A stretch of 64,000 bases of DNA, from contig NZ_CP135164.1 of NCBI RefSeq assembly GCF_001940225.2, positions 1,240,001 to 1,304,000 on the forward strand. The letters are read 5' to 3'. Positions 1 to 64,000 of the stretch are shown piece by piece. This DNA is from Roseburia sp. 499. Its GTDB lineage: Bacteria; Bacillota; Clostridia; Lachnospirales; Lachnospiraceae. Position 1 is the first letter of the stretch. Each line of letters begins with the position of its first letter. The notes under the pieces were generated by a model that ran no database searches, was not told the DNA's origin, and saw nothing but the letters and a program-made list of their open reading frames with translations. The position numbers were made by a program, and so were the translations under genes.

Positions 1-1
1 T

Positions 2-244
2 CTAAAATACCGTCTGGAGAATGAGTATAACGTAGACATTCGCCTGGAGAAGCTGCCTTATGAGCATATCCGCTGGATTGAAAATAAAGAGATTGATATG
101 GATAAGCTGGTAGGAACTTCAGATATGAAGAAGATTCAGGACTTAAAGGGCAATCCATTGCTATTATTTGTAAACAGCTGGAGTGTCGGAATGACATTGG
201 ATCGAAATGAAGGATTGGAATTGTCAGAGTTCGGAAGAGAATAG
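2..244 (+). CDS. prfC: Peptide chain release factor 3, C-terminal end (partial)
   Basis: The last 80 codons of a gene that begins outside the window. The translated tail contains LENEYNVDIRLEKLPYEHIR and LLLFVNSWSVGMTL, which I recognise as the C-terminal domain of RF3, the GTPase that recycles RF1/RF2 after peptide release. The GTPase domain is not in the window, so the call rests on this tail alone. The gene ends in a TAG and is followed 15 bases later by a strong hairpin terminator shared with the convergent ABC operon. Confidence 0.82.
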   Translation, partial: LKYRLENEYNVDIRLEKLPYEHIRWIENKEIDMDKLVGTSDMKKIQDLKGNPLLLFVNSWSVGMTLDRNEGLELSEFGRE

Positions 245-259
245 AAGAGTATGTGATAG

Positions 260-305
260 AAAAACGGATAGGAAACTGAGTGAGTTCAGTATCTTATCCG
301 TTTTT
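260..305. terminator. Bidirectional intrinsic terminator
   Basis: An 11-bp perfect stem (AAAAACGGATA at 260-270, TATCCGTTTTT at 295-305) with a smaller inner hairpin. The A-tract and T-tract at the two ends let it terminate prfC on the plus strand and the ABC permease operon on the minus strand. Confidence 0.85.
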
Positions 306-315
306 CGTTGTTTCC

Positions 316-1170
316 TTACTCTAGATTTACCTTTTTTCGCATGAGAATAAGTGTAATGATATAGAACAAAATGCCAAGTACCAGATTCAATATGATAGAA
401 GCAGGAAAAATTGTACTGTATATGCTACGAGTAGTAGATAGTGAATCTGTGGCAGTACCAGTAATATTCCTTAAATTGATAACTATCAAGATGATACTGG
501 AAGTGATTTGAGTACCTATGTATAATGCAATATAAAAGACAATGGAGCATGCAACCCTGCATTTTTCTACTAACTGTCCCAGTGTAATAGCAAGGTATCC
601 CATGGTCAGTGAGAAAAAGCTGCTTACCAGAAAGAGGATAAAACACAAGAATATCAGTACAACAGGGGTATATCCAAAAATATCCTGAAAGGAGGCTGTG
701 TCTTGTGCTCCGTTAGACAAGGCAGAAATAAAGCCTGAAAGGAACGCTCCCTTGTCAGTGGAATTTTCGTGTACAGCTGCATAGTAACCACTGGAAAAAC
801 TAAGGGCAAAAATAGAACCCATGGTAAGTAGTGTGTTAAAGATAGCCCATAAGGAGGCTACAATCAGTTTGGCATTTAAAAGTTGTAACGGAGTAACCGG
901 AAGGGTAAACATTAAATATCCTTCAGCAGTAAATAGATTTTTGTAAAATCGTACCAACAGATAAATTGTAGATACTAAATCTAATATAATCATGGAAATA
1001 GCATACAGAATAATTAGGAGAATAACCAATGGAATGGAATTCTCGCTCTGTAGGAGATCTGTGCCTAAAAAAATGCATCCTACGATTGTAATAAGAATAA
1101 TGGTAAGGTTTACCGGAATGAGAATTCTTCTGGTAGCCGTCCATTCGTGCTTTAGTAATTTTCCTAACAT
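316..1170 (-). CDS. ABC-2 type exporter permease
   Basis: A 284-residue polytopic membrane protein with about six hydrophobic helices (for example around residues 18-38, 47-70, 105-125, 168-190, 205-230 and 258-278) and a short hydrophilic loop between helices three and four. The start MLGKLLKHEW is typical of permeases paired with YtrB/BcrA-type ATPases in Clostridia. It overlaps the upstream ATPase gene by 7 bases, so the two are translationally coupled. It probably forms the membrane half of an exporter for a peptide or antibiotic-like compound; the substrate cannot be read from sequence. Confidence 0.82.
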   Translation of the reverse strand: MLGKLLKHEWTATRRILIPVNLTIILITIVGCIFLGTDLLQSENSIPLVILLIILYAISMIILDLVSTIYLLVRFYKNLFTAEGYLMFTLPVTPLQLLNAKLIVASLWAIFNTLLTMGSIFALSFSSGYYAAVHENSTDKGAFLSGFISALSNGAQDTASFQDIFGYTPVVLIFLCFILFLVSSFFSLTMGYLAITLGQLVEKCRVACSIVFYIALYIGTQITSSIILIVINLRNITGTATDSLSTTRSIYSTIFPASIILNLVLGILFYIITLILMRKKVNLE

Positions 1171-1859
1171 TTGAATACCTCCCGGAATAATGCATCTACC
1201 GATTTATTATCCTTTTCTCTGATATCATCTACGGAAGCCTGTAAACGAATGCAGCCGTTTTGAAGAAAAATAACCTCATCCAGGATATTTTCAATATCGG
1301 AAATCAGGTGTGTAGAGATAAGGATAGAAGCGTTTTCATCATAATTGGATATAATGGTATTTAAAATATAATCTCTGGCGGCAGGGTCTACGCCTGCAAT
1401 AGGCTCATCTAGCAGATACAAATCTGCTTTGCGGCTCATAACCAGAATTAGTTGTACTTTTTCCTTCGTTCCTTTGGAAAGAGTTTTTAACTTGCTATTT
1501 GGGTCAATATTTAATTTTGACAACATGTCATAAGCACGTTCTGTTTCAAAATCATCGTAGAAATCAGAGAAGAAACCAATGATTTCCTTTATTTTCATCC
1601 AGTCATTAAGATAAGTATGGTCTGGAAGATAGGAGATGAGCTTCTTGCTTTCTATACCTATCGGTTCTTCTTTGATATATAATTCGCCAGAGGTAGGGGA
1701 AAGAAGTCCTGCAATCAACTTGATAAGTGTTGTTTTTCCGCTACCATTTGGTCCTAGTAAACCAATAATATGACCGCTGTCAATCTGGAGATTGATGTCG
1801 GAAAGCGCAGTTTGTTTTCCGTATTGTTTTGTTATATTCTTACATTCTAATAAGGTCAT
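1164..1859 (-). CDS. ABC transporter ATP-binding protein (BcrA/YtrB type)
   Basis: A 231-residue single-domain ATPase that powers the adjacent permease. Walker A is GPNGSGKTT near residues 36-44, the signature is LSKGTKEK, Walker B is LYLLDEP followed by GVDP, and the switch histidine is in ISTHL. The signature motif lacks the usual SGG, as is common in this subfamily. The start codon overlaps the stop of the GntR gene (ATGA), so regulator, ATPase and permease form one operon. Signature and Walker B are intact, so it should be active. Confidence 0.9.
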   Translation of the reverse strand: MTLLECKNITKQYGKQTALSDINLQIDSGHIIGLLGPNGSGKTTLIKLIAGLLSPTSGELYIKEEPIGIESKKLISYLPDHTYLNDWMKIKEIIGFFSDFYDDFETERAYDMLSKLNIDPNSKLKTLSKGTKEKVQLILVMSRKADLYLLDEPIAGVDPAARDYILNTIISNYDENASILISTHLISDIENILDEVIFLQNGCIRLQASVDDIREKDNKSVDALFREVFKC

Positions 1860-2227
1860 TTTGTATCCACCTCGATTGTTTGTTTCATAAGAGATATGGC
1901 TTCATCCTTTTGAAAGCCTAATTTTTGCATATTTTCAAGAAACTGGGAAATGATTTCCTTTGCCAGTTCGGCCTTTAATTTATCAATCATCTTTGTATCC
2001 TCCGTAATAAATCTACCACTGGTTCGCTGGGAATAAACAAGGCCCGTCCGTTCCAATTCAGAAAGAGCCTTTTGCATGGTATTGGGGTTTACCGAAGCTT
2101 CTGCTGCAAGTTCTCGAACAGAAGGCAGTTTATCACCGGGACTGTATACGCCTGAAATAATATCCATCTGTATTTTTTCAATAATCTGGATAAAAATTGG
2201 TCTGTCGGAATCTAAGTTCCAGGGCAT
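1856..2227 (-). CDS. GntR-family regulator (YtrA type)
   Basis: A 123-residue repressor-type protein. An N-terminal winged helix (about residues 10-75, with GDKLPSVRELA and the recognition segment VNPNTMQKAL) is followed by a short helical tail of about 45 residues and no large effector domain, which defines the YtrA subfamily. These proteins normally repress their own operon and are released by cell-wall-active compounds. It is the first gene of the operon with the ATPase and permease. A palindrome in its promoter is the likely binding site. Confidence 0.9.
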   Translation of the reverse strand: MPWNLDSDRPIFIQIIEKIQMDIISGVYSPGDKLPSVRELAAEASVNPNTMQKALSELERTGLVYSQRTSGRFITEDTKMIDKLKAELAKEIISQFLENMQKLGFQKDEAISLMKQTIEVDTK

Positions 2228-2250
2228 AATATCACCTCTTTTTCATGTAT

Positions 2251-2299
2251 TATTGTACTATCTTAGTGATACAATAAACACTTTTGGTAAAAATGTCAA
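2251..2299 (-). promoter_or_regulatory. Promoter and palindromic operator of the GntR-ABC operon
   Basis: On the minus strand a TTGACA -35 (2299-2294) is 17 bases from a TATTGT -10. The -10 is the first part of a perfect 7-bp inverted repeat, TATTGTA and TACAATA, separated by 12 bases (2251-2257 and 2270-2276). A repressor sitting there would block the -10, which fits autoregulation by the GntR protein encoded just downstream. That the GntR protein binds here is inferred. Confidence 0.75.
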
Positions 2300-2309
2300 G
2301 AGATTTGGG

Positions 2310-3401
2310 CTATTTTCGCATGAAACATTCCAAAAGTTTATCATTCATTTCCGGGCTCATAAAGCAGAAACGAACGTACTTATTATCCAAAAACGGAAAA
2401 GTTGAACAGTCACGAATCATCATTTTTTCACGAATTGCACGGTCAAACAAAAGTTCTGAGGTAAGTGTATCATCCATAAGACGTACCAGCATAAAGTTTC
2501 CACTTGGCTTGTATACCTTGAAACGGGAGTCTTTGGAAAGGGCATTATACATTCTGGCACGCTCCGTAGAAATGAGTTGCCGTGTTTTTTGAATATAATC
2601 GGTATCTTTAAACATAATTTCACCGGCAATGACTGCAAGAGAGTTAATTGTCCATGGATTTTTTCTGGTATTGATTGCCTTAATTAAGTCTCGGTTTCCG
2701 GTGATAGCATAGCCAAGACGCAGTCCGGGGGCAGCAAAGAACTTAGAAGTTCCTCTTAGAATAACAATATTATTGTAAAAGGCAGTCAGTGGAGTGGAAT
2801 CAATCTCATCATAATTATCAGCAAATTCCACATAGGTTTCATCTACCATGACAAAAATATCATTTTGTTTACAAATATCCAGAATGGTACGCATATCTTT
2901 CTGGTTGACAGCAGTAGATGTTGGATTATTCGGATTGCAGATGACCAAAAGGTCAATGCTTTCATTCAACTGAGCAGTGAAGTGGGCAACATCTAAGCAG
3001 AAGCCTTGTTCTTCTTTTAGTGGATAGTACAGGCAGGTACCGCCGCCTAAGGAAATTTCACGTTCATATTCAGAATAGGTAGGTCCAAGGATAAGAGCCT
3101 TTTGGGGATGTTCAATTTGAATGAATAGTGAAATCAGTTCTGTAGAACCGTTTCCCATGATAATATTTTCATAGTCTGTATTTACATAATCAGCAATGCA
3201 TTTCCGAAGAGATGTGTATTCTCTGTCCGGATAGGTAGTAATTGCATCAATGTGCTTTGAAAGGGTGCTTCTGAGCATAGGGGAAACGCCCAAAGGATTT
3301 ACATTGGCACTGAAGCTTGTAATTTCTTCCTTTTTAATACCATAAATTTGTTCTATTTTTTCCAGGTCGCTACCATGGAAATGGTCTTTGTGTTGTAACA
3401 T
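2310..3401 (-). CDS. PLP-dependent aminotransferase, HisC/CobD-like
   Basis: A 363-residue fold-type I PLP enzyme. Visible landmarks are NPNNPT (around 157-162), VDETYVEF (186-193, with the PLP-contacting Asp and Tyr), the Schiff-base lysine in GTSKFFAAPGLRLGY (Lys220) and the substrate-binding Arg228. The N-terminus HGSDLEKIEQIYG...FSANVNPLG resembles L-threonine-O-3-phosphate decarboxylase (CobD) as much as histidinol-phosphate aminotransferase. No cob or his genes are nearby, so the substrate stays open. It has its own promoter, divergent from the large gene at 3507. Confidence 0.83.
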   Translation of the reverse strand: MLQHKDHFHGSDLEKIEQIYGIKKEEITSFSANVNPLGVSPMLRSTLSKHIDAITTYPDREYTSLRKCIADYVNTDYENIIMGNGSTELISLFIQIEHPQKALILGPTYSEYEREISLGGGTCLYYPLKEEQGFCLDVAHFTAQLNESIDLLVICNPNNPTSTAVNQKDMRTILDICKQNDIFVMVDETYVEFADNYDEIDSTPLTAFYNNIVILRGTSKFFAAPGLRLGYAITGNRDLIKAINTRKNPWTINSLAVIAGEIMFKDTDYIQKTRQLISTERARMYNALSKDSRFKVYKPSGNFMLVRLMDDTLTSELLFDRAIREKMMIRDCSTFPFLDNKYVRFCFMSPEMNDKLLECFMRK

Positions 3402-3423
3402 TTTTTTGCCTCCAAATTTTTCA

Positions 3424-3452
3424 TTTACACCATTGGCGGAATCGTTTATAAT
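3424..3452 (+). promoter_or_regulatory. Promoter of the four-gene cassette
   Basis: TTTACA at 3424-3429 and a perfect TATAAT at 3447-3452 are separated by exactly 17 bases. Transcription would start near 3459, which puts the TTG at 3474 almost at the 5' end without a ribosome site and favours the TTG at 3507. Confidence 0.72.
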
Positions 3453-3460
3453 TTATGTAT

Positions 3461-3488
3461 ATTATAACGGATATTGACGAAAAATCAA
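3461..3488 (-). promoter_or_regulatory. Promoter of the aminotransferase gene
   Basis: On the minus strand TTGATT (3488-3483) and TATAAT (3466-3461) are 16 bases apart, followed by a GGAGG ribosome site before the ATG at 3401. It interleaves with the divergent plus-strand promoter, so the two may compete. Confidence 0.6.
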
Positions 3489-3506
3489 CTAGAAGCAGGT
3501 GACGAT

Positions 3507-6500
3507 TTGCGTAAGAAGATACAGGAACTGGCAGCAGGAAAATGTGATAAGAAGTGTTCAATTATTCAATTTTCAGAGAAAGAATTGAAAGTAAAGGTGT
3601 TGGAGGGGCAGAAGTATAGTGGAAAGTTTACCATAGAAAGTACGAATGAGATACCTATGCGTGGTATCGTCTATTCTTCCAATCCACGGATGGAATGTCA
3701 GAATTCCCAATTTCAGGGAAATGAAGTAACCATAAATTATGAATTTCATAGTGAAGGTATGGTAGAAGGTGATTCTTCCAAGGGTGACTTTTATGTTATT
3801 TGTAATGAGGGAGAATATGACCTTCCTTTTGTAGTGACGGTTTCGAAGGGATATCCGGAGAGTTCTCAGGGAAGTATTGACAGTATATTCAGCTTTGCCA
3901 ATCTTGCACAGAGTTCTTATGAAGAGGCAGTAGAAGTATTTGGAAAACCGGAATTTATCAATATTTTTAAAGAACGGGAGCAGGAAGAACGATTAGGGTA
4001 TCTGGGACTTATGAAAAAGCCATGTACTATGGCGCAGGTGGAAGAGTTTTTGATTTTAGCTAAGAAAAAGAAAAGAATCAGTTTTTCTATAGAAGAAAGT
4101 CAGACAGAAATTTATGGAATCGGGCAAGATGAAAAGCAACATGTTACGTTGAAAAAGGATAACTGGGGATATGTTGCCATTGAGGTAAGCAGTGATGCTG
4201 CGTTTGTGGCACCGGTAAAAAGAGTGATTACCACCGAGGATTTTGTAGGAAATCGGGCGATTGTGGAATATGTGATTTTAGAAGAAAAATTACATGCAGG
4301 GAAAAATTTTGCAAGAATTACTTTTGAGAATCAGTTTCAGAAGGATAGTGTGGAACTTTGTATTACCAGAGAAGAAAAAGACATGGAGAAGAATCGAACT
4401 TTTCTGGAAATTCAAAAGCGAAGAGAAGCCTTAGTGAAGTATTATATTGCATTTCGTCTGCGTCAGATGGTAACCGGTGTATGGACAAAAAAGACTTGTG
4501 AGGAACTGGACTTTTTAATGAATCTGGAGCAGGACAATGGTTGGTGTTCCTTGTACAAGGCGCAGGCACTTCTGATAAATCGTCAGAAACAGGAAGCGCA
4601 GTGGATATTGGATGCTTTCCGTAGAGAAAATAGAGAAAAAGATACACCATTGTATGCGTATTATTTGTATTTGTGTACACTGGCAGAACCGGAACCGGCA
4701 TATGTAAATCAGTTGACTGAGCAGATAGAAGAAATCTATCATCGGAATCAGGAGAATCCTATTCTATTGTGGATTCTATTGTTTGTGGATGAAGAGTTTA
4801 ATTATAGTAATAATCGGAAATTAGAGGCAATTGCAAGGCAGATAGAGAGGGGATGTGACAGTCCGGTTCTCTATATAGAAGCATATTCCCTATTGAGTCA
4901 GGAGCCTTATTTGATTCATAAGGGAGACAAATTGGAACGAAAAATTCTAGGTTGGGCAGTGAAGCATAATGTTCTAACAATAAAGATGGCAGAGCAGATA
5001 AGACAGTTGATTCCACAGTTGACTTCCTTTCATCCGGTGTGGTATCGGATTATGGAATCATGTTATGAGAAGTATCCATCTAACGAACTATTGCAAGAAA
5101 TCTGTGGATATTGTATCAGGGCCGGACGTTATGGAGAGCAGTTCTTCAAATGGTATGATGCCGGAGTCAGAGAAGAGTTGCGGATTGGTGGTTTGTATGA
5201 GGCGTGGATGTTGTCAGCAAATCAGGGACAATTACAGAAGATTCCGAAACTGGTGACAATGTATTTTCAATACCATAGCAATCTGGCATATCAGCAACAG
5301 GCAATGCTTTATAGTGCGGTAATAAGCAATAAGCAGAGTATGAAGCAGGTGTTCCAGAATTATCAGAAGTCCATGGAAGAGTTTGCGCTAGAACAGCTTA
5401 GGGCTGGTAGAATTGACCAGAATTTGGCAGTGATTTACAGAGAAATGTTGACCCCGGCAGTTTTGAATGAGGAATCAGCAGAATGGTTATCTAAGGTGAT
5501 TTTTTCCTACCAGATTACTTGTCAGGAGGAAAAAGCGGTAAGGGTCATAGTACGGCAATATCAGTTGCAACAGGAACAGGCAGTTCCCCTGGTAAACCAT
5601 AGTGCTTATGTCAATATCTATGGAATGGTATATAGCATATTATTAGAGGATGCAAAGGGAAATCGTTTCCTTCCAAAAGAAGATATTGTGATAAAGCCTT
5701 TAATGAATGCAGCGCTTTTTTTAAAAAAGGGAATGGAATATGCCAGTGATAATCTGAGTTTTATGTTGAGTTACTTTGATTGTAAAAAGATATGGCAAAC
5801 CTATGAAGAGGAAGATTTACCTTATTTGAAAAAAATGATGGAGTCTCCAAAACTTAGTAGGGAATATCAGGAGGAAATTCGTCTTCAGATGATTGCATAT
5901 CATTATGACAATTATACGGGAGATACGCTAGATGAATTTTTGTTGAATTTGTCTTTTGAACGGCTAGAACAGAATATCCGCGGAAAATTGATGGAACTTT
6001 TAGTGGCAAGGGGACACTTCCACAAAGCGTATGAACTGGTATTGGCATATGGAAGTGAAAGTTTGTCGGCGTCGAAGTTGTTGTCTGTTATTTGTAACAA
6101 AATAGATGAGATAGAACAGGAACCGGATGATTTTCTGATTGGAATGTGCAGAACTGTATTTTTGCGTGGAAAATATAATGATATGGTATTGGAATATATG
6201 TGTCGTTACTTCTATGGCAATCTTAAGGAGATGACAGGTCTTTGGAAGGCGGCAAGGGAATTTGAACTGGAGTGCCGGGATTTGGAGGAACGTTGCCTTA
6301 CCCAATTTCTTTATACGGGTAGTTATGCTATGTGTATGGAAGAGATTTTTGAAAGTTACGCAAAAAAAGGTGGAAGAAAGATTATTATTATTGCGTATCT
6401 TTCTCAGATATCTCATAAGTATCTGACCAGTGATATAGAAGTCTCTAATTATGTTTTCCAAAAGATTTCGGAATTGTTGGACGAAGAGGAAGAATTAAAT

Positions 6501-7046
6501 GAACCTTGTCGTCTTGGATTTTTGAAATGGTGTTCAGAGACAGAAAAGATATCCGAAAAGCAGAAGGAGCAAGCGGAAGAGATTCTAAAAATTGCAGTCA
6601 GTGAAGGAAAATATTTTCCGTTTTATAAGAGTCTTCCCCAGGAATTTGCAGAAAAGTATATGTATTATGACAAAACGTTTTTGGAATACCGCACAGTACC
6701 GGATACCAGAGTGGTAATAAATTTTGGGAAAAGGGGTTCAGAAGATTATGTAGAATGTGAAATGACAAGGATGTATAGTGGAATCTTTGTAAAGCCATTT
6801 TTGCTGTTTTTTGGAGAGGAAGTACCATATTATATTAAGGAAGAGAAAAATGGCGAGATGGTGGTAACAGAAAGCAGTCATGTTCAGAGTAGTGAGATAT
6901 GTCCTGTTAATGAAGAGAGTAAGTATCAGCTCCTAAATGGTATGATCATGAGTTTACAGATGAGGGATGGAGCAACCATAGAGAAGTTATTGGGGCAGTA
7001 TGAAATGGTGGAACAATTAACACGCGAGAGATTTACCATAATATAA
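3507..7046 (+). CDS. Giant solenoid protein of unknown function (DUF5717-like)
   Basis: A cytoplasmic protein of about 1,179 residues with no signal peptide or membrane segment. The first 110 residues look like a beta-sandwich (EGQKYSGKFTIEST, GDFYVICNEGEYDLPF), a second beta-rich part spans roughly 180-290, a long alpha-helical repeat region runs from about 300 to 1030, and a beta-rich C-terminal domain closes it. I recall this layout as Pfam DUF5717 of Lachnospiraceae. The TTG at 3507, preceded by AGGTGA, gives the family-like start 'LRKKIQELAAGK'; an earlier TTG at 3474 lacks a ribosome site. It is the first gene of a cassette with the next three. Helical repeats suggest a scaffold; function unknown. 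Confidence 0.78.
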   Translation: MRKKIQELAAGKCDKKCSIIQFSEKELKVKVLEGQKYSGKFTIESTNEIPMRGIVYSSNPRMECQNSQFQGNEVTINYEFHSEGMVEGDSSKGDFYVICNEGEYDLPFVVTVSKGYPESSQGSIDSIFSFANLAQSSYEEAVEVFGKPEFINIFKEREQEERLGYLGLMKKPCTMAQVEEFLILAKKKKRISFSIEESQTEIYGIGQDEKQHVTLKKDNWGYVAIEVSSDAAFVAPVKRVITTEDFVGNRAIVEYVILEEKLHAGKNFARITFENQFQKDSVELCITREEKDMEKNRTFLEIQKRREALVKYYIAFRLRQMVTGVWTKKTCEELDFLMNLEQDNGWCSLYKAQALLINRQKQEAQWILDAFRRENREKDTPLYAYYLYLCTLAEPEPAYVNQLTEQIEEIYHRNQENPILLWILLFVDEEFNYSNNRKLEAIARQIERGCDSPVLYIEAYSLLSQEPYLIHKGDKLERKILGWAVKHNVLTIKMAEQIRQLIPQLTSFHPVWYRIMESCYEKYPSNELLQEICGYCIRAGRYGEQFFKWYDAGVREELRIGGLYEAWMLSANQGQLQKIPKLVTMYFQYHSNLAYQQQAMLYSAVISNKQSMKQVFQNYQKSMEEFALEQLRAGRIDQNLAVIYREMLTPAVLNEESAEWLSKVIFSYQITCQEEKAVRVIVRQYQLQQEQAVPLVNHSAYVNIYGMVYSILLEDAKGNRFLPKEDIVIKPLMNAALFLKKGMEYASDNLSFMLSYFDCKKIWQTYEEEDLPYLKKMMESPKLSREYQEEIRLQMIAYHYDNYTGDTLDEFLLNLSFERLEQNIRGKLMELLVARGHFHKAYELVLAYGSESLSASKLLSVICNKIDEIEQEPDDFLIGMCRTVFLRGKYNDMVLEYMCRYFYGNLKEMTGLWKAAREFELECRDLEERCLTQFLYTGSYAMCMEEIFESYAKKGGRKIIIIAYLSQISHKYLTSDIEVSNYVFQKISELLDEEEELNEPCRLGFLKWCSETEKISEKQKEQAEEILKIAVSEGKYFPFYKSLPQEFAEKYMYYDKTFLEYRTVPDTRVVINFGKRGSEDYVECEMTRMYSGIFVKPFLLFFGEEVPYYIKEEKNGEMVVTESSHVQSSEICPVNEESKYQLLNGMIMSLQMRDGATIEKLLGQYEMVEQLTRERFTII

Positions 7047-7062
7047 AGGGTGGTGAGAGTGG

Positions 7063-8280
7063 ATGAGACCGAAAGAAACAGAATGGTATATCGGAATTGA
7101 ATTAGGAAATAAGTGGACTATGGTAAGTTCCTATACGGTAGGCATGAAGGAGCCTGAGACAAAGGGATTGGTTGCCGGAAGTCAGAGTTATCGAATTCCC
7201 ACTGCCCTTTGTAAGAAACGTGGAATTAGTCAGTGGTATCTGTCAGAACAAACGGAAGGAATCTACATAGAGCATTTATTGGAAAAGGTAGTAAAAGGGG
7301 AAATAGTAGAGGCAGAAGAGTCCTATGAGGCAAAAGAACTTTTTTTGGTATTTTTACGAAAAGTAATACGGATGGCATTACCGGGAAAAGGAATAGTTGC
7401 AGTAACCAGATGTGTGTTTTCGGTAGAACAGCTTACCACAGAGTTAGCTGAATTGTTGCTTGGATGTGCCCGTGAACTGGGATGGAAGCCAGAGCAGATT
7501 CTGATTCAGGATAACAAAGAGAGCTTTTATGCTTATGCCGTTAGCCAGAAACAGGAATTGTGGATGTATGATGTTGCATTGTTTTCCAGTGAAGATGGAG
7601 CAGTCACTTATTGGAATATGAGTCATGACAAGAAGACGATACCTCAGATTTGCAAAGTCACAGAGCAATATTTGGGTGAACTTCCGAAAGATAGCGATGA
7701 ACGTGATTTGGAATTTGCCAAAATGTTGGAAAAAACATTGAATGGAAGGATTGTCTCGGCGGTATACCTTATAGGAGAGGGATTTGAGGGAGGATGGATG
7801 CGAACCTCATTGCAGGTGGTGTGTCGGGGGCACAGAGCATTTCAGGGAAAGAATCTCTATACCAAAGGTGCTTGTTATGCAGGGGTATTAGATGCTCATG
7901 CTGAGAAAAGAGAGACCATTTATTTTTGCGAATATAAGACAGAGAAGAATGTGTTTTTGAAGGCGTCTTATCAAGAACGGGAATATATGTATCCACTGGT
8001 AGAGGCGGGAAGAAACAGACATCAGATTCAAAAAAAGTGTTCTGTGTTATTGGAAGGGGAACCATCATTGGATGTTTGGGTGCAATCTCCGGGAAAGAAA
8101 GAGGCTGTTATTGAGAGCATGGAACTTCAGGGATTAAATTCTGTAGAAGGAAGAAGATGCCGATTGGAACTTCAGATAGAAGGAAAACTAGAGAATGGAT
8201 TGCAACTTAAGGTAAGAGATATCGGATTAGGTGAACTTTTACCTGGAAGCAATCAAGAATGGGAATACGAGATAGGATAA
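7063..8280 (+). CDS. Hsp70/actin-fold protein of unknown function (DUF5716-like)
   Basis: A 405-residue protein with a degenerate Hsp70-like plan. Phosphate-1 motif IGIELGNKWTMVS lies at residues 10-22 (Glu replaces the usual Asp of DLG). A weak phosphate-2 region is DVALFSSEDGAVTYW, an adenosine-type motif is VYLIGEGFEGGW, and KGACYAGV matches the GAAIQAGV helix of Hsp70. The last 110 residues are beta-rich, where Hsp70 has its substrate domain. It may bind nucleotide without efficient hydrolysis. It starts 16 bases after the giant gene with a GGTGG ribosome site and is followed 10 bases later by the TPR gene, so the set is one operon. I recall the family as DUF5716; function unknown. Confidence 0.75.
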   Translation: MRPKETEWYIGIELGNKWTMVSSYTVGMKEPETKGLVAGSQSYRIPTALCKKRGISQWYLSEQTEGIYIEHLLEKVVKGEIVEAEESYEAKELFLVFLRKVIRMALPGKGIVAVTRCVFSVEQLTTELAELLLGCARELGWKPEQILIQDNKESFYAYAVSQKQELWMYDVALFSSEDGAVTYWNMSHDKKTIPQICKVTEQYLGELPKDSDERDLEFAKMLEKTLNGRIVSAVYLIGEGFEGGWMRTSLQVVCRGHRAFQGKNLYTKGACYAGVLDAHAEKRETIYFCEYKTEKNVFLKASYQEREYMYPLVEAGRNRHQIQKKCSVLLEGEPSLDVWVQSPGKKEAVIESMELQGLNSVEGRRCRLELQIEGKLENGLQLKVRDIGLGELLPGSNQEWEYEIG

Positions 8281-8290
8281 GGAGAAGACC

Positions 8291-9028
8291 ATGAATAAAG
8301 TATGGATATGTCAGAGTAAAATAGCGGGTATTCCCCTTTATCTTCCGGAGCAGCGGGTAAACTTATATTCTTTGGAGGAATTGTGTTATTATTTATGCCA
8401 GGATGCTGAAGTAATAGAAGAACAGTTTTTTGATGAAAAATTAGTGCTGTGGTTGGAACGGGAACTGGAATTAACAGAATTGTGTGAGCGACTACGGGAA
8501 GGAATTGCACAAGGAAAGCGTGGTTTCTGGTGTATGGAAGTGATTCTTTGGGAAAGTGGTTATTATACCAAGGAAGAAATAGAAAAAGTAATGGAAACAG
8601 TAAGCAGGATTGTCCAGGCAAAGCCGGAGGAAAGAAAGAAGTTACGGGCAGATCGAATGCTTCAGGAAGGAAGGTATAAAGTAGCACTTCAGGAATATCA
8701 GCAGTTGGTTCTAAAGGATAATCCGGACAAGTTGTTAGCAAGTCACATATGGCATAATATGGGAACTGCATATGCAAGACAGTTTTTGTTTGAACGGGCA
8801 GCAGAATGTTATGAGAAGGCTTATATTATGGGGCGCATGGAAGAGAGCAGACAGCAGTATCTTGTTGCACGTGCTTGCGCAGAGAGACAGAATCTGGAAG
8901 AGGGTGAAAATATTACAGAAGGGAAAGACTTGCAGAAGGTGAAAGAGCAGGAGGGAATATTACGTTATGAAGAAGAGGTATATCGGAAATTAGAGAAACT
9001 TGTAGAAGAATATATGAGAAGTGAGTGA
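8291..9028 (+). CDS. TPR-repeat protein of the cassette
   Basis: A 245-residue soluble protein. The N-terminal third (residues 1-110, starting WICQSKIAGIPLYLPEQRVN and YSLEELCYYL) is a domain I do not recognise. Residues about 120-200 form two to three tetratricopeptide-type helical pairs (ADRMLQEGRYKVALQEY; IWHNMGTAYARQFLFERAAE). The C-terminus is a charged helix. TPR proteins commonly dock onto chaperones, which fits its place directly after an Hsp70-like gene, though interaction is inference. It overlaps the start of the next gene by 8 bases if the GTG start of that gene is used. Confidence 0.8.
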   Translation: MNKVWICQSKIAGIPLYLPEQRVNLYSLEELCYYLCQDAEVIEEQFFDEKLVLWLERELELTELCERLREGIAQGKRGFWCMEVILWESGYYTKEEIEKVMETVSRIVQAKPEERKKLRADRMLQEGRYKVALQEYQQLVLKDNPDKLLASHIWHNMGTAYARQFLFERAAECYEKAYIMGRMEESRQQYLVARACAERQNLEEGENITEGKDLQKVKEQEGILRYEEEVYRKLEKLVEEYMRSE

Positions 9029-10184
9029 AAAGATGGGATTATTTAAGAGAAAGAAAAAGGTAGAACCAGTCGAAGAAGTAGTGGAAAATAATGGATTGGT
9101 AAAAGAGGAAAAGAAAGAAACGCGCCATGTAGTTATGGAATATTGTGAACAGATTATGGAGGCTGCAAAAGACTTAGAGGAGAAAAAAAGGGAATATCGG
9201 GTGGTGACTGATTATCTGACTGATATCCAGATTATAGAGGAGCTTCCGGAACCGGATATGAAAAAAATTCAGGAGTCAGCACAGCAGGTTCAGAATCTGA
9301 GCGAGACAAGAGATATTTATCGAAAGAAGGTAAAGACTATTTCAGATGCACAGTTTGCTCAGATGGAGCAGTTGGAAGATGAGGTGCCGGATGCAGTTCG
9401 TAGGTTAAAAACCAATGAGGCATATCAAGCTGCGGTAAAACGAGACATGCAATATCTGGAAGGGGAAAAGAATGAGTGGCATATTCATCAGGAAACGATG
9501 GAACGTGAATATCATATATTGCGACGTGTACTGTATGGAATTGCAGCAGTATTTGTAGTGGCGATAATTGCTATTCTTGTGTTGTCACAGGTGATTCGCT
9601 TAGACATTCAGACTCCGTTTTTGATTGCAGTACTGATTGCGGGCGGTGCAGGTGGTGGCGTGTTCTGGAGAATGCAGAATGATGAACGGGAAGTTAAGAA
9701 GGCCCAGGCAAGTATAAACCGTGCAATTACATTGTTGAATGGTGTGAAGTTGAAATATGTGAATATTACTAATGCAGTAGACTATGCTTGCGAAAAGTAT
9801 CATGTACACAATTCTAATGAGTTGAATTATATTTGGGAGCAGTATTTAGAAGCCATAAAAGAGCGAGAAAAGTATCAGCGTACGAATGAAGACTTAGAGT
9901 ATTTCAGTAGTAGATTAATTCGTGACCTTCATGCATATCACTTGTATGATGCAAAAATCTGGGTTCATCAGACACAGGCTTTGCTGGACAAGAAGGAAAT
10001 GGTAGAAGTAAAGCATGAACTTTTGGTAAGAAGACAGAAGTTGAGAGACAGAATTGACATGCAGATAGACAGTATTCAAGGTGCTAAGGGAGAAATAGAA
10101 AAGCTCATAAAAGACTACGGACAGCATGAAGCAGAGATACGGGAGGTATTAAGTTCTCTGGATAAGATATGCGGAGTAGCATAG
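9021..10184 (+). CDS. Membrane-anchored coiled-coil protein of the cassette
   Basis: A 387-residue protein with a very basic N-terminus (GLFKRKKK), a charged coiled coil (about 30-165), two adjacent transmembrane helices (170-192 and 198-217, the second containing GGAGGG) and a second long coiled coil (220-385). Both coils should face the cytoplasm, making a hairpin anchor. A GTG at 9021 overlaps the previous gene; an ATG at 9033 is an alternative start. As the only membrane protein of the four it could tether the others to the membrane. Family not recognised. Confidence 0.78.
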   Translation: MSEKMGLFKRKKKVEPVEEVVENNGLVKEEKKETRHVVMEYCEQIMEAAKDLEEKKREYRVVTDYLTDIQIIEELPEPDMKKIQESAQQVQNLSETRDIYRKKVKTISDAQFAQMEQLEDEVPDAVRRLKTNEAYQAAVKRDMQYLEGEKNEWHIHQETMEREYHILRRVLYGIAAVFVVAIIAILVLSQVIRLDIQTPFLIAVLIAGGAGGGVFWRMQNDEREVKKAQASINRAITLLNGVKLKYVNITNAVDYACEKYHVHNSNELNYIWEQYLEAIKEREKYQRTNEDLEYFSSRLIRDLHAYHLYDAKIWVHQTQALLDKKEMVEVKHELLVRRQKLRDRIDMQIDSIQGAKGEIEKLIKDYGQHEAEIREVLSSLDKICGVA

Positions 10185-10195
10185 AAAATAAATAT

Positions 10196-10256
10196 AAAGT
10201 CCTTGTAGGAATGGAAGAACCTTTGGGTTCGGAAAGTTCTACAGGGACTTTTTTTT
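10196..10256 (+). terminator. Terminator of the four-gene cassette
   Basis: Arms AAAGTCCTTGTAGGA (10196-10210) and TCTACAGGGACTTT (10238-10251) pair with one G-T and one end mismatch and run into eight T residues. An inner GAACC/GGTTC hairpin sits in the loop. It isolates the cassette from the phosphate-storage genes downstream. Confidence 0.85.
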
Positions 10257-10272
10257 GAAAGTTTTTAGAAGA

Positions 10273-10315
10273 CCATCACATAACCATCACTTAAAAACTT
10301 TACAATAATTTTACA
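10273..10315 (+). promoter_or_regulatory. Pho-box-like tandem direct repeats
   Basis: Two pairs of direct repeats, each with an 11-bp period: CCATCAC at 10273 and 10284, and TTTACA at 10299 and 10310. Seven bases plus a four-base AT spacer is the geometry of PhoB boxes, and TTTACA-N5-TTTACA resembles PhoP boxes of Firmicutes. The site lies 25 bases before the start of a polyphosphate polymerase, a plausible Pho target. Which regulator binds is inference. Confidence 0.6.
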
Positions 10316-10339
10316 TTCAAGGAGAAAGGAGTTGGAAAA

Positions 10340-11047
10340 GTGATACAGAAAGTATTTAATCGTTATGAAAAGAAGTATCTACTGACAGAACAGGAATATT
10401 GTGCCATAAGAAAAAGGCTGGAAGAATATATGGAAGAAGACCAGTATGGATTACATACCATTCGCAATATATATTATGATACTGCAGATGATGAGTTGAT
10501 ACGTACTTCTCTGGAAAAACCAAAATATAAGGAAAAATTCCGGGTACGCTGTTATGGAGAAACGGATGCAGAGAGTAATTATTTTCTGGAAATCAAAAAG
10601 AAATACAAAGGCGTTGTTAATAAGCGAAGGATTGTTATGAAGCCGGAAGAAGCGAAGGCATATCTGGAGCAAGGACAAAAGCCGAAAGAACAGTCACAGA
10701 TTTTTAAGGAAGTAGATTATGTGTGGAATCGTTATCAGTTGATGCCGAAAGTATATCTTGCCTATGACAGGATTGCATTATTTGGAAAAGAAGACCCGGA
10801 GTTCTGGGTAACCTTTGACCAGAATATTCGAAGTCGTGACTTTGCATTGAATTTAGAAAATGATGCAGAGACCACAAAACTGTTGGAGGATGGATATTAT
10901 CTCATGGAGGTAAAGATATCGAATGCCATGCCGTTGTGGTTCGTGAAAATTTTAACGGAACTTAGAATTCACAGTACATCTTTTTCCAAGTATGGAAATG
11001 TATATCGTAAAAGTTTAGAAGAAAATGGAGGACGAAAAGTATGTTAG
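10340..11047 (+). CDS. VTC-domain polyphosphate polymerase
   Basis: A 235-residue protein of the VTC/CYTH tunnel-fold family, the catalytic part of the eukaryotic VTC complex that makes polyphosphate from ATP. Conserved basic and acidic strands are visible: RYEKKYLL (8-15), NIYYDTAD, KEKFRVRCYG, FLEIKKKYKGVVNKRR, KVYLAYDR and LMEVKISNAMPLWF. The start is a GTG with AAGGAG upstream. The stop overlaps the start of the DUF4956 gene by 7 bases. No signal peptide or membrane segment is present, so the enzyme is cytoplasmic and probably docks on the neighbouring membrane protein. The reaction in bacteria is assumed from the family. Confidence 0.88.
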   Translation: MIQKVFNRYEKKYLLTEQEYCAIRKRLEEYMEEDQYGLHTIRNIYYDTADDELIRTSLEKPKYKEKFRVRCYGETDAESNYFLEIKKKYKGVVNKRRIVMKPEEAKAYLEQGQKPKEQSQIFKEVDYVWNRYQLMPKVYLAYDRIALFGKEDPEFWVTFDQNIRSRDFALNLENDAETTKLLEDGYYLMEVKISNAMPLWFVKILTELRIHSTSFSKYGNVYRKSLEENGGRKVC

Positions 11048-11685
11048 AAGCAATATGGAACGCATTTTTTTATGCAGTAATCGCAGGAGTATTGGGAGTG
11101 GTTATCTCCCTGACTTATATGAAGACGGGAAAGGTATCAAAAAATTTTGCAAGAACATTGATTATTTTACCGATTCTGGTATGTGTAGTTATTACTATGG
11201 TAAACGGTAATCTGGGAACCTCTGTGGCAATTGTAGGAGCATTTAGTTTGATTCGTTTCCGCTCCCTACAGGGAAGCTCGAGGGACATTGCATTTATCTT
11301 TTTTGCTATGACAGCAGGACTTACCTGCAGTATGGGATATCTTCTTTTTGCAGTAGCAGTAACTGTTTTGGTATGTGTGATTTTGTTTGTATTGCAGCTT
11401 GTTCATTATGGAGAGAAAAAAACAGAGGAAAAGGATTTACGGATTACCATACCGGAAAATCTGGATTATACCAATATATTTAATGAGATTTTTGAACACT
11501 ATACCAAGGGATATAAGTTACTCCAGGTAAAAACCACCAATATGGGAAGCCTATATGAATTACGGTATCATACCACATTAAAGGATGAGGCGCAGGAGAA
11601 GGAATTTCTGGATGCTTTGCGGGTTAGAAATGGAAATCTTACTGTGATTTTGGGAAGAACAGATATGGAAGAGGAGGAATTATAA
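11041..11685 (+). CDS. DUF4956 membrane protein
   Basis: A 214-residue protein with four hydrophobic segments in its first 125 residues and a soluble C-terminal part of about 85 residues. The stretch VGAFSLIRFRSLQGSSRDIA (about 72-91) is the family hallmark between membrane helices. DUF4956 proteins nearly always accompany VTC-domain genes and are thought to be the membrane partner. Its coupling to the polymerase (7-base overlap) and to the lipoprotein gene that follows (shared base) supports a single complex. The precise role is unknown. Confidence 0.87.
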   Translation: MLEAIWNAFFYAVIAGVLGVVISLTYMKTGKVSKNFARTLIILPILVCVVITMVNGNLGTSVAIVGAFSLIRFRSLQGSSRDIAFIFFAMTAGLTCSMGYLLFAVAVTVLVCVILFVLQLVHYGEKKTEEKDLRITIPENLDYTNIFNEIFEHYTKGYKLLQVKTTNMGSLYELRYHTTLKDEAQEKEFLDALRVRNGNLTVILGRTDMEEEEL

Positions 11686-13280
11686 TGAAAAGAAAATATT
11701 TAAAACGGCTGGGGATATGTTTTCTTAGTGCCGTTTTAGTAATGGGAATGACTGGATGTGGTAAGAACAAAGAAAGTAATACGGAGTCTGGAACAGAAGA
11801 AGAACAGCAGAATACAGAAATGCAGCAGGGCAGAGGAATGGAAAACCAATTAACGGAAGAGGAATTGGCAACTTATGAAGAAGCAGATGGAATAGAAATA
11901 GAGGAATTAGAGCTAAAAACAGATTGGGAAGAAAAGGCGGAGATTTCTCTGGGAGATACTGTTACAGTGAATGGAACAGGAGCAGAAGTATCTGATGATA
12001 ATACAGTGCTTATTACAGAGGGCGGTTCTTATTCGATTTCCGGTGAGTTATCTGACGGAATGATTCAGGTAGATACAGAGGATGCTGTAAAGCTGGTGTT
12101 GGCAGGGACTAACATTACAAATGCAGATGGTTCTGCAATTTATGTAAAAGCGGCAGAAGTATGTTATATAGAAACAAAAGTGGGAACAGAAAATGTGCTT
12201 TCTGATGGAGAAAGCTATGTAGATACAGAAGAGATGAAAGCAACCGTGTTTTCAAATGACAGACTGGTTATGTTGGGCGAAGGAATACTTACGGTAAATG
12301 GAAATTATAAGCATGCTGTCAGCAGTGATGATGAAGTATATGTAGTAAGTGGAAATTATGAGCTTACTGCAGTGAAGGATGGAATTCATGCAAGTAACTG
12401 GATTAATGTGGAAAATGGAAGCATTAATATGGAAGTCACAGATGATGGAATGCAAAGTGAAGGTCCGATTGCTGTGAATGGCGGAGCAATTACTATTGCA
12501 GCAGATGGAAAAGGAATTACTGCCTATGGAGACCTTACGGTAAATGAAGGAACTATTAGCATCAGTAAGTGTGAGGAAGGATTAGAAAGCAAAAATGACT
12601 TGACCATTAATGGAGGAACTACAGAAATAAACGGAAGTGATGATGGTCTGAATGCCAGAAGTTCTATTACGATTAATGGCGGAACGTTGTATGCAGAAAT
12701 AACAGCAGGAGATGCGTTGGATTCCAATGGAACGATGATTATTAATGGCGGATTGGTATTGGCATTTGGAGCACAGGAACCAGAGGGCGGTATTGATTGT
12801 GATATGAATGAAATTCAAATCAATGGCGGAACAGTAATCGGTACCGGTGGAACCAATAGTGCACCTTCGGAAACAGAAAGTAGTCAGATATCGGTACTTT
12901 TAGGAAGTGCATCCAAGGGTGATGTGATAGGAATTCTGGATAATGAAGGAAACACCGTTTTTGCCTTTGAGGCACCGGGGGACTATAGTAATATGTTGTT
13001 GTCTACAGGAACGATTTCTTCTGATACAGATTATGTAGTTTATACCGGAGGAACTGTGAATGGGGAACGTTATCATGGATATTATCAAGACGGTGTTTAC
13101 AATGGTGGAACAGAATCTGTTTCTTTTACCACAGACAGTATGGTAGTAAGTGCCGGTGGAACATCCAATAGTATGGGCGGCGGTCCTCAAGGTGGTATGC
13201 AAAAAGGCGGTATGCCACAGGGTGGAAAAATGCCGCAGAACGGTGAAAAACCAGAAAATGGAGAAACAGTAGAAAATTAA
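11685..13280 (+). CDS. Cthe_2159-like beta-helix lipoprotein
   Basis: A 531-residue exported lipoprotein: a basic, hydrophobic signal (1-24) ends in MTGC with Cys25. After a Glu-rich linker, residues about 85-400 carry repeated strands with 'INGG' or 'VNGG' turns (for example TINGGTTEINGSDDG, SITINGGTLYAEI), typical of a right-handed parallel beta-helix. This matches the polysaccharide-binding Cthe_2159 family. The tail (490-531) is Gly/Met/Gln-rich and disordered. It is the third gene of the VTC-DUF4956 operon. A link between polyphosphate synthesis and cell-surface polysaccharide or metal binding is suggested by gene order only. Confidence 0.85.
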   Translation: MKRKYLKRLGICFLSAVLVMGMTGCGKNKESNTESGTEEEQQNTEMQQGRGMENQLTEEELATYEEADGIEIEELELKTDWEEKAEISLGDTVTVNGTGAEVSDDNTVLITEGGSYSISGELSDGMIQVDTEDAVKLVLAGTNITNADGSAIYVKAAEVCYIETKVGTENVLSDGESYVDTEEMKATVFSNDRLVMLGEGILTVNGNYKHAVSSDDEVYVVSGNYELTAVKDGIHASNWINVENGSINMEVTDDGMQSEGPIAVNGGAITIAADGKGITAYGDLTVNEGTISISKCEEGLESKNDLTINGGTTEINGSDDGLNARSSITINGGTLYAEITAGDALDSNGTMIINGGLVLAFGAQEPEGGIDCDMNEIQINGGTVIGTGGTNSAPSETESSQISVLLGSASKGDVIGILDNEGNTVFAFEAPGDYSNMLLSTGTISSDTDYVVYTGGTVNGERYHGYYQDGVYNGGTESVSFTTDSMVVSAGGTSNSMGGGPQGGMQKGGMPQGGKMPQNGEKPENGETVEN

Positions 13281-13355
13281 GAGTGGAATGGCAAAAAAAT
13301 AAATGATATAATAGGAATAATAATGCTAATCTAAAATAGTAGAAAGGATATTGTT

Positions 13356-13379
13356 ATGAAATTGAAACGTTTGCTCTAG
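13356..13379 (+). other. Putative 7-residue leader ORF
   Basis: ATG with AAAGGA seven bases upstream encodes MKLKRLL and stops at TAG. Two hairpin possibilities follow directly: GCTCCA (13379-13384) with TGGAGC (13411-13416), and ATGCGG (13384-13389) with CCGCAT (13430-13435). They share one base and would be mutually exclusive, as in attenuation leaders. No ligand or antibiotic can be assigned. Confidence 0.4.
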
Positions 13380-13462
13380 CTCCATGCGGTTCTTGTATTG
13401 GCAATGCGTGTGGAGCGTAAAAAGTGTTGCCGCATTTCATTACTGAATGATACAGAATCCGC

Positions 13463-13482
13463 ATTCTAATAAAAATTAGAAT
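13463..13482 (+). promoter_or_regulatory. Hairpin immediately upstream of a ribosome site
   Basis: A perfect 8-bp inverted repeat, ATTCTAAT and ATTAGAAT around AAAA, ends directly before the TAAGGAG of the next gene. It could modulate translation start or be bound as an operator. Confidence 0.45.
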
Positions 13483-13498
13483 TAAGGAGTGGTTCAGA

Positions 13499-13768
13499 GT
13501 GAAATATGAAAATGCAGATAATATTTTTCCAGAGAAATTGCTGATTGAAATCAGACGATTTATGCCGGAAGGGTATGTATATATTTCTCCCAAAGGTGGT
13601 CGTAAGGAATGGGGAAGTGTTTCGGGGCAAAAATCAGAATTGGAAAAAAGGAACACTGAAATATATGAGGAATATCATGCCGGTAAAAGTGTTGATACAA
13701 TTTCAGAAGAAAGGTACTTATCTAAAAGTTCTATTTATAGAATATTGAAACAATTTGAATATATGTGA
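13499..13768 (+). CDS. CD3324-like small HTH protein
   Basis: An 89-residue protein starting at GTG with AAGGAG nine bases upstream. Residues 5-35 (NADNIFPEKLLIEIRRFMPEG) and VYIS resemble the small 'CD3324 family' of Clostridia. The C-terminal half (IYEEYHAGKSVDTISEERYL, then SKSSIYRILKQF) is a clear helix-turn-helix, so it probably binds DNA or acts as a Mor-like activator. It is monocistronic with its own terminator and has an unusually long structured 5' leader. Targets unknown. Confidence 0.7.
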   Translation: MKYENADNIFPEKLLIEIRRFMPEGYVYISPKGGRKEWGSVSGQKSELEKRNTEIYEEYHAGKSVDTISEERYLSKSSIYRILKQFEYM

Positions 13769-13770
13769 TG

Positions 13771-13801
13771 AAAAGCCACAGTTTCGGACTGTGGCTTTTT
13801 A
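13771..13801 (+). terminator. Intrinsic terminator
   Basis: AAAAGCCACAG and CTGTGGCTTTTT form an 11-bp stem with a 7-base loop, followed by T residues, directly after the HTH gene. Confidence 0.9.
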
Positions 13802-13944
13802 CATTATAGGAAGTTGCTTTGCACTCTTTATTCTCGAGAATGATACAAAGAATTTTCAGTAGCGGAAACAGTTGCTTTTTGTGATATGATTTATACATGA
13901 CAGACAACTTTGTTTCTAACAGAGAGAAGGTAAGGAGGTTTATT

Positions 13945-14706
13945 ATGCTATATCAGAATATATTAGATGAGATTGTGAATAAAAGTAAGCAAATTTTTGA
14001 GGATGAGCTTGTGGGGATATATCTACATGGTTCCATGGCAATGGGATGTTTTAATCCAGAGAAAAGTGATATTGATTTAATCATTGTAATTAGAAATAAT
14101 ATCACAGATAATCAAAAATTAAAGTTTATGGATAATGTGGTGGAGTTGAATAGAATAGCTCCAAGCAAAGGAATTGAAGTAAGTATTGTCAAGGAAGAAT
14201 ACTGCAAAAAATTTATTTATCCCACACCTTTTGAATTACATTTTTCAAATGCACATTTGCAGTGGTTTATAGATAAACCAATAGATTATGTTCAAAAAAT
14301 GAATGGCACAGATAAGGATTTGGCTGCACATTTCAAAATCATAAAGAAATATGGAATTGTATTATATGGGGCAGAGATAAACGAAGTATTTGATGATGTA
14401 CCAAGAAAAGATTACATTGATAGTATTTTGTGTGATATTGAGGGAGCGAAAGAGGAAATATTAGAAGAACCTGTGTACATGATTTTGAATTTAAGCAGAG
14501 TGGCAGCTTTTCTCAAAAATGATTTAATTATTTCTAAAAAACAGGGAGGAGAATGGGCATTACAAAACATTTCAGCGCAATACAAATCTTTAATCTCAAA
14601 TGCAATACAAAGTTATTCCCTTGGAACTGAAATGAATATAGATAAAATGGAAGCACAAAAATTTGCTGATTATATGTTGCAGATGATAAGGGATATACTA
14701 GATTAA
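13945..14706 (+). CDS. Aminoglycoside adenylyltransferase-like nucleotidyltransferase (DUF4111 type)
   Basis: A 253-residue protein. The polymerase-beta-type catalytic motif is GSMAMGCFNPEKSDIDL (about 28-44): GS followed by the Asp-X-Asp pair that binds metal and ATP. The C-terminal half is helical, as in ANT(9)/ANT(3'')-type enzymes (VYMILNLSRVAAFL; GGEWAL). The ATG at 13945 is chosen because AAGGAGG lies seven bases upstream; an in-frame ATG at 13897 has no such site. Family members modify aminoglycosides or unknown substrates, so resistance activity is only a possibility. Monocistronic. Confidence 0.82.
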   Translation: MLYQNILDEIVNKSKQIFEDELVGIYLHGSMAMGCFNPEKSDIDLIIVIRNNITDNQKLKFMDNVVELNRIAPSKGIEVSIVKEEYCKKFIYPTPFELHFSNAHLQWFIDKPIDYVQKMNGTDKDLAAHFKIIKKYGIVLYGAEINEVFDDVPRKDYIDSILCDIEGAKEEILEEPVYMILNLSRVAAFLKNDLIISKKQGGEWALQNISAQYKSLISNAIQSYSLGTEMNIDKMEAQKFADYMLQMIRDILD

Positions 14707-14712
14707 AAAATG

Positions 14713-14742
14713 AACAAGCCACCGGCTAAGCCGGTGGTTGTT
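14713..14742. terminator. Bidirectional terminator
   Basis: AACAAGCCACCGGC and GCCGGTGGTTGTT form a GC-rich stem with a TAA loop. It lies between the convergent nucleotidyltransferase and cotJC genes and can serve both. Confidence 0.8.
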
Positions 14743-14755
14743 ATCTGAAAAGTTA

Positions 14756-15355
14756 TTATCTACAATCAAATTCCGGATTGGCAGCATAAAAGTTCTTAGA
14801 ATCAAGCTGGTCCTGAACAATACGAAGTCCTTCTCCAAAACGCTGGAAGTGCACGATTTCGCGAGCACGCAGGAAGCGGATTGGGTCAGCAACCTCTTGG
14901 TCTTTTACCAGACGTAAGATGTTGTCATAGGTGGTGCGGGCTTTTTGTTCCGCAGCCAAGTCTTCAAACAAGTCTGTAATTGGATCTCCCTTAGATTGGA
15001 ATTCACAGGCATTAAACGGAATTCCACCGGCTGCCTGAGGCCAGAGTGCCAACGTGTGGTCTACATAATATTTGTCGAAGCCAGAGGCCTTGATTTCTTC
15101 CGGCGATAGGTTTTTCGTCAATTGATAGACAATAGCGGAAATCATCTCCATATGGGCTAATTCTTCTGTGCCAATATCAGTAAGTAAACCAGCTACTTCC
15201 TTGTATGGCATAGTGTAACGCTGAGATAGATAACGCATAGAAGCAGCCAGTTCGCCGTCCGGTCCACCGAACTGACTAATGATAACCTGTGCCATCTGCG
15301 GGTTGGTCTGGGTAATATTGACCGGATATTGCAGACGTTTTTCATAATTCCACAT
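14756..15355 (-). CDS. cotJC: Spore coat protein CotJC (manganese catalase-like)
   Basis: A 199-residue ferritin-fold protein related to non-heme manganese catalases. MWNYEKRLQYPV at the N-terminus is the family start. Metal-ligand helices contain GPDGELAASMRYLSQR and IGTEELAHMEMISA (ExxH). The ATG at 15355 is preferred over an upstream one (15403) because GGAAGGAGG precedes it, and it overlaps the TAA of cotJB by one base. Third gene of the cotJABC operon; CotJC is placed in the inner spore coat in Bacillus and Clostridia. Expression is expected in the mother cell during sporulation. Confidence 0.94.
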   Translation of the reverse strand: MWNYEKRLQYPVNITQTNPQMAQVIISQFGGPDGELAASMRYLSQRYTMPYKEVAGLLTDIGTEELAHMEMISAIVYQLTKNLSPEEIKASGFDKYYVDHTLALWPQAAGGIPFNACEFQSKGDPITDLFEDLAAEQKARTTYDNILRLVKDQEVADPIRFLRAREIVHFQRFGEGLRIVQDQLDSKNFYAANPEFDCR

Positions 15356-15621
15356 TAGCAGTAACCTCCTTCCCATGGCATTGGCTGGGTAGACCAGAGC
15401 CATTTTTGATCCGGCATGGCAGTGTCAATAGTTAGTGGACCATAGAGTTGTTCATATTCTGCCAGAGCTCTGGTACGCACTTCACGGAAGTGATTAAAGT
15501 AGGAGATGGCATTCTGGTCCATCGGATGAGTATCCAGATAAAGGGTAATATCATTTACTGCAAAACTGACCATATTAATCCACTGGAATAATTTTATCTG
15601 TTCCATTTGATTTCCTCTCAT
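15355..15621 (-). CDS. cotJB: Spore coat protein CotJB
   Basis: An 88-residue protein matching CotJB throughout, with the hallmark segments LFQWINMVSFAVNDITLYLD (10-29) and YFNHFREVRTRAL. It overlaps cotJA by four bases and cotJC by one, so the three proteins are translationally coupled. CotJB is needed with CotJA for assembly of CotJC into the coat. An alternative start at Met6 is possible. Confidence 0.94.
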   Translation of the reverse strand: MRGNQMEQIKLFQWINMVSFAVNDITLYLDTHPMDQNAISYFNHFREVRTRALAEYEQLYGPLTIDTAMPDQKWLWSTQPMPWEGGYC

Positions 15622-15917
15622 CTCGGACAGCCCCCTTTCCCATAAAATGGTTTATTTAATTCAGGGAAAATCGTGCCATATTGAAACGCTTTGTCTGGTT
15701 CGTAAACATCCTGAAAACATTGCCATGGAACGTAAGCCATACCAACCGGCAGATGTGCCAGAGGATCATTTCGCATGTTACCACAAGGCTGGGACATGGA
15801 ACAGTCCGGCATAGAGCGAGTGGACATAGGACGAGAAGGCATAGAGCGAGCCGGCATAGGGCGAGTGGGGGCATTGCAGCCACATTCTCTTTCAGGTGTA
15901 TGATTGCAACTATCCAT
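15618..15917 (-). CDS. cotJA: Spore coat protein CotJA with an Arg-Ser-Met-Pro repeat tract
   Basis: A 99-residue protein. The conserved part is LAHLPVGMAYVPWQCFQDVY (about 53-72) and FPELNKPFYGKGGC at the end. Residues about 16-41 are an insertion of short repeats (PMPARSMPSRPMSTRSMPD) between Cys-rich segments, unlike the short N-terminus of most CotJA. The start MDSCNHTPEREC at 15917 has AAAGGA upstream; the longer reading (to 16031) would add an implausible hydrophobic leader. First gene of the operon, divergent from feoAB. Confidence 0.9.
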   Translation of the reverse strand: MDSCNHTPERECGCNAPTRPMPARSMPSRPMSTRSMPDCSMSQPCGNMRNDPLAHLPVGMAYVPWQCFQDVYEPDKAFQYGTIFPELNKPFYGKGGCPR

Positions 15918-15975
15918 AATAAGAATCCTTTCAAAAATTAGTTTTATTATAAAATATGAAAGATGGTAAAATGTG

Positions 15976-16037
15976 TTATCAATGCATAAAAAGATAGTGG
16001 TATGTATTTTATTTTTATGCATAAAGCACATTGATAA
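15976..16037. repeat. Nested inverted repeats between cotJ and feo
   Basis: Two perfect inverted repeats overlap: ATGCATAAAAA (15982-15992) with TTTTTATGCAT (16012-16022), and TTATCAATG (15976-15984) with CATTGATAA (16029-16037). The second right arm overlaps the Fur box and the -35 of feoA. The structure lies between two divergent operons and may be an operator or an insulating hairpin. Confidence 0.6.
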
Positions 16038-16059
16038 TGATTCTCATTTATAATATAAT
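16031..16059 (+). promoter_or_regulatory. feoAB promoter with Fur box
   Basis: TTGATA (16031-16036) and TATAAT (16054-16059) are 17 bases apart. TGATAATGATTCTCA at 16032-16046 matches the 7-1-7 Fur consensus TGATAATNATTATCA at all but one of the defined positions and covers the -35 and spacer. Iron-replete Fur should therefore shut off iron uptake. Confidence 0.85.
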
Positions 16060-16105
16060 TAAAAATAGAAAAATAACCACGATTGTAATGATGAGGAAGA
16101 GATTT

Positions 16106-16357
16106 ATGACAATTTTAGAAGGAACAGTTCGAGAAAGTTATATTGTGACAGATATTCAAATGGAAGAAAACATTATGAGGCGTTTGGAGGCATTGGGAAT
16201 TAATAGTGGTACACATTTAAAATTGATGAACCGTAAGAAAAATGGAACGGTAATTATTAAGGTGCGGGGAACTCGATGGGCAGTAGGAAAAGATATTGCA
16301 GAAGGAATTGAAGTAACGAAGGAAGGAATGGAGGAAAATGTCCATGGAAACCATTAG
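16106..16357 (+). CDS. feoA: Ferrous iron transport protein A
   Basis: An 83-residue SH3-like cytoplasmic protein. MRRLEALGINSGTHLKLMNR and the turn 'GTVIIKVRGTRWAVGKDIAEGI' match FeoA, which modulates FeoB. The ATG at 16106 follows a GAGGAAGAG ribosome site; the reading frame is open further upstream to 16031, but that would run through the promoter. It overlaps feoB by 20 bases, so coupling is tight. Expression should follow iron through the Fur box upstream. Confidence 0.92.
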   Translation: MTILEGTVRESYIVTDIQMEENIMRRLEALGINSGTHLKLMNRKKNGTVIIKVRGTRWAVGKDIAEGIEVTKEGMEENVHGNH

Positions 16358-18329
16358 AGTAGGATTTGTTGGAAACCCAAACTGTGGAAAGACCACATTG
16401 TTTAATGCTTATACAGGGGCAAATTTAAAAGTGGCGAACTGGCCCGGAGTTACCGTAGAGCGTGTGGAAGGAGAGACTTCCTATAAGGGACAGAAGTTAA
16501 AGCTGATTGATTTACCGGGAATATATAGTCTGACCTCTTATTCTATAGAAGAAAAGGTATCCAGAAAATGTATTATGGATAACGAAGTAGATGTTATCAT
16601 TAATGTAGTGGATGCGTCGGCGTTGGAACGAAACTTATATTTGACAATGCAACTTTTGGAGTTAGGCAAGCCTGTGATTTTAGCTATGAATATGATGGAT
16701 ATTGTGGAAGAGCGGGGAATGGAGATTGATATGCATCGCTTGCCTGAGATGCTCGGTGGAATTCCGGTGGTTCCGGTATCTGCAAGAAAACGGACGGGAC
16801 TGGATGTTTTGATGCATGCGGTAGTACACCATTATGAGGAAAAACATAAGCCGGATGTGGTTCATTATCAAAACTATATAGAAGAAAAGATTTCTGTGCT
16901 TGAGAAAAAAATAGAAGAAATCTATGACGTAAAGGAAAACCAGCGTTGGTATGCGATTAAACTTCTGGCAAATGATAGTGAAATTACAGAAGAATATCCG
17001 ATTCAGGATGGAGCAGTGTTAGATCGTAGTTATGAAAAGGATATTATTAATCAAAAATATGACTATATTGAGGAAGTAATCGAAGATACGTTGTTTTATA
17101 AGTCCGAAAAGTCAGCATTTACGGATAAAGTGGATGAGGTATTGACGCATCCTTTCTGGGGAATGCCTATTTTTTTTGGAGTAATGGCCATTGTATTTTT
17201 CTTAACATTTTTTGTGGGAGATGCTCTGAAGGGAATATTTGAAATTGCATTAGAATATATTTCTAATGGAGCTTTGTATGCATTAGAGCAGATGAAAGTG
17301 GCACCATGGTTGATTTCTTTGATTGTAGACGGAATTATCGCGGGCGTAGGCGGTATTTTAACCTTTTTGCCAAATATCTTTATTCTGTTTCTGGCATTGG
17401 CATTTTTGGAAGATAGTGGGTACATGGCAAGAGTAGCATATGTCATGGATGGAATGATGGGAAGACTCGGACTTTCCGGCAAAGCATTTCTTCCGATGGT
17501 TCTGGGATTTGGTTGCACCGTTCCCGCGGTGATGGCCACCCGTGCATTGGAAAAAGAAAAGGACAGAAGAAGAACGATTTTAATTACACCGTTTATGTCT
17601 TGTTCTGCAAGACTGCCGATTTATGTTCTGTTTGCAGAGATGTTTTTTGGAAAATATGCCATGGTAGCAGCACTTTCCATGTATGTTATAGGAATGGTGG
17701 TTGCAATTATGGTGGCACTTGTGATTCACAGAGTAGAGACTCATACAGCACATCAGAATCTGTTGATTGAATTGCCGGAGTATAAGACCCCGAATGCCAG
17801 AACGATTGCAGTATATGTCTGGGAGAAGGTAAAGGATTATTTGACAAAGGCAGGAACTACTATTTTTATTGCATCCATTATTATTTGGTTTTTATTGAAT
17901 TTTGGAGTACATGGTATGGTAACCGATATTTCAGACAGCTTTGGTGCAATCTTGGGACATTGGATGGAGCCAATATTGGCACCGGCAGGACTTGGTATGT
18001 GGCAGATAGGAGTAGCATTGATTTCCGGTATCTCTGCAAAGGAGGTAGTGGTATCCAGTTTCTGCGTGTTATTTGGAATCGGAAATGTAAATTCCGCAGC
18101 AGGAATGATGTCATTGACCAGTCAACTGGCAGATGTAGGATTTGGACCGTTAAATGCCTATTGTATGATGATTTTTTGCTTGCTGTATGTACCTTGTGCA
18201 GCAACAATAGGAACGATAAAAAGGGAGACAGGGTCTTGGAAGTTTACGTTGAAAATGATATTATTTCAGATTTTGGTAGCATGGGGCGTGGCAACCGTGA
18301 TATATCAGATTGGGTCAATTCTATTATAA
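16338..18329 (+). CDS. feoB: Ferrous iron transporter FeoB
   Basis: A 663-residue Fe(II) permease of the cytoplasmic membrane. An N-terminal G-protein domain has G1 GNPNCGKTT (12-20), switch region WPGVTVE, G3 DLPG (58-61) and G4 AMNMMD. A helical spacer (about 165-270) precedes the membrane domain, with the two Gate regions and the conserved GFGCTVPAVMATRALE and SCSARLPIYVLF segments carrying the Cys of the iron path. Length is typical. An ATG two codons downstream is an alternative start. It leads straight into an iron-rich hydrogenase gene without an evident terminator. Confidence 0.96.
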   Translation: MSMETIRVGFVGNPNCGKTTLFNAYTGANLKVANWPGVTVERVEGETSYKGQKLKLIDLPGIYSLTSYSIEEKVSRKCIMDNEVDVIINVVDASALERNLYLTMQLLELGKPVILAMNMMDIVEERGMEIDMHRLPEMLGGIPVVPVSARKRTGLDVLMHAVVHHYEEKHKPDVVHYQNYIEEKISVLEKKIEEIYDVKENQRWYAIKLLANDSEITEEYPIQDGAVLDRSYEKDIINQKYDYIEEVIEDTLFYKSEKSAFTDKVDEVLTHPFWGMPIFFGVMAIVFFLTFFVGDALKGIFEIALEYISNGALYALEQMKVAPWLISLIVDGIIAGVGGILTFLPNIFILFLALAFLEDSGYMARVAYVMDGMMGRLGLSGKAFLPMVLGFGCTVPAVMATRALEKEKDRRRTILITPFMSCSARLPIYVLFAEMFFGKYAMVAALSMYVIGMVVAIMVALVIHRVETHTAHQNLLIELPEYKTPNARTIAVYVWEKVKDYLTKAGTTIFIASIIIWFLLNFGVHGMVTDISDSFGAILGHWMEPILAPAGLGMWQIGVALISGISAKEVVVSSFCVLFGIGNVNSAAGMMSLTSQLADVGFGPLNAYCMMIFCLLYVPCAATIGTIKRETGSWKFTLKMILFQILVAWGVATVIYQIGSILL

Positions 18330-18362
18330 AGTGTATATTATTGAGTACAAAGAAAAAATCTC

Positions 18363-18397
18363 TTGTAAAAGGTGAATCCCTATGTTAAATTATTAAC
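18363..18397 (+). promoter_or_regulatory. Hydrogenase promoter with Rex-like operator
   Basis: TGTTAA and TTAAC arms form GTTAA-ATTA-TTAAC at 18384-18397, the core of the Rex site TTGTTAA-N4-TTAACAA. TTGTAA at 18363-18368 lies 17 bases from TAAATT, which is inside the palindrome, so a bound Rex would block the -10. Rex represses fermentation genes at low NADH/NAD+; binding here is inferred. Confidence 0.65.
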
Positions 18398-18446
18398 GAA
18401 TGCAAATTATGACTATGAATATATTTTAGATTACAGGAGGTTACAG

Positions 18447-19949
18447 ATGAGAGGAATTGATACTCCAGTAAACCAGTTAAGAAAACAGGTTTTTGTAGAA
18501 GTAGCAAAGGTTGCTTATGAATCTGATAATGTAAATAATGATATTGAAGCAATCCCTTATAAAATTACACCAGGAGATGAGCCGCGTTTTCGCGAGAGCA
18601 TATATCGAGAACGTGCCATTGCATCCGAAAGGGTACGTCTTGCAATGGGTATGTCTTTAAGACCACAGGATAAGCCGGTACATATTACAGATGGAGTAGA
18701 AGAGAGTAATATTTCCGAGAAATATTATGAGCCACCTCTGATGCAGGTAATCCCTTCTGCATGTAATTTCTGTGATGACAATAAATACGAAGTAAGCAAT
18801 ATGTGTCAAGGATGTATTGCACATCCATGTATGGAAGTCTGTCCGAAGGGGGCCATTTCTCAGGTAGATGGTCATGCAGTGATTGATCAGACAAAATGTA
18901 TTAAATGTGGTAAATGTAAGGCTGCTTGTCCATATGATGCCATTTCAAAAAAGGAACGTCCATGTTCTAAAGCATGTGGTGTAAAGGCAATCGAGACAGA
19001 CGAGCAGGGAAGAGCAAAAATCAATATTGATAAGTGTGTTTCTTGTGGTCAGTGTATGGTAAGCTGTCCATTCGGAGCAATCGCTGATAAGTCTCAGATT
19101 TTCCAGTTGATTCGTTGTATGAAGGAAGGCGGAGAGGTAATCGCAGAGGTTGCACCGGCATATGTAGGACAGTTTGGTCCGGACGCTACACCGGCACGTG
19201 TAAAGGCTGCATTGAAGCAGTTAGGATTTTCAGAAGTATATGAAGTTGCATTGGGTGCTGATATTGGAGCAGTAGCAGAAGCGCATCATTTTGCAAATCA
19301 TGTTGCAACTGGAGAACTTCCGTTCTTGTTGACATCTTGTTGCCCGGCATGGTCTATGCTTGCAAAGACACAGTTCCCGGATATGATTGAGAGCGTATCT
19401 TCTGAATTGACACCAATGGTAGCAACAGCAAGAAGTATTAAGAAAAAGAATCCAAATGCACATGTAGTGTTTATTGGACCGTGTGCAGCAAAGAAACTTG
19501 AGGCAATGAGAACAAGTGTCCGCAGTGACGTGGATTTTGTTATTACTTTTGAAGAATTAAGTGCTATGTTTGAAGCAAAGGGTATCGACCCACAAACAAT
19601 TGAAGCAAATGGTTCATTGCATGATGCAACCGGAGCAGGACGTGGATATGCAGTAGCAGGAGGAGTAGCAAAGGCAGTTACCGAATGTGTAAAGGAATAT
19701 TATCCGGAAGTAGAAGTGAAGATTGAACATGTAGAAGGTCTTGCAGAATGTAAGAAAACATTAATGCTTGCAAAGGCAGGTAAGATGAACGGATGCTTAA
19801 TTGAAGGAATGGGATGTCCGGGCGGATGTGTTGCCGGAGCAGGTACCAATATTCCTGTAAATAAGGCAAAACAGGAAGTTGACAAGGCAGTAAAAACTTC
19901 TAGCAAGTCTTTACCAGCCAAGGAATTAAGAGAGATTGAATTAGATTAG
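18447..19949 (+). CDS. Monomeric [FeFe]-hydrogenase (group B-like)
   Basis: A 500-residue enzyme that reduces protons to H2 with electrons from ferredoxin. Four-Cys iron-sulfur sites lie at C120/123/128/132, C151/154/157/161 and C197/200/203/207, with further Cys at 106/109 and 173/177. The H-cluster motifs are TSCCPAW (C298, C299), GPCAAKKLE (C346) and EGMGCPGGCVAG (C457, C461). Ala in TSCCPAW and GPCAAKK, rather than TSCCPGW and MPCxxK, fits the less-studied group B. The ATG at 18447 has AGGAGG upstream and is preferred over 18372. A terminator follows. No maturases are in the window. Confidence 0.92.
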   Translation: MRGIDTPVNQLRKQVFVEVAKVAYESDNVNNDIEAIPYKITPGDEPRFRESIYRERAIASERVRLAMGMSLRPQDKPVHITDGVEESNISEKYYEPPLMQVIPSACNFCDDNKYEVSNMCQGCIAHPCMEVCPKGAISQVDGHAVIDQTKCIKCGKCKAACPYDAISKKERPCSKACGVKAIETDEQGRAKINIDKCVSCGQCMVSCPFGAIADKSQIFQLIRCMKEGGEVIAEVAPAYVGQFGPDATPARVKAALKQLGFSEVYEVALGADIGAVAEAHHFANHVATGELPFLLTSCCPAWSMLAKTQFPDMIESVSSELTPMVATARSIKKKNPNAHVVFIGPCAAKKLEAMRTSVRSDVDFVITFEELSAMFEAKGIDPQTIEANGSLHDATGAGRGYAVAGGVAKAVTECVKEYYPEVEVKIEHVEGLAECKKTLMLAKAGKMNGCLIEGMGCPGGCVAGAGTNIPVNKAKQEVDKAVKTSSKSLPAKELREIELD

Positions 19950-19974
19950 TAATAAGGCTAGGAATAAGCGAAAG

Positions 19975-20010
19975 GCGAATGTGTGTCAATGTGATATACA
20001 TTCGTTTTTT
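19975..20010 (+). terminator. Terminator of the hydrogenase gene
   Basis: CGAATGT (19977-19983 region) pairs with ACATTCG, followed by six T residues; a further partial pairing extends the stem inward. Confidence 0.75.
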
Positions 20011-20030
20011 GTTTTCGGTATAAAAAGTTG

Positions 20031-20082
20031 TTGACAGATATATCGGCATCTGATATATTGAATATATCGTTTGTCGATATAT
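20031..20082 (+). promoter_or_regulatory. Promoter and operators of the PadR gene
   Basis: TTGACA (20031-20036) and TATATT (20054-20059) are 17 bases apart. Downstream is a perfect inverted repeat, ATATATCG and CGATATAT around TTTGT (20062-20082). Two further GATATAT half-sites lie in the spacer and -10 (20037-20045, 20052-20058). The arrangement suggests that the PadR protein represses itself cooperatively. Confidence 0.78.
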
Positions 20083-20096
20083 CGCGAGGTGATAGA

Positions 20097-20408
20097 ATGG
20101 AAAAACATATTGCGTTGACAGAAAGTATGTACTATATTTTGCTGTCAGTGATGGAACCTAATCATGGATATGGAATTATCCAAAAGACGTTGGAATTAAC
20201 AAAGGGAAGAATTGAACTGGGCGCCGGAACACTATATGGAGCAATAAATAGTCTGGTGGATAAGGGGTGGATTCAGTTATATAGTGAAGATAAGTTATCC
20301 AGAAAGAAGAAACAGTATATTATTACAGAAGAAGGTAAGCAGATATTAGGGCAGGAAATAGAGCGGTTACAGGAATTGCTGGAAAATGGAAGAATGATGG
20401 GATTCTGA
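20097..20408 (+). CDS. PadR-family transcriptional regulator
   Basis: A 103-residue repressor with the PadR winged helix: LTESMYYILLSVMEPNHGYGI (helix 1 region), LGAGTLYGAINSLVDKGWI (recognition helix) and the beta-wing KKKQYIITEEG. The C-terminal helix is short (PadR-s2 type). The ATG at 20097 has GAGGTGA upstream; an upstream in-frame start at 20028 would lie inside the promoter. The following DUF2812 gene starts 15 bases later. PadR-DUF2812 pairs are common in Clostridia, and the pair is followed by an ABC exporter. Confidence 0.9.
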   Translation: MEKHIALTESMYYILLSVMEPNHGYGIIQKTLELTKGRIELGAGTLYGAINSLVDKGWIQLYSEDKLSRKKKQYIITEEGKQILGQEIERLQELLENGRMMGF

Positions 20409-20423
20409 AGGAGGAATGGCAAA

Positions 20424-20972
20424 ATGAGGAAGTTTAGACTTTATCTTGATAAGGACAAGGAAGAAAAGTGGTTGAACAAAATGTGTCAAAAAGGCTGGGC
20501 GATGACAGGATTCTGTCTGGGAGTGTATACCTTTGTGCCATGTGAGCCGGGAAAATACATTTATCGTATTGATATGCCGGGAGAGATTGGAAAAGATAGC
20601 CCAAATTGTGGAATGAAAAGTCGGTATGTTGAGTTTGTGGAAGAAACGGGAGCGGAACATGTCTGTAATTGGGGCTGGTGGATGATTTTTCGAAAGGAAA
20701 CGGCAAAAGGTGGATTTGAATTATATACAGATATAGAATCAGAGCTTGCATTATACAAAAGAATTCAAAAATTGTTTTTGTGGGTAGGGAGTATGGAGTT
20801 TTTGATTGGAATAAATAACACAACATCCGTTATGGAAAGCGGAATTGGAAATTTGGACGTGCCGCATGTGTTGTGCCTAACACTAATATACATTATTATT
20901 ATGGCATTTATCGTTGCCATTACAAAGACCACAATAAAGATAAAAAAGTTGAAAAGGCAAATAGTGTCTTGA
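20424..20972 (+). CDS. DUF2812 membrane protein
   Basis: A 182-residue protein. The N-terminal DUF2812 domain carries KFRLYLDKDKEEKWLNKMCQ and KGWAMTGFCLGVYTF (2-37); the C-terminal part has two membrane helices (about 112-132 and 145-168) and a basic end. DUF2812 proteins are usually encoded with a PadR regulator, as here, and their function is unknown. The TGA stop is part of the TTGACA -35 of the next promoter. Confidence 0.82.
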   Translation: MRKFRLYLDKDKEEKWLNKMCQKGWAMTGFCLGVYTFVPCEPGKYIYRIDMPGEIGKDSPNCGMKSRYVEFVEETGAEHVCNWGWWMIFRKETAKGGFELYTDIESELALYKRIQKLFLWVGSMEFLIGINNTTSVMESGIGNLDVPHVLCLTLIYIIIMAFIVAITKTTIKIKKLKRQIVS

Positions 20973-20997
20973 CAAATATTAAGAAGTGTATTATTGT
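20969..20997 (+). promoter_or_regulatory. Promoter of the NatAB-like genes
   Basis: TTGACA (20969-20974) and TATTGT (20992-20997) are 17 bases apart. The stop codon of the DUF2812 gene lies within the -35. Confidence 0.6.
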
Positions 20998-21039
20998 ATT
21001 AAATGAATAGTACAAAGGCATGGAAAGGAAGAGAAGGTT

Positions 21040-21822
21040 ATGAAAGAATTATTGCAGGTACAGAACCTTAGAAAGACCTTTAAGGTTTCTGCAAAACAGC
21101 AAAAACTGCAAAAGACCAAAGAAAGAATTAAGGTAGCAGTAGATGACTTATCCTTTACAGCATATGAAGGAGAAGTATTTGGATTATTAGGACCGAATGG
21201 TGCAGGAAAAACAACTACACTTCGAATGATGGCAACACTATTGACACCGGATGCAGGAGATGTGTTAGTGGATGGAACCAGCGTTGTAAAGAAACCGGAT
21301 GTAGTTCGAGGAAAAATTGGTTTTCTTACCAGTGAATTGAAGTTAGAAGAGTTTTTCACTCCAAATTATTTATTTGATTTCTTTTCAGAGTTACATGGAA
21401 TCGATAAAGAAACAGCAGCTAAGAGAAAACAGGAGTTGTTTGATAAATTTGGAATTTCTAAGTTTGCAGAGGTAAAGGTAGCAGACCTTTCTACAGGAAT
21501 GAAGCAGAAGGTTTCACTGGTAATTTCTATTGTACATGATCCGGCTATTATTATTTTTGATGAGCCGACAAACGGATTGGATGTATTGACTGCTAAGGTA
21601 GTAACAGATTTCTTGGTAGAATTAAAGGAAAAAGGAAAGACAATCATTGTATCTACACATATTTTTAGCTTGATTGAAAAAATTTGTGACAGAGTAGGTA
21701 TTATCATCAATGGAAATATGGTGGTTTGTGATACATTAGAGAATATTACAGCAGAAAAATGTCTGGAAGAGAAGTTCTTCGATATTTATGTGGAAAGTGT
21801 AGGTGGGCTCAATGAGGAATAA
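21040..21822 (+). CDS. ABC transporter ATP-binding protein, NatA-like
   Basis: A 260-residue ATPase. Walker A is GLLGPNGAGKTTT (about 48-60), the signature is LSTGMKQKVSL, Walker B is IIIFDEPTNGLD and the switch is STHIFSL. An insertion of Lys/Gln-rich residues (AKQQKLQKTKERIK, about 17-30) sits early in the domain. The sequence resembles NatA of sodium-export ABC systems. It overlaps the permease gene, so the two should form one exporter. The substrate is unproven. Confidence 0.9.
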   Translation: MKELLQVQNLRKTFKVSAKQQKLQKTKERIKVAVDDLSFTAYEGEVFGLLGPNGAGKTTTLRMMATLLTPDAGDVLVDGTSVVKKPDVVRGKIGFLTSELKLEEFFTPNYLFDFFSELHGIDKETAAKRKQELFDKFGISKFAEVKVADLSTGMKQKVSLVISIVHDPAIIIFDEPTNGLDVLTAKVVTDFLVELKEKGKTIIVSTHIFSLIEKICDRVGIIINGNMVVCDTLENITAEKCLEEKFFDIYVESVGGLNEE

Positions 21823-22999
21823 TATATGGACTGTAATGAAGAAGGAATTTACTCGCTTCTTCACAGATAAACGAATGGTACTGACGACTCTGATTATGCC
21901 AGGACTTATGATATATTTTCTCTATAGTTTTATGGGAAATGGAATTTCCTCGCAGTTTGAGTCAGCTGAGGACGAGGTTTTAACGGTATATGCTGAAAAT
22001 CTCCCGGAAGAGATAGAAACAATTGCAAATCAGATGGCAAATGTTAAGTTCGTTGATGCGTCAGATTCCAAAAAAGAAAATATTTTGGAGAAGTTGAAGG
22101 AATGCGATGAAAATTGCGATTTATTTGCAGTATTTCCGGAAAATTTCGTAGAAGAAGCACAAGCATATGACACAAAGAGCGAAGAAGCAGCGCCGAATGT
22201 AGCTTTATATTATAATTCTACGGAAACAGATTCTAGTGCAGCATATAGCATGATGCAGACTGTATTAGATACATATGAAGCTTCTATGGCAAATAAGTTT
22301 GATATTAATGCCGAAGAGGATACTTATGATCAGGCAACAGAAGAAGATTTGACAGCCATGATGTTTTCTATGATGGTGCCAATGCTTATGATGGTATTTT
22401 TATTCAGTGGATGTATGGCAGTTGCACCGGAATCTATTGCAGGTGAAAAAGAGCGTGGAACCATAGCAACTCTTCTGGTGACACCAATGAAGAGAAGTCA
22501 TCTTGCTCTTGGTAAGTTATTAAGTTTAAGTGTAATTGCTATTTTGAGTGGATGTTCCAGTTTCCTTGGAACAATGTTATCTCTGCCAAATCTTATGGGT
22601 GGTGCAGAAGGTGTGAATGCTAGTGTTTATGGTGTAAAGGATTATATACTGTTGTTATTTATTATTCTGTCAACAGTACTAGTAATTATTTCCCTTATTT
22701 CCATTGTTTCAGCATTTGCAAAAAATGTAAAAGAAGCAACAGGTTGGGTAACACCGATTATGATTGTGTCCATGTTGATTGGTGTTACATCTATGATTGA
22801 TAGCTTATGCAAAACAGAGCCAGTGTGGTTTTTAATTCCACTTTATAACAGCGTTCAGTGTATGAACGGAATATTCTCCTTAAATGTAAATTTAACAAAT
22901 GTACTAGTAACAGTAGGAGCAAACTTCTGTTATGCAGCTATAGGGGTATTTGTATTGACAAAGATGTTCAACAGCGAGAAGGTTATGTTCTCAAAATAA
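21812..22999 (+). CDS. ABC transporter permease, NatB-like
   Basis: A 395-residue permease of the ABC2_membrane_3 type: a membrane helix near residues 20-40, a large extracytoplasmic domain (about 45-185) and five to six helices in the C-terminal half, with the conserved EKERGTIATLLVTPM cytoplasmic loop. The layout matches NatB. I place the start at ATG 21812 because AGGTGG precedes it; a GTG nine bases earlier is also in frame. It overlaps the ATPase gene and is followed by a terminator. Confidence 0.87.
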   Translation: MRNNIWTVMKKEFTRFFTDKRMVLTTLIMPGLMIYFLYSFMGNGISSQFESAEDEVLTVYAENLPEEIETIANQMANVKFVDASDSKKENILEKLKECDENCDLFAVFPENFVEEAQAYDTKSEEAAPNVALYYNSTETDSSAAYSMMQTVLDTYEASMANKFDINAEEDTYDQATEEDLTAMMFSMMVPMLMMVFLFSGCMAVAPESIAGEKERGTIATLLVTPMKRSHLALGKLLSLSVIAILSGCSSFLGTMLSLPNLMGGAEGVNASVYGVKDYILLLFIILSTVLVIISLISIVSAFAKNVKEATGWVTPIMIVSMLIGVTSMIDSLCKTEPVWFLIPLYNSVQCMNGIFSLNVNLTNVLVTVGANFCYAAIGVFVLTKMFNSEKVMFSK

Positions 23000-23032
23000 G
23001 AATAAAAAGTAAGAAAAGAAGAATAATGATAG

Positions 23033-23073
23033 AAAAAGAGTTTCTTAATCGTAAGACTAAGAAACTCTTTTTT
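23033..23073 (+). terminator. Intrinsic terminator
   Basis: A 15-bp stem (AAAAAGAGTTTCTTA, TAAGAAACTCTTTTT) with a 10-base loop and a T-tract, after the NatB-like gene. Confidence 0.92.
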
Positions 23074-23122
23074 GATATTCTAGGAAAGACATTGTTACAT
23101 TAAAGTGTGAAGAGGAAATATT

Positions 23123-24493
23123 ATGGAATCAATCTGGAAACAACAAATACAATTACCAAAAAGAAGTGTATTAAAAGAAGATATTCATATAAAAAACGTG
23201 GTAATCGGAGCAGGAATGGCGGGACTTTTAACAGCTTATATGCTACAAGAAAGGGGGCAAGAGGTGGCAGTGCTGGAGGCGAATACAGTGGCCTCAGGGC
23301 AAACAGGACATACCACAGCGAAAATTACATCACAACATAATTTAATATATGCTTATTTGGTTGAAAAGTTTGGAGAAGAAAAGGCACTACAGTATGGAAG
23401 AGCAAATGAAAAAGCAATTCGGGAATATGAAAGAATTATTCAAAAGGAAAAGATAGACTGTCATTTTCGTCGTTGTTCTGCTTATCTGTATACGGAACAG
23501 GAAGAAAGAGTACAGGAATTGGAAAATGAAGTACAGGCAGCAAGACTTTGCGGAATTGAAGCAGAATTTACGAAAAAAACAGAGCTACCTTTTTCTGTGG
23601 CGGGCGCGGTAAGATTTCACAATCAGGCACAATTTCATCCATTGGAATTTGTGAAGAAAATATCAGAGAAACTTAGGATATATGAACATTCCAGAGTAAC
23701 ACGGTTAGAAGACCATTGTGTATTTACGGAACATGGTATGGTAGAGGCAGAACATGTGGTTTTTGCCTGCCATTATCCATGGCTTTTGACGCCGGGGTAC
23801 TATTTCTTACGGATGCATCAGGAGCGCAGTTATGTGCTGGCTCTGGAAACAAAAAAGGAAATGGGTGGTATGTACCTTGGAATAGATACAGAAGGGTATT
23901 CATTTCGGGGAATAGAGGAGGATGGAAAGCACATGATTCTTCTGGACGGCGGCAGTCATCGTACTGGAGAAAATATAGAAGGTGGGAAGTATCAGATGTT
24001 GCGGAAACGGGCACAGGAGTGGTATCCGGAAAGTAAAGAACAGGCACATTGGTCGGCACAAGATTGTATGCCTTTGGACAAAATTCCGTATATTGGATAT
24101 TTTTCTTCGGATATTCCTAATTGGTATGTAGCGACTGGATTTGGAAAGTGGGGAATGACTAGTTCTATGGTGGCAGCCGAAATAATTACAGATATGATTT
24201 TAGGATTAGAAAACGAGAATGAGGAAGTGTTTGCACCGCAGCGTTTTCCGGTTACTGCCATGTCTGGAAATTTGGCGGAAAATACAGCGAAGGCAGTAAA
24301 GGGATTGTCGAAACAATTCATGAATACGGATCAGATTCCTTCTAAATGCAGTCATATGGGATGTAAACTAGAAAAGAATGCAGATGAAGGAACATGGGAG
24401 TGCCCATGTCATGGGTCTGGTTTTAGCGCAGATGGAGAAGTGTTACGAGGACCGGCTCAAGAAAATCTTGCAATGTATAAAAAATGTCATTGA
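23123..24493 (+). CDS. FAD-dependent oxidoreductase with C-terminal Rieske domain
   Basis: A 456-residue protein. The N-terminal dinucleotide motif is VVIGAGMAGLLTAYML (28-43), followed by a DAO-type FAD fold (SGQTGHTTAKITSQH; YIGYFSSDIPNWYVATGFGKWGMT). The last 55 residues are a Rieske [2Fe-2S] domain with CSHMGC and CPCHGSGF. B. subtilis YhfW has the same fusion. The likely role is an amino-acid or amine oxidation whose electrons pass to the cluster, but the substrate is unknown. Rieske centres are unusual in strict anaerobes. Its stop codon lies inside the -35 of the next promoter. Confidence 0.9.
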   Translation: MESIWKQQIQLPKRSVLKEDIHIKNVVIGAGMAGLLTAYMLQERGQEVAVLEANTVASGQTGHTTAKITSQHNLIYAYLVEKFGEEKALQYGRANEKAIREYERIIQKEKIDCHFRRCSAYLYTEQEERVQELENEVQAARLCGIEAEFTKKTELPFSVAGAVRFHNQAQFHPLEFVKKISEKLRIYEHSRVTRLEDHCVFTEHGMVEAEHVVFACHYPWLLTPGYYFLRMHQERSYVLALETKKEMGGMYLGIDTEGYSFRGIEEDGKHMILLDGGSHRTGENIEGGKYQMLRKRAQEWYPESKEQAHWSAQDCMPLDKIPYIGYFSSDIPNWYVATGFGKWGMTSSMVAAEIITDMILGLENENEEVFAPQRFPVTAMSGNLAENTAKAVKGLSKQFMNTDQIPSKCSHMGCKLEKNADEGTWECPCHGSGFSADGEVLRGPAQENLAMYKKCH

Positions 24494-24533
24494 CAAAACT
24501 GTATCAACTGTATATACTGTACCTATACAGTAT
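24490..24533 (+). promoter_or_regulatory. Promoter and operator of the second GntR-ABC operon
   Basis: TTGACA (24490-24495) and TATACT (24513-24518) are 17 bases apart. ATACTGTA and TACAGTAT form a perfect 8-bp inverted repeat around CCTA (24514-24533), overlapping the -10. The TGA stop of the Rieske gene is inside the -35. Confidence 0.8.
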
Positions 24534-24551
24534 AACGAATGAGGTGATGCT

Positions 24552-24923
24552 TTGAATATATTTATTGATAATAAGAGCGGTGAGACAATTTATAATCAGA
24601 TTTATAGTCAGATTAAGAGTCAGATTATCAGTGGAGAATTAAAAGAGGATGAACCGCTCCCATCCATTCGTAATCTTGCAAAGGATTTACGGATTAGTGT
24701 AATTACTACAAAGCGTGCATATGACGAGTTGGAGAAGGAAGGATTTATCTATACAGTAGCAGGAAAGGGCTGTTTTGTAGCGCCTAAGAATGTGGAATTG
24801 TTAAGGGAAGAGAATCTGAAAAAAATTGAGGAATATATACAGAAGATAATGCAGCTCGCAGCATCCTGTAATCTGAGCAGACAGGATATTATTGATATGT
24901 TTAATATTATGGAGGAGGAATAA
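24552..24923 (+). CDS. GntR-family regulator (YtrA type)
   Basis: A 123-residue regulator starting at TTG with GAGGTGAT upstream. The winged helix (about 8-75: IYNQIYSQIKSQIISGELKE, PLPSIRNLAKDL, ISVITTKRAYDELEKEGFI) is followed by a 45-residue helical tail ending in a Glu-rich stretch. Length and layout equal those of the GntR protein at 1856-2227, but the sequences differ clearly. It starts an operon with an ATPase (3-base gap) and a permease, and the palindrome over its -10 is the likely target. Confidence 0.9.
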   Translation: MNIFIDNKSGETIYNQIYSQIKSQIISGELKEDEPLPSIRNLAKDLRISVITTKRAYDELEKEGFIYTVAGKGCFVAPKNVELLREENLKKIEEYIQKIMQLAASCNLSRQDIIDMFNIMEEE

Positions 24924-24926
24924 GAA

Positions 24927-25769
24927 ATGAATGCGTTAGAGATAAGAGGACTAAGTAAGAATTATCCGGGATTTCAGCTCGATAATCTGAATTTAGAGTT
25001 GCCAAGCGGTTGTATTATGGGGCTTATTGGAGAAAATGGAGCAGGAAAAAGTACCACTATGAAGCTTATTCTAAATATGATTCAAAGAGATAGCGGTACG
25101 ATTACGATTCTGGGAAAAGATAATCAGGAGAATATGAAACTTACCAAGGAGGATGTTGGTGTGGTTCTGGACGAAGTAGGTTTCCCGGAGTGTTTTAATG
25201 CCAGAATGGTTAATTCGATTATGAAGAATACCTTTCAAAACTGGGAGGAACAGAAGTTTTACGAACTTTTACAGAAATTGTCGGTTCCGGATAAGAAAGC
25301 GTTTAAAGACTTTTCCAGAGGAATGAAGATGAAACTTGGTATTGCCGTAGCATTGGCGCATAAGCCTAAATTGTTACTTTTGGATGAAGCAACGAGTGGG
25401 TTAGACCCAGTGGTAAGAGATGAAGTACTTGATATGTTTAGTGAATTTACGCGAGATGAAAATCATGCCATATTGATTTCTTCCCATATTGTAAGTGACT
25501 TGGAAAAAATATGTGATTATATTGCATTTTTACATAAAGGAAAACTACTGTTGAGTGAGGAAAAAGACTTACTGATGGAACAGTATGGTATTATCCGGTG
25601 CTCCAGAGAACAGTTTCTGGAATTATCTGCAGATGCAGTGCTTGGCAAAAAGGAATCGGCCTATGGTGTAGAGGCGATTGTACAAAGAAATCGAATTCCT
25701 TCCGGAATGAATATCAGTCCGGTGAATATAGAGGAATTGTTTTTATTTATGGTAAAGGAGGAGAGATAG
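24927..25769 (+). CDS. ABC transporter ATP-binding protein
   Basis: A 280-residue ATPase. Walker A is GLIGENGAGKSTT (about 32-44), the signature is FSRGMKMKLGI, Walker B is LLLLDEATSGLDP (Ala replaces the usual Pro of DEP) and the switch is ISSHI. A C-terminal extension of about 65 residues has no known motif. It resembles ATPases of phenol-soluble-modulin or bacitracin-type exporters next to YtrA-type regulators. The ribosome site lies within the end of the GntR gene. Confidence 0.9.
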   Translation: MNALEIRGLSKNYPGFQLDNLNLELPSGCIMGLIGENGAGKSTTMKLILNMIQRDSGTITILGKDNQENMKLTKEDVGVVLDEVGFPECFNARMVNSIMKNTFQNWEEQKFYELLQKLSVPDKKAFKDFSRGMKMKLGIAVALAHKPKLLLLDEATSGLDPVVRDEVLDMFSEFTRDENHAILISSHIVSDLEKICDYIAFLHKGKLLLSEEKDLLMEQYGIIRCSREQFLELSADAVLGKKESAYGVEAIVQRNRIPSGMNISPVNIEELFLFMVKEER

Positions 25770-25770
25770 C

Positions 25771-26394
25771 ATGAAGGGATTATTGTTAAAGGATTTTTAT
25801 ATGATAGGAAAATACTGTCGCTTTTTTATTCTTATGAATTTGATTTTCCTTGTGTGTTCCGTTATGGGAGAAGAATATATGTTTTATGCTTTTTTCCCGT
25901 CCATACTGCTGGGAATATTACCAATGACATTGATTGCGTATGATGAACGGAGTAAATGGAGTGTATATGGCAATATTTTTCCATATTCCAGAGCACAAAT
26001 GGTATCAGTAAAATATGTGATAGCACTGATTGGAGTAGGAACTGCGACACTGCTGACTTTCATAATGCAATGTTTGAGAATGTTCCAAAATAGTAGTGTT
26101 GCATGTCAGGAAGCGGGAATTATAGCAATGATTTCCGGAATTGTGGGAATGATAAATCCCAGTATTATATTACCGTTTATTTTCAAGTATGGTGTAGAGA
26201 AAGGAAGGATTATATATTATATTGGGCTTGTTGGAATCAGTTCCGTCAGTGTAATGATTTTTAAGTGTGTAAATCTAATGGAAGTTTTACCGAATATAGA
26301 AGGTAGTTTGTTTTTGGTGCTGCTTGGAGTTATTGTCCTTTTTGCATTATCATGGCTATTGTCTATTCGGATTTATCAGAAGAAAGAATTGTAA
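25771..26394 (+). CDS. ABC-2 permease (PmtB-like)
   Basis: A 207-residue membrane protein with six predicted helices, one base after the ATPase gene. MKGLLLKDFYMIGKY at the N-terminus and the cytoplasmic loop YDERSKWSVYGNIFPYSR are features of the ABC2_membrane_5 family, which includes the PmtB subunit of peptide exporters in staphylococci. It is probably the membrane half of the exporter regulated by the upstream GntR protein. The substrate is unknown. Confidence 0.85.
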   Translation: MKGLLLKDFYMIGKYCRFFILMNLIFLVCSVMGEEYMFYAFFPSILLGILPMTLIAYDERSKWSVYGNIFPYSRAQMVSVKYVIALIGVGTATLLTFIMQCLRMFQNSSVACQEAGIIAMISGIVGMINPSIILPFIFKYGVEKGRIIYYIGLVGISSVSVMIFKCVNLMEVLPNIEGSLFLVLLGVIVLFALSWLLSIRIYQKKEL

Positions 26395-26401
26395 ATTGTA
26401 T

Positions 26402-26442
26402 AGCTACTATGGAGAGAAAAATTTCCATAGTGGCTTTTTTTA
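26402..26442 (+). terminator. Intrinsic terminator
   Basis: AGCTACTATGGA pairs with TCCATAGTGGCT (one G-T pair), followed by seven T residues. Confidence 0.88.
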
Positions 26443-26473
26443 TTACACGAGGAAGAGTCGAGAAAAGATATTA

Positions 26474-26503
26474 TTGACAAAAACTACCAATCGGTAGTAA
26501 AAT
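26474..26503 (+). promoter_or_regulatory. Promoter and operator of the TetR-DUF998 genes
   Basis: TTGACA (26474-26479) and TAAAAT (26498-26503) are 18 bases apart. In the spacer lies a perfect inverted repeat, ACTACC and GGTAGT around AATC (26483-26498). The TetR protein encoded 24 bases downstream is the likely ligand. Confidence 0.75.
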
Positions 26504-26526
26504 AATTACCGAAAGGTGGTGAAGGG

Positions 26527-27123
26527 ATGGCAAGTAAAGAAGCAATTCTTATGGCAACACTGGAACTTGCGTCACAGAATGGTTTGGGAGCAGTCTCTCT
26601 TTCTAAGATAGCCAAAAAAGTTGGTATACAAAAGGCTTCTTTGTACAGTCATTTTTCATCGAAAGATGAAATCATAGACAGTCTTTATGAATACTTGCGA
26701 ACAAAAGCAAGAAGCAAAGTTAATACAGGAGAAATTGACTATGGGGAATTGGTAAAAGGTAAGTCAGCGTTAGAAGTGCTTCGGTATGTAGTAAGTTCCT
26801 ATCAGACAATGAATGAGGATTCGGATATGTTGCAATTCTATCGATTCATAGTGTCAGAGCGTCCATTTAACGAAGATGCAGCAAAAATAATGGTGGCAGA
26901 AACCGAGAAAATGATACTTGCTACGAAACAGTTGTTTTATGCTATGCAGGTACAGCATGTGATGAATTTTTCCAATGTGGATATGGCGGCATTTTCGTTT
27001 GCTATGTCGGTTCATTCTATCATCAATTATATAGAGGACAAAAAAACAGCCGGAATAGAGGAGGATGGAAAAATGATGGAGGATTTTCTGGAGGAATTCT
27101 GCAAAATATATGGAACGGAATAA
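26527..27123 (+). CDS. TetR-family regulator
   Basis: A 198-residue repressor. The HTH is at about 24-45 (SLSKIAKKVGIQKASLYSHFSS), the rest is the helical ligand and dimer domain. The start has GGTGGTGAAGGG upstream. The next gene, a DUF998 membrane protein, begins 27 bases later and is probably its target together with itself, through the palindrome in the promoter. Confidence 0.88.
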   Translation: MASKEAILMATLELASQNGLGAVSLSKIAKKVGIQKASLYSHFSSKDEIIDSLYEYLRTKARSKVNTGEIDYGELVKGKSALEVLRYVVSSYQTMNEDSDMLQFYRFIVSERPFNEDAAKIMVAETEKMILATKQLFYAMQVQHVMNFSNVDMAAFSFAMSVHSIINYIEDKKTAGIEEDGKMMEDFLEEFCKIYGTE

Positions 27124-27150
27124 AGAGAAAGTAACAAAGGATTAAAAGAT

Positions 27151-27804
27151 ATGAATAGAAGTGAAAATAAAAGAAGTATGATACATTATATGGGATTGCT
27201 GGGAATTATTAGTTTGATTTCCTATACGTTGGCAGTTGTTTTTTCGCCATTGGCTTATCCGGGGTATGACTGGATGGCACAGGCAGTCAGTGATTTAAGT
27301 GCGCAAAATGCACCATCCGAAATGTTGTGGAATCAGTTGTCAAGCCTTTATTGTGTATGCGGAATGATTTCTGTCATGATGGTTTGTGTATATGTTTCTT
27401 ATAAGAAAGTATGGAGTAAGACCATTCGGGTAGGAATTTATTTGTTTGCAGCAATGAACTGGATTTCTAACGTGGGATACAAAATGTTTCCATTGTCGGA
27501 CAGTGGGTATGCCGGAAAATTTCAGGATATCATGCATGTATATGTGGTTACGTCATTAACAGTTATGCTATCCATTGTATCTCTTGTTGTCATTATCATC
27601 GGAGGTTTTCGCAAGAGTACCTGCCGTTCTGTCGCAGGATGGGCTTTGTTTGCACTGCTTATGATGTTTGCCGGAGCAATCGGAACCGGAGCAGTACCAA
27701 AGGAGTATTTTGGTATATTTGAGCGGTTCAGTGTATTTGCAGCAACCGGATTTAATGCGGTGCTGGGTGTTTATTTGTTTCAGGGATTCCGGCAAGGGAA
27801 GTAA
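27151..27804 (+). CDS. DUF998 membrane protein
   Basis: A 217-residue protein with six to seven predicted membrane helices. SPLAYPGYDWMAQAVSDLSA (about 31-50) and SNVGYKMFPLSDSGYAGKFQ (about 103-122) are family landmarks: paired acidic residues and a Gly-rich loop outside the membrane. DUF998 proteins are of unknown function and are often encoded next to TetR regulators. It ends 19 bases before the convergent MerR gene, with only a weak hairpin (CTAGA/TCTAG) between them. Confidence 0.85.
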   Translation: MNRSENKRSMIHYMGLLGIISLISYTLAVVFSPLAYPGYDWMAQAVSDLSAQNAPSEMLWNQLSSLYCVCGMISVMMVCVYVSYKKVWSKTIRVGIYLFAAMNWISNVGYKMFPLSDSGYAGKFQDIMHVYVVTSLTVMLSIVSLVVIIIGGFRKSTCRSVAGWALFALLMMFAGAIGTGAVPKEYFGIFERFSVFAATGFNAVLGVYLFQGFRQGK

Positions 27805-27823
27805 GACCTTCCTTGTGCATCCG

Positions 27824-28573
27824 CTAGACGTTATCTAGAATTTCAAGTTGAAATTCCACGACACAATGATGATTTACCGGATTAATTGGAAGAAGATAAC
27901 GTTCTAGTGGATTTTCTTCTGTCCGGTATCCCCATTTGGTGCTTATTTTTCTCATATGATTGATAATAGTTCCAAAATTCTCAATGGAACCATTATAATA
28001 AGCAGATACAATTTTCCTTTTCGGATAATGTAGGATAAGTTCATCTTCACAGGGATTGACCGGTAATATTAATGTCAGTTTTCCCGTAGAATAATCATGT
28101 CTGGCCATATAGCTTATCTGCTGTTGCAGTGTGATATGCCGCCTTTTGGCATAGGATATTATTTCATTAAAATGATTTGTAATTTCTGTAGGGTCTATAA
28201 TGTCCAGAGTTTTAGTAATTCCGTAGAAATCATATCGTTCTCGTACAACGATTTCTGGGAATTCATTGGTATCCAAGACACCTCGAATCAGTGCAATCTG
28301 CATGTTACATATGTCAATAATATTCTTGAGACTGTGTATTTTTTCCTCTTTTGAAAAAGTATGATTTAAATATTTTTTAATTTCTGAAATACCAAATCCC
28401 AAGGAGCGAAGTTGTACGATATTTAGTAGCTGGGTGATATCTTCTTCGTCGTAAATACGGTAATCTGAGGAAGATTCTCTTTTTGGGGGTGGCATAAGGC
28501 CTTCTTTTTCATAATATCTTATGGTCTGGGTGGATACGCCACAGACTTTAGCGATGTCTTTTATATGGTACAT
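27824..28573 (-). CDS. MerR-family regulator with GyrI-like effector domain
   Basis: A 249-residue protein. The MerR HTH spans 1-70 (YHIKDIAKVCGVSTQTIRYY, then DYRIYDEEDITQLLNIVQLR), a dimer coiled coil follows (about 78-118), and the C-terminal 125 residues resemble a GyrI/BmrR ligand domain (IVSAYYNGSIENFGTIINHM). It lacks the Cys residues of metal sensors, so an organic ligand is likely. It is divergent from a lipoprotein hydrolase gene, and a palindrome with MerR spacing lies between the two. Confidence 0.88.
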   Translation of the reverse strand: MYHIKDIAKVCGVSTQTIRYYEKEGLMPPPKRESSSDYRIYDEEDITQLLNIVQLRSLGFGISEIKKYLNHTFSKEEKIHSLKNIIDICNMQIALIRGVLDTNEFPEIVVRERYDFYGITKTLDIIDPTEITNHFNEIISYAKRRHITLQQQISYMARHDYSTGKLTLILPVNPCEDELILHYPKRKIVSAYYNGSIENFGTIINHMRKISTKWGYRTEENPLERYLLPINPVNHHCVVEFQLEILDNV

Positions 28574-28593
28574 AAAATTCCTTTCAAAAAAAC

Positions 28594-28625
28594 TTTACTT
28601 TATAGTGCACTATAAGGTTTATATT
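28594..28625 (+). promoter_or_regulatory. MerR-type promoter with palindrome in a long spacer
   Basis: TTTACT (28594-28599) is 19-20 bases from TTATAT/TATATT (28619-28625). The spacer holds a perfect 16-bp palindrome, TTATAGTGCACTATAA (28600-28615). A spacer of 19-20 with a centred palindrome is the arrangement that MerR proteins correct by twisting DNA, so the divergent MerR protein probably activates the hydrolase gene. Confidence 0.78.
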
Positions 28626-28670
28626 TACAGTGTAACAAGAAAATAAAAAAGATGCAAGAAAGGATAGTTT

Positions 28671-29831
28671 ATGAAAAAGAAGTTATTATTAGTTATTGGT
28701 TTATGTATTGGTATAACGGCAACGGCCTGTTCGTCGAATTCAACTAAGACAGATGAGGCGGTTCAGACCGAGCAAACAAATACAGTAGATGAAACAGAGG
28801 AAGATAGTGAGACAGAAGAAATAAGGCCTGATTATCTGTTGGCAGATTTGCCATTCGATGGAGAGGAATGTACTGTTCCGGATACAGTAGCTTCTCCGGA
28901 AAAATATACCTATGTTGATGAGACATTAAGAATTACACAGGAGCAAAAAGATGCTTTTATAGCGGAATATGGCGAAGAAGAGTATGAAAGTGCAACATCT
29001 TCACTTTCACAAATGTTTCATATACAGAAAAATTCACCGATATATCCTTCCTATACAACAGAATTGAAAGAAACGTATACAATGGAGGATGTAGTTCTTA
29101 CGTCTGAACTGGATGGACATCATATTACTGCCGATTATATTTTGCAATCCGGTTCCAAAGATAATGATACAGTTATCATGGTTCATGGAATTAGTGGAAC
29201 ACGTCGCAGTATGAAAACAGATATATTATTTTATCTTAGTTTAGGATACAATGTGTTAACTTATGACCAGAGAAGTTCCGGTGAAAACGATGGATTCTTC
29301 TATACATTAGGAGTATGGGAACAATATGATCTTATGGACTGTGTGAATTATGTGGATGAACAGATTTCAGCAGATAAGAAAATAGTTGTTCTTGGTCAGT
29401 CATCAGGTGGTACAAGTGCAGGACTAATACTTGGAAATAAGGAAGCACAGGAAAAAGTTGATTATGTAATTTTTGATTCTCCGGTTATGAGTATGTATGA
29501 TATTCTGAAGTCTAACTTATATCGATATGTTAAGAAAGATCAGGTTGACTATGTGATGCAAAGCTGTGAAGATTTTATGAAATTTATGTATGGTTTTGGA
29601 TTTGAAGATGGAGAAGTGGCGAATTTTGTGGCTGACACAACGATTCCGGTTCTTATTTTGACAAGTGAGGTGGATGATATTGTGCCTATGGAGCAACCAC
29701 AGCGTATATATGACACAATCAAAAGTAATAATAAAAAAATTGTGATTTCAGAAATTTCCGGTCACTGTGCAATGAAAGATACCGAACACGAATTATATGA
29801 AAAAGAAGTGAGAGATTTTTTAGGATTATAA
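28671..29831 (+). CDS. Alpha/beta-hydrolase lipoprotein
   Basis: A 386-residue exported protein. The signal ends in the lipobox ATAC with Cys20, then an acidic linker (25-52) leads to an alpha/beta-hydrolase domain from about 135. MVHGISG (170-176) shapes the oxyanion hole, GQSSG (242-246) holds nucleophile Ser244, and the Asp in EVDDIV and His in ISGHCAM complete the triad. It is anchored outside the membrane, so it may hydrolyse an ester, amide or drug there. Control by the divergent MerR protein is likely. Confidence 0.87.
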   Translation: MKKKLLLVIGLCIGITATACSSNSTKTDEAVQTEQTNTVDETEEDSETEEIRPDYLLADLPFDGEECTVPDTVASPEKYTYVDETLRITQEQKDAFIAEYGEEEYESATSSLSQMFHIQKNSPIYPSYTTELKETYTMEDVVLTSELDGHHITADYILQSGSKDNDTVIMVHGISGTRRSMKTDILFYLSLGYNVLTYDQRSSGENDGFFYTLGVWEQYDLMDCVNYVDEQISADKKIVVLGQSSGGTSAGLILGNKEAQEKVDYVIFDSPVMSMYDILKSNLYRYVKKDQVDYVMQSCEDFMKFMYGFGFEDGEVANFVADTTIPVLILTSEVDDIVPMEQPQRIYDTIKSNNKKIVISEISGHCAMKDTEHELYEKEVRDFLGL

Positions 29832-29932
29832 ATTACCTGTCATAAATCTACGTTCCGTAGGTTGTAGTCATGATGTGAATCCTTTACAATACATGTAACG
29901 ATTAAATGTGAAAGAAAAGAGGATGAAGGATA

Positions 29933-30514
29933 ATGAACTATATAACAGGAACTGTGATTAGAGAATTGCGGGAAAAGAAAAAGTTGACACAGAAGGAATT
30001 GGCTGAAATTCTATGCGTTAGCGAAAAGACAATATCTAAGTGGGAAACAGGCAGAGGCCTTCCGGACATCGGGATTTTACCTGAATTGTCCGGAAGTCTT
30101 GGCATTTCCGTTGCGGAACTTCTTACAGGAAAACTTGCCGAGAACGAAAATCGTGAGGCAAATATGAAAAAACAGCAGTTTTATGTATGTCCTGTATGCG
30201 GAAATGTAATTGCAGCAACAGGGAAGGGAGTATATAGCTGTCATGGCATCACCCTTCCTGCGTTAGAGCCGGAGGAACCGGATGAAGACCACAAAATTAT
30301 TCTGGAAATGGTAGAGAGCGAATACTGCGTGATGGTAAAGCATCCGATGACAAAAACACATTACATTTCTTTTATTGCCTATGTGACCAGTGATTGTATG
30401 GAATATAAAAAACTCTATCCGGAGCAAGATGCGACAGTGAGGTTTACACGAAAAGGGCATGGGTTGATTTATGCATATTGTAATAGACACGGATTGTTTC
30501 AGGTAAGGGTATAG
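29933..30514 (+). CDS. XRE-type HTH fused to a desulfoferrodoxin-like (superoxide reductase) domain
   Basis: A 193-residue fusion. Residues 5-67 are a Cro/C1 HTH (LTQKELAEILCVSEKTISKW). Residues 83-193 align by eye with desulfoferrodoxin: a zinc/iron-ribbon CPVC (Cys86, Cys89) and CH (Cys103, His104, where desulforedoxin has two Cys), then the superoxide-reductase site, with His120, His137 (KHPMT), His143 (KTHY), Cys183 and His186 (YCNRHG). All five ligands of the catalytic iron are present. It may sense or detoxify superoxide and control genes in response. DNA targets are unknown. Starts with AGAGGATGAAGG upstream and ends 11 bases before the Ntn hydrolase gene. Confidence 0.83.
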   Translation: MNYITGTVIRELREKKKLTQKELAEILCVSEKTISKWETGRGLPDIGILPELSGSLGISVAELLTGKLAENENREANMKKQQFYVCPVCGNVIAATGKGVYSCHGITLPALEPEEPDEDHKIILEMVESEYCVMVKHPMTKTHYISFIAYVTSDCMEYKKLYPEQDATVRFTRKGHGLIYAYCNRHGLFQVRV

Positions 30515-30525
30515 GAGAGGAAAGT

Positions 30526-31497
30526 ATGTGTACAGTTTTTACCGGTATAGAACCGCAGTGTTATTTTTTGGCAAAGAATTATGATTGCTTTGTAAATGGA
30601 GGAATGGTGTTTACCAATAAACGAAAGGTAAAAAGAAAATCACTGGTTGTTCCACCCGAAAAAGAGTTGGAATGGGTATCTCATTTTGGAAGTGTGACTT
30701 TCTCACAATCGGGGAAGGGGATGCCTGTCTGTGGAATCAATGAGAAGGGACTTATTGTAGAGCAGGCAACTTTTCCGGCTGCGTTGTATCCGGATACCAC
30801 AGAAAAGGAACATATCAGCTGTCTGGAAGCCATTCAGTACCTTTTGGATTGCTGTGCAGATGTGGAACAGGCGATTCAGGCATTTTCAGATTTTGCAATT
30901 AGTAATCAGTCGGCGAAGCTCCACTATTTTCTCATGGATAAAAAGGGGAATCGGGCAATCGTAGAATTTGTAAATGGAGACAAGAAGGTGTTTCAGGGAA
31001 AAACAATGTTACCCATTCTTACCAATAGCAGTTATGAAGCACTTTGCCTTGGAAAAAAGCAGAACACATCTGAGTATGAAGAAAATTCCTTTATGCGTTT
31101 TCAAATTGTAAAGGAAGCCTTGGAAAAAGAAAATTCCTTGACAGTGGATTCTGCTTTTGCTATTTTGGAAAAAGCAGAGAGAAAGGATACGGTCTGGAGT
31201 GTTGTCTATGATCTTACAGCGAATAAAATTTATTTCCGGGATGAAAAGCGAAGGATTAAGGAAATTCATTTGGAGGAGATTGATTTTAGCGAAAATGCGG
31301 CTTCTAAACTTTATGACTTGGAGGATGACAGGGATGAGTTTTTATGGGAGCCATACAGCAGACAAGAGAATCGGAAAAACATTGAAAAATTCTATGGGAA
31401 TCCATTGGTATTGCAGGTTCTGAATTTACCTAATGCAAAGTTTGTCATTGATTCTTTTGATGAGCATATTTCAAGAATAGAAGAGGGAAAGCTGTAA
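30526..31497 (+). CDS. Linear amide C-N hydrolase (choloylglycine hydrolase family)
   Basis: A 323-residue Ntn hydrolase. Cys2 (MCTVF) would become the N-terminal nucleophile after Met removal. YFLAKNYDCF places Lys17/Asp20 where bile-salt hydrolases have Arg18/Asp21, ILTNSSYEAL matches the Asn175 region, and a Tyr/Arg-containing strand lies near DLTANKIYFRDEKRR. Lys for Arg suggests a substrate other than conjugated bile acids, for example an acyl-amino-acid or penicillin V-like amide. It has no signal peptide. It follows the HTH gene closely and may be cotranscribed with it. Confidence 0.85.
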   Translation: MCTVFTGIEPQCYFLAKNYDCFVNGGMVFTNKRKVKRKSLVVPPEKELEWVSHFGSVTFSQSGKGMPVCGINEKGLIVEQATFPAALYPDTTEKEHISCLEAIQYLLDCCADVEQAIQAFSDFAISNQSAKLHYFLMDKKGNRAIVEFVNGDKKVFQGKTMLPILTNSSYEALCLGKKQNTSEYEENSFMRFQIVKEALEKENSLTVDSAFAILEKAERKDTVWSVVYDLTANKIYFRDEKRRIKEIHLEEIDFSENAASKLYDLEDDRDEFLWEPYSRQENRKNIEKFYGNPLVLQVLNLPNAKFVIDSFDEHISRIEEGKL

Positions 31498-31531
31498 GTT
31501 GCCGTAAGAAAAATGAAAAGAGGTATAAGAA

Positions 31532-32176
31532 GTGGAAGTAAGACAGATATCAGAAATGAATAGAGAGAAAATGCGAGAGCGTATTATTTCGTATTTAAAT
31601 AAATATGGTTTTTCTGAGTATGAAAGCATTGAAATTGCAAGTATGTTTCAAATGGAGAAGGTGAAGAAAAATCAAGTGATTATTGATATGAATGAAAGTC
31701 TAGATAAGATATTTCTTATAACCGAAGGAATTGCCAGAGGCGTATATTTTGATATGGATGGGAAAGAGTGTACAAAATGCTTTGCCACAGAAGGAATGTG
31801 GTGTGGGGTATATAACTATATAAAAAGAACACCATATGAATTTCGGATAGAGGCAATAGAAGATATGGCATTGGCAGCAATTTCCGTGAAAGATTTAGAA
31901 TTGGTATTTCAAAGAATAGATAGATGTGAGAAGATTTTTAACCAACTGTGTATGGAGACTTTTTTGAAGGAAGAGCAGAGAAATTATCAGCTCCTGATGC
32001 TAAATGCTGAGGAAAGATATAAAAAGTTTGTAGAAGATTTTCCGAATATAGCGAACCGTGTGAAGCAGGAATATATTGCCTCATATATTGGAGTTACACC
32101 TAGTTCGTTAAGTAGAGCATTGAAAGAAAAAGATAATTTATTGTCATATGACAATGAAATAAGCTCTCCAAAATGA
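31532..32176 (+). CDS. Crp/Fnr-family regulator with a GNAT-like 5' end
   Basis: A 214-residue protein. The cyclic-nucleotide-type beta-roll spans about 35-135 (NQVIIDMNESLDKIFLITEG) and the C-terminal HTH about 170-210 (RVKQEYIASYIGVTPSSLSRAL). No Fnr iron-sulfur Cys set is seen. The GTG start and its AAAGAGGT site, plus the first 13 codons, match the 5' end of the GNAT gene at 45278 in 48 of 56 bases. The match stops at ATG 31571, which would give MRERIISYLNKYGF, a more usual start for the family. Either start may be used. Confidence 0.85.
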   Translation: MEVRQISEMNREKMRERIISYLNKYGFSEYESIEIASMFQMEKVKKNQVIIDMNESLDKIFLITEGIARGVYFDMDGKECTKCFATEGMWCGVYNYIKRTPYEFRIEAIEDMALAAISVKDLELVFQRIDRCEKIFNQLCMETFLKEEQRNYQLLMLNAEERYKKFVEDFPNIANRVKQEYIASYIGVTPSSLSRALKEKDNLLSYDNEISSPK

Positions 32177-32214
32177 TATATTGCATTCAAATATAATAGA
32201 AAAGAGGAAAGAAA

Positions 32215-32982
32215 ATGAATGCAGTATTAATAACAGGTGCATCATCAGGTATTGGTGAATGTTTTGCTAAGAGATGTGCAAGTCAGGGAAAGAATTTGGT
32301 TGTAGTTGCCAGAAATGAGGAAAAACTTTTTCAGTTAAAAAAGGAATTGGAAGAGAAAAATAAGATAACAGTAACCGTGATAAAGGCAGATTTATCCAAT
32401 GCCAATGCGGCAGAAGAAGTTTTTCGAACAACACAAAGTAATAATATATTTGTAGAAATGCTTATAAATAATGCAGGTTTTTCTACCAAAGGGTTATTTC
32501 ATAAAGACGATTTTGAAACAATGGAAAATGAGATGAATGTGAATATGCTGGCGTTGACAAAACTATCATATTTCTATGTAAATGAAATGGTTGAGAAAAA
32601 GAAAGGGATGGTCATAAATATTGCATCCGCAGTCTCATTTAATCCATTGCCATATGGTGCGGTTTATTCAGCCACAAAGTCATATGTGTTGGCATTAACG
32701 GAGGCATTGTATTATGAATATAAAGACATGGGAATCAAATTTTTAGCAGTGTGTCCGGGTGCAACGGATACTCATTTTTTTGATAAGATAGGAAGAATGA
32801 AAGGAGAATTAAGGAAACCGGAAGATGTAGTGAATACAACATGGCGAGCTGTTGCAAAGAAAAAGATAGTTGTGTGTGATGGAGTGATGTCAAAACTACA
32901 ATCATTCATGCCAAAAATTCTGTCAATGAAAAAAAGAGTTGCAATAACAGGAAGAGTAGGAAAAAATACTTGGGGAATATAG
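32215..32982 (+). CDS. Short-chain dehydrogenase/reductase
   Basis: A 255-residue NAD(P)-dependent oxidoreductase. The cofactor motif is TGASSGIG (7-14), NNAG stabilises the sheet, and the catalytic Ser and Tyr-X3-Lys lie in NIASAVSF and YSATKSY. A basic residue follows the second strand (VVARNEEK), suggesting NADPH. No operon partner is evident: it has a separate TATAAT (32192-32197) and is 80-90 bases from rarA. The substrate is unknown. The Crp/Fnr gene upstream may regulate it. Confidence 0.88.
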   Translation: MNAVLITGASSGIGECFAKRCASQGKNLVVVARNEEKLFQLKKELEEKNKITVTVIKADLSNANAAEEVFRTTQSNNIFVEMLINNAGFSTKGLFHKDDFETMENEMNVNMLALTKLSYFYVNEMVEKKKGMVINIASAVSFNPLPYGAVYSATKSYVLALTEALYYEYKDMGIKFLAVCPGATDTHFFDKIGRMKGELRKPEDVVNTTWRAVAKKKIVVCDGVMSKLQSFMPKILSMKKRVAITGRVGKNTWGI

Positions 32983-33010
32983 TGGAGAAAAAGAAATTTT
33001 ATATTAAAAA

Positions 33011-33039
33011 TTGAAAAAAGAACAAATGTTTGGTACAAT
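33011..33039 (+). promoter_or_regulatory. rarA promoter with LexA-type box
   Basis: TTGAAA (33011-33016) and TACAAT (33034-33039) are 17 bases apart. GAACAAATGTTT at 33020-33031 fits the core of the Gram-positive LexA/DinR consensus (GAAC-RNRY-GTTY) at every position and lies in the spacer. Only the outer C residues of the full consensus are missing. Confidence 0.68.
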
Positions 33040-33071
33040 AAGGACATCTAGAAAGTGGAAGGAGAATTCAC

Positions 33072-34391
33072 ATGGAACAGATGTCCTTATTTGATGATAG
33101 AAAAGTATATGCACCTTTGGCAAGCAGACTTCGCCCGGAGAATCTGGATGATTTTATCGGGCAGGAGCATCTTTTGGGGCAGGGAAAGATGCTACGTCAG
33201 CTTATAGAAAGAGACCAGATATCCTCCATGATTTTCTGGGGACCGCCCGGTGTGGGGAAGACAACACTTGCAAGTATTATTGCCGGTCATACCAAGGCAG
33301 ATTTTATTAATTTTAGTGCAGTTACCAGTGGGATTAAGGAAATAAAGGAAGTTATGGCACAGGCAGAGAATGCCAGAAAGATGGGGATTCGTACCGTGAT
33401 GTTTGTGGATGAGATACATCGGTTTAACAAGGCGCAGCAAGATGCTTTTTTACCCTTTGTGGAGAAAGGAAGTATTCTTCTTATCGGTGCTACTACGGAG
33501 AATCCTTCTTTTGAGATTAATGCGGCGCTTTTATCTCGTTGCAGAGTGTTTGTCTTAAAGGCACTTACCGAGGAAAATTTGGTGCAGCTTTTGAAAAATG
33601 CATTAAAAGCGCCGGCAGGTTTTGGCAATCAGAACGTTCATATGACAGAAGAACAGATTCTGGCAATTGCAAAAGTGGCAAATGGAGATGCGAGAACAGC
33701 GCTAAATACATTGGAAATGGCAGTGTTAAATGGGGAACTTGCGGCAGATGCTTCTATTACTGTGACAAATGAGGGGATGGAACAGTGTATTAGCAGAAAA
33801 TCTTTACTCTATGATAAGAACGGCGAAGAACATTATAACCTGATTTCAGCTCTGCATAAGTCTATGCGTAATTCCGACCCGGATGCGGCAATATATTATA
33901 TGCAGCGAATGTTAGAGGGTGGGGAGAATCCACTTTATATTGCAAGGCGGCTGATACGTTTTGCCAGCGAAGATATAGGAATGGCAGATAGCGGAGCTTT
34001 ACAGGTGGCAATAGCAGCATATCAGGCATGTCATTTTAATGGTATGCCTGAGTGCGATGTGAATCTGGCACATGCGGTAACCTATCTTTCCATGGCACCG
34101 AAGTCAAATGCACTTTATATGGCATGTGAGGAAACAAAGAAGGATATTCGTACCAGACGTACTGACCCGGTACCACTTCAGATTTGTAATGCACCTACCA
34201 AACTGATGGAAGAACTTGATTATGGAAAGGGATACGAGTATGCTCACGATTATGAGAATAAGCTGACGCGAATGCAGTGTTTGCCGGATGCCTTGGCAGA
34301 ACGAAGATATTATCGTCCAACCAGTCAGGGAGCGGAACGGCAAGTAAAGGAGCGCCTAGAAGAGATAAGGGAGTGGAAAAGGAAAAAATAG
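33072..34391 (+). CDS. rarA: Replication-associated recombination protein A (AAA+ ATPase)
   Basis: A 439-residue clamp-loader-like ATPase that acts at stalled replication forks. Walker A is WGPPGVGKTT (56-65), Walker B is VMFVDEIHRF, sensor 1 is GATTENPSF and the Arg finger is in LLSRCRVF. The C-terminal MgsA domain carries YYMQRMLEGGENPLYIARRL. The N-terminus MSLFDDRKVYAPLASRLRP is typical. The LexA-like box in its promoter suggests DNA-damage induction. Confidence 0.95.
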   Translation: MEQMSLFDDRKVYAPLASRLRPENLDDFIGQEHLLGQGKMLRQLIERDQISSMIFWGPPGVGKTTLASIIAGHTKADFINFSAVTSGIKEIKEVMAQAENARKMGIRTVMFVDEIHRFNKAQQDAFLPFVEKGSILLIGATTENPSFEINAALLSRCRVFVLKALTEENLVQLLKNALKAPAGFGNQNVHMTEEQILAIAKVANGDARTALNTLEMAVLNGELAADASITVTNEGMEQCISRKSLLYDKNGEEHYNLISALHKSMRNSDPDAAIYYMQRMLEGGENPLYIARRLIRFASEDIGMADSGALQVAIAAYQACHFNGMPECDVNLAHAVTYLSMAPKSNALYMACEETKKDIRTRRTDPVPLQICNAPTKLMEELDYGKGYEYAHDYENKLTRMQCLPDALAERRYYRPTSQGAERQVKERLEEIREWKRKK

Positions 34392-34407
34392 ATAATTTAA
34401 TCTTACA

Positions 34408-34436
34408 TTGACAGAATAAAAGTAAAGGTGTATAAC
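34408..34436 (+). promoter_or_regulatory. Promoter of the TetR-membrane protein pair
   Basis: TTGACA (34408-34413) and TATAAC (34431-34436) are 17 bases apart. Just downstream, TACGA and TCGTA arms about 15 bases apart could be the TetR operator, but this is weaker than the other operators here. Confidence 0.55.
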
Positions 34437-34481
34437 ATAAATACGAACAAAAATATAAAACGGTCGTAAATGGAGGAGAAA

Positions 34482-35075
34482 ATGAGAACGAGAACATTTT
34501 CAGAAGAGGAAAAGAAAGAAATAAAACAAAAAATGAAAGAAGTGGGGATGCCAATGTTAAAAGAGCAAGGGCTAATACATATGTCCATTAGCAAACTTGC
34601 GAATGCAGTTGGAATAGGGAAAAGTACATTTTATAGTTTTTATCCATCAAAAGAGGAATTTGTAGAAGATATGCTGGCTGACAACAGGAAACAACTGTTA
34701 GAAGATTTGCAGGCTGGTTTACAGGGGAGAGAGAGATACTCTATTGAAGAAAGCAAGGCAATAGTGCGAAAGATGGTAATGGATGCAGATAATATTTATC
34801 AGAATTTTTCTTCTGAAGACGAGGCTGCCCTTAAGAAAATGTACGAAAAAAGAGGGGTTCCTTTTGTAGACTTGGAGAAAGAAAAGCGTGTTATTGAGTT
34901 CATTACATCTATGATGGATGGTGTAAAGAAAAACCTCGATTATGCGGTTATTGCAAATATCATTAAGATTATTGTTCTTTCCTATGAGCAAAAAGAGATG
35001 CTACATGAATCAGGGGTTGAGAGAACCATGGATATAATGGTTGATTTATTAATTGATTCAATTTTTGAAATGTAA
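34482..35075 (+). CDS. TetR-family regulator
   Basis: A 197-residue regulator with the HTH at about 30-52 (HMSISKLANAVGIGKSTFYSFYPSKE). The ATG at 34482 is chosen because GGAGGAG lies directly upstream; that ribosome site encodes the codons of a slightly longer reading from 34470. Residues 60-197 are the helical ligand domain. The stop falls just before the start of a six-helix membrane protein, which it probably controls. Confidence 0.86.
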   Translation: MRTRTFSEEEKKEIKQKMKEVGMPMLKEQGLIHMSISKLANAVGIGKSTFYSFYPSKEEFVEDMLADNRKQLLEDLQAGLQGRERYSIEESKAIVRKMVMDADNIYQNFSSEDEAALKKMYEKRGVPFVDLEKEKRVIEFITSMMDGVKKNLDYAVIANIIKIIVLSYEQKEMLHESGVERTMDIMVDLLIDSIFEM

Positions 35076-35088
35076 GGAGACGATGGTG

Positions 35089-35739
35089 ATGATAAAGGTA
35101 TTCGCAATTATAGGTATCATAGGCGGAATGTTATGTGCAGTGGCAGATTTGCTTTTGGATTTAAAAGGGGACGATAATCAGAAGCTTGGAAAAATGAAAA
35201 TGATAGACAGTAAGTGGAAAGTAATGTCTCATGGAAGATTTGTATGGTCAGATATTCTTGCGATGTTTGCTGTTCCTATGTATTCATGTGGCTTCGTGGC
35301 ACTTATGATGCAGCTATATAAGGTAAAAGTTGAACTGGCAATGGGAATGACAATCATGTTTTTGTGTGGGGCAATGGGGGGATTTATGATTCACACATTT
35401 CTGTGTATGATGCCTACGATATATCAGAAGATAATAGAGAAGGCAGATTTTGAAATAGCTGAGGATGTAATTGAAGGAGTATTTCGACAGATATATGTTC
35501 CGTTCTTTGTATTGTATTCTATGTTAGTTATTGTTCCTGCATTTATAGTTATGGGACTTATTGCTTTTGGAATCTTAGAACTGCCATTGTGGTGTATCAT
35601 TCTTAATCCCTTGTGTTTTCAACTAATAGGTCTTTTATTTAGAGCAACCGGACTCAAGATTTTCGTTGATGCGCCAAGTTGCTGTGCAGCAAGTCTTGGA
35701 CTTGCAATGTATGGAGTATTAGCATTGATGCTGATTTAG
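35089..35739 (+). CDS. Polytopic membrane protein (DUF6796-like)
   Basis: A 216-residue protein with about seven hydrophobic helices. The first helix is followed by a hydrophilic segment (LKGDDNQKLGKMKMIDSKWK) and SHGRFVWSDILAMFAVPMYS. I believe this is the DUF6796 family but cannot confirm it. The ATG at 35089 has TAAGGAG nine bases upstream; ATG at 35083 is an alternative. Cotranscribed with the TetR gene. Confidence 0.72.
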   Translation: MIKVFAIIGIIGGMLCAVADLLLDLKGDDNQKLGKMKMIDSKWKVMSHGRFVWSDILAMFAVPMYSCGFVALMMQLYKVKVELAMGMTIMFLCGAMGGFMIHTFLCMMPTIYQKIIEKADFEIAEDVIEGVFRQIYVPFFVLYSMLVIVPAFIVMGLIAFGILELPLWCIILNPLCFQLIGLLFRATGLKIFVDAPSCCAASLGLAMYGVLALMLI

Positions 35740-35799
35740 TTGGGAGAGGGGATTACTTTACAGTAAGAATGAAACGGTCACACTTTTTTCACAATTTTA

Positions 35800-35842
35800 T
35801 TAGCACTCGCCTCTTGACAGTGCTAATAACAAGTGTTATAGT
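35800..35842 (+). promoter_or_regulatory. CIRCE element overlapping the hsp20 promoter
   Basis: TTAGCACTC (35800-35808), nine bases, CAGTGCTAA (35818-35826): the HrcA operator CIRCE with one mismatch. A TTGACA -35 (35814-35819) and TATAGT -10 (35837-35842) 17 bases apart overlap its right half. HrcA should repress the two hsp20 genes at normal temperature. Confidence 0.93.
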
Positions 35843-35875
35843 ACAACTAGAACAAAGGAAAAGGAGGAAGGACCT

Positions 35876-36226
35876 ATGATGGCACCAGGAAAACATTATC
35901 CAATGAAAAGTGATATAAGGGAAAGGGATGATAAATATGTGTTGGAAATTGACCTTCCCGGATTTCGAAAAGAAGACATAAAGGCATATATCCAGAATGG
36001 ATACCTGATTGTATCTGCATTCCGAGAAAGGGAAAAGAACAAAGAAAATCACAAGTGGATTCGTCAGGAACGATATTTTGGTAACTATCAGAGAAGCTTT
36101 TATATTGGCACAGGAATTTCACAGGAGGATTTGAAGGCATCTTATCGATTCGGTGTTTTGAGAATTCAGATTCCAAAGATACCAAAGCATTTGGAAGATA
36201 ATGCAGGAAACATTCAGATAGCATAA
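35876..36226 (+). CDS. Small heat-shock protein, Hsp20 family
   Basis: A 116-residue protein that is almost entirely alpha-crystallin domain: YVLEIDLPGFRKEDIKAYIQ (22-41), NGYLIVSA, RSFYIGTGISQEDLKASY and the closing FGVLRIQIPK. The N-terminal arm is very short (about 15 residues), and the C-terminal I-X-I motif is only suggested by IPKIPK and IQIA. As an ATP-independent holdase it binds unfolding proteins. It is first in a two-gene CIRCE operon; the next Hsp20 is longer, so mixed oligomers are possible. Confidence 0.92.
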   Translation: MMAPGKHYPMKSDIRERDDKYVLEIDLPGFRKEDIKAYIQNGYLIVSAFREREKNKENHKWIRQERYFGNYQRSFYIGTGISQEDLKASYRFGVLRIQIPKIPKHLEDNAGNIQIA

Positions 36227-36278
36227 AATAGTAACAATTTAGAAATAGAATTTTATAGAGTTTAAGGAGGAATGACGT

Positions 36279-36728
36279 ATGTTAGCACCTAGTATTTTGG
36301 GAAGAAGTTTTGTAGATGATTTTTTCAATGATTCATTTGATGATATGTTTCAAGAGATGTTTCGTACACCGTATGAACATGCCAGTGCAGGCGGTCTGAT
36401 GTGTACTGATGTGCAGGATATGGGTGACCATTACCAGATGGAAATGGAACTGCCGGGGTATCAGAAGGAAGATTTAAAGGCAAATCTGAAAAATGGATAT
36501 CTGACTATTTCTGCGGAACACAAAGAAGAAAATGATCAGAAGGATGAAAATGGTAAGTTTGTCCGCAGGGAGCGTTACATGGGACATTGCCAGAGAAGTT
36601 TCTATGTCGGTGAAAATATTACTCAGAATGATATTCATGCCGGATTCGAGGATGGTGTTTTGAAACTGACGATTCCGAAGAAAGAAGCAAATGCAGTCGA
36701 AGAACAGAAATATATCGCTATTGAATAA
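36279..36728 (+). CDS. Small heat-shock protein, Hsp20 family (longer paralog)
   Basis: A 149-residue protein. An N-terminal arm with FVDDFFNDSFDDMFQEMFRT (11-30) resembles Clostridium Hsp18. The alpha-crystallin domain covers about 40-140 (YQMEMELPGYQKEDLKANLK; ERYMGHCQRSFYVGENIT; GVLKLTIPKKE). It follows the first hsp20 by 52 bases with AAGGAGG upstream and shares its CIRCE promoter. A terminator lies about 100 bases downstream. Confidence 0.95.
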   Translation: MLAPSILGRSFVDDFFNDSFDDMFQEMFRTPYEHASAGGLMCTDVQDMGDHYQMEMELPGYQKEDLKANLKNGYLTISAEHKEENDQKDENGKFVRRERYMGHCQRSFYVGENITQNDIHAGFEDGVLKLTIPKKEANAVEEQKYIAIE

Positions 36729-36736
36729 TAAGTAGA

Positions 36737-36826
36737 ACGAGATGAAACACGCTTTGCGAGTTTCACTCGTTATCGCGGTGCTCCTCGAATGCCCATGCAA
36801 GCATGGCATTCTCATCGCTACTCGCG
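36737..36826. repeat. Structured intergenic element
   Basis: A short, GC-richer element with several hairpins: CGAG-TTTCA-CTCG near 36759-36771 and GAATGCCCATGC / GCATGGCATTC (36787-36811) with a two-base loop and one bulged base. Base composition differs from the surrounding AT-rich spacers. It looks like a dispersed intergenic repeat (a REP- or MITE-like unit). Only one copy was seen in the window. Confidence 0.45.
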
Positions 36827-36832
36827 TAAATA

Positions 36833-36878
36833 AAAAGAGGAAAGAAATCTTAAAAATTTAGGATTTCTTTCCTCTTTT
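36833..36878 (+). terminator. Terminator after the hsp20 operon
   Basis: AAAAGAGGAAAGAAATC and GATTTCTTTCCTCTTTT form a perfect 17-bp stem with a 12-base loop. Confidence 0.9.
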
Positions 36879-36980
36879 CATATGTTATATTACCACAAAA
36901 TCGCTAAAATTTCAAGACTACTAATCAATCCGTGAACGCTGTATAATCGAAAAACCATATGCAGAAGGGAAGGTAACGAA

Positions 36981-37463
36981 ATGGAAGAAAAGGATTGGTT
37001 AGAGCTATTGTCGGGAAAAAATCAGCTTCAAAAAGTAATTGATATGAATCAAAAAACGGAGAAGTTTGGGCTTGCACTTACTGAGGAAGAAGCAAAGTTG
37101 TTAGTAGAAAGGAGGCAAGAAAACTTAAGAGAACAGCAGCGTGTAGAATTTGGAGAAGGAATACTGCCGAAGCTGATTTTTACTTTTTGCGATTCGCCTT
37201 ATATTTATCAGGAAAATTATGTGGAGACAATCACCAGATTGCAGGAGATTTTTTATCTATACAAAAATGAGTCTATGGATGAATTAACAGATGATGAGTT
37301 GCTTGATTATATGAAAGAGGCTTTTGAAGGGGAATGTGAAGGCTCTTTGGAATTTTTAGAGGAAACAGTGTTGGAAGGATTTGCCAGAAATATTAGAAGA
37401 GAAGGAAATTTTTTCTTCGGAAAGAACTATAAAATAAGGGGAGGAGAGAAAGAAGATGAATAA
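36981..37463 (+). CDS. DUF6323-like protein
   Basis: A 160-residue acidic, soluble protein, mostly helical. Recognisable segments are FGLALTEEEAKLLVERRQE (30-48), GILPKLIFTFCDSPYIYQENY (59-79) and DELTDDELLDYMKEAFEG. I recall this as DUF6323, whose genes sit next to DUF6179 genes in Clostridia, as here (8-base overlap). Function is unknown. No signal peptide or membrane segment. Confidence 0.7.
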   Translation: MEEKDWLELLSGKNQLQKVIDMNQKTEKFGLALTEEEAKLLVERRQENLREQQRVEFGEGILPKLIFTFCDSPYIYQENYVETITRLQEIFYLYKNESMDELTDDELLDYMKEAFEGECEGSLEFLEETVLEGFARNIRREGNFFFGKNYKIRGGEKEDE

Positions 37464-38289
37464 TTATGAAATGGAAGAGCTCTTACCCCTTGTTGCAGAG
37501 CTTACAGAAAAATACACTTCAAAGGAAAGTACCTCTATTTCTTATGAAAGGGCGAGACAGCTCATGGAGGCAGTTATTTACTGTATTCATCAGTGTGAGG
37601 ATGACAATCAGTTAATCAGTGCAGAAAAATTGTCTGCAAAAGATGCGTATTATTTTGGGTGTGAAAAGCTAAAGGAAAAAGTGAAAAGGACCCAGACCGC
37701 CTATAATAAAATGATTATAGATTTTAATTCCTTTGGCAATGAGAATTATAATGATACGGTAACCAAAGGGATTCCGGGATTTTTTCGATATTATGATATT
37801 TGGTTTGCGCCGCAGGAAACTATTATTACAATGGATTATCCCACAATCTGCCCAATGAAAGGAGTTACCGGAATAGATGCCATTGAAAAATATGTGGAAT
37901 ACATTTCTTATGAACAAAGATTTATGGGAGCATTGCCGGAGAATTATGTATGTGAAATACTATATAGATTTCAAAAAAGCTACAAAAAGCAGTTTTACAA
38001 TATTTGCAGTATTATTTTGCGCCATATTTTAGGGCATATGATAACCGGACAAAAATTAGGGATGGTTGCTTCTGATGAGGATTATATAAGGTTACAGGAG
38101 ATTATTCAGGCACATGACAAAGCCTGGCTAGAAACGAGACTTGTGAATTTATTGGAAAGTCTAATCCGGGAAAAGTACGAGGGAAACCTATTGATGCAAC
38201 TTTATCTGAAAGAGGACCTCAAAGACTTTGCAACAGAGATGTATCTTGCAGCACAAACCCAAAATCTACCGAAAGTGATTGTGTTATAG
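37456..38289 (+). CDS. DUF6179-like protein
   Basis: A 277-residue soluble, helical protein. Conserved-looking parts are SYERARQLMEAVIYCI (29-44), GIPGFFRYYDIWFAPQETII (105-124) and MDYPTICPMKGVTGIDAIEKYVEYI. It overlaps the previous gene and is probably its partner. I believe this is DUF6179; function unknown. Its TAG stop ends with the first base of the 9-bp target duplication of an IS element, so the insertion spared the coding sequence but removed any native downstream terminator from its immediate vicinity. Confidence 0.7.
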   Translation: MNNYEMEELLPLVAELTEKYTSKESTSISYERARQLMEAVIYCIHQCEDDNQLISAEKLSAKDAYYFGCEKLKEKVKRTQTAYNKMIIDFNSFGNENYNDTVTKGIPGFFRYYDIWFAPQETIITMDYPTICPMKGVTGIDAIEKYVEYISYEQRFMGALPENYVCEILYRFQKSYKKQFYNICSIILRHILGHMITGQKLGMVASDEDYIRLQEIIQAHDKAWLETRLVNLLESLIREKYEGNLLMQLYLKEDLKDFATEMYLAAQTQNLPKVIVL

Positions 38290-38297
38290 TAACAATA

Positions 38298-39910
38298 CAG
38301 CATTGAAAGGTAAAAATAATTCGCACTAAATCATATGAAATTACTGTGGTTTTCTCTGTAATAAGGTAAAATAGAAGAAAAACTTTATCGCAGAGGTGCA
38401 AAATGAGCCGAGAGCAGGAAAGAATCAGAAAGAAACTTGAAAACAATCCCATTGCTGAATGTAATAAGATTCAGAACAGATTTTGTCCGGAACTATTTTC
38501 GATGTTCGGCAGAGTAAAAGATCCCCGTAATCAGAGTTACATTGATTATTCTTCAAGAGTCATGCTTGGAACTATGTACTATAAAAGTATTGCAGGGATT
38601 TCGAGCATGCAGGAAATGACAAGAACCTTTAATGATGAGAAAATCTGCAGAAATTTATACAGATTCATGGGAGAAGAAGTAAAAGATTATATGCCCCATG
38701 GTGTGACAGAAAATGAATTTCTGGAAAGATTAGATCCAAGGGAGTTAGAGAATGTTCAGCAGAATATCGTATATTCCATGATTCGTCGAAAGACCTTTGA
38801 TAATGCCAAGGTGTTAAAGAAATGGCAGATTATTGTAGATGCAACCGAATTGGACGAAGGATACCAAAAGAAGAATGAGCATTATCTGAGCCGGTGTTAC
38901 AACAGAGGCTCAGATAAAGAGTACATTAAGTATCACAGAAGCATACTTGAGGCAAAAATATACTTTGGAGAAAATCTTGTATGCAGTATTGCATCAGAAA
39001 CAATAGAAAATTCGGAGAAATATATAAATCAAAGTGATGAAGCAGTAAAACAGGATTGCGAAAGTAAAGCTTTTGTAAGACTTGCTGCCAAAATCAAACA
39101 GAAATTCCCGAGGCTGCCAATTATCATTACGGCAGATGGACTGTATGTTACAAAAACAGTTTTACAGATATGTAAAGATTATCATTGGGATTACATTATC
39201 CGATATAAAGAAGGCTGCGCTTCATCAATAGCTAAAGAATACCGTGCACTTCCGGAAAAAGAAACAATTGGAACTGATATAGAGTATCAGAATAAAATCA
39301 TGTTCAATGACTTTGACGTGAATCTAATCTATTATCGGGAAAGGTGGATTGTAAAAGGTGAAGAGAAAGAAAGAGAGTTTGCCTGGATTACAAGCATCGA
39401 GATTACGAAAAGTAATGCAAAAAAAATCGTACGTGCCGGACGTAACAGATGGAAAATAGAAAATCAGGGATTTAACCGCCAGAAGCATTGGCAGGGAGAT
39501 ATAGAGCACGCATGTAGTTGGAATGAGCGGGCACAGAAGAATCACTATCTGATGGAACAGATAGCGGATTTTGTGAAGCAGCTATATGAGTATTTCTATC
39601 TTGAAAAAAATGGAATAAAAAAGCTGCAAAAAAATATATCTCCTGAATTGTTAGCCAGCTTTGGACGGCAACTAACAGAAACAGAAGATATACCAGTTCA
39701 ACTGAATAACTCAGTTCAAAACTGAATTAATTGTAGCAAAGAAGGTGATGCCTGCCAAGAGGAAAATGCAAAATTTATTCACAATTTTTTTTGACAGGAA
39801 TTTGTGTAAGTATGCAATGTGGATAACTTAAGACATTTTCACACGAAATGTCGAAGATAAGCATTTTACGGAAATGGTAGGCTATAAAACAAATTTACCT
39901 TTCAATGCTG
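38298..39910 (+). mobile_element. Complete IS4-like insertion sequence, 1,613 bp
   Basis: Perfect 17-bp terminal inverted repeats, CAGCATTGAAAGGTAAA at 38298-38314 and its complement at 39894-39910. GTAACAATA is directly repeated immediately outside both ends (38289-38297 and 39911-39919), a 9-bp target duplication. One intact transposase fills the element. Clean ends and duplication point to a recent simple transposition. Confidence 0.95.
38403..39725 (+). CDS. IS4-superfamily DDE transposase
   Basis: A 440-residue transposase. The DDE residues lie in IIVDATELDEGY, IITADGLYV and RWKIENQGF; the last one follows the R-X3-E pattern of IS4-type enzymes. A strong GAGGTG ribosome site precedes the ATG. 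The frame is intact, so the element should be able to transpose. The exact IS family (IS4 or a related group) was not checked against a database. Confidence 0.88.
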   Translation: MSREQERIRKKLENNPIAECNKIQNRFCPELFSMFGRVKDPRNQSYIDYSSRVMLGTMYYKSIAGISSMQEMTRTFNDEKICRNLYRFMGEEVKDYMPHGVTENEFLERLDPRELENVQQNIVYSMIRRKTFDNAKVLKKWQIIVDATELDEGYQKKNEHYLSRCYNRGSDKEYIKYHRSILEAKIYFGENLVCSIASETIENSEKYINQSDEAVKQDCESKAFVRLAAKIKQKFPRLPIIITADGLYVTKTVLQICKDYHWDYIIRYKEGCASSIAKEYRALPEKETIGTDIEYQNKIMFNDFDVNLIYYRERWIVKGEEKEREFAWITSIEITKSNAKKIVRAGRNRWKIENQGFNRQKHWQGDIEHACSWNERAQKNHYLMEQIADFVKQLYEYFYLEKNGIKKLQKNISPELLASFGRQLTETEDIPVQLNNSVQN

Positions 39911-40005
39911 GTAACAATACAATTTGATTGATATTATGACACTGGTACTATAAAATAGTAATTGTGAAACAAAGGATAAAGTGTTTCACAAGGAGGAAAT
40001 AAGGA

Positions 40006-40755
40006 ATGTATCATATAGTAATATGTGACGATAATACAGAGGATTTGAAGCGGTTCGTGGATTTTGTTCAATCAAGTAGAGAGTATGAGAATAGTATGAA
40101 AATCAGTACATATTCTTCCGGTGTTGATTTTTTAGAAGCGGGAAAAGAGGCAGTTGATTTGATGATTTTGGACATGCAGATGACTGGAATGGATGGATAT
40201 GAGACTGCCATGGAACTGCGTACCTATAATAGTCAGGCGGTGCTGGCATTTTGTTCTTCTGTGTGTATGCCAAGTCCGGAACATTTCAATGTTCAGCCTT
40301 ACCGTTATCTTTTAAAAGATTATTCAGATGAAAAAATAATGCAGGCAGTAGATGAGTTATTGATAGAGATGAAACGTCGCAGTTATAAAAAACGGTTGGA
40401 AGTAACCCAGGACGGCAAAGCAATATTATTAGAAGCAGAGGAAATCTTATATCTTGGTAAACTAAAACGGGGAACTAAAGTAGTGCTTGCGGCAGATGCA
40501 GCATTATATGGGAAGGTCACAGATCTTGTGATTCGGGAAAAGTTGGAAGAATTAGAGAAGGAACTACTGTCGGAAGGATTTGCAAAGCCGCATTCCAGTT
40601 ATCTGGTGAATCTGAAAAGAGTGAGGGCAGTAGATAATATGGAATTGTTGTTGGAAAATGGAGAAGGAATTAATATTAGCCGTTCCTGTCGGGAGAAATT
40701 TCACCATGCTTTTTCAGAGTTTTTTAGCAGAAAATACAGAAGAAGGACAAGTTAG
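40006..40755 (+). CDS. LytTR-family response regulator
   Basis: A 249-residue AgrA-type regulator. The receiver domain has acidic pair Asp8/Asp9, phospho-acceptor Asp56 (MILDMQM) and a Lys in LLKD. The LytTR DNA-binding domain covers about 135-245 (EEILYLGKLKRGTKVVLA; KPHSSYLVNLKRVRAV). A GTGAAAC/GTTTCAC inverted repeat (about 39963-39990) lies just before its AAGGAGG. The histidine kinase expected next is reduced to its first codons by an IS1380-type element, so the regulator may be an orphan. Confidence 0.9.
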   Translation: MYHIVICDDNTEDLKRFVDFVQSSREYENSMKISTYSSGVDFLEAGKEAVDLMILDMQMTGMDGYETAMELRTYNSQAVLAFCSSVCMPSPEHFNVQPYRYLLKDYSDEKIMQAVDELLIEMKRRSYKKRLEVTQDGKAILLEAEEILYLGKLKRGTKVVLAADAALYGKVTDLVIREKLEELEKELLSEGFAKPHSSYLVNLKRVRAVDNMELLLENGEGINISRSCREKFHHAFSEFFSRKYRRRTS

Positions 40756-40826
40756 AGGTTATTTCTTCCATATTATTTTTGAATAAAGGCAAAGTGATAT
40801 AATGGGAAAAAAGATAGGAGGGGCAT

Positions 40827-40898
40827 ATGCAGGAATTTTTTTGGCTAGTATCAGGAATTTTAGAAGTTTATCCTGATTTATTCACGGTTGTGCCGTGA
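40827..40898 (+). pseudogene. 5' remnant of a probable sensor kinase gene
   Basis: ATG with AGGAGGGG upstream starts MQEFFWLVSGILEVYPDL, a hydrophobic start like that of AgrC/GHKL-type kinases that normally follow LytTR regulators. The frame enters the IS1380-like end after about 18 codons and stops at a TGA inside it. That it was a kinase is inferred from position and hydrophobicity. Confidence 0.55.
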
Positions 40899-42519
40899 AA
40901 GTGGCTGAAAGCCACATTGTTACTGTATTTTAACTGAATATTGCTTTTCACTTATTAAGTGAATAAAAAAAGAGCATCCAAATGTGGTAAAATTAAGGTG
41001 TCGAATCTTAAATCATAACCCAAAAGGAGCCCTTTATGAGTATTGTAAACACCTTATCTCTTGAAAGCAATAGACAAATTAAAATAAATTTTGACGGAGG
41101 TGATTTGTCCTCCGATGCAGGCTTACTTCTTATCAAAGAATTCGTAAGCAAACTTGGTATTGATAAGCTTTTTGACAAAGCTTTCAAGACCAATGATTCT
41201 GCATTATTCAGATATCATACGGATCAGAAAAATCTGCTCCAGATGATATATATGATCATTGCCGGTTATTTCGAAGATGATGCTTCCGATGAACTTACAA
41301 ATGATCCTGTATTCAAGTCTGTACTTGAAAAAGATGCCCTTGCATCACAACCTACGGTATCAAGATTTTTTAACCGTACGGATGAAGATACCTTAAACCA
41401 GTTCCTTACTATTGGCAGAATGCTGAGAAAGAAAATCTACAGTATCCAGATGCCACAGGCTGTTATTCTGGATCTTGATTCCACTCTTCTTGATGCATAT
41501 GGTAAACAGGAAGGAAAAGCCTTTAACTTCCACTATCAGAGTAATGGATACCATCCGCTTGTCTGTTATGATGGAATGACCGGGGATCTGATTAAAATCC
41601 AGCTTCGTGATGGAACACAGTATTCCTGTACCGGAGTGGTTGACTTCCTGCAGCCGATACTTGATGAATACCTGAACGATTATCCGGCAATCCGTATTCT
41701 GCTTCGTGGTGACAGCGGTTTCGCTACGCCTGATCTTTATACGCAGTGTGAGGAAAATGGCACAAGCTATGTTATCCGGCTGAAAGAGAATGGAATTCTC
41801 CGTGAAAAAGCATCCCATCTTGTGGATGAACTTGATGAGATAACAAGGAATAACAAAGTTGATTATGCGGTAGTTTATGGTGAATTCATGTACAAAGCAG
41901 GTTCATGGCCTTATGAAAGGCGCGTGGTCTGCAAGGTTGAAAAGCCAGAGAACCAGATGATTTACATGTACACATTTATTGTCACAAACATGGATTCCTC
42001 ACCAGAGTATCTCATCAAATTTTACTGCAAAAGAGGACTGATGGAAAACTTCATCAAAGAAAGCAAATCCGGTTTTGATTTCGCTTCCGTAAGCAGTCAT
42101 ACCAGAATGGTAAATGCCAACAGGCTTCAGGTACACGCTCTTGCGTATAACATATTTAATTGGTTTAGACGATTGGCGTTATCAGCAAATATGCGAAAGC
42201 AACGCATTGATACCGTCCGTTTAAAACTGCTGAAGATTGCTGCGAAAGCAGTTCATTCAGCAAGATATATAACATTCAAGCTGTGTAGTAGCTGTCCTTA
42301 CAAGAATGAGTTTTATGAAACTCTGTCAAATATCAGCAAGCTTAGTATACAGCTGGAATAGCAACTATTAACGAACCTTGACAGCTCGATAACTGCTCTG
42401 AAATTTTCCATAGGTATTTTATACCCTTTTGCAGGTGATTTGAGAGAAGTTGTTACGGCAAGGATTAGATTTTTTGATTCACGGTAAATTTATTGGTTCA
42501 GATACTGATCCGTGAATAA
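40878..42519 (+). mobile_element. IS1380-like insertion sequence without target duplication
   Basis: An intact transposase is bounded by short inverted ends, TTATTCACGG (40878-40887) and CCGTGAATAA (42510-42519). Each end also forms its own hairpin with TTCACGG/CCGTGAA arms. The flanks share at most three bases (ATT), less than the 4-5 expected, and cut two unrelated genes. Exact ends are uncertain by a few bases. Confidence 0.8.
41036..42361 (+). CDS. IS1380-family transposase
   Basis: A 441-residue transposase. DDE residues lie in ILDLDSTLLDAYGKQEGKAF, LLRGDSGFATPDLY and RGLMENFIKESKSGF, all hallmarks of IS1380. AAAAGGAG precedes the ATG. Codon use (many CTT, CTG and ATC codons, GC-richer) differs from the chromosomal genes around it, consistent with recent arrival. 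No frameshift seen. Confidence 0.95.
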   Translation: MSIVNTLSLESNRQIKINFDGGDLSSDAGLLLIKEFVSKLGIDKLFDKAFKTNDSALFRYHTDQKNLLQMIYMIIAGYFEDDASDELTNDPVFKSVLEKDALASQPTVSRFFNRTDEDTLNQFLTIGRMLRKKIYSIQMPQAVILDLDSTLLDAYGKQEGKAFNFHYQSNGYHPLVCYDGMTGDLIKIQLRDGTQYSCTGVVDFLQPILDEYLNDYPAIRILLRGDSGFATPDLYTQCEENGTSYVIRLKENGILREKASHLVDELDEITRNNKVDYAVVYGEFMYKAGSWPYERRVVCKVEKPENQMIYMYTFIVTNMDSSPEYLIKFYCKRGLMENFIKESKSGFDFASVSSHTRMVNANRLQVHALAYNIFNWFRRLALSANMRKQRIDTVRLKLLKIAAKAVHSARYITFKLCSSCPYKNEFYETLSNISKLSIQLE

Positions 42520-43098
42520 TTCAGGGTTGATACAAAAAATATTTCAATAATAGGTATTGATGGTCTTGGTGGCGCGGGGAAGAGTACAATATCTGAAAAG
42601 ATATGTCAGAAATTTATAGACAACAATTATCATACACTTTTACTTCATATTGATGAGTTCACCAAGGTGCGGGAAGTAAGATACGATTCTGCATATCCTG
42701 AGTGGCAATGTTATTATGACTTACAATGGAGATTTGATTATTTTTCGGAGGTAATAAAGGAAATCAAAAATAACAAGAAAGATTATATTGACATTGAGTT
42801 ATATGATAAAGACAAAGATACATATTTTCATCGGCGTTTTGATGTGGGGAAAAATACCATTGTGATTGTAGAAGGAATATTTCTTCAAAAAAAAGAATTC
42901 GAAAATGTATTTGATTATATGATATATCTTGATATTCCGGAGAAAGTCAGACTTAACAGAGTGATAAAAAGAGATACCTATATTGGTGATGAGCAACAAA
43001 TCATTGATAAATATCAAAATAGGTATTTCCCAGCCGAGCATAGGTATATAGAAGAATACCAGCCTAAAAACAATGCTGATTTTGTAATAGGTGAATAA
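42520..43098 (+). pseudogene. P-loop nucleoside/uridine kinase-like gene, 5' end lost
   Basis: The reading frame is open from the first base after the IS1380-like end: SIIGIDGLGGAGKSTISEKI holds an intact Walker A, followed by LLLHIDEFTKV, VEGIFLQ and LDIPEKVRLNRVIKRD (the Arg-rich lid). It resembles the uridine-kinase-like family. No ATG, GTG or TTG exists before the P-loop, and a TAA from the IS end blocks the frame upstream. A GTG at 42667 would start translation but drops the P-loop. Without an unusual ATT start, the gene is inactive. Confidence 0.8.
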
Positions 43099-43118
43099 GA
43101 AACAACAGGAGGAATAGA

Positions 43119-43568
43119 ATGGAACGAATAGAATTAAGAGAACTTCATGTTGATGTTATTGAAGAAATTAAAACATTTTTTGTAGAGATTTTTACAAAAG
43201 AACCATGGAATGATGATTGGAGTAATCAGGAACAACTTCATGCATATATCATGGATTTGATAGGAAATAAAAACTCCTTGGCACTTGGATTATTTGAAGA
43301 CAATGTCATGGTTGGACTTGCCATGGGAAATATAAAGCATTGGTATACCGGAACAGAGTATTACATTGAGGAACTTTGCATTAAAAGGGAAGAACAGGGA
43401 AGAGGTCTCGGAACACAATTTCTGAAAGCGATTGAAGGATATATAAAGTCAAAAGGAATTACTCATATTTTCCTACAAACAGAGAGAACTGTTCCGGCGT
43501 ATAGTTTTTACAAGAAGAAGGGGTTTGTTGAATTAACAGAACATGTTTCCTTTATTAAAGAATGCTAG
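43119..43568 (+). CDS. GNAT-family N-acetyltransferase
   Basis: A 149-residue acetyltransferase. The acetyl-CoA loop is REEQGRGLGTQFL (about 91-103, Q-X2-G-X-G), preceded by the strand YYIEELCIK and followed by IFLQTERTVPAYSFYKKKGF. Substrate unknown: small amine or protein N-terminus. It starts 20 bases after the kinase remnant with ACAGGAGG and so may be transcribed from whatever promoter serves that remnant. Confidence 0.88.
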   Translation: MERIELRELHVDVIEEIKTFFVEIFTKEPWNDDWSNQEQLHAYIMDLIGNKNSLALGLFEDNVMVGLAMGNIKHWYTGTEYYIEELCIKREEQGRGLGTQFLKAIEGYIKSKGITHIFLQTERTVPAYSFYKKKGFVELTEHVSFIKEC

Positions 43569-43599
43569 AAATAGTTGAGGAAGTAATGGAGAAATAATT

Positions 43600-44316
43600 A
43601 TGAACAGTAAAGAAATTATTGAGGAATTAAAATCAGAGTCATCTGAAAAGTATAAGGCAAATGTTGTAAAAATGGGAATACCGGAAGAATATAGTATAGG
43701 AGTTTCCACAACTATAGTAAGAAGTATTGCTAAGAAAATAGGTAAGTCTACGGAATTGGGATTTGAGTTATGGAATACCGGTTACCATGAAGCCAGGCTG
43801 CTTGCAGTTCTATTATTCGACCGCAAAGACATAACCCATTCTGATATAAAAAGGCTTATGTCAGATGTTATTTCATGGGATTTATGTGATCATTTGTGCA
43901 AGAACTTAATTATTAAGATGAAAGATTATCAGGATTTTATATTTGAGTGGATTACTTCTCCTCATGTATACGAAAAACGTGCTTCGTTTACCTTAATAGC
44001 ATCATCTGCGATACATGATAAAAAATTATCAAATGATGTTCTGGATACATATCTGAAGTTAGTACGAGAAAATTCGGATAGCGAACATGAACATATTAAA
44101 AAGGCGGTTTCGTGGGCATTAAGGGAAATAGGGAAAATAGATTTTAGCTATAACGAGAAAGCATTATTATTAGCCCATGATTTAAAGGAAAATGGAAATA
44201 AAGTACAAGTATGGATTGCTAAAGATGCTATGAAAGAATTAGAAAATGTCGTTAAGGTGGAAGGAAGAACACGTCTGATTTCCACTAAGACCAAAATGGG
44301 AAGCACGATATCATAG
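43600..44316 (+). CDS. DNA alkylation repair protein, AlkD-like
   Basis: A 238-residue HEAT-like repeat DNA glycosylase. Landmarks: GVSTTIVRSIAKKIG (34-48), LWNTGYHEARLLAVLLFDRK (58-77), SWDLCDHLCKNL (the Trp-Asp pair around the active site), EKRASFTLIASSA and KKAVSWALREIGK. These proteins excise positively charged alkylated bases such as 3-methyladenine and 7-methylguanine. Soluble, intact. Confidence 0.9.
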   Translation: MNSKEIIEELKSESSEKYKANVVKMGIPEEYSIGVSTTIVRSIAKKIGKSTELGFELWNTGYHEARLLAVLLFDRKDITHSDIKRLMSDVISWDLCDHLCKNLIIKMKDYQDFIFEWITSPHVYEKRASFTLIASSAIHDKKLSNDVLDTYLKLVRENSDSEHEHIKKAVSWALREIGKIDFSYNEKALLLAHDLKENGNKVQVWIAKDAMKELENVVKVEGRTRLISTKTKMGSTIS

Positions 44317-44355
44317 TTTCTATTAGTGCAGAATTTAAATGGAAAGGGTACTATT

Positions 44356-44802
44356 ATGATAAAAAAATATAAGCTAGGATTTAATGTATGGGGATTGCTA
44401 TTGTTTTTGATAATTATGTTACCAAATTTTTATTGGTTTGCTGTTCCGGCGCCAAATGATGTATTAAGAGCAGAATCTACTACCGGAACAATAGATACAA
44501 TAGCATCTATAGCACAAGTGTTAATGATTATTGCTTTGTGCATAATTGTGAATAAAGACAGTAAAAAAATCATGATGAGTCCGCTTATTATAGCTACAAT
44601 TATAAGTTGTTTCTTATATTTTATGGGATGGATATTTTATTATCAGGGTGTGACAAATGCAGTAGTTATTTTAACATTGTGTGTGTTTCCATGTCTGGCA
44701 TTTCTATTTTTTGCTATTGATAGGAAAAATAGGGTCGCAATTATACCTATATTGATTTTTACAGTATGTCATTTAATATATGGGGTAATAAATTTTGTTT
44801 AA
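44356..44802 (+). CDS. Small four-helix membrane protein
   Basis: A 148-residue hypothetical protein with four hydrophobic helices (about 8-26, 50-70, 78-98 and 105-140 split by a short loop). The loop PAPNDVLRAESTTGTIDTIAS is the only hydrophilic stretch. The start at ATG 44356 (MIKKYKLGFNVWG) has GGAAAGGG upstream and is preferred over a GTG at 44326. I do not recognise the family. Confidence 0.68.
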   Translation: MIKKYKLGFNVWGLLLFLIIMLPNFYWFAVPAPNDVLRAESTTGTIDTIASIAQVLMIIALCIIVNKDSKKIMMSPLIIATIISCFLYFMGWIFYYQGVTNAVVILTLCVFPCLAFLFFAIDRKNRVAIIPILIFTVCHLIYGVINFV

Positions 44803-44866
44803 GTTGTAGGTCTATACCATTCATTGAAACAGAGTGAAAAGGAAATTGTAAGGAGATGAAGAAACT

Positions 44867-45244
44867 ATGAGAGCAAATAGGAAGATAAGCTTATTGTTGT
44901 GTATTTTTAGTTTGATTTTTTTCTGTATAGGTTGTGGCGAAGGTAAATTTAATGGTAGTATGGTGGGCAACGAGAATGAGTTTAGTTTAGAATATTCAGT
45001 GTTTAATACAACGTATGAACATAACTTTAATCTGGAAAAGGGAGACGTTATTCGGTGTAGTATTGTGGCGGATAAAGGAAGTATTGACATTAGTATTCAT
45101 AAAGGTGAGGATGTAAGAGCATATCAAGGAAATGATGTCACTACGGGAAATTTCGATGTAGAAGTGGAAGAAGCTGGAGAATATACCATTACTGTTACAG
45201 GAAATGAGGCATCCGGCAGTGTGTCTTTTGAAATACTGGAATAG
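44867..45244 (+). CDS. Small putative lipoprotein
   Basis: A 125-residue secreted protein. The signal peptide (RKISLLLCIFSLIFFCIGC) ends in an atypical lipobox CIGC with Cys23. The mature part is a compact beta-sandwich by pattern (YEHNFNLEKGDVIRCSIVAD; GSIDISIHKG; YTITVTGNEASGSVSFEIL), close in layout to bacterial pre-peptidase or Ig-like domains. It probably sits on the outer face of the membrane; partner unknown. Confidence 0.75.
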   Translation: MRANRKISLLLCIFSLIFFCIGCGEGKFNGSMVGNENEFSLEYSVFNTTYEHNFNLEKGDVIRCSIVADKGSIDISIHKGEDVRAYQGNDVTTGNFDVEVEEAGEYTITVTGNEASGSVSFEILE

Positions 45245-45277
45245 CTTGTAGAGGTATATGGAAAAGAGGTATGTGAA

Positions 45278-46429
45278 GTGGAAATAAGACAGATATTAGA
45301 AAAGGATAGAGCAAAAGCCTTAGAACTTGTGTGGAATGTGTTTTTACAGTATGAATCCCCGGATTATTCAAAAGAGGGGATAGAAGCCTTTTACCAATCT
45401 GTTATTATAAATGAGGATTACATAAATAATATTGTGATGTATGGGGCTTTTGAAAACAATGAAATAAAGGGTGTCATTGCTACTAGAAATAAAGGGAATC
45501 ATGTCGCATTATTTTTCGTGGATGGAAAATATCATAAGCAAGGAATAGGAAAGTCTCTATTTCAAAAAGTATTAGCGGAGAGCACAGGAGATGAAATAAC
45601 CGTGAATTCATCTCCTTATGCAGTAGAGGTGTATCGACATCTTGGATTTTGTGAAACAGATACCGAACAGATCGAAGATGGTATCAGATATACGCTAATG
45701 AAATATCAGAAATCATACTTATATACAAAGATTCGGGAAAATATATGGCAGATTGAAGAAGAGAATGGGGTTTGTTGTACGTTAATCAAGGGAAGTGAAA
45801 TGGCGATACTGGTTGATACCGGATATGGACACCGTAACCTGAGAGCTTTTGTAGAAAAGAATATTTCGACTCCGTATATAGTAATCAACAGCCATGGGCA
45901 TCCGGATCACATCGGAGGGAATCATTGGTTTGATGAAGTTTATGCGATAAAAAAGGAATGGGATGTAATAAAGCATTTTGAAGAACCGGGAAATAGAACA
46001 TACGGGTTAAAGGAATTACAGGTGGATAGTCACATTTCTTTAGGGGATATTCAGGTCGATGTTGTATTATTAGAAGGCCATACAAAGGGCTCCATAGGCT
46101 TATTGGTGTTGGAGGAGCAGCTTTTGATTGCGGGAGATGCATTGAATGAAGGGTTATGGTTATTCAACTATGGCTCTTTGTCTATGAAAAAACTTTACGA
46201 AACCATGCAAAAAGTGATGCAGATGAAATTTTCTACTTATTTATGCGGACACAGTAATCAAGAATATAAGAAAGAAAAATTATTGGCACATATTCATAAT
46301 CTGGAAAATTTAAAAGTGGATGAAAATACGAAACAGGATACGATAGGTTTCGAGACATACTGTAGCAGTTATGAGGATTCTCATGGAAAGTCAGAAATCG
46401 TATTTACTATTGATAGACTAGAGGTATAG
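45278..46429 (+). CDS. GNAT acetyltransferase fused to a metallo-beta-lactamase-fold hydrolase
   Basis: A 383-residue two-domain protein. Residues 1-145 are a GNAT domain (HKQGIGKSLFQ, 86-96; NSSPYAVEVYRHLGF). Residues 150-370 are a metallo-beta-lactamase fold with complete metal ligands: His206, His208, Asp210, His211, His268, Asp287 and His325 (also DTGYG and GHTKGS). The fusion is uninterrupted, with no internal stop or overlap. The GTG start has AAAGAGGT upstream; the first 56 bases around it match the start of the Crp/Fnr gene at 31532. Substrates of both halves are unknown. Confidence 0.88.
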   Translation: MEIRQILEKDRAKALELVWNVFLQYESPDYSKEGIEAFYQSVIINEDYINNIVMYGAFENNEIKGVIATRNKGNHVALFFVDGKYHKQGIGKSLFQKVLAESTGDEITVNSSPYAVEVYRHLGFCETDTEQIEDGIRYTLMKYQKSYLYTKIRENIWQIEEENGVCCTLIKGSEMAILVDTGYGHRNLRAFVEKNISTPYIVINSHGHPDHIGGNHWFDEVYAIKKEWDVIKHFEEPGNRTYGLKELQVDSHISLGDIQVDVVLLEGHTKGSIGLLVLEEQLLIAGDALNEGLWLFNYGSLSMKKLYETMQKVMQMKFSTYLCGHSNQEYKKEKLLAHIHNLENLKVDENTKQDTIGFETYCSSYEDSHGKSEIVFTIDRLEV

Positions 46430-46468
46430 AATATTAATAAGTGCAAACAGTTATAGGAGTGTAAAAGA

Positions 46469-47128
46469 ATGAGAGAAAAAAATATACAATTAAAAACAAA
46501 ACGACTACTGATTTCCCCCATGTCCGATGAAGAGATGAGGCAGTTAATCATAGAAACACCGATTAGTGAATTAAAGCGGGCTTATAAGGAAATGTTGGGT
46601 GGATGTCTGAAAAATCCAGAACATCGTTTATGGTATACTGCTTGGAAGATAAGTTTAAAGGAAAATAAGCAACTTATCGGGACTGCGGGATTTAAAGGAC
46701 CTGCAAACAACTGTAGTGTGGAAATAGGTTATGGAATCGATGATGGATTTGAAGGAAATGGATACGCTACGGAAGCCGCAAAAGCACTCATTGACTGGGC
46801 ATTTGAACAGGAAGGCATCTGTTTCGTTGAAGCTGAAACAGATCCTGACAATATAGCATCCCAGAGAATATTAGAGAAATTGTCGTTCAAATCAGATGGA
46901 GCAGGGGAAGAAGGACCACGATTTGTATTGGAGAAGGGGGAAACTTCATGGATGGCAATTTATATGTGTTTTGGACTTAGTATAGGAACGGCATTGGGAG
47001 CAACCATGAACAATATGGCAATAGGGATGTGTTTTGGTATGGCAATAGGGATGTGTCTTGGAGTAGCAATTGATTCAGCATCAAAGAAAAAACGGAAAGA
47101 AATTCGGGAAGAACGGGAAAAACAGTAA
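46469..47128 (+). CDS. RimJ/RimL-type acetyltransferase with C-terminal glycine-zipper anchor
   Basis: A 219-residue protein. Residues 5-155 are a GNAT domain of the ribosomal-protein/Arg-type (LKTKRLLISPMS; GYGIDDGFEGNGYATEAAKA; EAETDPDNIASQRILEKLSF). Residues 161-202 are a hydrophobic Gly/Met-rich tract (FGLSIGTALGATMNNMAIGM and two more GM/LG repeats), followed by a highly basic/acidic tail. A tail anchor on a GNAT is unusual and may place the enzyme at the membrane. Target unknown. Confidence 0.85.
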   Translation: MREKNIQLKTKRLLISPMSDEEMRQLIIETPISELKRAYKEMLGGCLKNPEHRLWYTAWKISLKENKQLIGTAGFKGPANNCSVEIGYGIDDGFEGNGYATEAAKALIDWAFEQEGICFVEAETDPDNIASQRILEKLSFKSDGAGEEGPRFVLEKGETSWMAIYMCFGLSIGTALGATMNNMAIGMCFGMAIGMCLGVAIDSASKKKRKEIREEREKQ

Positions 47129-47153
47129 AATACCAGATAAACAGGAGGATATT

Positions 47154-47411
47154 ATGGGAGAATTAACAAAGTTACCTAATTTGGGAAAGGTATTAGAGGA
47201 ACAATTAAATAGTGTTGGCATTTTTACAGAAGAAGAGTTAAGAAAAACAGGCGCCAAACAGGCATGGTTGAAGATACAGCAAATAGATACTTCTGCCTGC
47301 CTGCATCGTCTTATGGCATTAGAAGGAGCAATACAGGGGGTAAAAAAGACTTTATTGCCGGAAGAAGTAAAAGCGGAATTAAAAGAATTCTACCAGTGGA
47401 ATAAGAAATGA
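47154..47411 (+). CDS. TfoX C-terminal domain protein
   Basis: An 85-residue helical protein. LTKLPNLGKVLEEQLNSVGI (4-23) and the helix-hairpin-helix-like ELRKTGAKQAWLKIQ match the C-terminal domain of TfoX/Sxy, here without the N-terminal domain. Such proteins are common in Clostridia, with no established competence role. The ATG at 47154 has ACAGGAGG upstream. It is in a run of small genes with the next two. Confidence 0.88.
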   Translation: MGELTKLPNLGKVLEEQLNSVGIFTEEELRKTGAKQAWLKIQQIDTSACLHRLMALEGAIQGVKKTLLPEEVKAELKEFYQWNKK

Positions 47412-47433
47412 GTGGAATAGGAGTGCTATTAAA

Positions 47434-47688
47434 ATGAATATAAGTAATGAGTTGCTTGAAAATTTGGATAAATTACATACAACGGAATTAGGAGTTGTAC
47501 GAATTAAGAAAAATCTTTCTTTGGATACAGAGGATGTAGTTGACTGGTGCAGAGTTAAAATAGAATCGCCGAATGCTGTTATTACAAGGAACGGAAAGAA
47601 CTGGTATATTAATGTAGATGGTAGCATCATAAGTGTGAATGCTTACAGTTACACAATCATTACAGCCCATAAGGAAAAATTAAAGTAG
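47434..47688 (+). CDS. DUF3781 protein
   Basis: An 84-residue soluble protein. TELGVVRIKKNLSLDTEDVV (17-36) and DWCRVKIESPNAVITRNGKN are the DUF3781 hallmark; the end YSYTIITAHK is also conserved in the family. Function unknown. It lies 22 bases after the TfoX-C gene and 13 before the PhzF gene, so all three are probably cotranscribed. Confidence 0.85.
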   Translation: MNISNELLENLDKLHTTELGVVRIKKNLSLDTEDVVDWCRVKIESPNAVITRNGKNWYINVDGSIISVNAYSYTIITAHKEKLK

Positions 47689-47701
47689 TGGAGGGATAAG
47701 A

Positions 47702-48478
47702 ATGAAACAATATATTGTAGATGCATTTACAGATAAAGTTTTTTCAGGAAATCAAGCAGCGGTATGTGTTCTTGAAGAATGGGTTTCGGAAGAATTGATG
47801 ATAAATATTGCAAAGGAAAATAATTTTTCAGAAACAGCATTCACTGTGAAGGAAGGAGAGAAATTTCGTCTTCGGTGGTTTACTCCCGGTGGAGAAATTG
47901 ACCTTTGCGGTCACGCTACACTTGCAACTGCGTATGTTATCATGCAGTTTTATGAGAAAGAGATATCTTCTGTAGTATTTGAAACTTTATCAGGAACTTT
48001 AAAGGTTCATAAAAAAGAAGAATTGTACGAAATGGATTTTCCGGCTTATGAATTTAAGCAAATTCCTGTGACAGATGAAATAGAAGAAGCAATGGGAGCA
48101 CGACCGATAGAAGCATACTTGAGTAGGGATCTTTTAGTTGTATTCGATTCAGAAGACACAGTTAGAAATTTAAAACCAGATCAGGAAAAAATGAAGAAAC
48201 TGGATGGATTAGTTGTTGGAGTTACAGCAAGAGGAAAAGAATATGATTGTGTTTCCAGAGTATTTGGCCCTAAGTTAAATGTACCCGAAGATCCGGTCAC
48301 AGGATCCACACATTGCCTGATTATTCCTTACTGGGCTGAAAAACTTGGAAAGAATAAATTGATTGCATATCAGGCCTCAGAGAGAACAGGCATATTATAT
48401 GCAGAGCAGATTGGAAACAGAGTAAAGTTGGCAGGAAAAGTTGCGCTGTATTCGGTGGCGGATATTTTAGCAAAATAA
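47702..48478 (+). CDS. PhzF-family isomerase
   Basis: A 258-residue protein with the two-domain diaminopimelate-epimerase-like fold. Catalytic Glu44 is in NNFSETAFT, and the substrate loops are RWFTPGGEIDLCGHATLATA and FGPKLNVPEDPVTGSTHCLI. PhzF itself isomerises a phenazine precursor, but isolated homologs like this one act on unknown substrates. No phenazine genes are nearby. Followed by a terminator. Confidence 0.92.
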   Translation: MKQYIVDAFTDKVFSGNQAAVCVLEEWVSEELMINIAKENNFSETAFTVKEGEKFRLRWFTPGGEIDLCGHATLATAYVIMQFYEKEISSVVFETLSGTLKVHKKEELYEMDFPAYEFKQIPVTDEIEEAMGARPIEAYLSRDLLVVFDSEDTVRNLKPDQEKMKKLDGLVVGVTARGKEYDCVSRVFGPKLNVPEDPVTGSTHCLIIPYWAEKLGKNKLIAYQASERTGILYAEQIGNRVKLAGKVALYSVADILAK

Positions 48479-48532
48479 ATTTATAAGCATTAAAGTAAGA
48501 ACAGCAATTGGGAAGTAGCATTTCTTGGACAT

Positions 48533-48560
48533 AAAAGAGTCCGCGAGCGGACTCTTTGTT
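48533..48560. terminator. Terminator between convergent genes
   Basis: AAAGAGTCCGC pairs with GCGGACTCTTT, with a minimal loop and T residues beyond, between the PhzF gene and the minus-strand hydrolase. Confidence 0.88.
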
Positions 48561-48568
48561 TTAATTTA

Positions 48569-49540
48569 TTATTGGAAGTGTTCAGAAATATATTGTTGTA
48601 CTGCGGAACACATTTCGTCTTTACATGTCCAGTGCAGATAATGTGGACCATTTAAGGAAATCACCTTTTGCAGAGAAGGATTGGTTATATATGTTTCATA
48701 GAATGAAACACTTGTTTTTCCGTCATCGCGAGGTTTCTGATTGCTGTCGTCGGTAGTAAAGAATAAGACTGGTAAATCTTTTCCAAATGTCATATCATGT
48801 GTTTTAGCAATACTGTCACTAATATGATTCATCTGATCAATTACATTTTTGTTCTGCGCTTTCCAGGAGGCAATATGGCGTTGCAAGGAAAGGTTCTCAT
48901 CGGTATAATAATTATTGCTGTTGTCAGAAATAAAAGTGTCTGGTGCGAAAAGAGTAATCAATCGCATAACGCCCAGATTAACAAGCTGGCCTGTTGCAAG
49001 CAGGGTATGCTTGGGAAGTTCTTCGTCAAAATACTCAGCCATTCTAGGCAATGTACAGTCAATACCAATGATTCCGGCCACTTCATCAGGATAGGTATTT
49101 GCATAATAGACGGAATGGATACCGGATATGGAATGTGGCATAAGGATATAAGGCGCATCAATTTCGGCAGTATGTAGCGCAGAATGTATTTCTTTTACTT
49201 CATTTTCTATTGTTCGCTCTTTCGATGTAATATCGCTCCATCCATATCCAAAGGGTTCAACTATTACAACGCGGTTTTCCTTGGCAAGGCCTTGGGCGAG
49301 TGGCAGAAAATCAAGAACAGGTGAAGCAGTGCCAAGACCAGGTAGAAGGACTATGGTATTTTTACCTTCGCCTAGGATATATAGATTCATGTCCTTTCCA
49401 TCAACATTGACATATTGTCCAATCGTAGGATTATTTTTCTTTTCGATAATGGTTAGAATCTGATGAATTGTAGTGATTAGTATTAAAACAGTAATAATTA
49501 CAAGTAAAATAATTTTAATGATTTTAACAAATTTCTTCAT
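48569..49540 (-). CDS. Membrane-anchored alpha/beta hydrolase
   Basis: A 323-residue protein. One N-terminal membrane helix (about 8-28, IIKIILLVIITVLILITT) anchors a hydrolase domain outside the cell. LLPGLGTASP shapes the oxyanion hole, MPHSISGIHS contains the nucleophile Ser in H-S-I-S-G, and the His of NGPHYLHW closes the triad. It resembles prolyl-iminopeptidase/haloperoxidase-like hydrolases. It is divergent from the two-component operon, with shared 11-bp repeats between them. Confidence 0.87.
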   Translation of the reverse strand: MKKFVKIIKIILLVIITVLILITTIHQILTIIEKKNNPTIGQYVNVDGKDMNLYILGEGKNTIVLLPGLGTASPVLDFLPLAQGLAKENRVVIVEPFGYGWSDITSKERTIENEVKEIHSALHTAEIDAPYILMPHSISGIHSVYYANTYPDEVAGIIGIDCTLPRMAEYFDEELPKHTLLATGQLVNLGVMRLITLFAPDTFISDNSNNYYTDENLSLQRHIASWKAQNKNVIDQMNHISDSIAKTHDMTFGKDLPVLFFTTDDSNQKPRDDGKTSVSFYETYITNPSLQKVISLNGPHYLHWTCKDEMCSAVQQYISEHFQ

Positions 49541-49599
49541 AAAACTCCTTTCGTATCTAAAATGTAATATTTTTGAGGTAAATAAAATATATCAGATGA

Positions 49600-49682
49600 A
49601 CCTTGAGATAATCAGGAGTAAACCTTGAGATAACCTTGAGATTTCTTTTTTTCTCCACAAAGAGGCGCAGAAAAGGTATAAT
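49600..49682 (+). promoter_or_regulatory. Triple ACCTTGAGAT repeats and promoter of the two-component operon
   Basis: ACCTTGAGAT occurs at 49600, 49622 and 49633: spacings of 22 and 11 bases put all copies on one face of DNA. Eleven-base tandem repeats are the usual site of OmpR-type regulators. TATAAT at 49677-49682 follows, with a weak -35 (TCCACA) 17 bases upstream of it, so the repeats are placed for activation. Confidence 0.78.
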
Positions 49683-49707
49683 CAAAGAAGAAAGGAAGGA
49701 ATATTTA

Positions 49708-50406
49708 ATGAAGAATAGCTGGATAAAAGAAAAATCAATTTTGATTGTTGATGATGAAATAGAATTACTAACGATGTTAAAATCAATTTTCGAACGTGCC
49801 GGATATATAAATATTATGACTGCGGTTTCAGGAGAAGAAGCATTAAAGATGATATCAGTGAAAATACCGGATATGGTCATATCTGACGTAATGATGCCGA
49901 ATATTGATGGATTTGAACTTCTACAGGAAATACGTGCTGTAAGCAAAATACCTGTACTTATGTTGACCGCACGGGGAGAAGCTGAAGACCGTTTTGCTGG
50001 TTTTGAAATGGGAGCAGATGATTATTTGGTGAAGCCTTTTCTTCCGAAAGAACTTCTTTTGCGGGTAGAAGCAATCATGAAACGTGTTTATCCGGAAGAA
50101 AATCGTTTGGTAACGCTAGAAAATGTGGTAGTTGACCTTGATAGAGCAGAAGTACATAAAAATAATGAGGTTATTCCATTAACAGCAAAGGAATATGGAA
50201 TTTTTTTAAAGCTTGCAGAAAATGCAGGCAGGATAGTGACAATTGGTGTTTTGTGCCAGACTGCTTGTGGTGAGATATGGCAAGGCTATGAAACGACACT
50301 CATGACACACATCAGACATTTGAGAGAAAAAATTGAGAAGGATCCCTCTAATCCTGTTTCATTGCTTACGGTAAAAGGTCTTGGCTATAAATTAATAGTG
50401 AAATAG
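49708..50406 (+). CDS. OmpR/PhoB-family response regulator
   Basis: A 232-residue regulator. The receiver has LIVDDE, phospho-acceptor Asp in MVISDVMMP and Lys in LVKPF. The winged helix (about 135-232) includes LTAKEYGIFLKLAENAGRIV and HIRHLREKIEKDPSNP. The ATG at 49708 has AAAGGAAGGA upstream. It is followed 29 bases later by its kinase. The 11-bp repeats upstream suggest autoactivation, probably in response to a cell-envelope signal. Confidence 0.93.
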   Translation: MKNSWIKEKSILIVDDEIELLTMLKSIFERAGYINIMTAVSGEEALKMISVKIPDMVISDVMMPNIDGFELLQEIRAVSKIPVLMLTARGEAEDRFAGFEMGADDYLVKPFLPKELLLRVEAIMKRVYPEENRLVTLENVVVDLDRAEVHKNNEVIPLTAKEYGIFLKLAENAGRIVTIGVLCQTACGEIWQGYETTLMTHIRHLREKIEKDPSNPVSLLTVKGLGYKLIVK

Positions 50407-50435
50407 TAGTGTTTTGTGTACGAGATGGAGAAGGT

Positions 50436-51839
50436 ATGAATACAATAAACAAATTTTTTAAAAAGTATTTATGGAAAAGTATATTGATATTACTTTTATT
50501 TTTAGTATTGAATTTAGTCTTTGGAATAGGTTTTTTAACGGCAATGAAAAACCATACTATTGATGCAGAAAAGGAAGTTAGCAAAATTGCAGAAGGAATC
50601 AGGCAAAATGATTTAAAGCAAATTTCAATAGATGAAAATACAAGGGAATTATTGTCTGAAAAAGATTCCTGGGCAATGATTCTTGATGATAGTGGAAAGG
50701 TTATATGGGACTATTATATGCCGGAAGATATTCCCCAATATTATTCTGTTTCTGATGTGGCAAAATTCAGCCGATGGTACTTGGAAGACTATCCTGTTCT
50801 GGTGCATGAACTATCCTTTGGACTTTTAGTTGTTGGTTATCAGCCGGATAATATATTGGGAAGCAGTATGATAAAGCTGCATTATGTAACAGATTCTGGT
50901 TTTGTCAAGGTGGCATTTATTGGTGGAATATTACTGTTGCTCGTGAATATAGTGGTGGTTGTGTTGATTTTTTTGAATAATACCAGAAAGGTAGAAAAGG
51001 AAATCGTCCCTATTTTGTGTGGAATTGAAGAGATTTCCCATGGAGGAGCGGTTTCTCTTCCGGAAAAAGGAGAGCTGGCCAATATTAATATAGAACTGAA
51101 TTATGCAAGCCAATATATCATGAAAAAGGATAAGGCAAGGGCAGATTGGATCAACGGAATATCTCATGACCTTCGAACACCATTGTCTATGATTATGGGA
51201 TATGCAGGAGAGATAGAGGAAGATGAACTGATATTTTCTGAAACACGAAAACAGGCAGGAATCATTCGAAGTCAAGCAGAAAAAATAAAAAAATTGATAG
51301 CAGATTTGAACTTAGTTTCAAAATTAGAGTATTCCATGCAACCATTGAGAATAGAGAGTATAGACTTGCTGGAGTTAGGAAGACAGGTAGTAGTAGAATT
51401 TTTAAATGATGGTTTAGAGGAAAAGTATGAAATCGATTATGACATTTCCGAAATTTCACAAGAGCCTCTTTTAATAGAAGGGGATGTATTCCTTTTAAAA
51501 CGAATGCTTGCGAATCTTATTCAAAATAGTATTTCTCATAACCCTGAAGGGTGTCATATTGTTCTGGCGATAAGGGATACCGGGAAAGAATGGGAATATT
51601 CTGTATCTGATAATGGAATTGGAGTGCAACAAGAAAAGATAGAACAACTAAATCGTGGTGTTATTTCCGGCGAAGATTATTTGGACAACGGAGAAACATC
51701 CCATGGATATGGACTAAAACTGGTCAGACATATTGTAGAAGCTCACCGGGGCAGGATTTTTTTGAAATCCAATGTTCCACAAGGCTTGTGTGTGGAGATT
51801 TTTTTGGGGCATAGGAATGATTTAAGAAACAAAACTTAG
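50436..51839 (+). CDS. Sensor histidine kinase
   Basis: A 467-residue kinase. Membrane helices lie at about 15-37 and 160-182, enclosing a 120-residue outer sensor domain, then a HAMP-like segment. Phospho-acceptor His is in GISHDLRTPLSMI; the ATPase domain has LIQNSISHN (N box), SDNGIG (G1) and HGYGLKLVRHI (G2). Partner of the regulator just upstream. The start has GGAGAAGG upstream. The ligand is unknown; the neighbouring exporters suggest antibiotics or peptides. Confidence 0.93.
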   Translation: MNTINKFFKKYLWKSILILLLFLVLNLVFGIGFLTAMKNHTIDAEKEVSKIAEGIRQNDLKQISIDENTRELLSEKDSWAMILDDSGKVIWDYYMPEDIPQYYSVSDVAKFSRWYLEDYPVLVHELSFGLLVVGYQPDNILGSSMIKLHYVTDSGFVKVAFIGGILLLLVNIVVVVLIFLNNTRKVEKEIVPILCGIEEISHGGAVSLPEKGELANINIELNYASQYIMKKDKARADWINGISHDLRTPLSMIMGYAGEIEEDELIFSETRKQAGIIRSQAEKIKKLIADLNLVSKLEYSMQPLRIESIDLLELGRQVVVEFLNDGLEEKYEIDYDISEISQEPLLIEGDVFLLKRMLANLIQNSISHNPEGCHIVLAIRDTGKEWEYSVSDNGIGVQQEKIEQLNRGVISGEDYLDNGETSHGYGLKLVRHIVEAHRGRIFLKSNVPQGLCVEIFLGHRNDLRNKT

Positions 51840-51862
51840 CGAGAGCGTAAAGAAAAAGTGTG

Positions 51863-51915
51863 TTGACAATTAGCATCTATGTTTGTATAATACAGATATA
51901 GACCGACGGTCGGTC
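51863..51915 (+). promoter_or_regulatory. Promoter and operator of the second TetR gene
   Basis: TTGACA (51863-51868) and a perfect TATAAT (51886-51891) are 17 bases apart. GACCGACGGTCGGTC (51901-51915) is a near-perfect palindrome at the likely transcription start. The same motif recurs at 52675. Confidence 0.88.
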
Positions 51916-51974
51916 GTAATAATGGAGAAGATTTTGCGAAAGTAGATTTGCAATATGTAGAAAGAGGTAAAAGT

Positions 51975-52607
51975 GTGAGAATTGTAAAGGAGCATGATGA
52001 GCGAAAGAACGAAATTATTGATACAGCGGAACGTTTATTTGCAATGAAGGGATACGAACAGTGCAGCGTAAACGATATTCTGACAGAAATAGGAATTGCT
52101 AAAGGAACCTTTTATCATTACTTTAAATCGAAGGAAGAAGTGTTGGATGCCGTTATCGGAAAATCTACGGGAATGATTGCAGAACGTGTAACTGAAGTAG
52201 TGGATAATAAAAGTTTAGCTCCGGATGATAAAGTGTTACAGGTATTTCTTGCAATGAAGATAGAAAACCAAATGGAAGAAGGGTTTCTAGAAGAAATGCA
52301 TAAAGTGGAGAATACTTTGATGCATCAGAAGTCTTTGGTTTCTATTATTGAGGTATTAACTCCCATATTGACACAGGTGGTAGAAGAGGGAAATCAAAGT
52401 GGAGCGTTTCATTGTGAATATCCGGAGCAGTTTATGCAGATTTTTCTTTCCTCTGCGATAACATTACTGGATGATGGTATTTTTCAGGTCGCACCGGAAA
52501 AAATCCAGGGATTGTTTATTGCCTTAGTTGCAGTATTGGAAAAGATGTTGGGAGTAGAAAAGGGAAGGTTTTGGAAGAGAATTGGGGAGTATTTGAGTGC
52601 ATCCTAA
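51975..52607 (+). CDS. TetR-family regulator of the MFS-ABC genes
   Basis: A 210-residue repressor. The HTH lies at about 30-52 (CSVNDILTEIGIAKGTFYHYF). Residues 60-210 are the helical ligand domain. The GTG start at 51975 has AAAGAGGT upstream; a TTG at 51948 is in frame but lacks a site. Palindromes GACCGAC-N-GTCGGTC before its own gene and before the MFS gene mark its likely regulon. Confidence 0.9.
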   Translation: MRIVKEHDERKNEIIDTAERLFAMKGYEQCSVNDILTEIGIAKGTFYHYFKSKEEVLDAVIGKSTGMIAERVTEVVDNKSLAPDDKVLQVFLAMKIENQMEEGFLEEMHKVENTLMHQKSLVSIIEVLTPILTQVVEEGNQSGAFHCEYPEQFMQIFLSSAITLLDDGIFQVAPEKIQGLFIALVAVLEKMLGVEKGRFWKRIGEYLSAS

Positions 52608-52630
52608 TTATGAAGTAATGTTTTATAAAG

Positions 52631-52662
52631 TAGAAGGTCACATGGAAGACCTTCTATTATTT
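52631..52662 (+). terminator. Terminator between the TetR and MFS genes
   Basis: TAGAAGGTC (52631-52639) and GACCTTCTA (52648-52656) form a perfect 9-bp stem with an 8-base loop, then TTATTT. It would uncouple the MFS gene from the TetR promoter. Confidence 0.7.
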
Positions 52663-52674
52663 GACAAAGCAACA

Positions 52675-52689
52675 GACCGACAGTCGGTC
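52675..52689 (+). promoter_or_regulatory. Second copy of the TetR operator
   Basis: GACCGACAGTCGGTC, identical to the operator at 51901-51915 except for the central base, 22 bases before the MFS start. TTGACA lies at 52661-52666; no good -10 is visible, so the start site is uncertain. Confidence 0.85.
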
Positions 52690-52711
52690 GATGAAGAAAG
52701 GAGAAAAAGAA

Positions 52712-53968
52712 ATGAAGAAGTTTTTATTGATTTGGATAGGGGAGTTGATTTCCAGTATAGGAAGAGGGATGACAGCATTTGCATTATCTATTTATGTTTA
52801 TCAAATGACAGGGAGTGTAAGTTATGTATCGTTAGTTACCTTACTTGCCTATATGCCAACGATTTTATTAAGTCCCATTGGAGGTGTATGGGCTGACAGA
52901 TATGACAGGAGACTTCTTATGATTATAGGAGATTCCTGTTCGGCATTGGGGCTTGCATATATTTTGTGGCAGATACAGTTTGGCACCTTTCAAATGCTAC
53001 CGATTTTGTTAGGAGTGGCATTTAATGCAGTTTTTGTGGCCTTAATGGAGCCTTCCTACAGAGCTACGGTTACAGATCTTTTGACGGAAGAAGAATTTGC
53101 AAAGGCAAGCGGAATGGTGCAGATGACAGGAAATGCAAGATATCTGATTTCACCGGCGATTGCAGGTGTACTTCTTGGCGTAGCAGATATTCGATTGATT
53201 CTAATAATTGATATTTGCACCGTTGTAGTTACAGTTTTTACGACTGCAATAGTGAGAAAAACAACCAAGAAACCAATACCGAAAGAAGGACAGGGCTTTA
53301 TAAAAGAAATGAAAGTCGGACTTGGTGTGATTAGGGAAAATAAGGGTGTTTTGTCATTGGTTGTTATTATGGCATTTGTCTGCTTTTTCATTGGATTTGT
53401 TCAAACATTGTCCGGACCGATGGTATTGGCAATCAGCGATGCAAAAACAGTAGGTATCATGGAATCGGTATGTGCCATAGGTATGCTTGTAGGAAGTGTG
53501 TGGATAGGAATTGTTGGAATTAAGAAAAAGTATGCCACAGTTTTGTGTGGAGCAGGAATCTTGAACGGTCTATTTATGGCATTGGCAGGTGTAAGCACAA
53601 ATCTGATTTTTACGGGCTGCAGTATCTTCTTATTTTTCTTGTCCTTACCGTTTGTGAATACTTGTGCAGATGTAATGGTAAGAGTTAGTGTTCCGAATGA
53701 AGTGCAGGGAAGAGTATGGGGAATGATAAGCCTTTTGACACAGTCGGGAACAGTATTGGCATATGTACTTTGTGGAGTGTTGTCTGATTATATATTCGAG
53801 CCAATGTTAGCAGAGGGAGGAATACTTTCGGACAGTATTGGCAAAGTGATTGGTACTGGAGAAGGAAGAGGAATCGGACTATTGCTTATTTTATCGGGAA
53901 TTGGAATGATGGTAGCAGTATGGATGACAGGACGTAGTAAAGCAGTTCGTAGTATAAAGGTATCTTAA
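52712..53968 (+). CDS. MFS drug efflux transporter
   Basis: A 418-residue protein with twelve predicted helices. The MFS loop between helices 2 and 3 is GGVWADRYDRRLLMI (about 52-66), typical of macrolide or EntS-like DHA3 exporters. GELISSIGRGMTAFALSIYV in helix 1 is also characteristic. The ATG at 52712 has AAAGGAG upstream. Regulated by the TetR protein through the operator just before it; followed 15 bases later by an ABC permease gene. Confidence 0.9.
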   Translation: MKKFLLIWIGELISSIGRGMTAFALSIYVYQMTGSVSYVSLVTLLAYMPTILLSPIGGVWADRYDRRLLMIIGDSCSALGLAYILWQIQFGTFQMLPILLGVAFNAVFVALMEPSYRATVTDLLTEEEFAKASGMVQMTGNARYLISPAIAGVLLGVADIRLILIIDICTVVVTVFTTAIVRKTTKKPIPKEGQGFIKEMKVGLGVIRENKGVLSLVVIMAFVCFFIGFVQTLSGPMVLAISDAKTVGIMESVCAIGMLVGSVWIGIVGIKKKYATVLCGAGILNGLFMALAGVSTNLIFTGCSIFLFFLSLPFVNTCADVMVRVSVPNEVQGRVWGMISLLTQSGTVLAYVLCGVLSDYIFEPMLAEGGILSDSIGKVIGTGEGRGIGLLLILSGIGMMVAVWMTGRSKAVRSIKVS

Positions 53969-53983
53969 AAGAAGGAGGAATTT

Positions 53984-56347
53984 ATGTATTTCAAGTTGCT
54001 GAAAAATGATTTCAAAAAGAATCCGGGAAAACATTTGATTTTATTGTTGTTTATGTCTTTATCAGTGACACTTGCAGTATCCGTTTTTCTGATGCTGGTA
54101 CAGTTATTTACTTCTATTTCTTCTATGTATGAGACCGCAAGACCACCCCACTTTTTACAAATGCATAAGGGCGAAATAAACCAAGAGTCTATTGATGAGT
54201 TTAACCAATCTTATCCGGGTATGGAACACTGGCAGACGGTTCCTATGATTGATGTTTATGGGGATGAACTGGTCGTGAAAAAAAACGATGAGCAGAAGGA
54301 ATTTACATTAGGGGAATGCAGGCTGGATATTAGTCTGGTAAAACAGAATGAACAGTATGATGTACTACTTGACCGGGAGAGAAATGTACTTCATATAGAA
54401 AAAGGAGAAATTGGTGTACCGGTTATTTTGCTGGAGAATTATCCCATTGATATTGGAGATGAAATCTGCTTAAAAGGGGAAAATATGGAGAAGCACTTCG
54501 TGGTAACGGAGTATGTTTATGATGGACAGATGAATTCCACACTTTGCTCTTCTACAAGATTTTTAATTAGTGAGGAAGATTTTGAAGAGTTGTTTGGAAA
54601 AGCAGGAGAAACAGAATATTTGATAGAAGCGTATTTTGAAGATTCTGCTATGGCTGCTGATTATCAGACTGCATATGAACAAAGCGAGAAAAATCTGCCA
54701 AAGGATGGACAGGCGATAACCTATACGTTGATTTTTCTTTTAAGTGCCATGACGGATATTATGATGGCAATGGTATTTTTGCTGATTGGCATATTGTTGA
54801 TTGTTGTTGCTATGATTTGTCTGCGGTATACCATTCTTGCCAAGATAGAAGAAGACATGAGAGAAATCGGAACTATGAAGGCTATGGGAATTCCGGGAGC
54901 GGGAATCCGAAGTCTTTATCTGGGGGAAATTCGGATACTAATGGGTATTGGATGTGTAATAGGATATGGTGCAGCTTTACTTGTAGTTACTTTTTTGACC
55001 GGACATATGAGCCGTACCTTTGGAAAACATCAGGTAGGAATGGGAGTCTACATAGCGGCAGTGGGAATCTGTATTCTGGTATATGGAATTATAATTCTAT
55101 TTACGCGGAAGATACTTGGCAGACTGCGCAAGGTAACGGTAGTAGATATCCTTGTAACAGAAAAAGGCTTTGGAAAGGAAGGAAAGACAAGAGATGGAAT
55201 TCATAAGTCGCTTCGGCTTCCGGTGAACTTACTTGTGGGCTTACATGAAGCAAGAAATGGATATGGGATTATTTTCAGTTTACTGTTGATTGTTACCTTT
55301 CTTGTTACAGTACCTTATCGTATGGTGCATACTATGGAAGATAAGGAATTTAGTACCTATATGGGAAGTGCAATTTGTGATGCACCAATAGAAGTGGAAC
55401 AGGGGGAAGAACTGGAAGCAAGAAAGGAAGCAGTAGAGAAACTTTTACTGTCGGAAAAAGAAAAGGATTATGTATCTGATTATAAGATGCTACGCAGAGT
55501 GCGGTTACAGGTAGAAGACAGCGAAGGAAAATTACAGGGGATTCACATTGATACCGGAGAACAGGCAGGAGAAGGAATAAAGTATCTCACGGGAAAACAG
55601 CCGGAAACAGAAACGGAACTGGTATTGTCTAGCCTTATGGCAGATCAGCTTGGAAAAAAAGAAGGGGATATGGTTACCATTTTTTGGAATGAGAAAGAAC
55701 AGGAATTTGTGGTAAGCGGCTTTTATCAGGATGTGACAAGTGGAGGAAGAACTGCAAAAGCGGTGTATGATTTTAAAGAGGTAGAGGCAGAACAGTATAC
55801 ATTTGAGGTGAATTTCGGCAAAGCACCTGAAAGCAAAGAACGGATAGCAGTATGGAGAGAAGAGTTGGGCAGTGGTTATACTGTGGAATATATGGAGGAT
55901 TTCATTGCACAAACTCTAGGCGGAGTAACAGCACAGGTACGGCAGGCATCCATGACAGCATTTGTAATAGGTATTTGCCTGATAGGAATGATTGTCATGT
56001 TGTTTTTGAAACTTAGAATTGCAAGGGAAGGAAGAATGCTGGCAGGAAAGAAAGCAATGGGCATTTCATTTTCAGCTATTTGCCGGCAGGAATTATATCC
56101 TGTTTTGCTGGTAGGTGGACTTGGAGCAGTGGTAGGACTTGTATTGGCGGGAATCGTAGGAGACAAGATTTTTGGTGCTCTATTCAGTGTGATGGGACTT
56201 GGAATTGAACAGATAGAATTTGCTGCAATGCCTGTAATGATGTATGTTTTGATACCGGTTATATTATTAGCAGTATTGGGAGTAGTTACAATAATTTCTT
56301 GTCGTCAGATAAAAACAATGAAGATAACAGAGTACTTTAGTGAATAA
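53984..56347 (+). CDS. ABC transporter permease with two FtsX domains
   Basis: A 787-residue permease. The N-terminal helix (about 20-40) precedes an extracytoplasmic domain (about 50-240), FtsX helices at about 245-380 (with the coupling segment IEEDMREIGTMKAMGIPG), a second outer domain (about 430-650) and three C-terminal helices (660-775, with REGRMLAGKKAMGISF). Length and duplication fit exporters of the macrolide/lipoprotein-release superfamily. It follows the MFS gene in the TetR regulon and precedes its ATPase by 17 bases. Confidence 0.9.
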   Translation: MYFKLLKNDFKKNPGKHLILLLFMSLSVTLAVSVFLMLVQLFTSISSMYETARPPHFLQMHKGEINQESIDEFNQSYPGMEHWQTVPMIDVYGDELVVKKNDEQKEFTLGECRLDISLVKQNEQYDVLLDRERNVLHIEKGEIGVPVILLENYPIDIGDEICLKGENMEKHFVVTEYVYDGQMNSTLCSSTRFLISEEDFEELFGKAGETEYLIEAYFEDSAMAADYQTAYEQSEKNLPKDGQAITYTLIFLLSAMTDIMMAMVFLLIGILLIVVAMICLRYTILAKIEEDMREIGTMKAMGIPGAGIRSLYLGEIRILMGIGCVIGYGAALLVVTFLTGHMSRTFGKHQVGMGVYIAAVGICILVYGIIILFTRKILGRLRKVTVVDILVTEKGFGKEGKTRDGIHKSLRLPVNLLVGLHEARNGYGIIFSLLLIVTFLVTVPYRMVHTMEDKEFSTYMGSAICDAPIEVEQGEELEARKEAVEKLLLSEKEKDYVSDYKMLRRVRLQVEDSEGKLQGIHIDTGEQAGEGIKYLTGKQPETETELVLSSLMADQLGKKEGDMVTIFWNEKEQEFVVSGFYQDVTSGGRTAKAVYDFKEVEAEQYTFEVNFGKAPESKERIAVWREELGSGYTVEYMEDFIAQTLGGVTAQVRQASMTAFVIGICLIGMIVMLFLKLRIAREGRMLAGKKAMGISFSAICRQELYPVLLVGGLGAVVGLVLAGIVGDKIFGALFSVMGLGIEQIEFAAMPVMMYVLIPVILLAVLGVVTIISCRQIKTMKITEYFSE

Positions 56348-56364
56348 AGAAGGGTAGGAATAAG

Positions 56365-57102
56365 ATGATAAAAATAAACGGGATTTGTAAGAAGTTTGGA
56401 GAAAACGAAATATTAAAGAATATTGATTTTCATATAAAAGAGGGTGAATTTGTTGCAGTTATGGGACAGTCAGGCTGCGGAAAATCCACGCTTCTGTATA
56501 GCATTAGCGGAATGGATAAACCTACCGGTGGTCAGGTGTTGTTTGAAGGGAAGAAGTTGTATGAATTTTCGGAAAAGGAGATGGAAAAGCTGCGTCTTAA
56601 CCGTATGGGATTTATTTTCCAGAAGGCAAATTTTTTAAAGAATCTTTCTATCGAGGATAATATTGTATTTCCGGCATTTCAGGCAGGCAAAAAAAGCCGT
56701 GGGGAAGTTGTAAAGGAAGCTGAAAAACTAATGGAACAGATGGGGATTTTACATATTGCAAAGCATGATATACGAAAAGTATCCGGTGGACAGTTGCAGC
56801 GAGCCGCTATTTGCAGGGCAATGATAAATCATCCTGCTATACTATATGGAGATGAGCCTACGGGAGCACTGAATTCTTCGGCAACAAGAGAGGTCATGGA
56901 CATTATCAACCGGATTAACAAACAGGGGACGACTGTTTTATTGGTAACGCACGATGCTAAGGTTGCAGCAAGAGCAGACCGTGTGATTTATTTAGAAGAT
57001 GGAAGGCTAAAGGAAGCCTTAGAGTTGGGAAAATTTGTAGAAACAACGGCGGCAGACAGAGAAGAAAAATTAAAAGAATGGCTAGAAAAAATGGGATTTT
57101 AG
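56365..57102 (+). CDS. ABC transporter ATP-binding protein (MacB/LolD type)
   Basis: A 245-residue ATPase. Walker A is GQSGCGKST (about 34-42), the signature is VSGGQLQRAAICRAM, Walker B is ILYGDEPTGALN and the switch His is VTHD. The C-terminal 25 residues are a charged extension (TTAADREEKLKEWLEKMGF). It pairs with the FtsX-type permease just upstream. No terminator is evident before the next, MerR-controlled operon. Confidence 0.93.
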   Translation: MIKINGICKKFGENEILKNIDFHIKEGEFVAVMGQSGCGKSTLLYSISGMDKPTGGQVLFEGKKLYEFSEKEMEKLRLNRMGFIFQKANFLKNLSIEDNIVFPAFQAGKKSRGEVVKEAEKLMEQMGILHIAKHDIRKVSGGQLQRAAICRAMINHPAILYGDEPTGALNSSATREVMDIINRINKQGTTVLLVTHDAKVAARADRVIYLEDGRLKEALELGKFVETTAADREEKLKEWLEKMGF

Positions 57103-57121
57103 AAAAAGTATAATTTAGATG

Positions 57122-57152
57122 TTGACTCTCCCCTTACGGGAGGCATTAGGAT
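57122..57152 (+). promoter_or_regulatory. MerR-type promoter of the ABC-UvrA operon
   Basis: TTGACT (57122-57127) and TAGGAT (57147-57152) are 19 bases apart. The spacer carries the palindrome CTCCC-CTTAC-GGGAG (57128-57142). CTCTCCCCTTACGGGAGG is close to known BmrR-type operators. The MerR protein encoded in the same operon (58675) is the likely activator. Confidence 0.88.
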
Positions 57153-57176
57153 ATCCTCGTAAGGAGGATATGAGAT

Positions 57177-57899
57177 ATGAGTACATGCATTGAAGTGAGA
57201 AACCTCACAAAGTCTTTTCGTGGAAGAACGGTTGTAAATAACCTGTCTTTTGAAGTGAAGAAGCAGGAAGTGTTTGGGCTTTTAGGTCATAATGGTGCAG
57301 GAAAAAGTACCACCATTGAAACCATTCTGGGTATGAAAAAGCAGGATAGCGGAAGTGTAAAAGTGTTTGGCAGAGAGCCTCGTAAGAATCGCAAAGAAAT
57401 TTTTGAACGCGTAGGTGTGCAATTACAGGCTTCGAACTATCAAAATAACATTAAGGTAGGAGAAATCTGTCAGGAGATATCTGTGTTGTATAAGAATCCG
57501 GCAGATTATCGGGAACTTTTACGAAAGTTTAAGCTGGAACAATTTGAGAAAGCTCAAGTAAATAAGCTGTCAGGAGGAGAACGTCAAAAACTGTCTGTTG
57601 TGTTGGCATTGATTCCGAAACCGGAAATTGTCTTTTTGGACGAATTGACCACAGGACTGGATACAGCTGCCAGGCGGGAAGTATGGAAAACGCTGAAAGA
57701 ACTAAAAAAGGAAGGTACAACGATTTTTCTGACTACACATTATATGGAGGAGGCAGAAAGTCTATGTGACCGAATCTGCCTGATCAAAGAGGGAAAAAAG
57801 GTTATCGAAGGTACAGTAGAGGAAGTTGTAAACAAGAGTCCTTATGATAATTTGGAAGAAGCATATCTTTGGCATATGGGCGAGGAGGTTACATTATGA
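57177..57899 (+). CDS. ABC transporter ATP-binding protein
   Basis: A 240-residue ATPase of the drug-export type. Walker A is GLLGHNGAGKSTT (about 34-46), the signature is LSGGERQKLSVV, Walker B is IVFLDELTTGLD (Leu replaces Pro of DEP) and the switch is TTHYMEEAE. Its stop overlaps the start of the permease gene. First gene of a MerR-controlled operon with permease, MerR and UvrA-like genes. Confidence 0.92.
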   Translation: MSTCIEVRNLTKSFRGRTVVNNLSFEVKKQEVFGLLGHNGAGKSTTIETILGMKKQDSGSVKVFGREPRKNRKEIFERVGVQLQASNYQNNIKVGEICQEISVLYKNPADYRELLRKFKLEQFEKAQVNKLSGGERQKLSVVLALIPKPEIVFLDELTTGLDTAARREVWKTLKELKKEGTTIFLTTHYMEEAESLCDRICLIKEGKKVIEGTVEEVVNKSPYDNLEEAYLWHMGEEVTL

Positions 57900-58636
57900 A
57901 AAGATTTTTAAAACTTTATTCGGTGGAACAAAAACTGGGATTTCGTTCTGCAGATTCGATGATATTCGGTGTTGCAATGCCGGTGGGCGTGTTAATGTTA
58001 ATTGCTATAGTTGCAGGTGGAAAAATAGCAGGAGATAGCGGGTATACTTTTTTAGAAAGTGCCTTTGCATCTTTGATTGCAGTTGGAATTTGTGCCAGTG
58101 CCTTTATGGGAATTCCACTGACGATTGCAGATTACCGGGATAAAAAGATATTGAAGCACTTTTTTGCAACGCCTTGTAGTCCAATTTGGATTCTCGGAGC
58201 AGATGTATTGTGTTGTACTGTAAATGCTATACTGTCAGCGGTTGCAGTAACAATAGTTGCGGTATTTGCCTTTGACTATCGGATGGCAGGAAATATACTA
58301 CTTTTTTTAGGTGCGTGGGTGTTGACCTTAGTTTCCATGTTTAGTATAGGGTTATTAATGGCTAGTTTTTGCAGAACAGTAAAGGCAACGAATGTAATTA
58401 CAAGTGCGGTATACTTTCCGATGCTATTTTTATCGGGAGCAACGATTCCGTTCGAATTGTTTCCGGAAGGTTTACAGAAAGTAGCTTCTGTGTTACCGTT
58501 AACACAGGGAATTAAGTTGATGAAGGAAGCATCTCTGGGAGTACAAACCGAGGATGTAATCTGGAGAATTGTACTTCTTTTAGGGATTACTGTAGTATGT
58601 ACAGCTATTTCTGTAAAAACATTTCGTTGGGAATAG
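57896..58636 (+). CDS. ABC-2 type permease
   Basis: A 246-residue permease with six predicted helices of the ABC2_membrane family. ITIADYRDKKILKHFFATP is the cytoplasmic coupling loop and PMLFLSGATIPFELFPEGLQ (about 182-201) is the typical motif before the last helices. The ATG at 57896 overlaps the ATPase stop (ATGA) and has GAGGAGG upstream. Forms an exporter with the ATPase. Confidence 0.9.
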   Translation: MKRFLKLYSVEQKLGFRSADSMIFGVAMPVGVLMLIAIVAGGKIAGDSGYTFLESAFASLIAVGICASAFMGIPLTIADYRDKKILKHFFATPCSPIWILGADVLCCTVNAILSAVAVTIVAVFAFDYRMAGNILLFLGAWVLTLVSMFSIGLLMASFCRTVKATNVITSAVYFPMLFLSGATIPFELFPEGLQKVASVLPLTQGIKLMKEASLGVQTEDVIWRIVLLLGITVVCTAISVKTFRWE

Positions 58637-58674
58637 CAGATAAATTTGAAAGAGTGTTTGGAGGGAGAACGGAA

Positions 58675-59547
58675 ATGAGAATGTATCGAGAACATGATTA
58701 TTGTAAAGAAGAGAAAGAACCGCCTAGATTGTATAAGATTGGTATGTTTGCGGCAATGAATCATGTAACGATCAAGACCTTGCGGTATTATGACGAGCAA
58801 GGTCTTTTGAAACCGACGTATGTAGATGAGATAAATGGATATCGTTATTATCTTGCCAGTCAGATTGCAGATCTGCATCAGATTCTTGCCTTGAAAAATA
58901 TGGGATTTTCCCTAGATGATATCAGAGCGATTCTGAAGGGAAAATCAGAAAAAGAATTGCTTATGGCAAAGAAACAGGAAATTTTAAAGGAACTGGCAGA
59001 ACTTACGACAAAATTGGCACAGGTGGAAAGTTACTTGGCGGAAGAAAATTTGGACTTGTCAGCACCGGTATTGATTAAGCGTATACCGGAAGTGATTGTG
59101 TCAACTATGGAAGAAAGAATAGATACTTATGATGCCTTGTTTGAGGTGATGCCAAAGATGGGGGCAGAGATGGAGCGACTTGGGTGTGTATGTGCGGAGC
59201 CGGATTATTGTTTTACGCATTATTTAGAGGAAGGTTATAAGGAAGAACAGATACTGATTGAAGTTTGTGAAGCAGTTACGGAGGTAAAGGAAGACTCAGA
59301 ATTAGTTCGGTTTAAAGTGTTTCCGGAGATAAAAGAAGCGGCATGTATTTTCCATAAAGGGTCTTATGATACATTTCCAAAATCTTATGGGATTTTATTG
59401 AAATTTATCGAAGAAAATGGATATGAAATCTGTGGAAATATCAGAGAATCCTATATTGACGGTGTGTGGAATAAAGAGTCTGAGGAAGAATGGCTGTCGG
59501 AAATTCAGATACCGGTTTGCAAAAAGGGAGGAAAGGAACATGTCTAA
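58675..59547 (+). CDS. MerR-family regulator, BmrR type
   Basis: A 290-residue regulator. After 20 residues unlike the family, the MerR HTH covers about 22-92 (YKIGMFAAMNHVTIKTLRYY; EINGYRYYLASQIADLHQIL). A dimer coil follows (about 95-140), then a GyrI-like ligand domain (about 142-285, FPEIKEAACIFHKGSYDTFP). No metal-binding Cys cluster. The ATG at 58675 has GGAGGGAGAACGG upstream. Overlaps the UvrA-like gene by 8 bases. Probably activates the operon when a toxic organic compound binds. Confidence 0.91.
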   Translation: MRMYREHDYCKEEKEPPRLYKIGMFAAMNHVTIKTLRYYDEQGLLKPTYVDEINGYRYYLASQIADLHQILALKNMGFSLDDIRAILKGKSEKELLMAKKQEILKELAELTTKLAQVESYLAEENLDLSAPVLIKRIPEVIVSTMEERIDTYDALFEVMPKMGAEMERLGCVCAEPDYCFTHYLEEGYKEEQILIEVCEAVTEVKEDSELVRFKVFPEIKEAACIFHKGSYDTFPKSYGILLKFIEENGYEICGNIRESYIDGVWNKESEEEWLSEIQIPVCKKGGKEHV

Positions 59548-61798
59548 TCAGAGCAGAATTATCATTAAGGGATTACATCAGAATAATCTGAAAAATGTGT
59601 CATTGGAAATCCCTAAAGGGAAGATTGTAGTTTTTACCGGAGTCTCGGGCTCCGGTAAATCCAGTATCGTGTTTGATACTATCGCAGCAGAAAGTCAAAG
59701 GCAGATGAATGAAACGTACACTGCATTTATGCGTGGACGTTTGCCAAAGTATGAGAAACCCAAGGTGGATTCTATTGAAAATTTGTCTCCTTCTGTTGTG
59801 ATTGATCAGACCAGACTTGGAGGAAATGCCCGTTCTACTGTAGGAACAATCAGCGATATGTATGCAGCTTTGCGATTGCTATATTCCAGAATCGGAGAGC
59901 CTTATGTTGGAACGGCATCTTACTTTTCTTTTAATGATCCTAATGGTATGTGTAAAACCTGTTGTGGTATCGGTAAGGTGACAGATGTAGATGTTTCGGT
60001 AGTATTAGATGAGGAGAAGAGTTGGAATACGGGAATGGTGGAGCTTCCTGGTTTTCGTAATGTAGGTAACTGGTATTGGAAACAGTATACGGAAAGTGGT
60101 CTGTTTGATCTGGAGAAGCCGTTAAAAGAGTATACGGAAAAAGAAAGAAATCTTTTGCTTTACGGTGCGTATGAAAAGGACGGAAAGCAGGTAGATAAGC
60201 ATGTGGCCGGTGTATATAATCATTTGACCAGATTACTGATTAAGCGTGATACGTCTAATGCTCATGAGGTGACGAAGGATCGTTTAGAGCGACTAATCAA
60301 GCAACGCGAGTGTCCAGTGTGTCACGGAAAACGCTTAAATCAAAAAGTATTAGACTGTAAAGTTGCAGGATACAATATCCACGAAATGTGTGAGATGGAA
60401 TTTACAAGATTGCGTGAAGTACTTCAGACGATTGATGACCCACGGGCACAGACCATTGTGCAGTCCCTGACAGCAACCTTAGACCGTATGATAGATATAG
60501 GGCTTCCGTATTTGAATATGAACCGGGAGTCTGCATCACTTTCCGGTGGAGAGGCACAGCGTCTTAAATTGGTGCGATATATGGGAAGTGCCCTCACCGG
60601 TATGACTTATATATTTGATGAACCAAGTACGGGGATGCATCCAAGGGATGTGCACCGAATGACCAGACTTCTTAAAAGCTTGCGTGATAAAGGAAATACA
60701 GTACTAGTGGTAGAGCATGACAAAGATGTGATTTCCATTGCAGATGAGGTGGTAGATGTAGGACCTCTTGCAGGGAAAAATGGTGGTCAAATTCTATTTC
60801 AGGGAAGTTATGAGCAGTTGCTTGTATCAGGCACTCTTACTGGAAATGCCATGAAGGAAGAGGTTCCTATTAAGAAAAATCCTCGTGTTCCTGAGGAATT
60901 TTTAACTGTTCAAAATGCCAGCATTCACAATTTGAAGAATGTTTCTGTGGATATTCCATTGCATGTGCTTACAGTTGTAACAGGTGTGGCGGGTTCTGGA
61001 AAAAGCAGTTTGATACGGGATGTATTTGCGAAAGAGTATGAAGAACAGGTGGTACTTGTGGATCAGTCTCCGGTAACAGCAACAGGACGTTCTACACCAG
61101 CTACGTTTCTTGGGTTCTTTGATGAAATACGAAAGATTATGGCAGCAGAAAATGGGGTAAGTCCAGCGCTGTTCTCATTTAATAGTAAGGGAGCATGTCC
61201 GGTTTGTAATGGAAAAGGTGTAGTTGTAACAGAATTGGTATTTATGGATCCGGTAACTACAGTGTGTGAAGCCTGTGAGGGAAAGCGTTATAGTAAGGAA
61301 GCGTTGTCATATTGTTACCGAGGAAAAAATGTAGAAGAGATTCTTCAGATGTCAGCAGAGGAAGGATTGGAATTTTTCAAGGATAACCGGAAAATCAGCA
61401 AGGTATTGAAAGCTATGATAGAAGTAGGAGTACCTTACTTATCATTAGGACAGCCGTTGTCTACCTTGTCAGGAGGAGAACGACAGAGGATAAAGCTTGC
61501 AAAAAATCTTGATAAGAAAGGAAATATCTATGTATTAGATGAGCCTACAACCGGATTGCATGCTTCTGATGTGAAGAATATTATGAAGCTGTTAGATGGT
61601 TTGGTGAAACGTGGAAATACTGTAATTGTGATAGAGCATAATACGGATGTTATGAAGCAGGCAGATTATATCATAGATGTGGGACCGGATGGTGGTACAG
61701 CAGGAGGAGAAATAGTCTTTACAGGTACACCATCGGAAATGATTGAGAAGGCAGATACCATTACTGCAAGATATTTACGAAAAAGCGAAAAAGCGTAA
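59540..61798 (+). CDS. UvrA-like excinuclease subunit, drug-resistance type
   Basis: A 752-residue protein, shorter than housekeeping UvrA (about 940). Two ABC modules: Walker A GVSGSGKSS and GVAGSGKSS, signatures LSGGEAQRLKLV and LSGGERQRIKLA, Walker B YIFDEPSTGMHP and YVLDEPTTGLHA. Zinc-type Cys pairs are CKTCCGIG, CPVCHGKR, CPVCNGKG and CEACEGKR. Class II UvrA (DrrC-like) proteins protect against DNA-binding drugs. The ATG at 59540 has GGAGGAAAGG upstream and overlaps the MerR gene, which supports coregulation. Confidence 0.92.
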   Translation: MSNQSRIIIKGLHQNNLKNVSLEIPKGKIVVFTGVSGSGKSSIVFDTIAAESQRQMNETYTAFMRGRLPKYEKPKVDSIENLSPSVVIDQTRLGGNARSTVGTISDMYAALRLLYSRIGEPYVGTASYFSFNDPNGMCKTCCGIGKVTDVDVSVVLDEEKSWNTGMVELPGFRNVGNWYWKQYTESGLFDLEKPLKEYTEKERNLLLYGAYEKDGKQVDKHVAGVYNHLTRLLIKRDTSNAHEVTKDRLERLIKQRECPVCHGKRLNQKVLDCKVAGYNIHEMCEMEFTRLREVLQTIDDPRAQTIVQSLTATLDRMIDIGLPYLNMNRESASLSGGEAQRLKLVRYMGSALTGMTYIFDEPSTGMHPRDVHRMTRLLKSLRDKGNTVLVVEHDKDVISIADEVVDVGPLAGKNGGQILFQGSYEQLLVSGTLTGNAMKEEVPIKKNPRVPEEFLTVQNASIHNLKNVSVDIPLHVLTVVTGVAGSGKSSLIRDVFAKEYEEQVVLVDQSPVTATGRSTPATFLGFFDEIRKIMAAENGVSPALFSFNSKGACPVCNGKGVVVTELVFMDPVTTVCEACEGKRYSKEALSYCYRGKNVEEILQMSAEEGLEFFKDNRKISKVLKAMIEVGVPYLSLGQPLSTLSGGERQRIKLAKNLDKKGNIYVLDEPTTGLHASDVKNIMKLLDGLVKRGNTVIVIEHNTDVMKQADYIIDVGPDGGTAGGEIVFTGTPSEMIEKADTITARYLRKSEKA

Positions 61799-61809
61799 GA
61801 ATGTAAATC

Positions 61810-61838
61810 TTGTAAAATCTTACCGGCTGGTATATAAT
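61810..61838 (+). promoter_or_regulatory. gltX promoter
   Basis: TTGTAA (61810-61815) and TATAAT (61833-61838) are 17 bases apart, 59 bases before the gltX start. Confidence 0.75.
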
Positions 61839-61896
61839 AGCACATAGCGGTTTACTCCGAAAATAAGTAGAAATAGAAGATAGAAGGAGAAAAGTT

Positions 61897-63363
61897 ATGA
61901 GTAAAGTAAGAACACGGTACGCACCAAGTCCAACCGGAAGAATGCATGTGGGAAATCTGCGTTCTGCTTTGTATGAGTTTTTAATTGCAAAGCATGCAGG
62001 TGGAGATTTCATGCTTCGTATAGAAGATACTGACCAGGAACGTTTTGTAGAAGGAGCTACGGAGATTATTTATCGTACTTTGGAAGAAACAGGATTAAAG
62101 CACGATGAAGGTCCGGATAAGGACGGTGGAGTTGGTCCTTATGTTCAGAGCGAGCGTATGAAGACCGGAATTTACATGAAATATGCCCAAGAACTGGTAG
62201 AAAAGGGTGAGGCATATTACTGTTTTTGTGATAAGGAACGTTTGGAATCCTTGAAGACAGAGGTTATTGAAGGCAAGGAAATCATGATGTATGATAAGCA
62301 TTGTCTGCATCTTTCTAAAGAAGAAGTAGAAGCGAATCTGGCAGAAGGAAAGCCTTTTGTTATTCGTCAGAATATTCCAAATGAAGGAACAACTACCTTC
62401 CATGATGAACTTTACGGAGATATTACAGTAGATAATGCAGAATTAGATGATATGATTTTGATTAAGTCTGATGGATATCCTACCTATAATTTTGCAAATG
62501 TGGTAGACGACCATACCATGAACATTACACATGTAGTAAGAGGAAACGAATATCTGTCTTCTTCTCCAAAATATCAGCGTTTGTATGATGCGTTTGGTTG
62601 GGAGTCCCCGGTTTATATTCATTTGCCATTGATTACGGATGAAAATCATAAAAAACTGTCTAAGAGAAGTGGTCATGCATCTTTTGAAGATTTAATCGAG
62701 CAGGGATTCTTAACTAAGGCAGTAGTAAACTATATTGCATTGTTAGGATGGAGTCCGGAAGATAATCGTGAAATTTTTTCTTTAGATGAATTAATTCAGG
62801 AATTTGATTATCATAGAATCAGCAAGTCTCCGGCAGTATTTGATATTGTAAAATTAAAATGGATGAATGGCGAATATTTAAAGGCTATGGACTTTGATGA
62901 ATTTTATGAGATGGCAGAACCTTATATTAAGAAAACAGTTACTAAGGATTATGATTTGAAAAAAATCGCTCAGATGGTAAAGACCAGAATTGAGATTTTC
63001 CCGGACATTGCAGATCATGTTGACTTCTTTGAAGCAGTACCGGAGTATGATATTTCCATGTATGCTCATAAAAAAATGAAGACTACACCGGAATCTTCCT
63101 TAGAAGTGTTAAAGGAACTGTTGCCACGTTTCGAGGCACAGGAGGATTATTCTAATGATGCACTATATGAGGTACTTTGCAAGTATGTAGAGGAAAAGGG
63201 CTGCAAGAACGGATATGCTATGTGGCCGGTGCGTACCGCAGTTTCCGGAAAACAGATGACACCGGGCGGCGCAACCGAGATTATGGAAGTGCTGGGAAAA
63301 GAAGAATCTGTAGCACGTCTTAAGGTAGCGATTGCTAAGTTAGAAGCAGAGATTCCTGCATAA
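61897..63363 (+). CDS. gltX: Glutamyl-tRNA synthetase
   Basis: A 488-residue class I aminoacyl-tRNA synthetase. The HIGH-type motif is [11 protein letters not shown] (10-20), and KKLSKRSG is the KMSKS loop. [13 protein letters not shown] and [20 protein letters not shown] are typical of the catalytic fold, and the C-terminal 170 residues are the anticodon-binding helical domain. Essential for charging tRNA-Glu (and in many Firmicutes tRNA-Gln). Strong GAAGGAG ribosome site. Seventeen bases before a helicase gene. Confidence 0.96.
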
Positions 63364-63379
63364 GAAGGAAATAGTATAT

Positions 63380-64000
63380 ATGAGTTTTAATTTATCTCAG
63401 ACAGAGGCAATCGGACACGGAACCGGACCAATGCTTGTATTGGCTGGTCCCGGGTCCGGTAAGACCCTTGTTATCACAGAACGAACAAAGAATTTAATTG
63501 TCAATCAGGGCGTAGACCCATCTCGTATTCTTGTTATTACTTTTACCAAGGCAGCAGCAACTGAAATGAAAGAACGTTTTTTTCGATTAATGGGAGGAAA
63601 AAGGTATCCCGTTACTTTTGGTACCTTTCATGCAGTATTCTTTAGTATTTTAAAACATGCTTATGGATTTCGGGCAGATAATATTATAAAGGAAGAACAG
63701 CGTTTTGCACTTATGCGAGAAATTATCACAAGAATGCATTTGGAGTATGAGGATGAAAATGAATTCATCGGAGATATTTTAGGTGAAATCGGTCTGGTAA
63801 AGAATTCCGGTATTCCCTTGGAGCATTATTATTCGAAAAACTGTGGAAAAGAGATTTTTGAACAGATTTATCAAAGTTATGAGGGACAGATGCGTCAGAA
63901 GCGGTTGATTGACTTCGATGATATGTTGGTGTATTGTTATGAGCTTTTTACCCAGCGAAAGGACATTTTAGCTGCGTGGCAGAAGAAATTTCAGTATATT
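63380..64000 (+). CDS. UvrD/PcrA-type ATP-dependent DNA helicase, N-terminal part
   Basis: The first 207 codons of a superfamily 1A helicase that runs off the window. The Q motif is FNLSQTEAI, Walker A is AGPGSGKTLVIT (about 22-33), motif Ia is ITFTKAAATEMKERF, Ib is TFHAVFFSIL, and the Asp-Asp of DFDDMLVY is present. The divergent 'GHGTGP' before Walker A and the short insertions suggest a UvrD/Rep paralog rather than PcrA itself. ATG has GAAGGAAAT upstream. Confidence 0.88.
   Translation, partial: MSFNLSQTEAIGHGTGPMLVLAGPGSGKTLVITERTKNLIVNQGVDPSRILVITFTKAAATEMKERFFRLMGGKRYPVTFGTFHAVFFSILKHAYGFRADNIIKEEQRFALMREIITRMHLEYEDENEFIGDILGEIGLVKNSGIPLEHYYSKNCGKEIFEQIYQSYEGQMRQKRLIDFDDMLVYCYELFTQRKDILAAWQKKFQYI

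Follow-up and report, generated by a model that had tools for sequence, protein, structure and literature searches.

A degenerate Hsp70 in a four-gene cassette of Lachnospiraceae and its relation to a larger multi-Hsp70 operon

In the window analyzed here, a stretch of 64,000 nucleotides (C1:1240001-1304000 of a single-contig 3.38-Mb genome), four co-directional open reading frames, A to D, lie between a promoter-like site and a terminator hairpin, just where the first-pass annotation of this DNA had placed them. Gene B encodes what is, judged by its predicted structure, a pseudo-Hsp70: the two-domain frame of the family is kept, but the lid, subdomain IIB and most residues of the nucleotide site have gone. 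Trees and gene order indicate that the four-gene cassette is a derived state, reached via loss from a larger operon found in sister families. The chances seem to us about even that it forms the core, working without ATP, of a membrane-associated chaperone or assembly complex of the Hsp70 type that is specific to the order.

Layout of the cassette and its products

The features discussed are the following (coordinates in the window, strand, description).

2310..3401, minus strand: divergent class I/II aminotransferase (Pfam PF00155), a flank marker of the locus outside the system; it also stands beside both operon forms in some loci
3424..3452, plus strand: promoter-like site of the operon, TTTACA-17-TATAAT, assigned by consensus match alone
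3507..7046, plus strand: gene A, DUF5717 protein of 1179 aa (alternative TTG start at 3474), with PF18984 and PF18983 over cut-off
7063..8280, plus strand: gene B, DUF5716 protein of 405 aa (PF18980, DUF5716_C), pseudo-Hsp70 according to an AF2 model with the Hsp70 fold at residues 7-405
7081..7902, plus strand: degenerate Hsp70 NBD of B, about residues 7-280, from the range aligned to Hsp70 NBDs, with most nucleotide-site residues gone
7639..7683, plus strand (approximate coordinates): about 14 residues of B in place of subdomain IIB, from the alignment census
7930..8277, plus strand: SBD-beta-like domain of B without an alpha lid, about residues 290-405, from structural alignment to residue 405
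8291..9028, plus strand: gene C, 245 aa, marginal TPR (TPR_2 E 1.2e-5, below cut-off)
9033..10184, plus strand: gene D (alternative GTG start at 9021), 383 aa, two-TM membrane protein by hydropathy, with probable coiled coils
10196..10251, plus strand: intrinsic terminator hairpin, then a U-run

The promoter-like site is the only one within 2500-11500 that matches 11 of 12 consensus positions, although the total of promoter-like matches in that range (23) lies at the level of shuffled sequence (25.2). The single terminator holds up well: the hairpin folds at -28.5 kcal/mol (z -6.2) and none of 200 shuffles folds as well. It was found by folding and is missing from a simple terminator scan. Genes A and B are separated by 16 bases and genes B and C by 10, as had been noted. 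The overlap reported for the last junction depends on the start of D, since GTG 9021 gives an 8-base overlap and ATG 9033 a 4-base gap; close database homologues of D are 383 aa long, matching the length from ATG 9033.

The start of gene A also has two candidates, TTG 3507 (1179 aa) and TTG 3474 (1190 aa). The former is preceded by AGGTGA, as judged by eye, and close homologues measure 1179-1191 aa. The assignment of the first two proteins to DUF5717 and DUF5716, given in the first-pass annotation, is confirmed by scores far above the curated cut-offs (PF18984 986 bits and PF18983 339 bits for A, PF18980 289 bits for B); Pfam assigns no function to these families. The first-pass annotation had proposed helical repeats with a putative beta domain at either end for A; profile self-comparison returned no significant sequence repeats, and a search for a PDB relative returned none (best E 0.3). 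Gene C had been described as a TPR protein, a label that is marginal for the copy in the window (25.5 bits against a cut-off of 27) and fits the longer C of relatives (~385 aa), which is clearly TPR. For D, hydropathy predicts a pair of membrane segments, in agreement with the two-helix membrane protein proposed earlier, and coiled coils are made probable by weak hits on the coiled coil of keratin (best E 0.0013); no Pfam family scored over its cut-off.

Gene B as a degenerate Hsp70

The AF2 model of B is confident (pLDDT 91.9, pTM 0.90), contains the ASKHA fold, on which the first-pass annotation had made its idea of a system depend, and matches DnaK across the ATPase and peptide-binding domains. 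The best 50 of 992 aligned PDB chains are all Hsp70-family proteins or Hsp70 complexes, and the matches span the NBD and SBD-beta. B thus has the canonical Hsp70 succession of an ASKHA NBD and SBD-beta, but not the canonical nucleotide site (phosphate 1, K70, E171, phosphate 2, adenosine GG). Across 33 B proteins of the window's family, T11, T12, K70, E171, T199 and the second adenosine glycine are almost always lost, whereas the equivalents of D8 (29/33) and D194 (23/33) and the first adenosine-loop glycine (33/33) are mostly kept, so that weak nucleotide binding by B may be possible as far as these alignments tell. The window's own B carries E at the D8 equivalent and S at the D194 equivalent. 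Subdomain IIB is reduced to a median of 14 residues (11-26) in the family, compared with 81 in the genome's own DnaK, and a median of 15 residues follows the end of SBD-beta, compared with 151 in DnaK, which leaves no SBD-alpha lid. For the residue and lid censuses, rows identical over residues 51-250 and rows below the length limit were dropped.

These features bear directly on the earlier description of B as an Hsp70/actin-like protein, of which the Hsp70 part stands and the actin-like part is not the best reading. A cytoskeletal machine, in which B polymerizes as an actin-like filament tethered by D, would draw on the ASKHA fold of B and on D as a probable coiled-coil membrane partner. However, the leading PDB matches are all of the Hsp70 type over both domains, the phosphate loops and IIB of B are mostly lost, and the trees described below put B beside the Hsp70 H3; we regard this explanation as very improbable and have rejected the filament reading of B as the leading view. 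MreB, ParM and FtsA do not appear among the best 50 of the 992 chains, which is an absence alone. The chaperone-like character suggested in the first-pass annotation fares better: its NBD and SBD-beta mark B as related to Hsp70, and the larger operon combines three intact-site Hsp70s with a GrpE fusion.

Distribution and the larger operon of sister families

Genes A and B travel together. In a sample of 196 genomes of the order, A (PF18983) was found in 94 and B (PF18980, E 0.001) in 92: both occur in 91 genomes, A alone in 3, B alone in 1 and neither in 101. Within the window's family, both are present as open frames, with one B each, in 35/35 sampled genomes including the window's own, a count that rests on kinship-sorted lists with no family genome among the misses. 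This family is taken to be Lachnospiraceae because many named homologues of the cassette proteins belong there. Conservation of the genes together, which the first-pass annotation had made a test of its idea of a system, is thereby borne out. Among 34 family loci fetched in addition to the window, 26 read A-B-C-D, as does L053 once its B, dropped by the ORF filter and found by PF18980 search, is counted; six read A-B-C without D, and L160 is cut by a contig end. A and B are adjacent in all 34 (33 by ORF call, L053 by the PF18980 search), with a gap of -14 to 31 bases in 32 of 33 pairs. Outside the family, PF18983 gave one match below cut-off in a phylum sample of 199 genomes, and PF18984 and PF18980 one sub-cut-off match each in 293 sampled class genomes, PF18984 being insensitive to the divergent A of other families.

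The distribution of D is different. It occurs in 114 of the 196 order genomes, including 32 that have neither A nor B, and is undetected in 6 of the 35 family genomes; in the sample searched outside the order it gave three weak partial matches. In 14 of 20 D loci examined it adjoins valS, small ORFs aside. Since D so often stands without A and B or beside valS, it belongs to the system with less certainty than A, B and C do, and it may be an independent neighbor of the cassette. One could turn this around and see D as the ancestral unit, an envelope factor, with A, B and C forming a dedicated scaffold that assembles or positions D or an envelope complex around it and B acting as a nucleotide-poor ASKHA adaptor. 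PilM and FtsA are ASKHA adaptors for membrane partners. The wider spread of D compared with A or B, the linkage of A-B-C-D in 27 of 34 family loci (L053 included; valS was detected beside only one of the 27) and the loss of most of the nucleotide site of B all suit such an arrangement. It is nevertheless rather unlikely in our view: in six family genomes A-B-C occur with no D detected, D lies far from the cassette in several relatives (for example G228, G235 and G390), and B resembles a full-length Hsp70 with SBD-beta.

Outside the window's family but within the order, two adjacent genes are often matched by the DUF5716 model, and the cassette has a larger counterpart with the fixed order A-H1-GrpEf-B-H3-HV-C, followed by D in some loci. 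Here A is often split (~390 + ~900 aa), H1 and H3 are Hsp70s of ~558 and ~545 aa, B measures ~410-545 aa, GrpEf is a protein of ~280-650 aa with a GrpE domain at its end, and HV is an Hsp70 fused to a VWA domain (~690-735 aa). H1, H3 and HV have intact nucleotide sites and no lid, and HV carries the VWA domain in its place. The order is complete in 27 of 44 loci, seven of which end with D, or in 23 of 39 after removal of L065, L174, L182 and L179 (contigs fetched twice) and the unrelated L049; the remaining loci are partial, some ending with the contig and some having split genes. Among the matches listed in the H1 contig scan, L057-L074 are orthologues at ≥54% (56-96%), and generic Hsp70s from L075 onward (≤33%) were left out of the counts. 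Hosts named among these listed matches include Defluviitaleaceae bacteria, an uncultured Eubacteriaceae MAG and Clostridiales UBA4039; NCBI taxonomy places Defluviitaleaceae and Lachnospiraceae both in Lachnospirales. A scan of operon proteins at E 0.01 revealed no DnaJ domain, and hence no J-domain protein.

The surroundings of the two forms are alike. The divergent aminotransferase stands upstream of A in the window, in 11/34 family loci and in 10/44 loci of the larger-operon type, and valS lies downstream in three family loci (L051 and L153, of one genus, and L053) and in the larger-operon loci L036, L037, L071, L175, L183, L186 and L208. An aminotransferase / D / valS neighborhood seems to be an inheritance of the order, with the cassette placed inside it.

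The direction of change was assessed with two trees. A quick tree, for which the IIB columns were removed, unites B and H3 to the exclusion of H1, HV and DnaK (SH-aLRT 100). The grouping of B with H3 recurs in a careful tree with HV as the root, where the family B nests inside the larger-operon B (99/96; 100/99 with L037); holding the larger-operon B monophyletic was rejected (AU p 0.0004). The careful tree excluded the long-branch B of L071, L048 and L042; the quick tree included them, and the family B was nested there too. Several B branches are long, and joins of long branches can mislead. H3 is a single clade in the quick tree, while B arises among H3 branches in the careful one; with H3 at least as old as B in both, a B-bearing family without H3 would have lost it. 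The nesting of the window-family B within that of the larger operon likewise identifies the four-gene form as derived by loss. The loss of the IIB stretch and that of the GrpE fusion are not strictly coupled, since in L048, from another family, A-B stand without H1, GrpEf, H3 and HV at the locus and B keeps an IIB-like stretch.

We also considered that the ATP-driven genes had moved elsewhere in the genome, and rejected it on the basis of the window's genome and a family-wide search with the Hsp70-VWA profile. The window's genome has one full Hsp70 (DnaK, 809 bits), one partial 51-bit match in a 358-aa frame and one GrpE. No Hsp70-VWA gene is among the matches listed from 150 family genomes: the best score (322 bits) is in the DnaK-like range, and the listed matches end by position 561 of 691, whereas true orthologues score above 1000 bits with a comparable model. 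Nine of the 150 genomes gave no match at the cut-off used.

A decaying remnant is a further conceivable outcome of such losses, in which the four genes would be functionless remains of the larger operon. B evolves fast, as its long branches attest, and four genes have indeed gone; still, A and B persist as open frames in every one of the 35 family genomes, are adjacent in all fetched loci and occur apart in just 4 of the 95 genomes having either. We find this explanation scarcely credible.

A proposed role and its relation to known systems

Taking the cassette as the ATP-independent core of an Hsp70-type complex, A would be the large scaffold, C a TPR-type adaptor and D the membrane anchor, the tethering being proposed from D alone. 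Without going through an ATP cycle, B would dock onto a partner or a client peptide; its SBD-beta, free of a lid, would probably serve as a docking surface or as a peptide clamp of low affinity, by analogy with Ssz1. In sister families, the three lidless Hsp70s with intact sites together with the GrpE fusion would drive client release. The window's family appears to have lost H1, GrpEf, H3 and HV, and any ATP-driven step would fall to the general DnaK and GrpE and perhaps to HtpG. As far as ancestry and fold go, the chaperone half of the first-pass reading is well supported. The data show the fold of B, its residue losses, the synteny and co-occurrence of the genes and the derived state; we infer the formation of a complex, the tethering by D, the binding of peptides, the existence of clients and that B no longer cycles ATP.

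The best functional analogue of B would be Ssz1 of the yeast RAC. Passages of PMC7083937 describe it as a non-canonical Hsp70 that keeps SBD-beta, has no alpha lid, and binds ATP without hydrolyzing it, and report that a motif of the partner protein Zuo1 lies in its SBD-beta. B is similarly lidless with an SBD-beta and has lost catalytic residues, and its fold matches 5mb9_B and 4gni_A. In contrast, Ssz1 still binds ATP, whereas B is without IIB and most phosphate-loop residues, and Ssz1 has a J-protein partner, of which none was seen among the operon proteins scanned. With an identity of ~13% between B and Ssz1, orthology is not claimed. Compared with the DnaK/GrpE system, the intact nucleotide sites of H1, H3 and HV and the GrpE-domain protein of the larger operon are familiar elements. 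The differences are that H1 and H3 are lidless and HV has a VWA domain instead, that the GrpE domain follows a long N-terminal part in a fusion protein, and that a degenerate fourth Hsp70 and the giant DUF5717 protein belong to the same operon.

Similar parts occur in systems of biological conflict. Kaur et al. 2020 (PMC7159879) describe, in actinobacteria and firmicutes, GAP1-N2 GTPase systems that include HSP70 and GrpE with DnaJ- or TPR-fused proteins, a subset having a second HSP70 without the peptide-binding domain; HSP70, GrpE, a second HSP70 and TPR proteins in one neighborhood are thus a shared trait. By this grammar, the Hsp70, GrpE, TPR and VWA parts of the larger operon could be an immunity-like, triggered assembly. 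Against it, no GTPase, GAP1, DnaJ or effector domain was found with Pfam at E 0.01 in the operon proteins scanned, and PADLOC, which covers known anti-phage systems, gave no match for A-D, H1, the GrpE fusion or C; the candidate model PDC-M61B matches only part of the Hsp70 region in H3 (E 8.6e-9) and HV (E 2.3e-6). Moreover, the locus is common to whole families of one order, and A and B, with one B each, are universal in the sampled family genomes and follow a family-consistent tree. A conflict system is accordingly improbable. CnuD of the CoCoNuT Type IV restriction systems, characterized in parts of PMC11090510 as a degenerate Hsp70 NBD/SBD with predicted very low ATP hydrolysis at best, differs in that it accompanies McrB GTPases and RNases, domains that were not found here.

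A literature search, with most subscription journals beyond its reach, found no description of the operon; DUF5717 did not occur, and DUF5716 turned up as a word in one paper, a cancer study. In a term search of the main text of a survey of DnaK duplication (PMC11019930), no word starting with Lachnospir, Clostridi or Defluviit was found.

Returning to the proposed chaperone or assembly complex, we see a wider picture that could fall either way: Lachnospirales would have evolved a multi-Hsp70 machine of three lidless intact-site Hsp70s, one with VWA, a GrpE fusion, a pseudo-Hsp70, a DUF5717 scaffold, a TPR adaptor and, in some families, D, and Lachnospiraceae a "de-energized" version that lost the ATP-driven parts and IIB and kept scaffold and pseudo-chaperone as its core. 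If true, this would be a natural case of a chaperone going from motor to scaffold, along a proposed evolutionary path that starts at an ATP-driven operon with several Hsp70s and ends at one without a motor. DUF5717 and DUF5716, families without assigned function that every sampled family genome carries, are now placed in an Hsp70-derived system. B proteins with and without IIB, a GrpE partner and active Hsp70 sisters offer a comparison for Hsp70 roles without ATP, and the intact relatives make the biochemical question testable.

Heat-shock control of the cassette by CIRCE was considered as well, using the CIRCE consensus with up to four mismatches allowed, and rejected, as such an element does not immediately precede A either in the window or in any scanned locus. 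The element does occur exactly or near-exactly at the dnaK locus of the same genome (L056), with one mismatch before an Hsp20-like pair in the window (35800), and as four-mismatch matches elsewhere in L034, L050 and L203. A perfect copy precedes htpG in L168, where htpG is the gene immediately upstream of A. In 3/34 family loci (L147, L161 and L168), htpG (PF00183) is found 86-127 bases upstream of A on the same strand, while in the window's genome it lies elsewhere than at the cassette; its position in these three loci is a hint of a link to the chaperone network.

htpG and CIRCE elements

Three genomes of the window's own family, taken as Lachnospiraceae, carry htpG (Hsp90) directly before the cassette on the same strand, at the following locus-internal coordinates:

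L147:931-2979, cassette's strand, htpG, 127 bases from the cassette
L161:12367-14424, cassette's strand, htpG, 86 bases from the cassette
L168:1250-3565, cassette's strand, htpG, 108 bases from the cassette

At L168 a scan for the heat-shock control element CIRCE revealed a perfect element at position 1166, before htpG. The same scan found an element with one mismatch in the window:

Window 35800-36728, CIRCE-like element with two small heat-shock genes just after it

This gene pair was assigned by eye as Hsp20-like.

Neighbours of D and partial operons

Valyl-tRNA synthetase adjoins the two-TM membrane protein D in 14 of 20 loci (L191-L210), an adjacency present also in genomes that lack A and B. 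At one locus, D-like sequence shares a frame with a synthetase domain, either as a possible fusion or through a possible misassembly:

L044:5261-8113, single open frame of 950 aa, D-like part (195 bits) and glutamyl/glutaminyl-tRNA synthetase domain (residues 464-787)

The larger operon of the sister families also occurs in partial form, as H1-GrpE fusion-B with none of A, H3 and HV alongside, at L061, L062 and L073, from records titled as Defluviitaleaceae MAGs, and at L178.

Genes flanking the cassette in the window

Window 316-2227, minus strand, upstream gene set
Window 10340-13280, next operon downstream (ORF calls and Pfam)

The upstream genes were named by eye as encoding a membrane protein, an ABC transporter ATPase and a GntR-type regulator; the downstream operon encodes a VTC domain protein, a membrane protein with DUF4956 and a carbohydrate-binding protein of the Cthe_2159 type.
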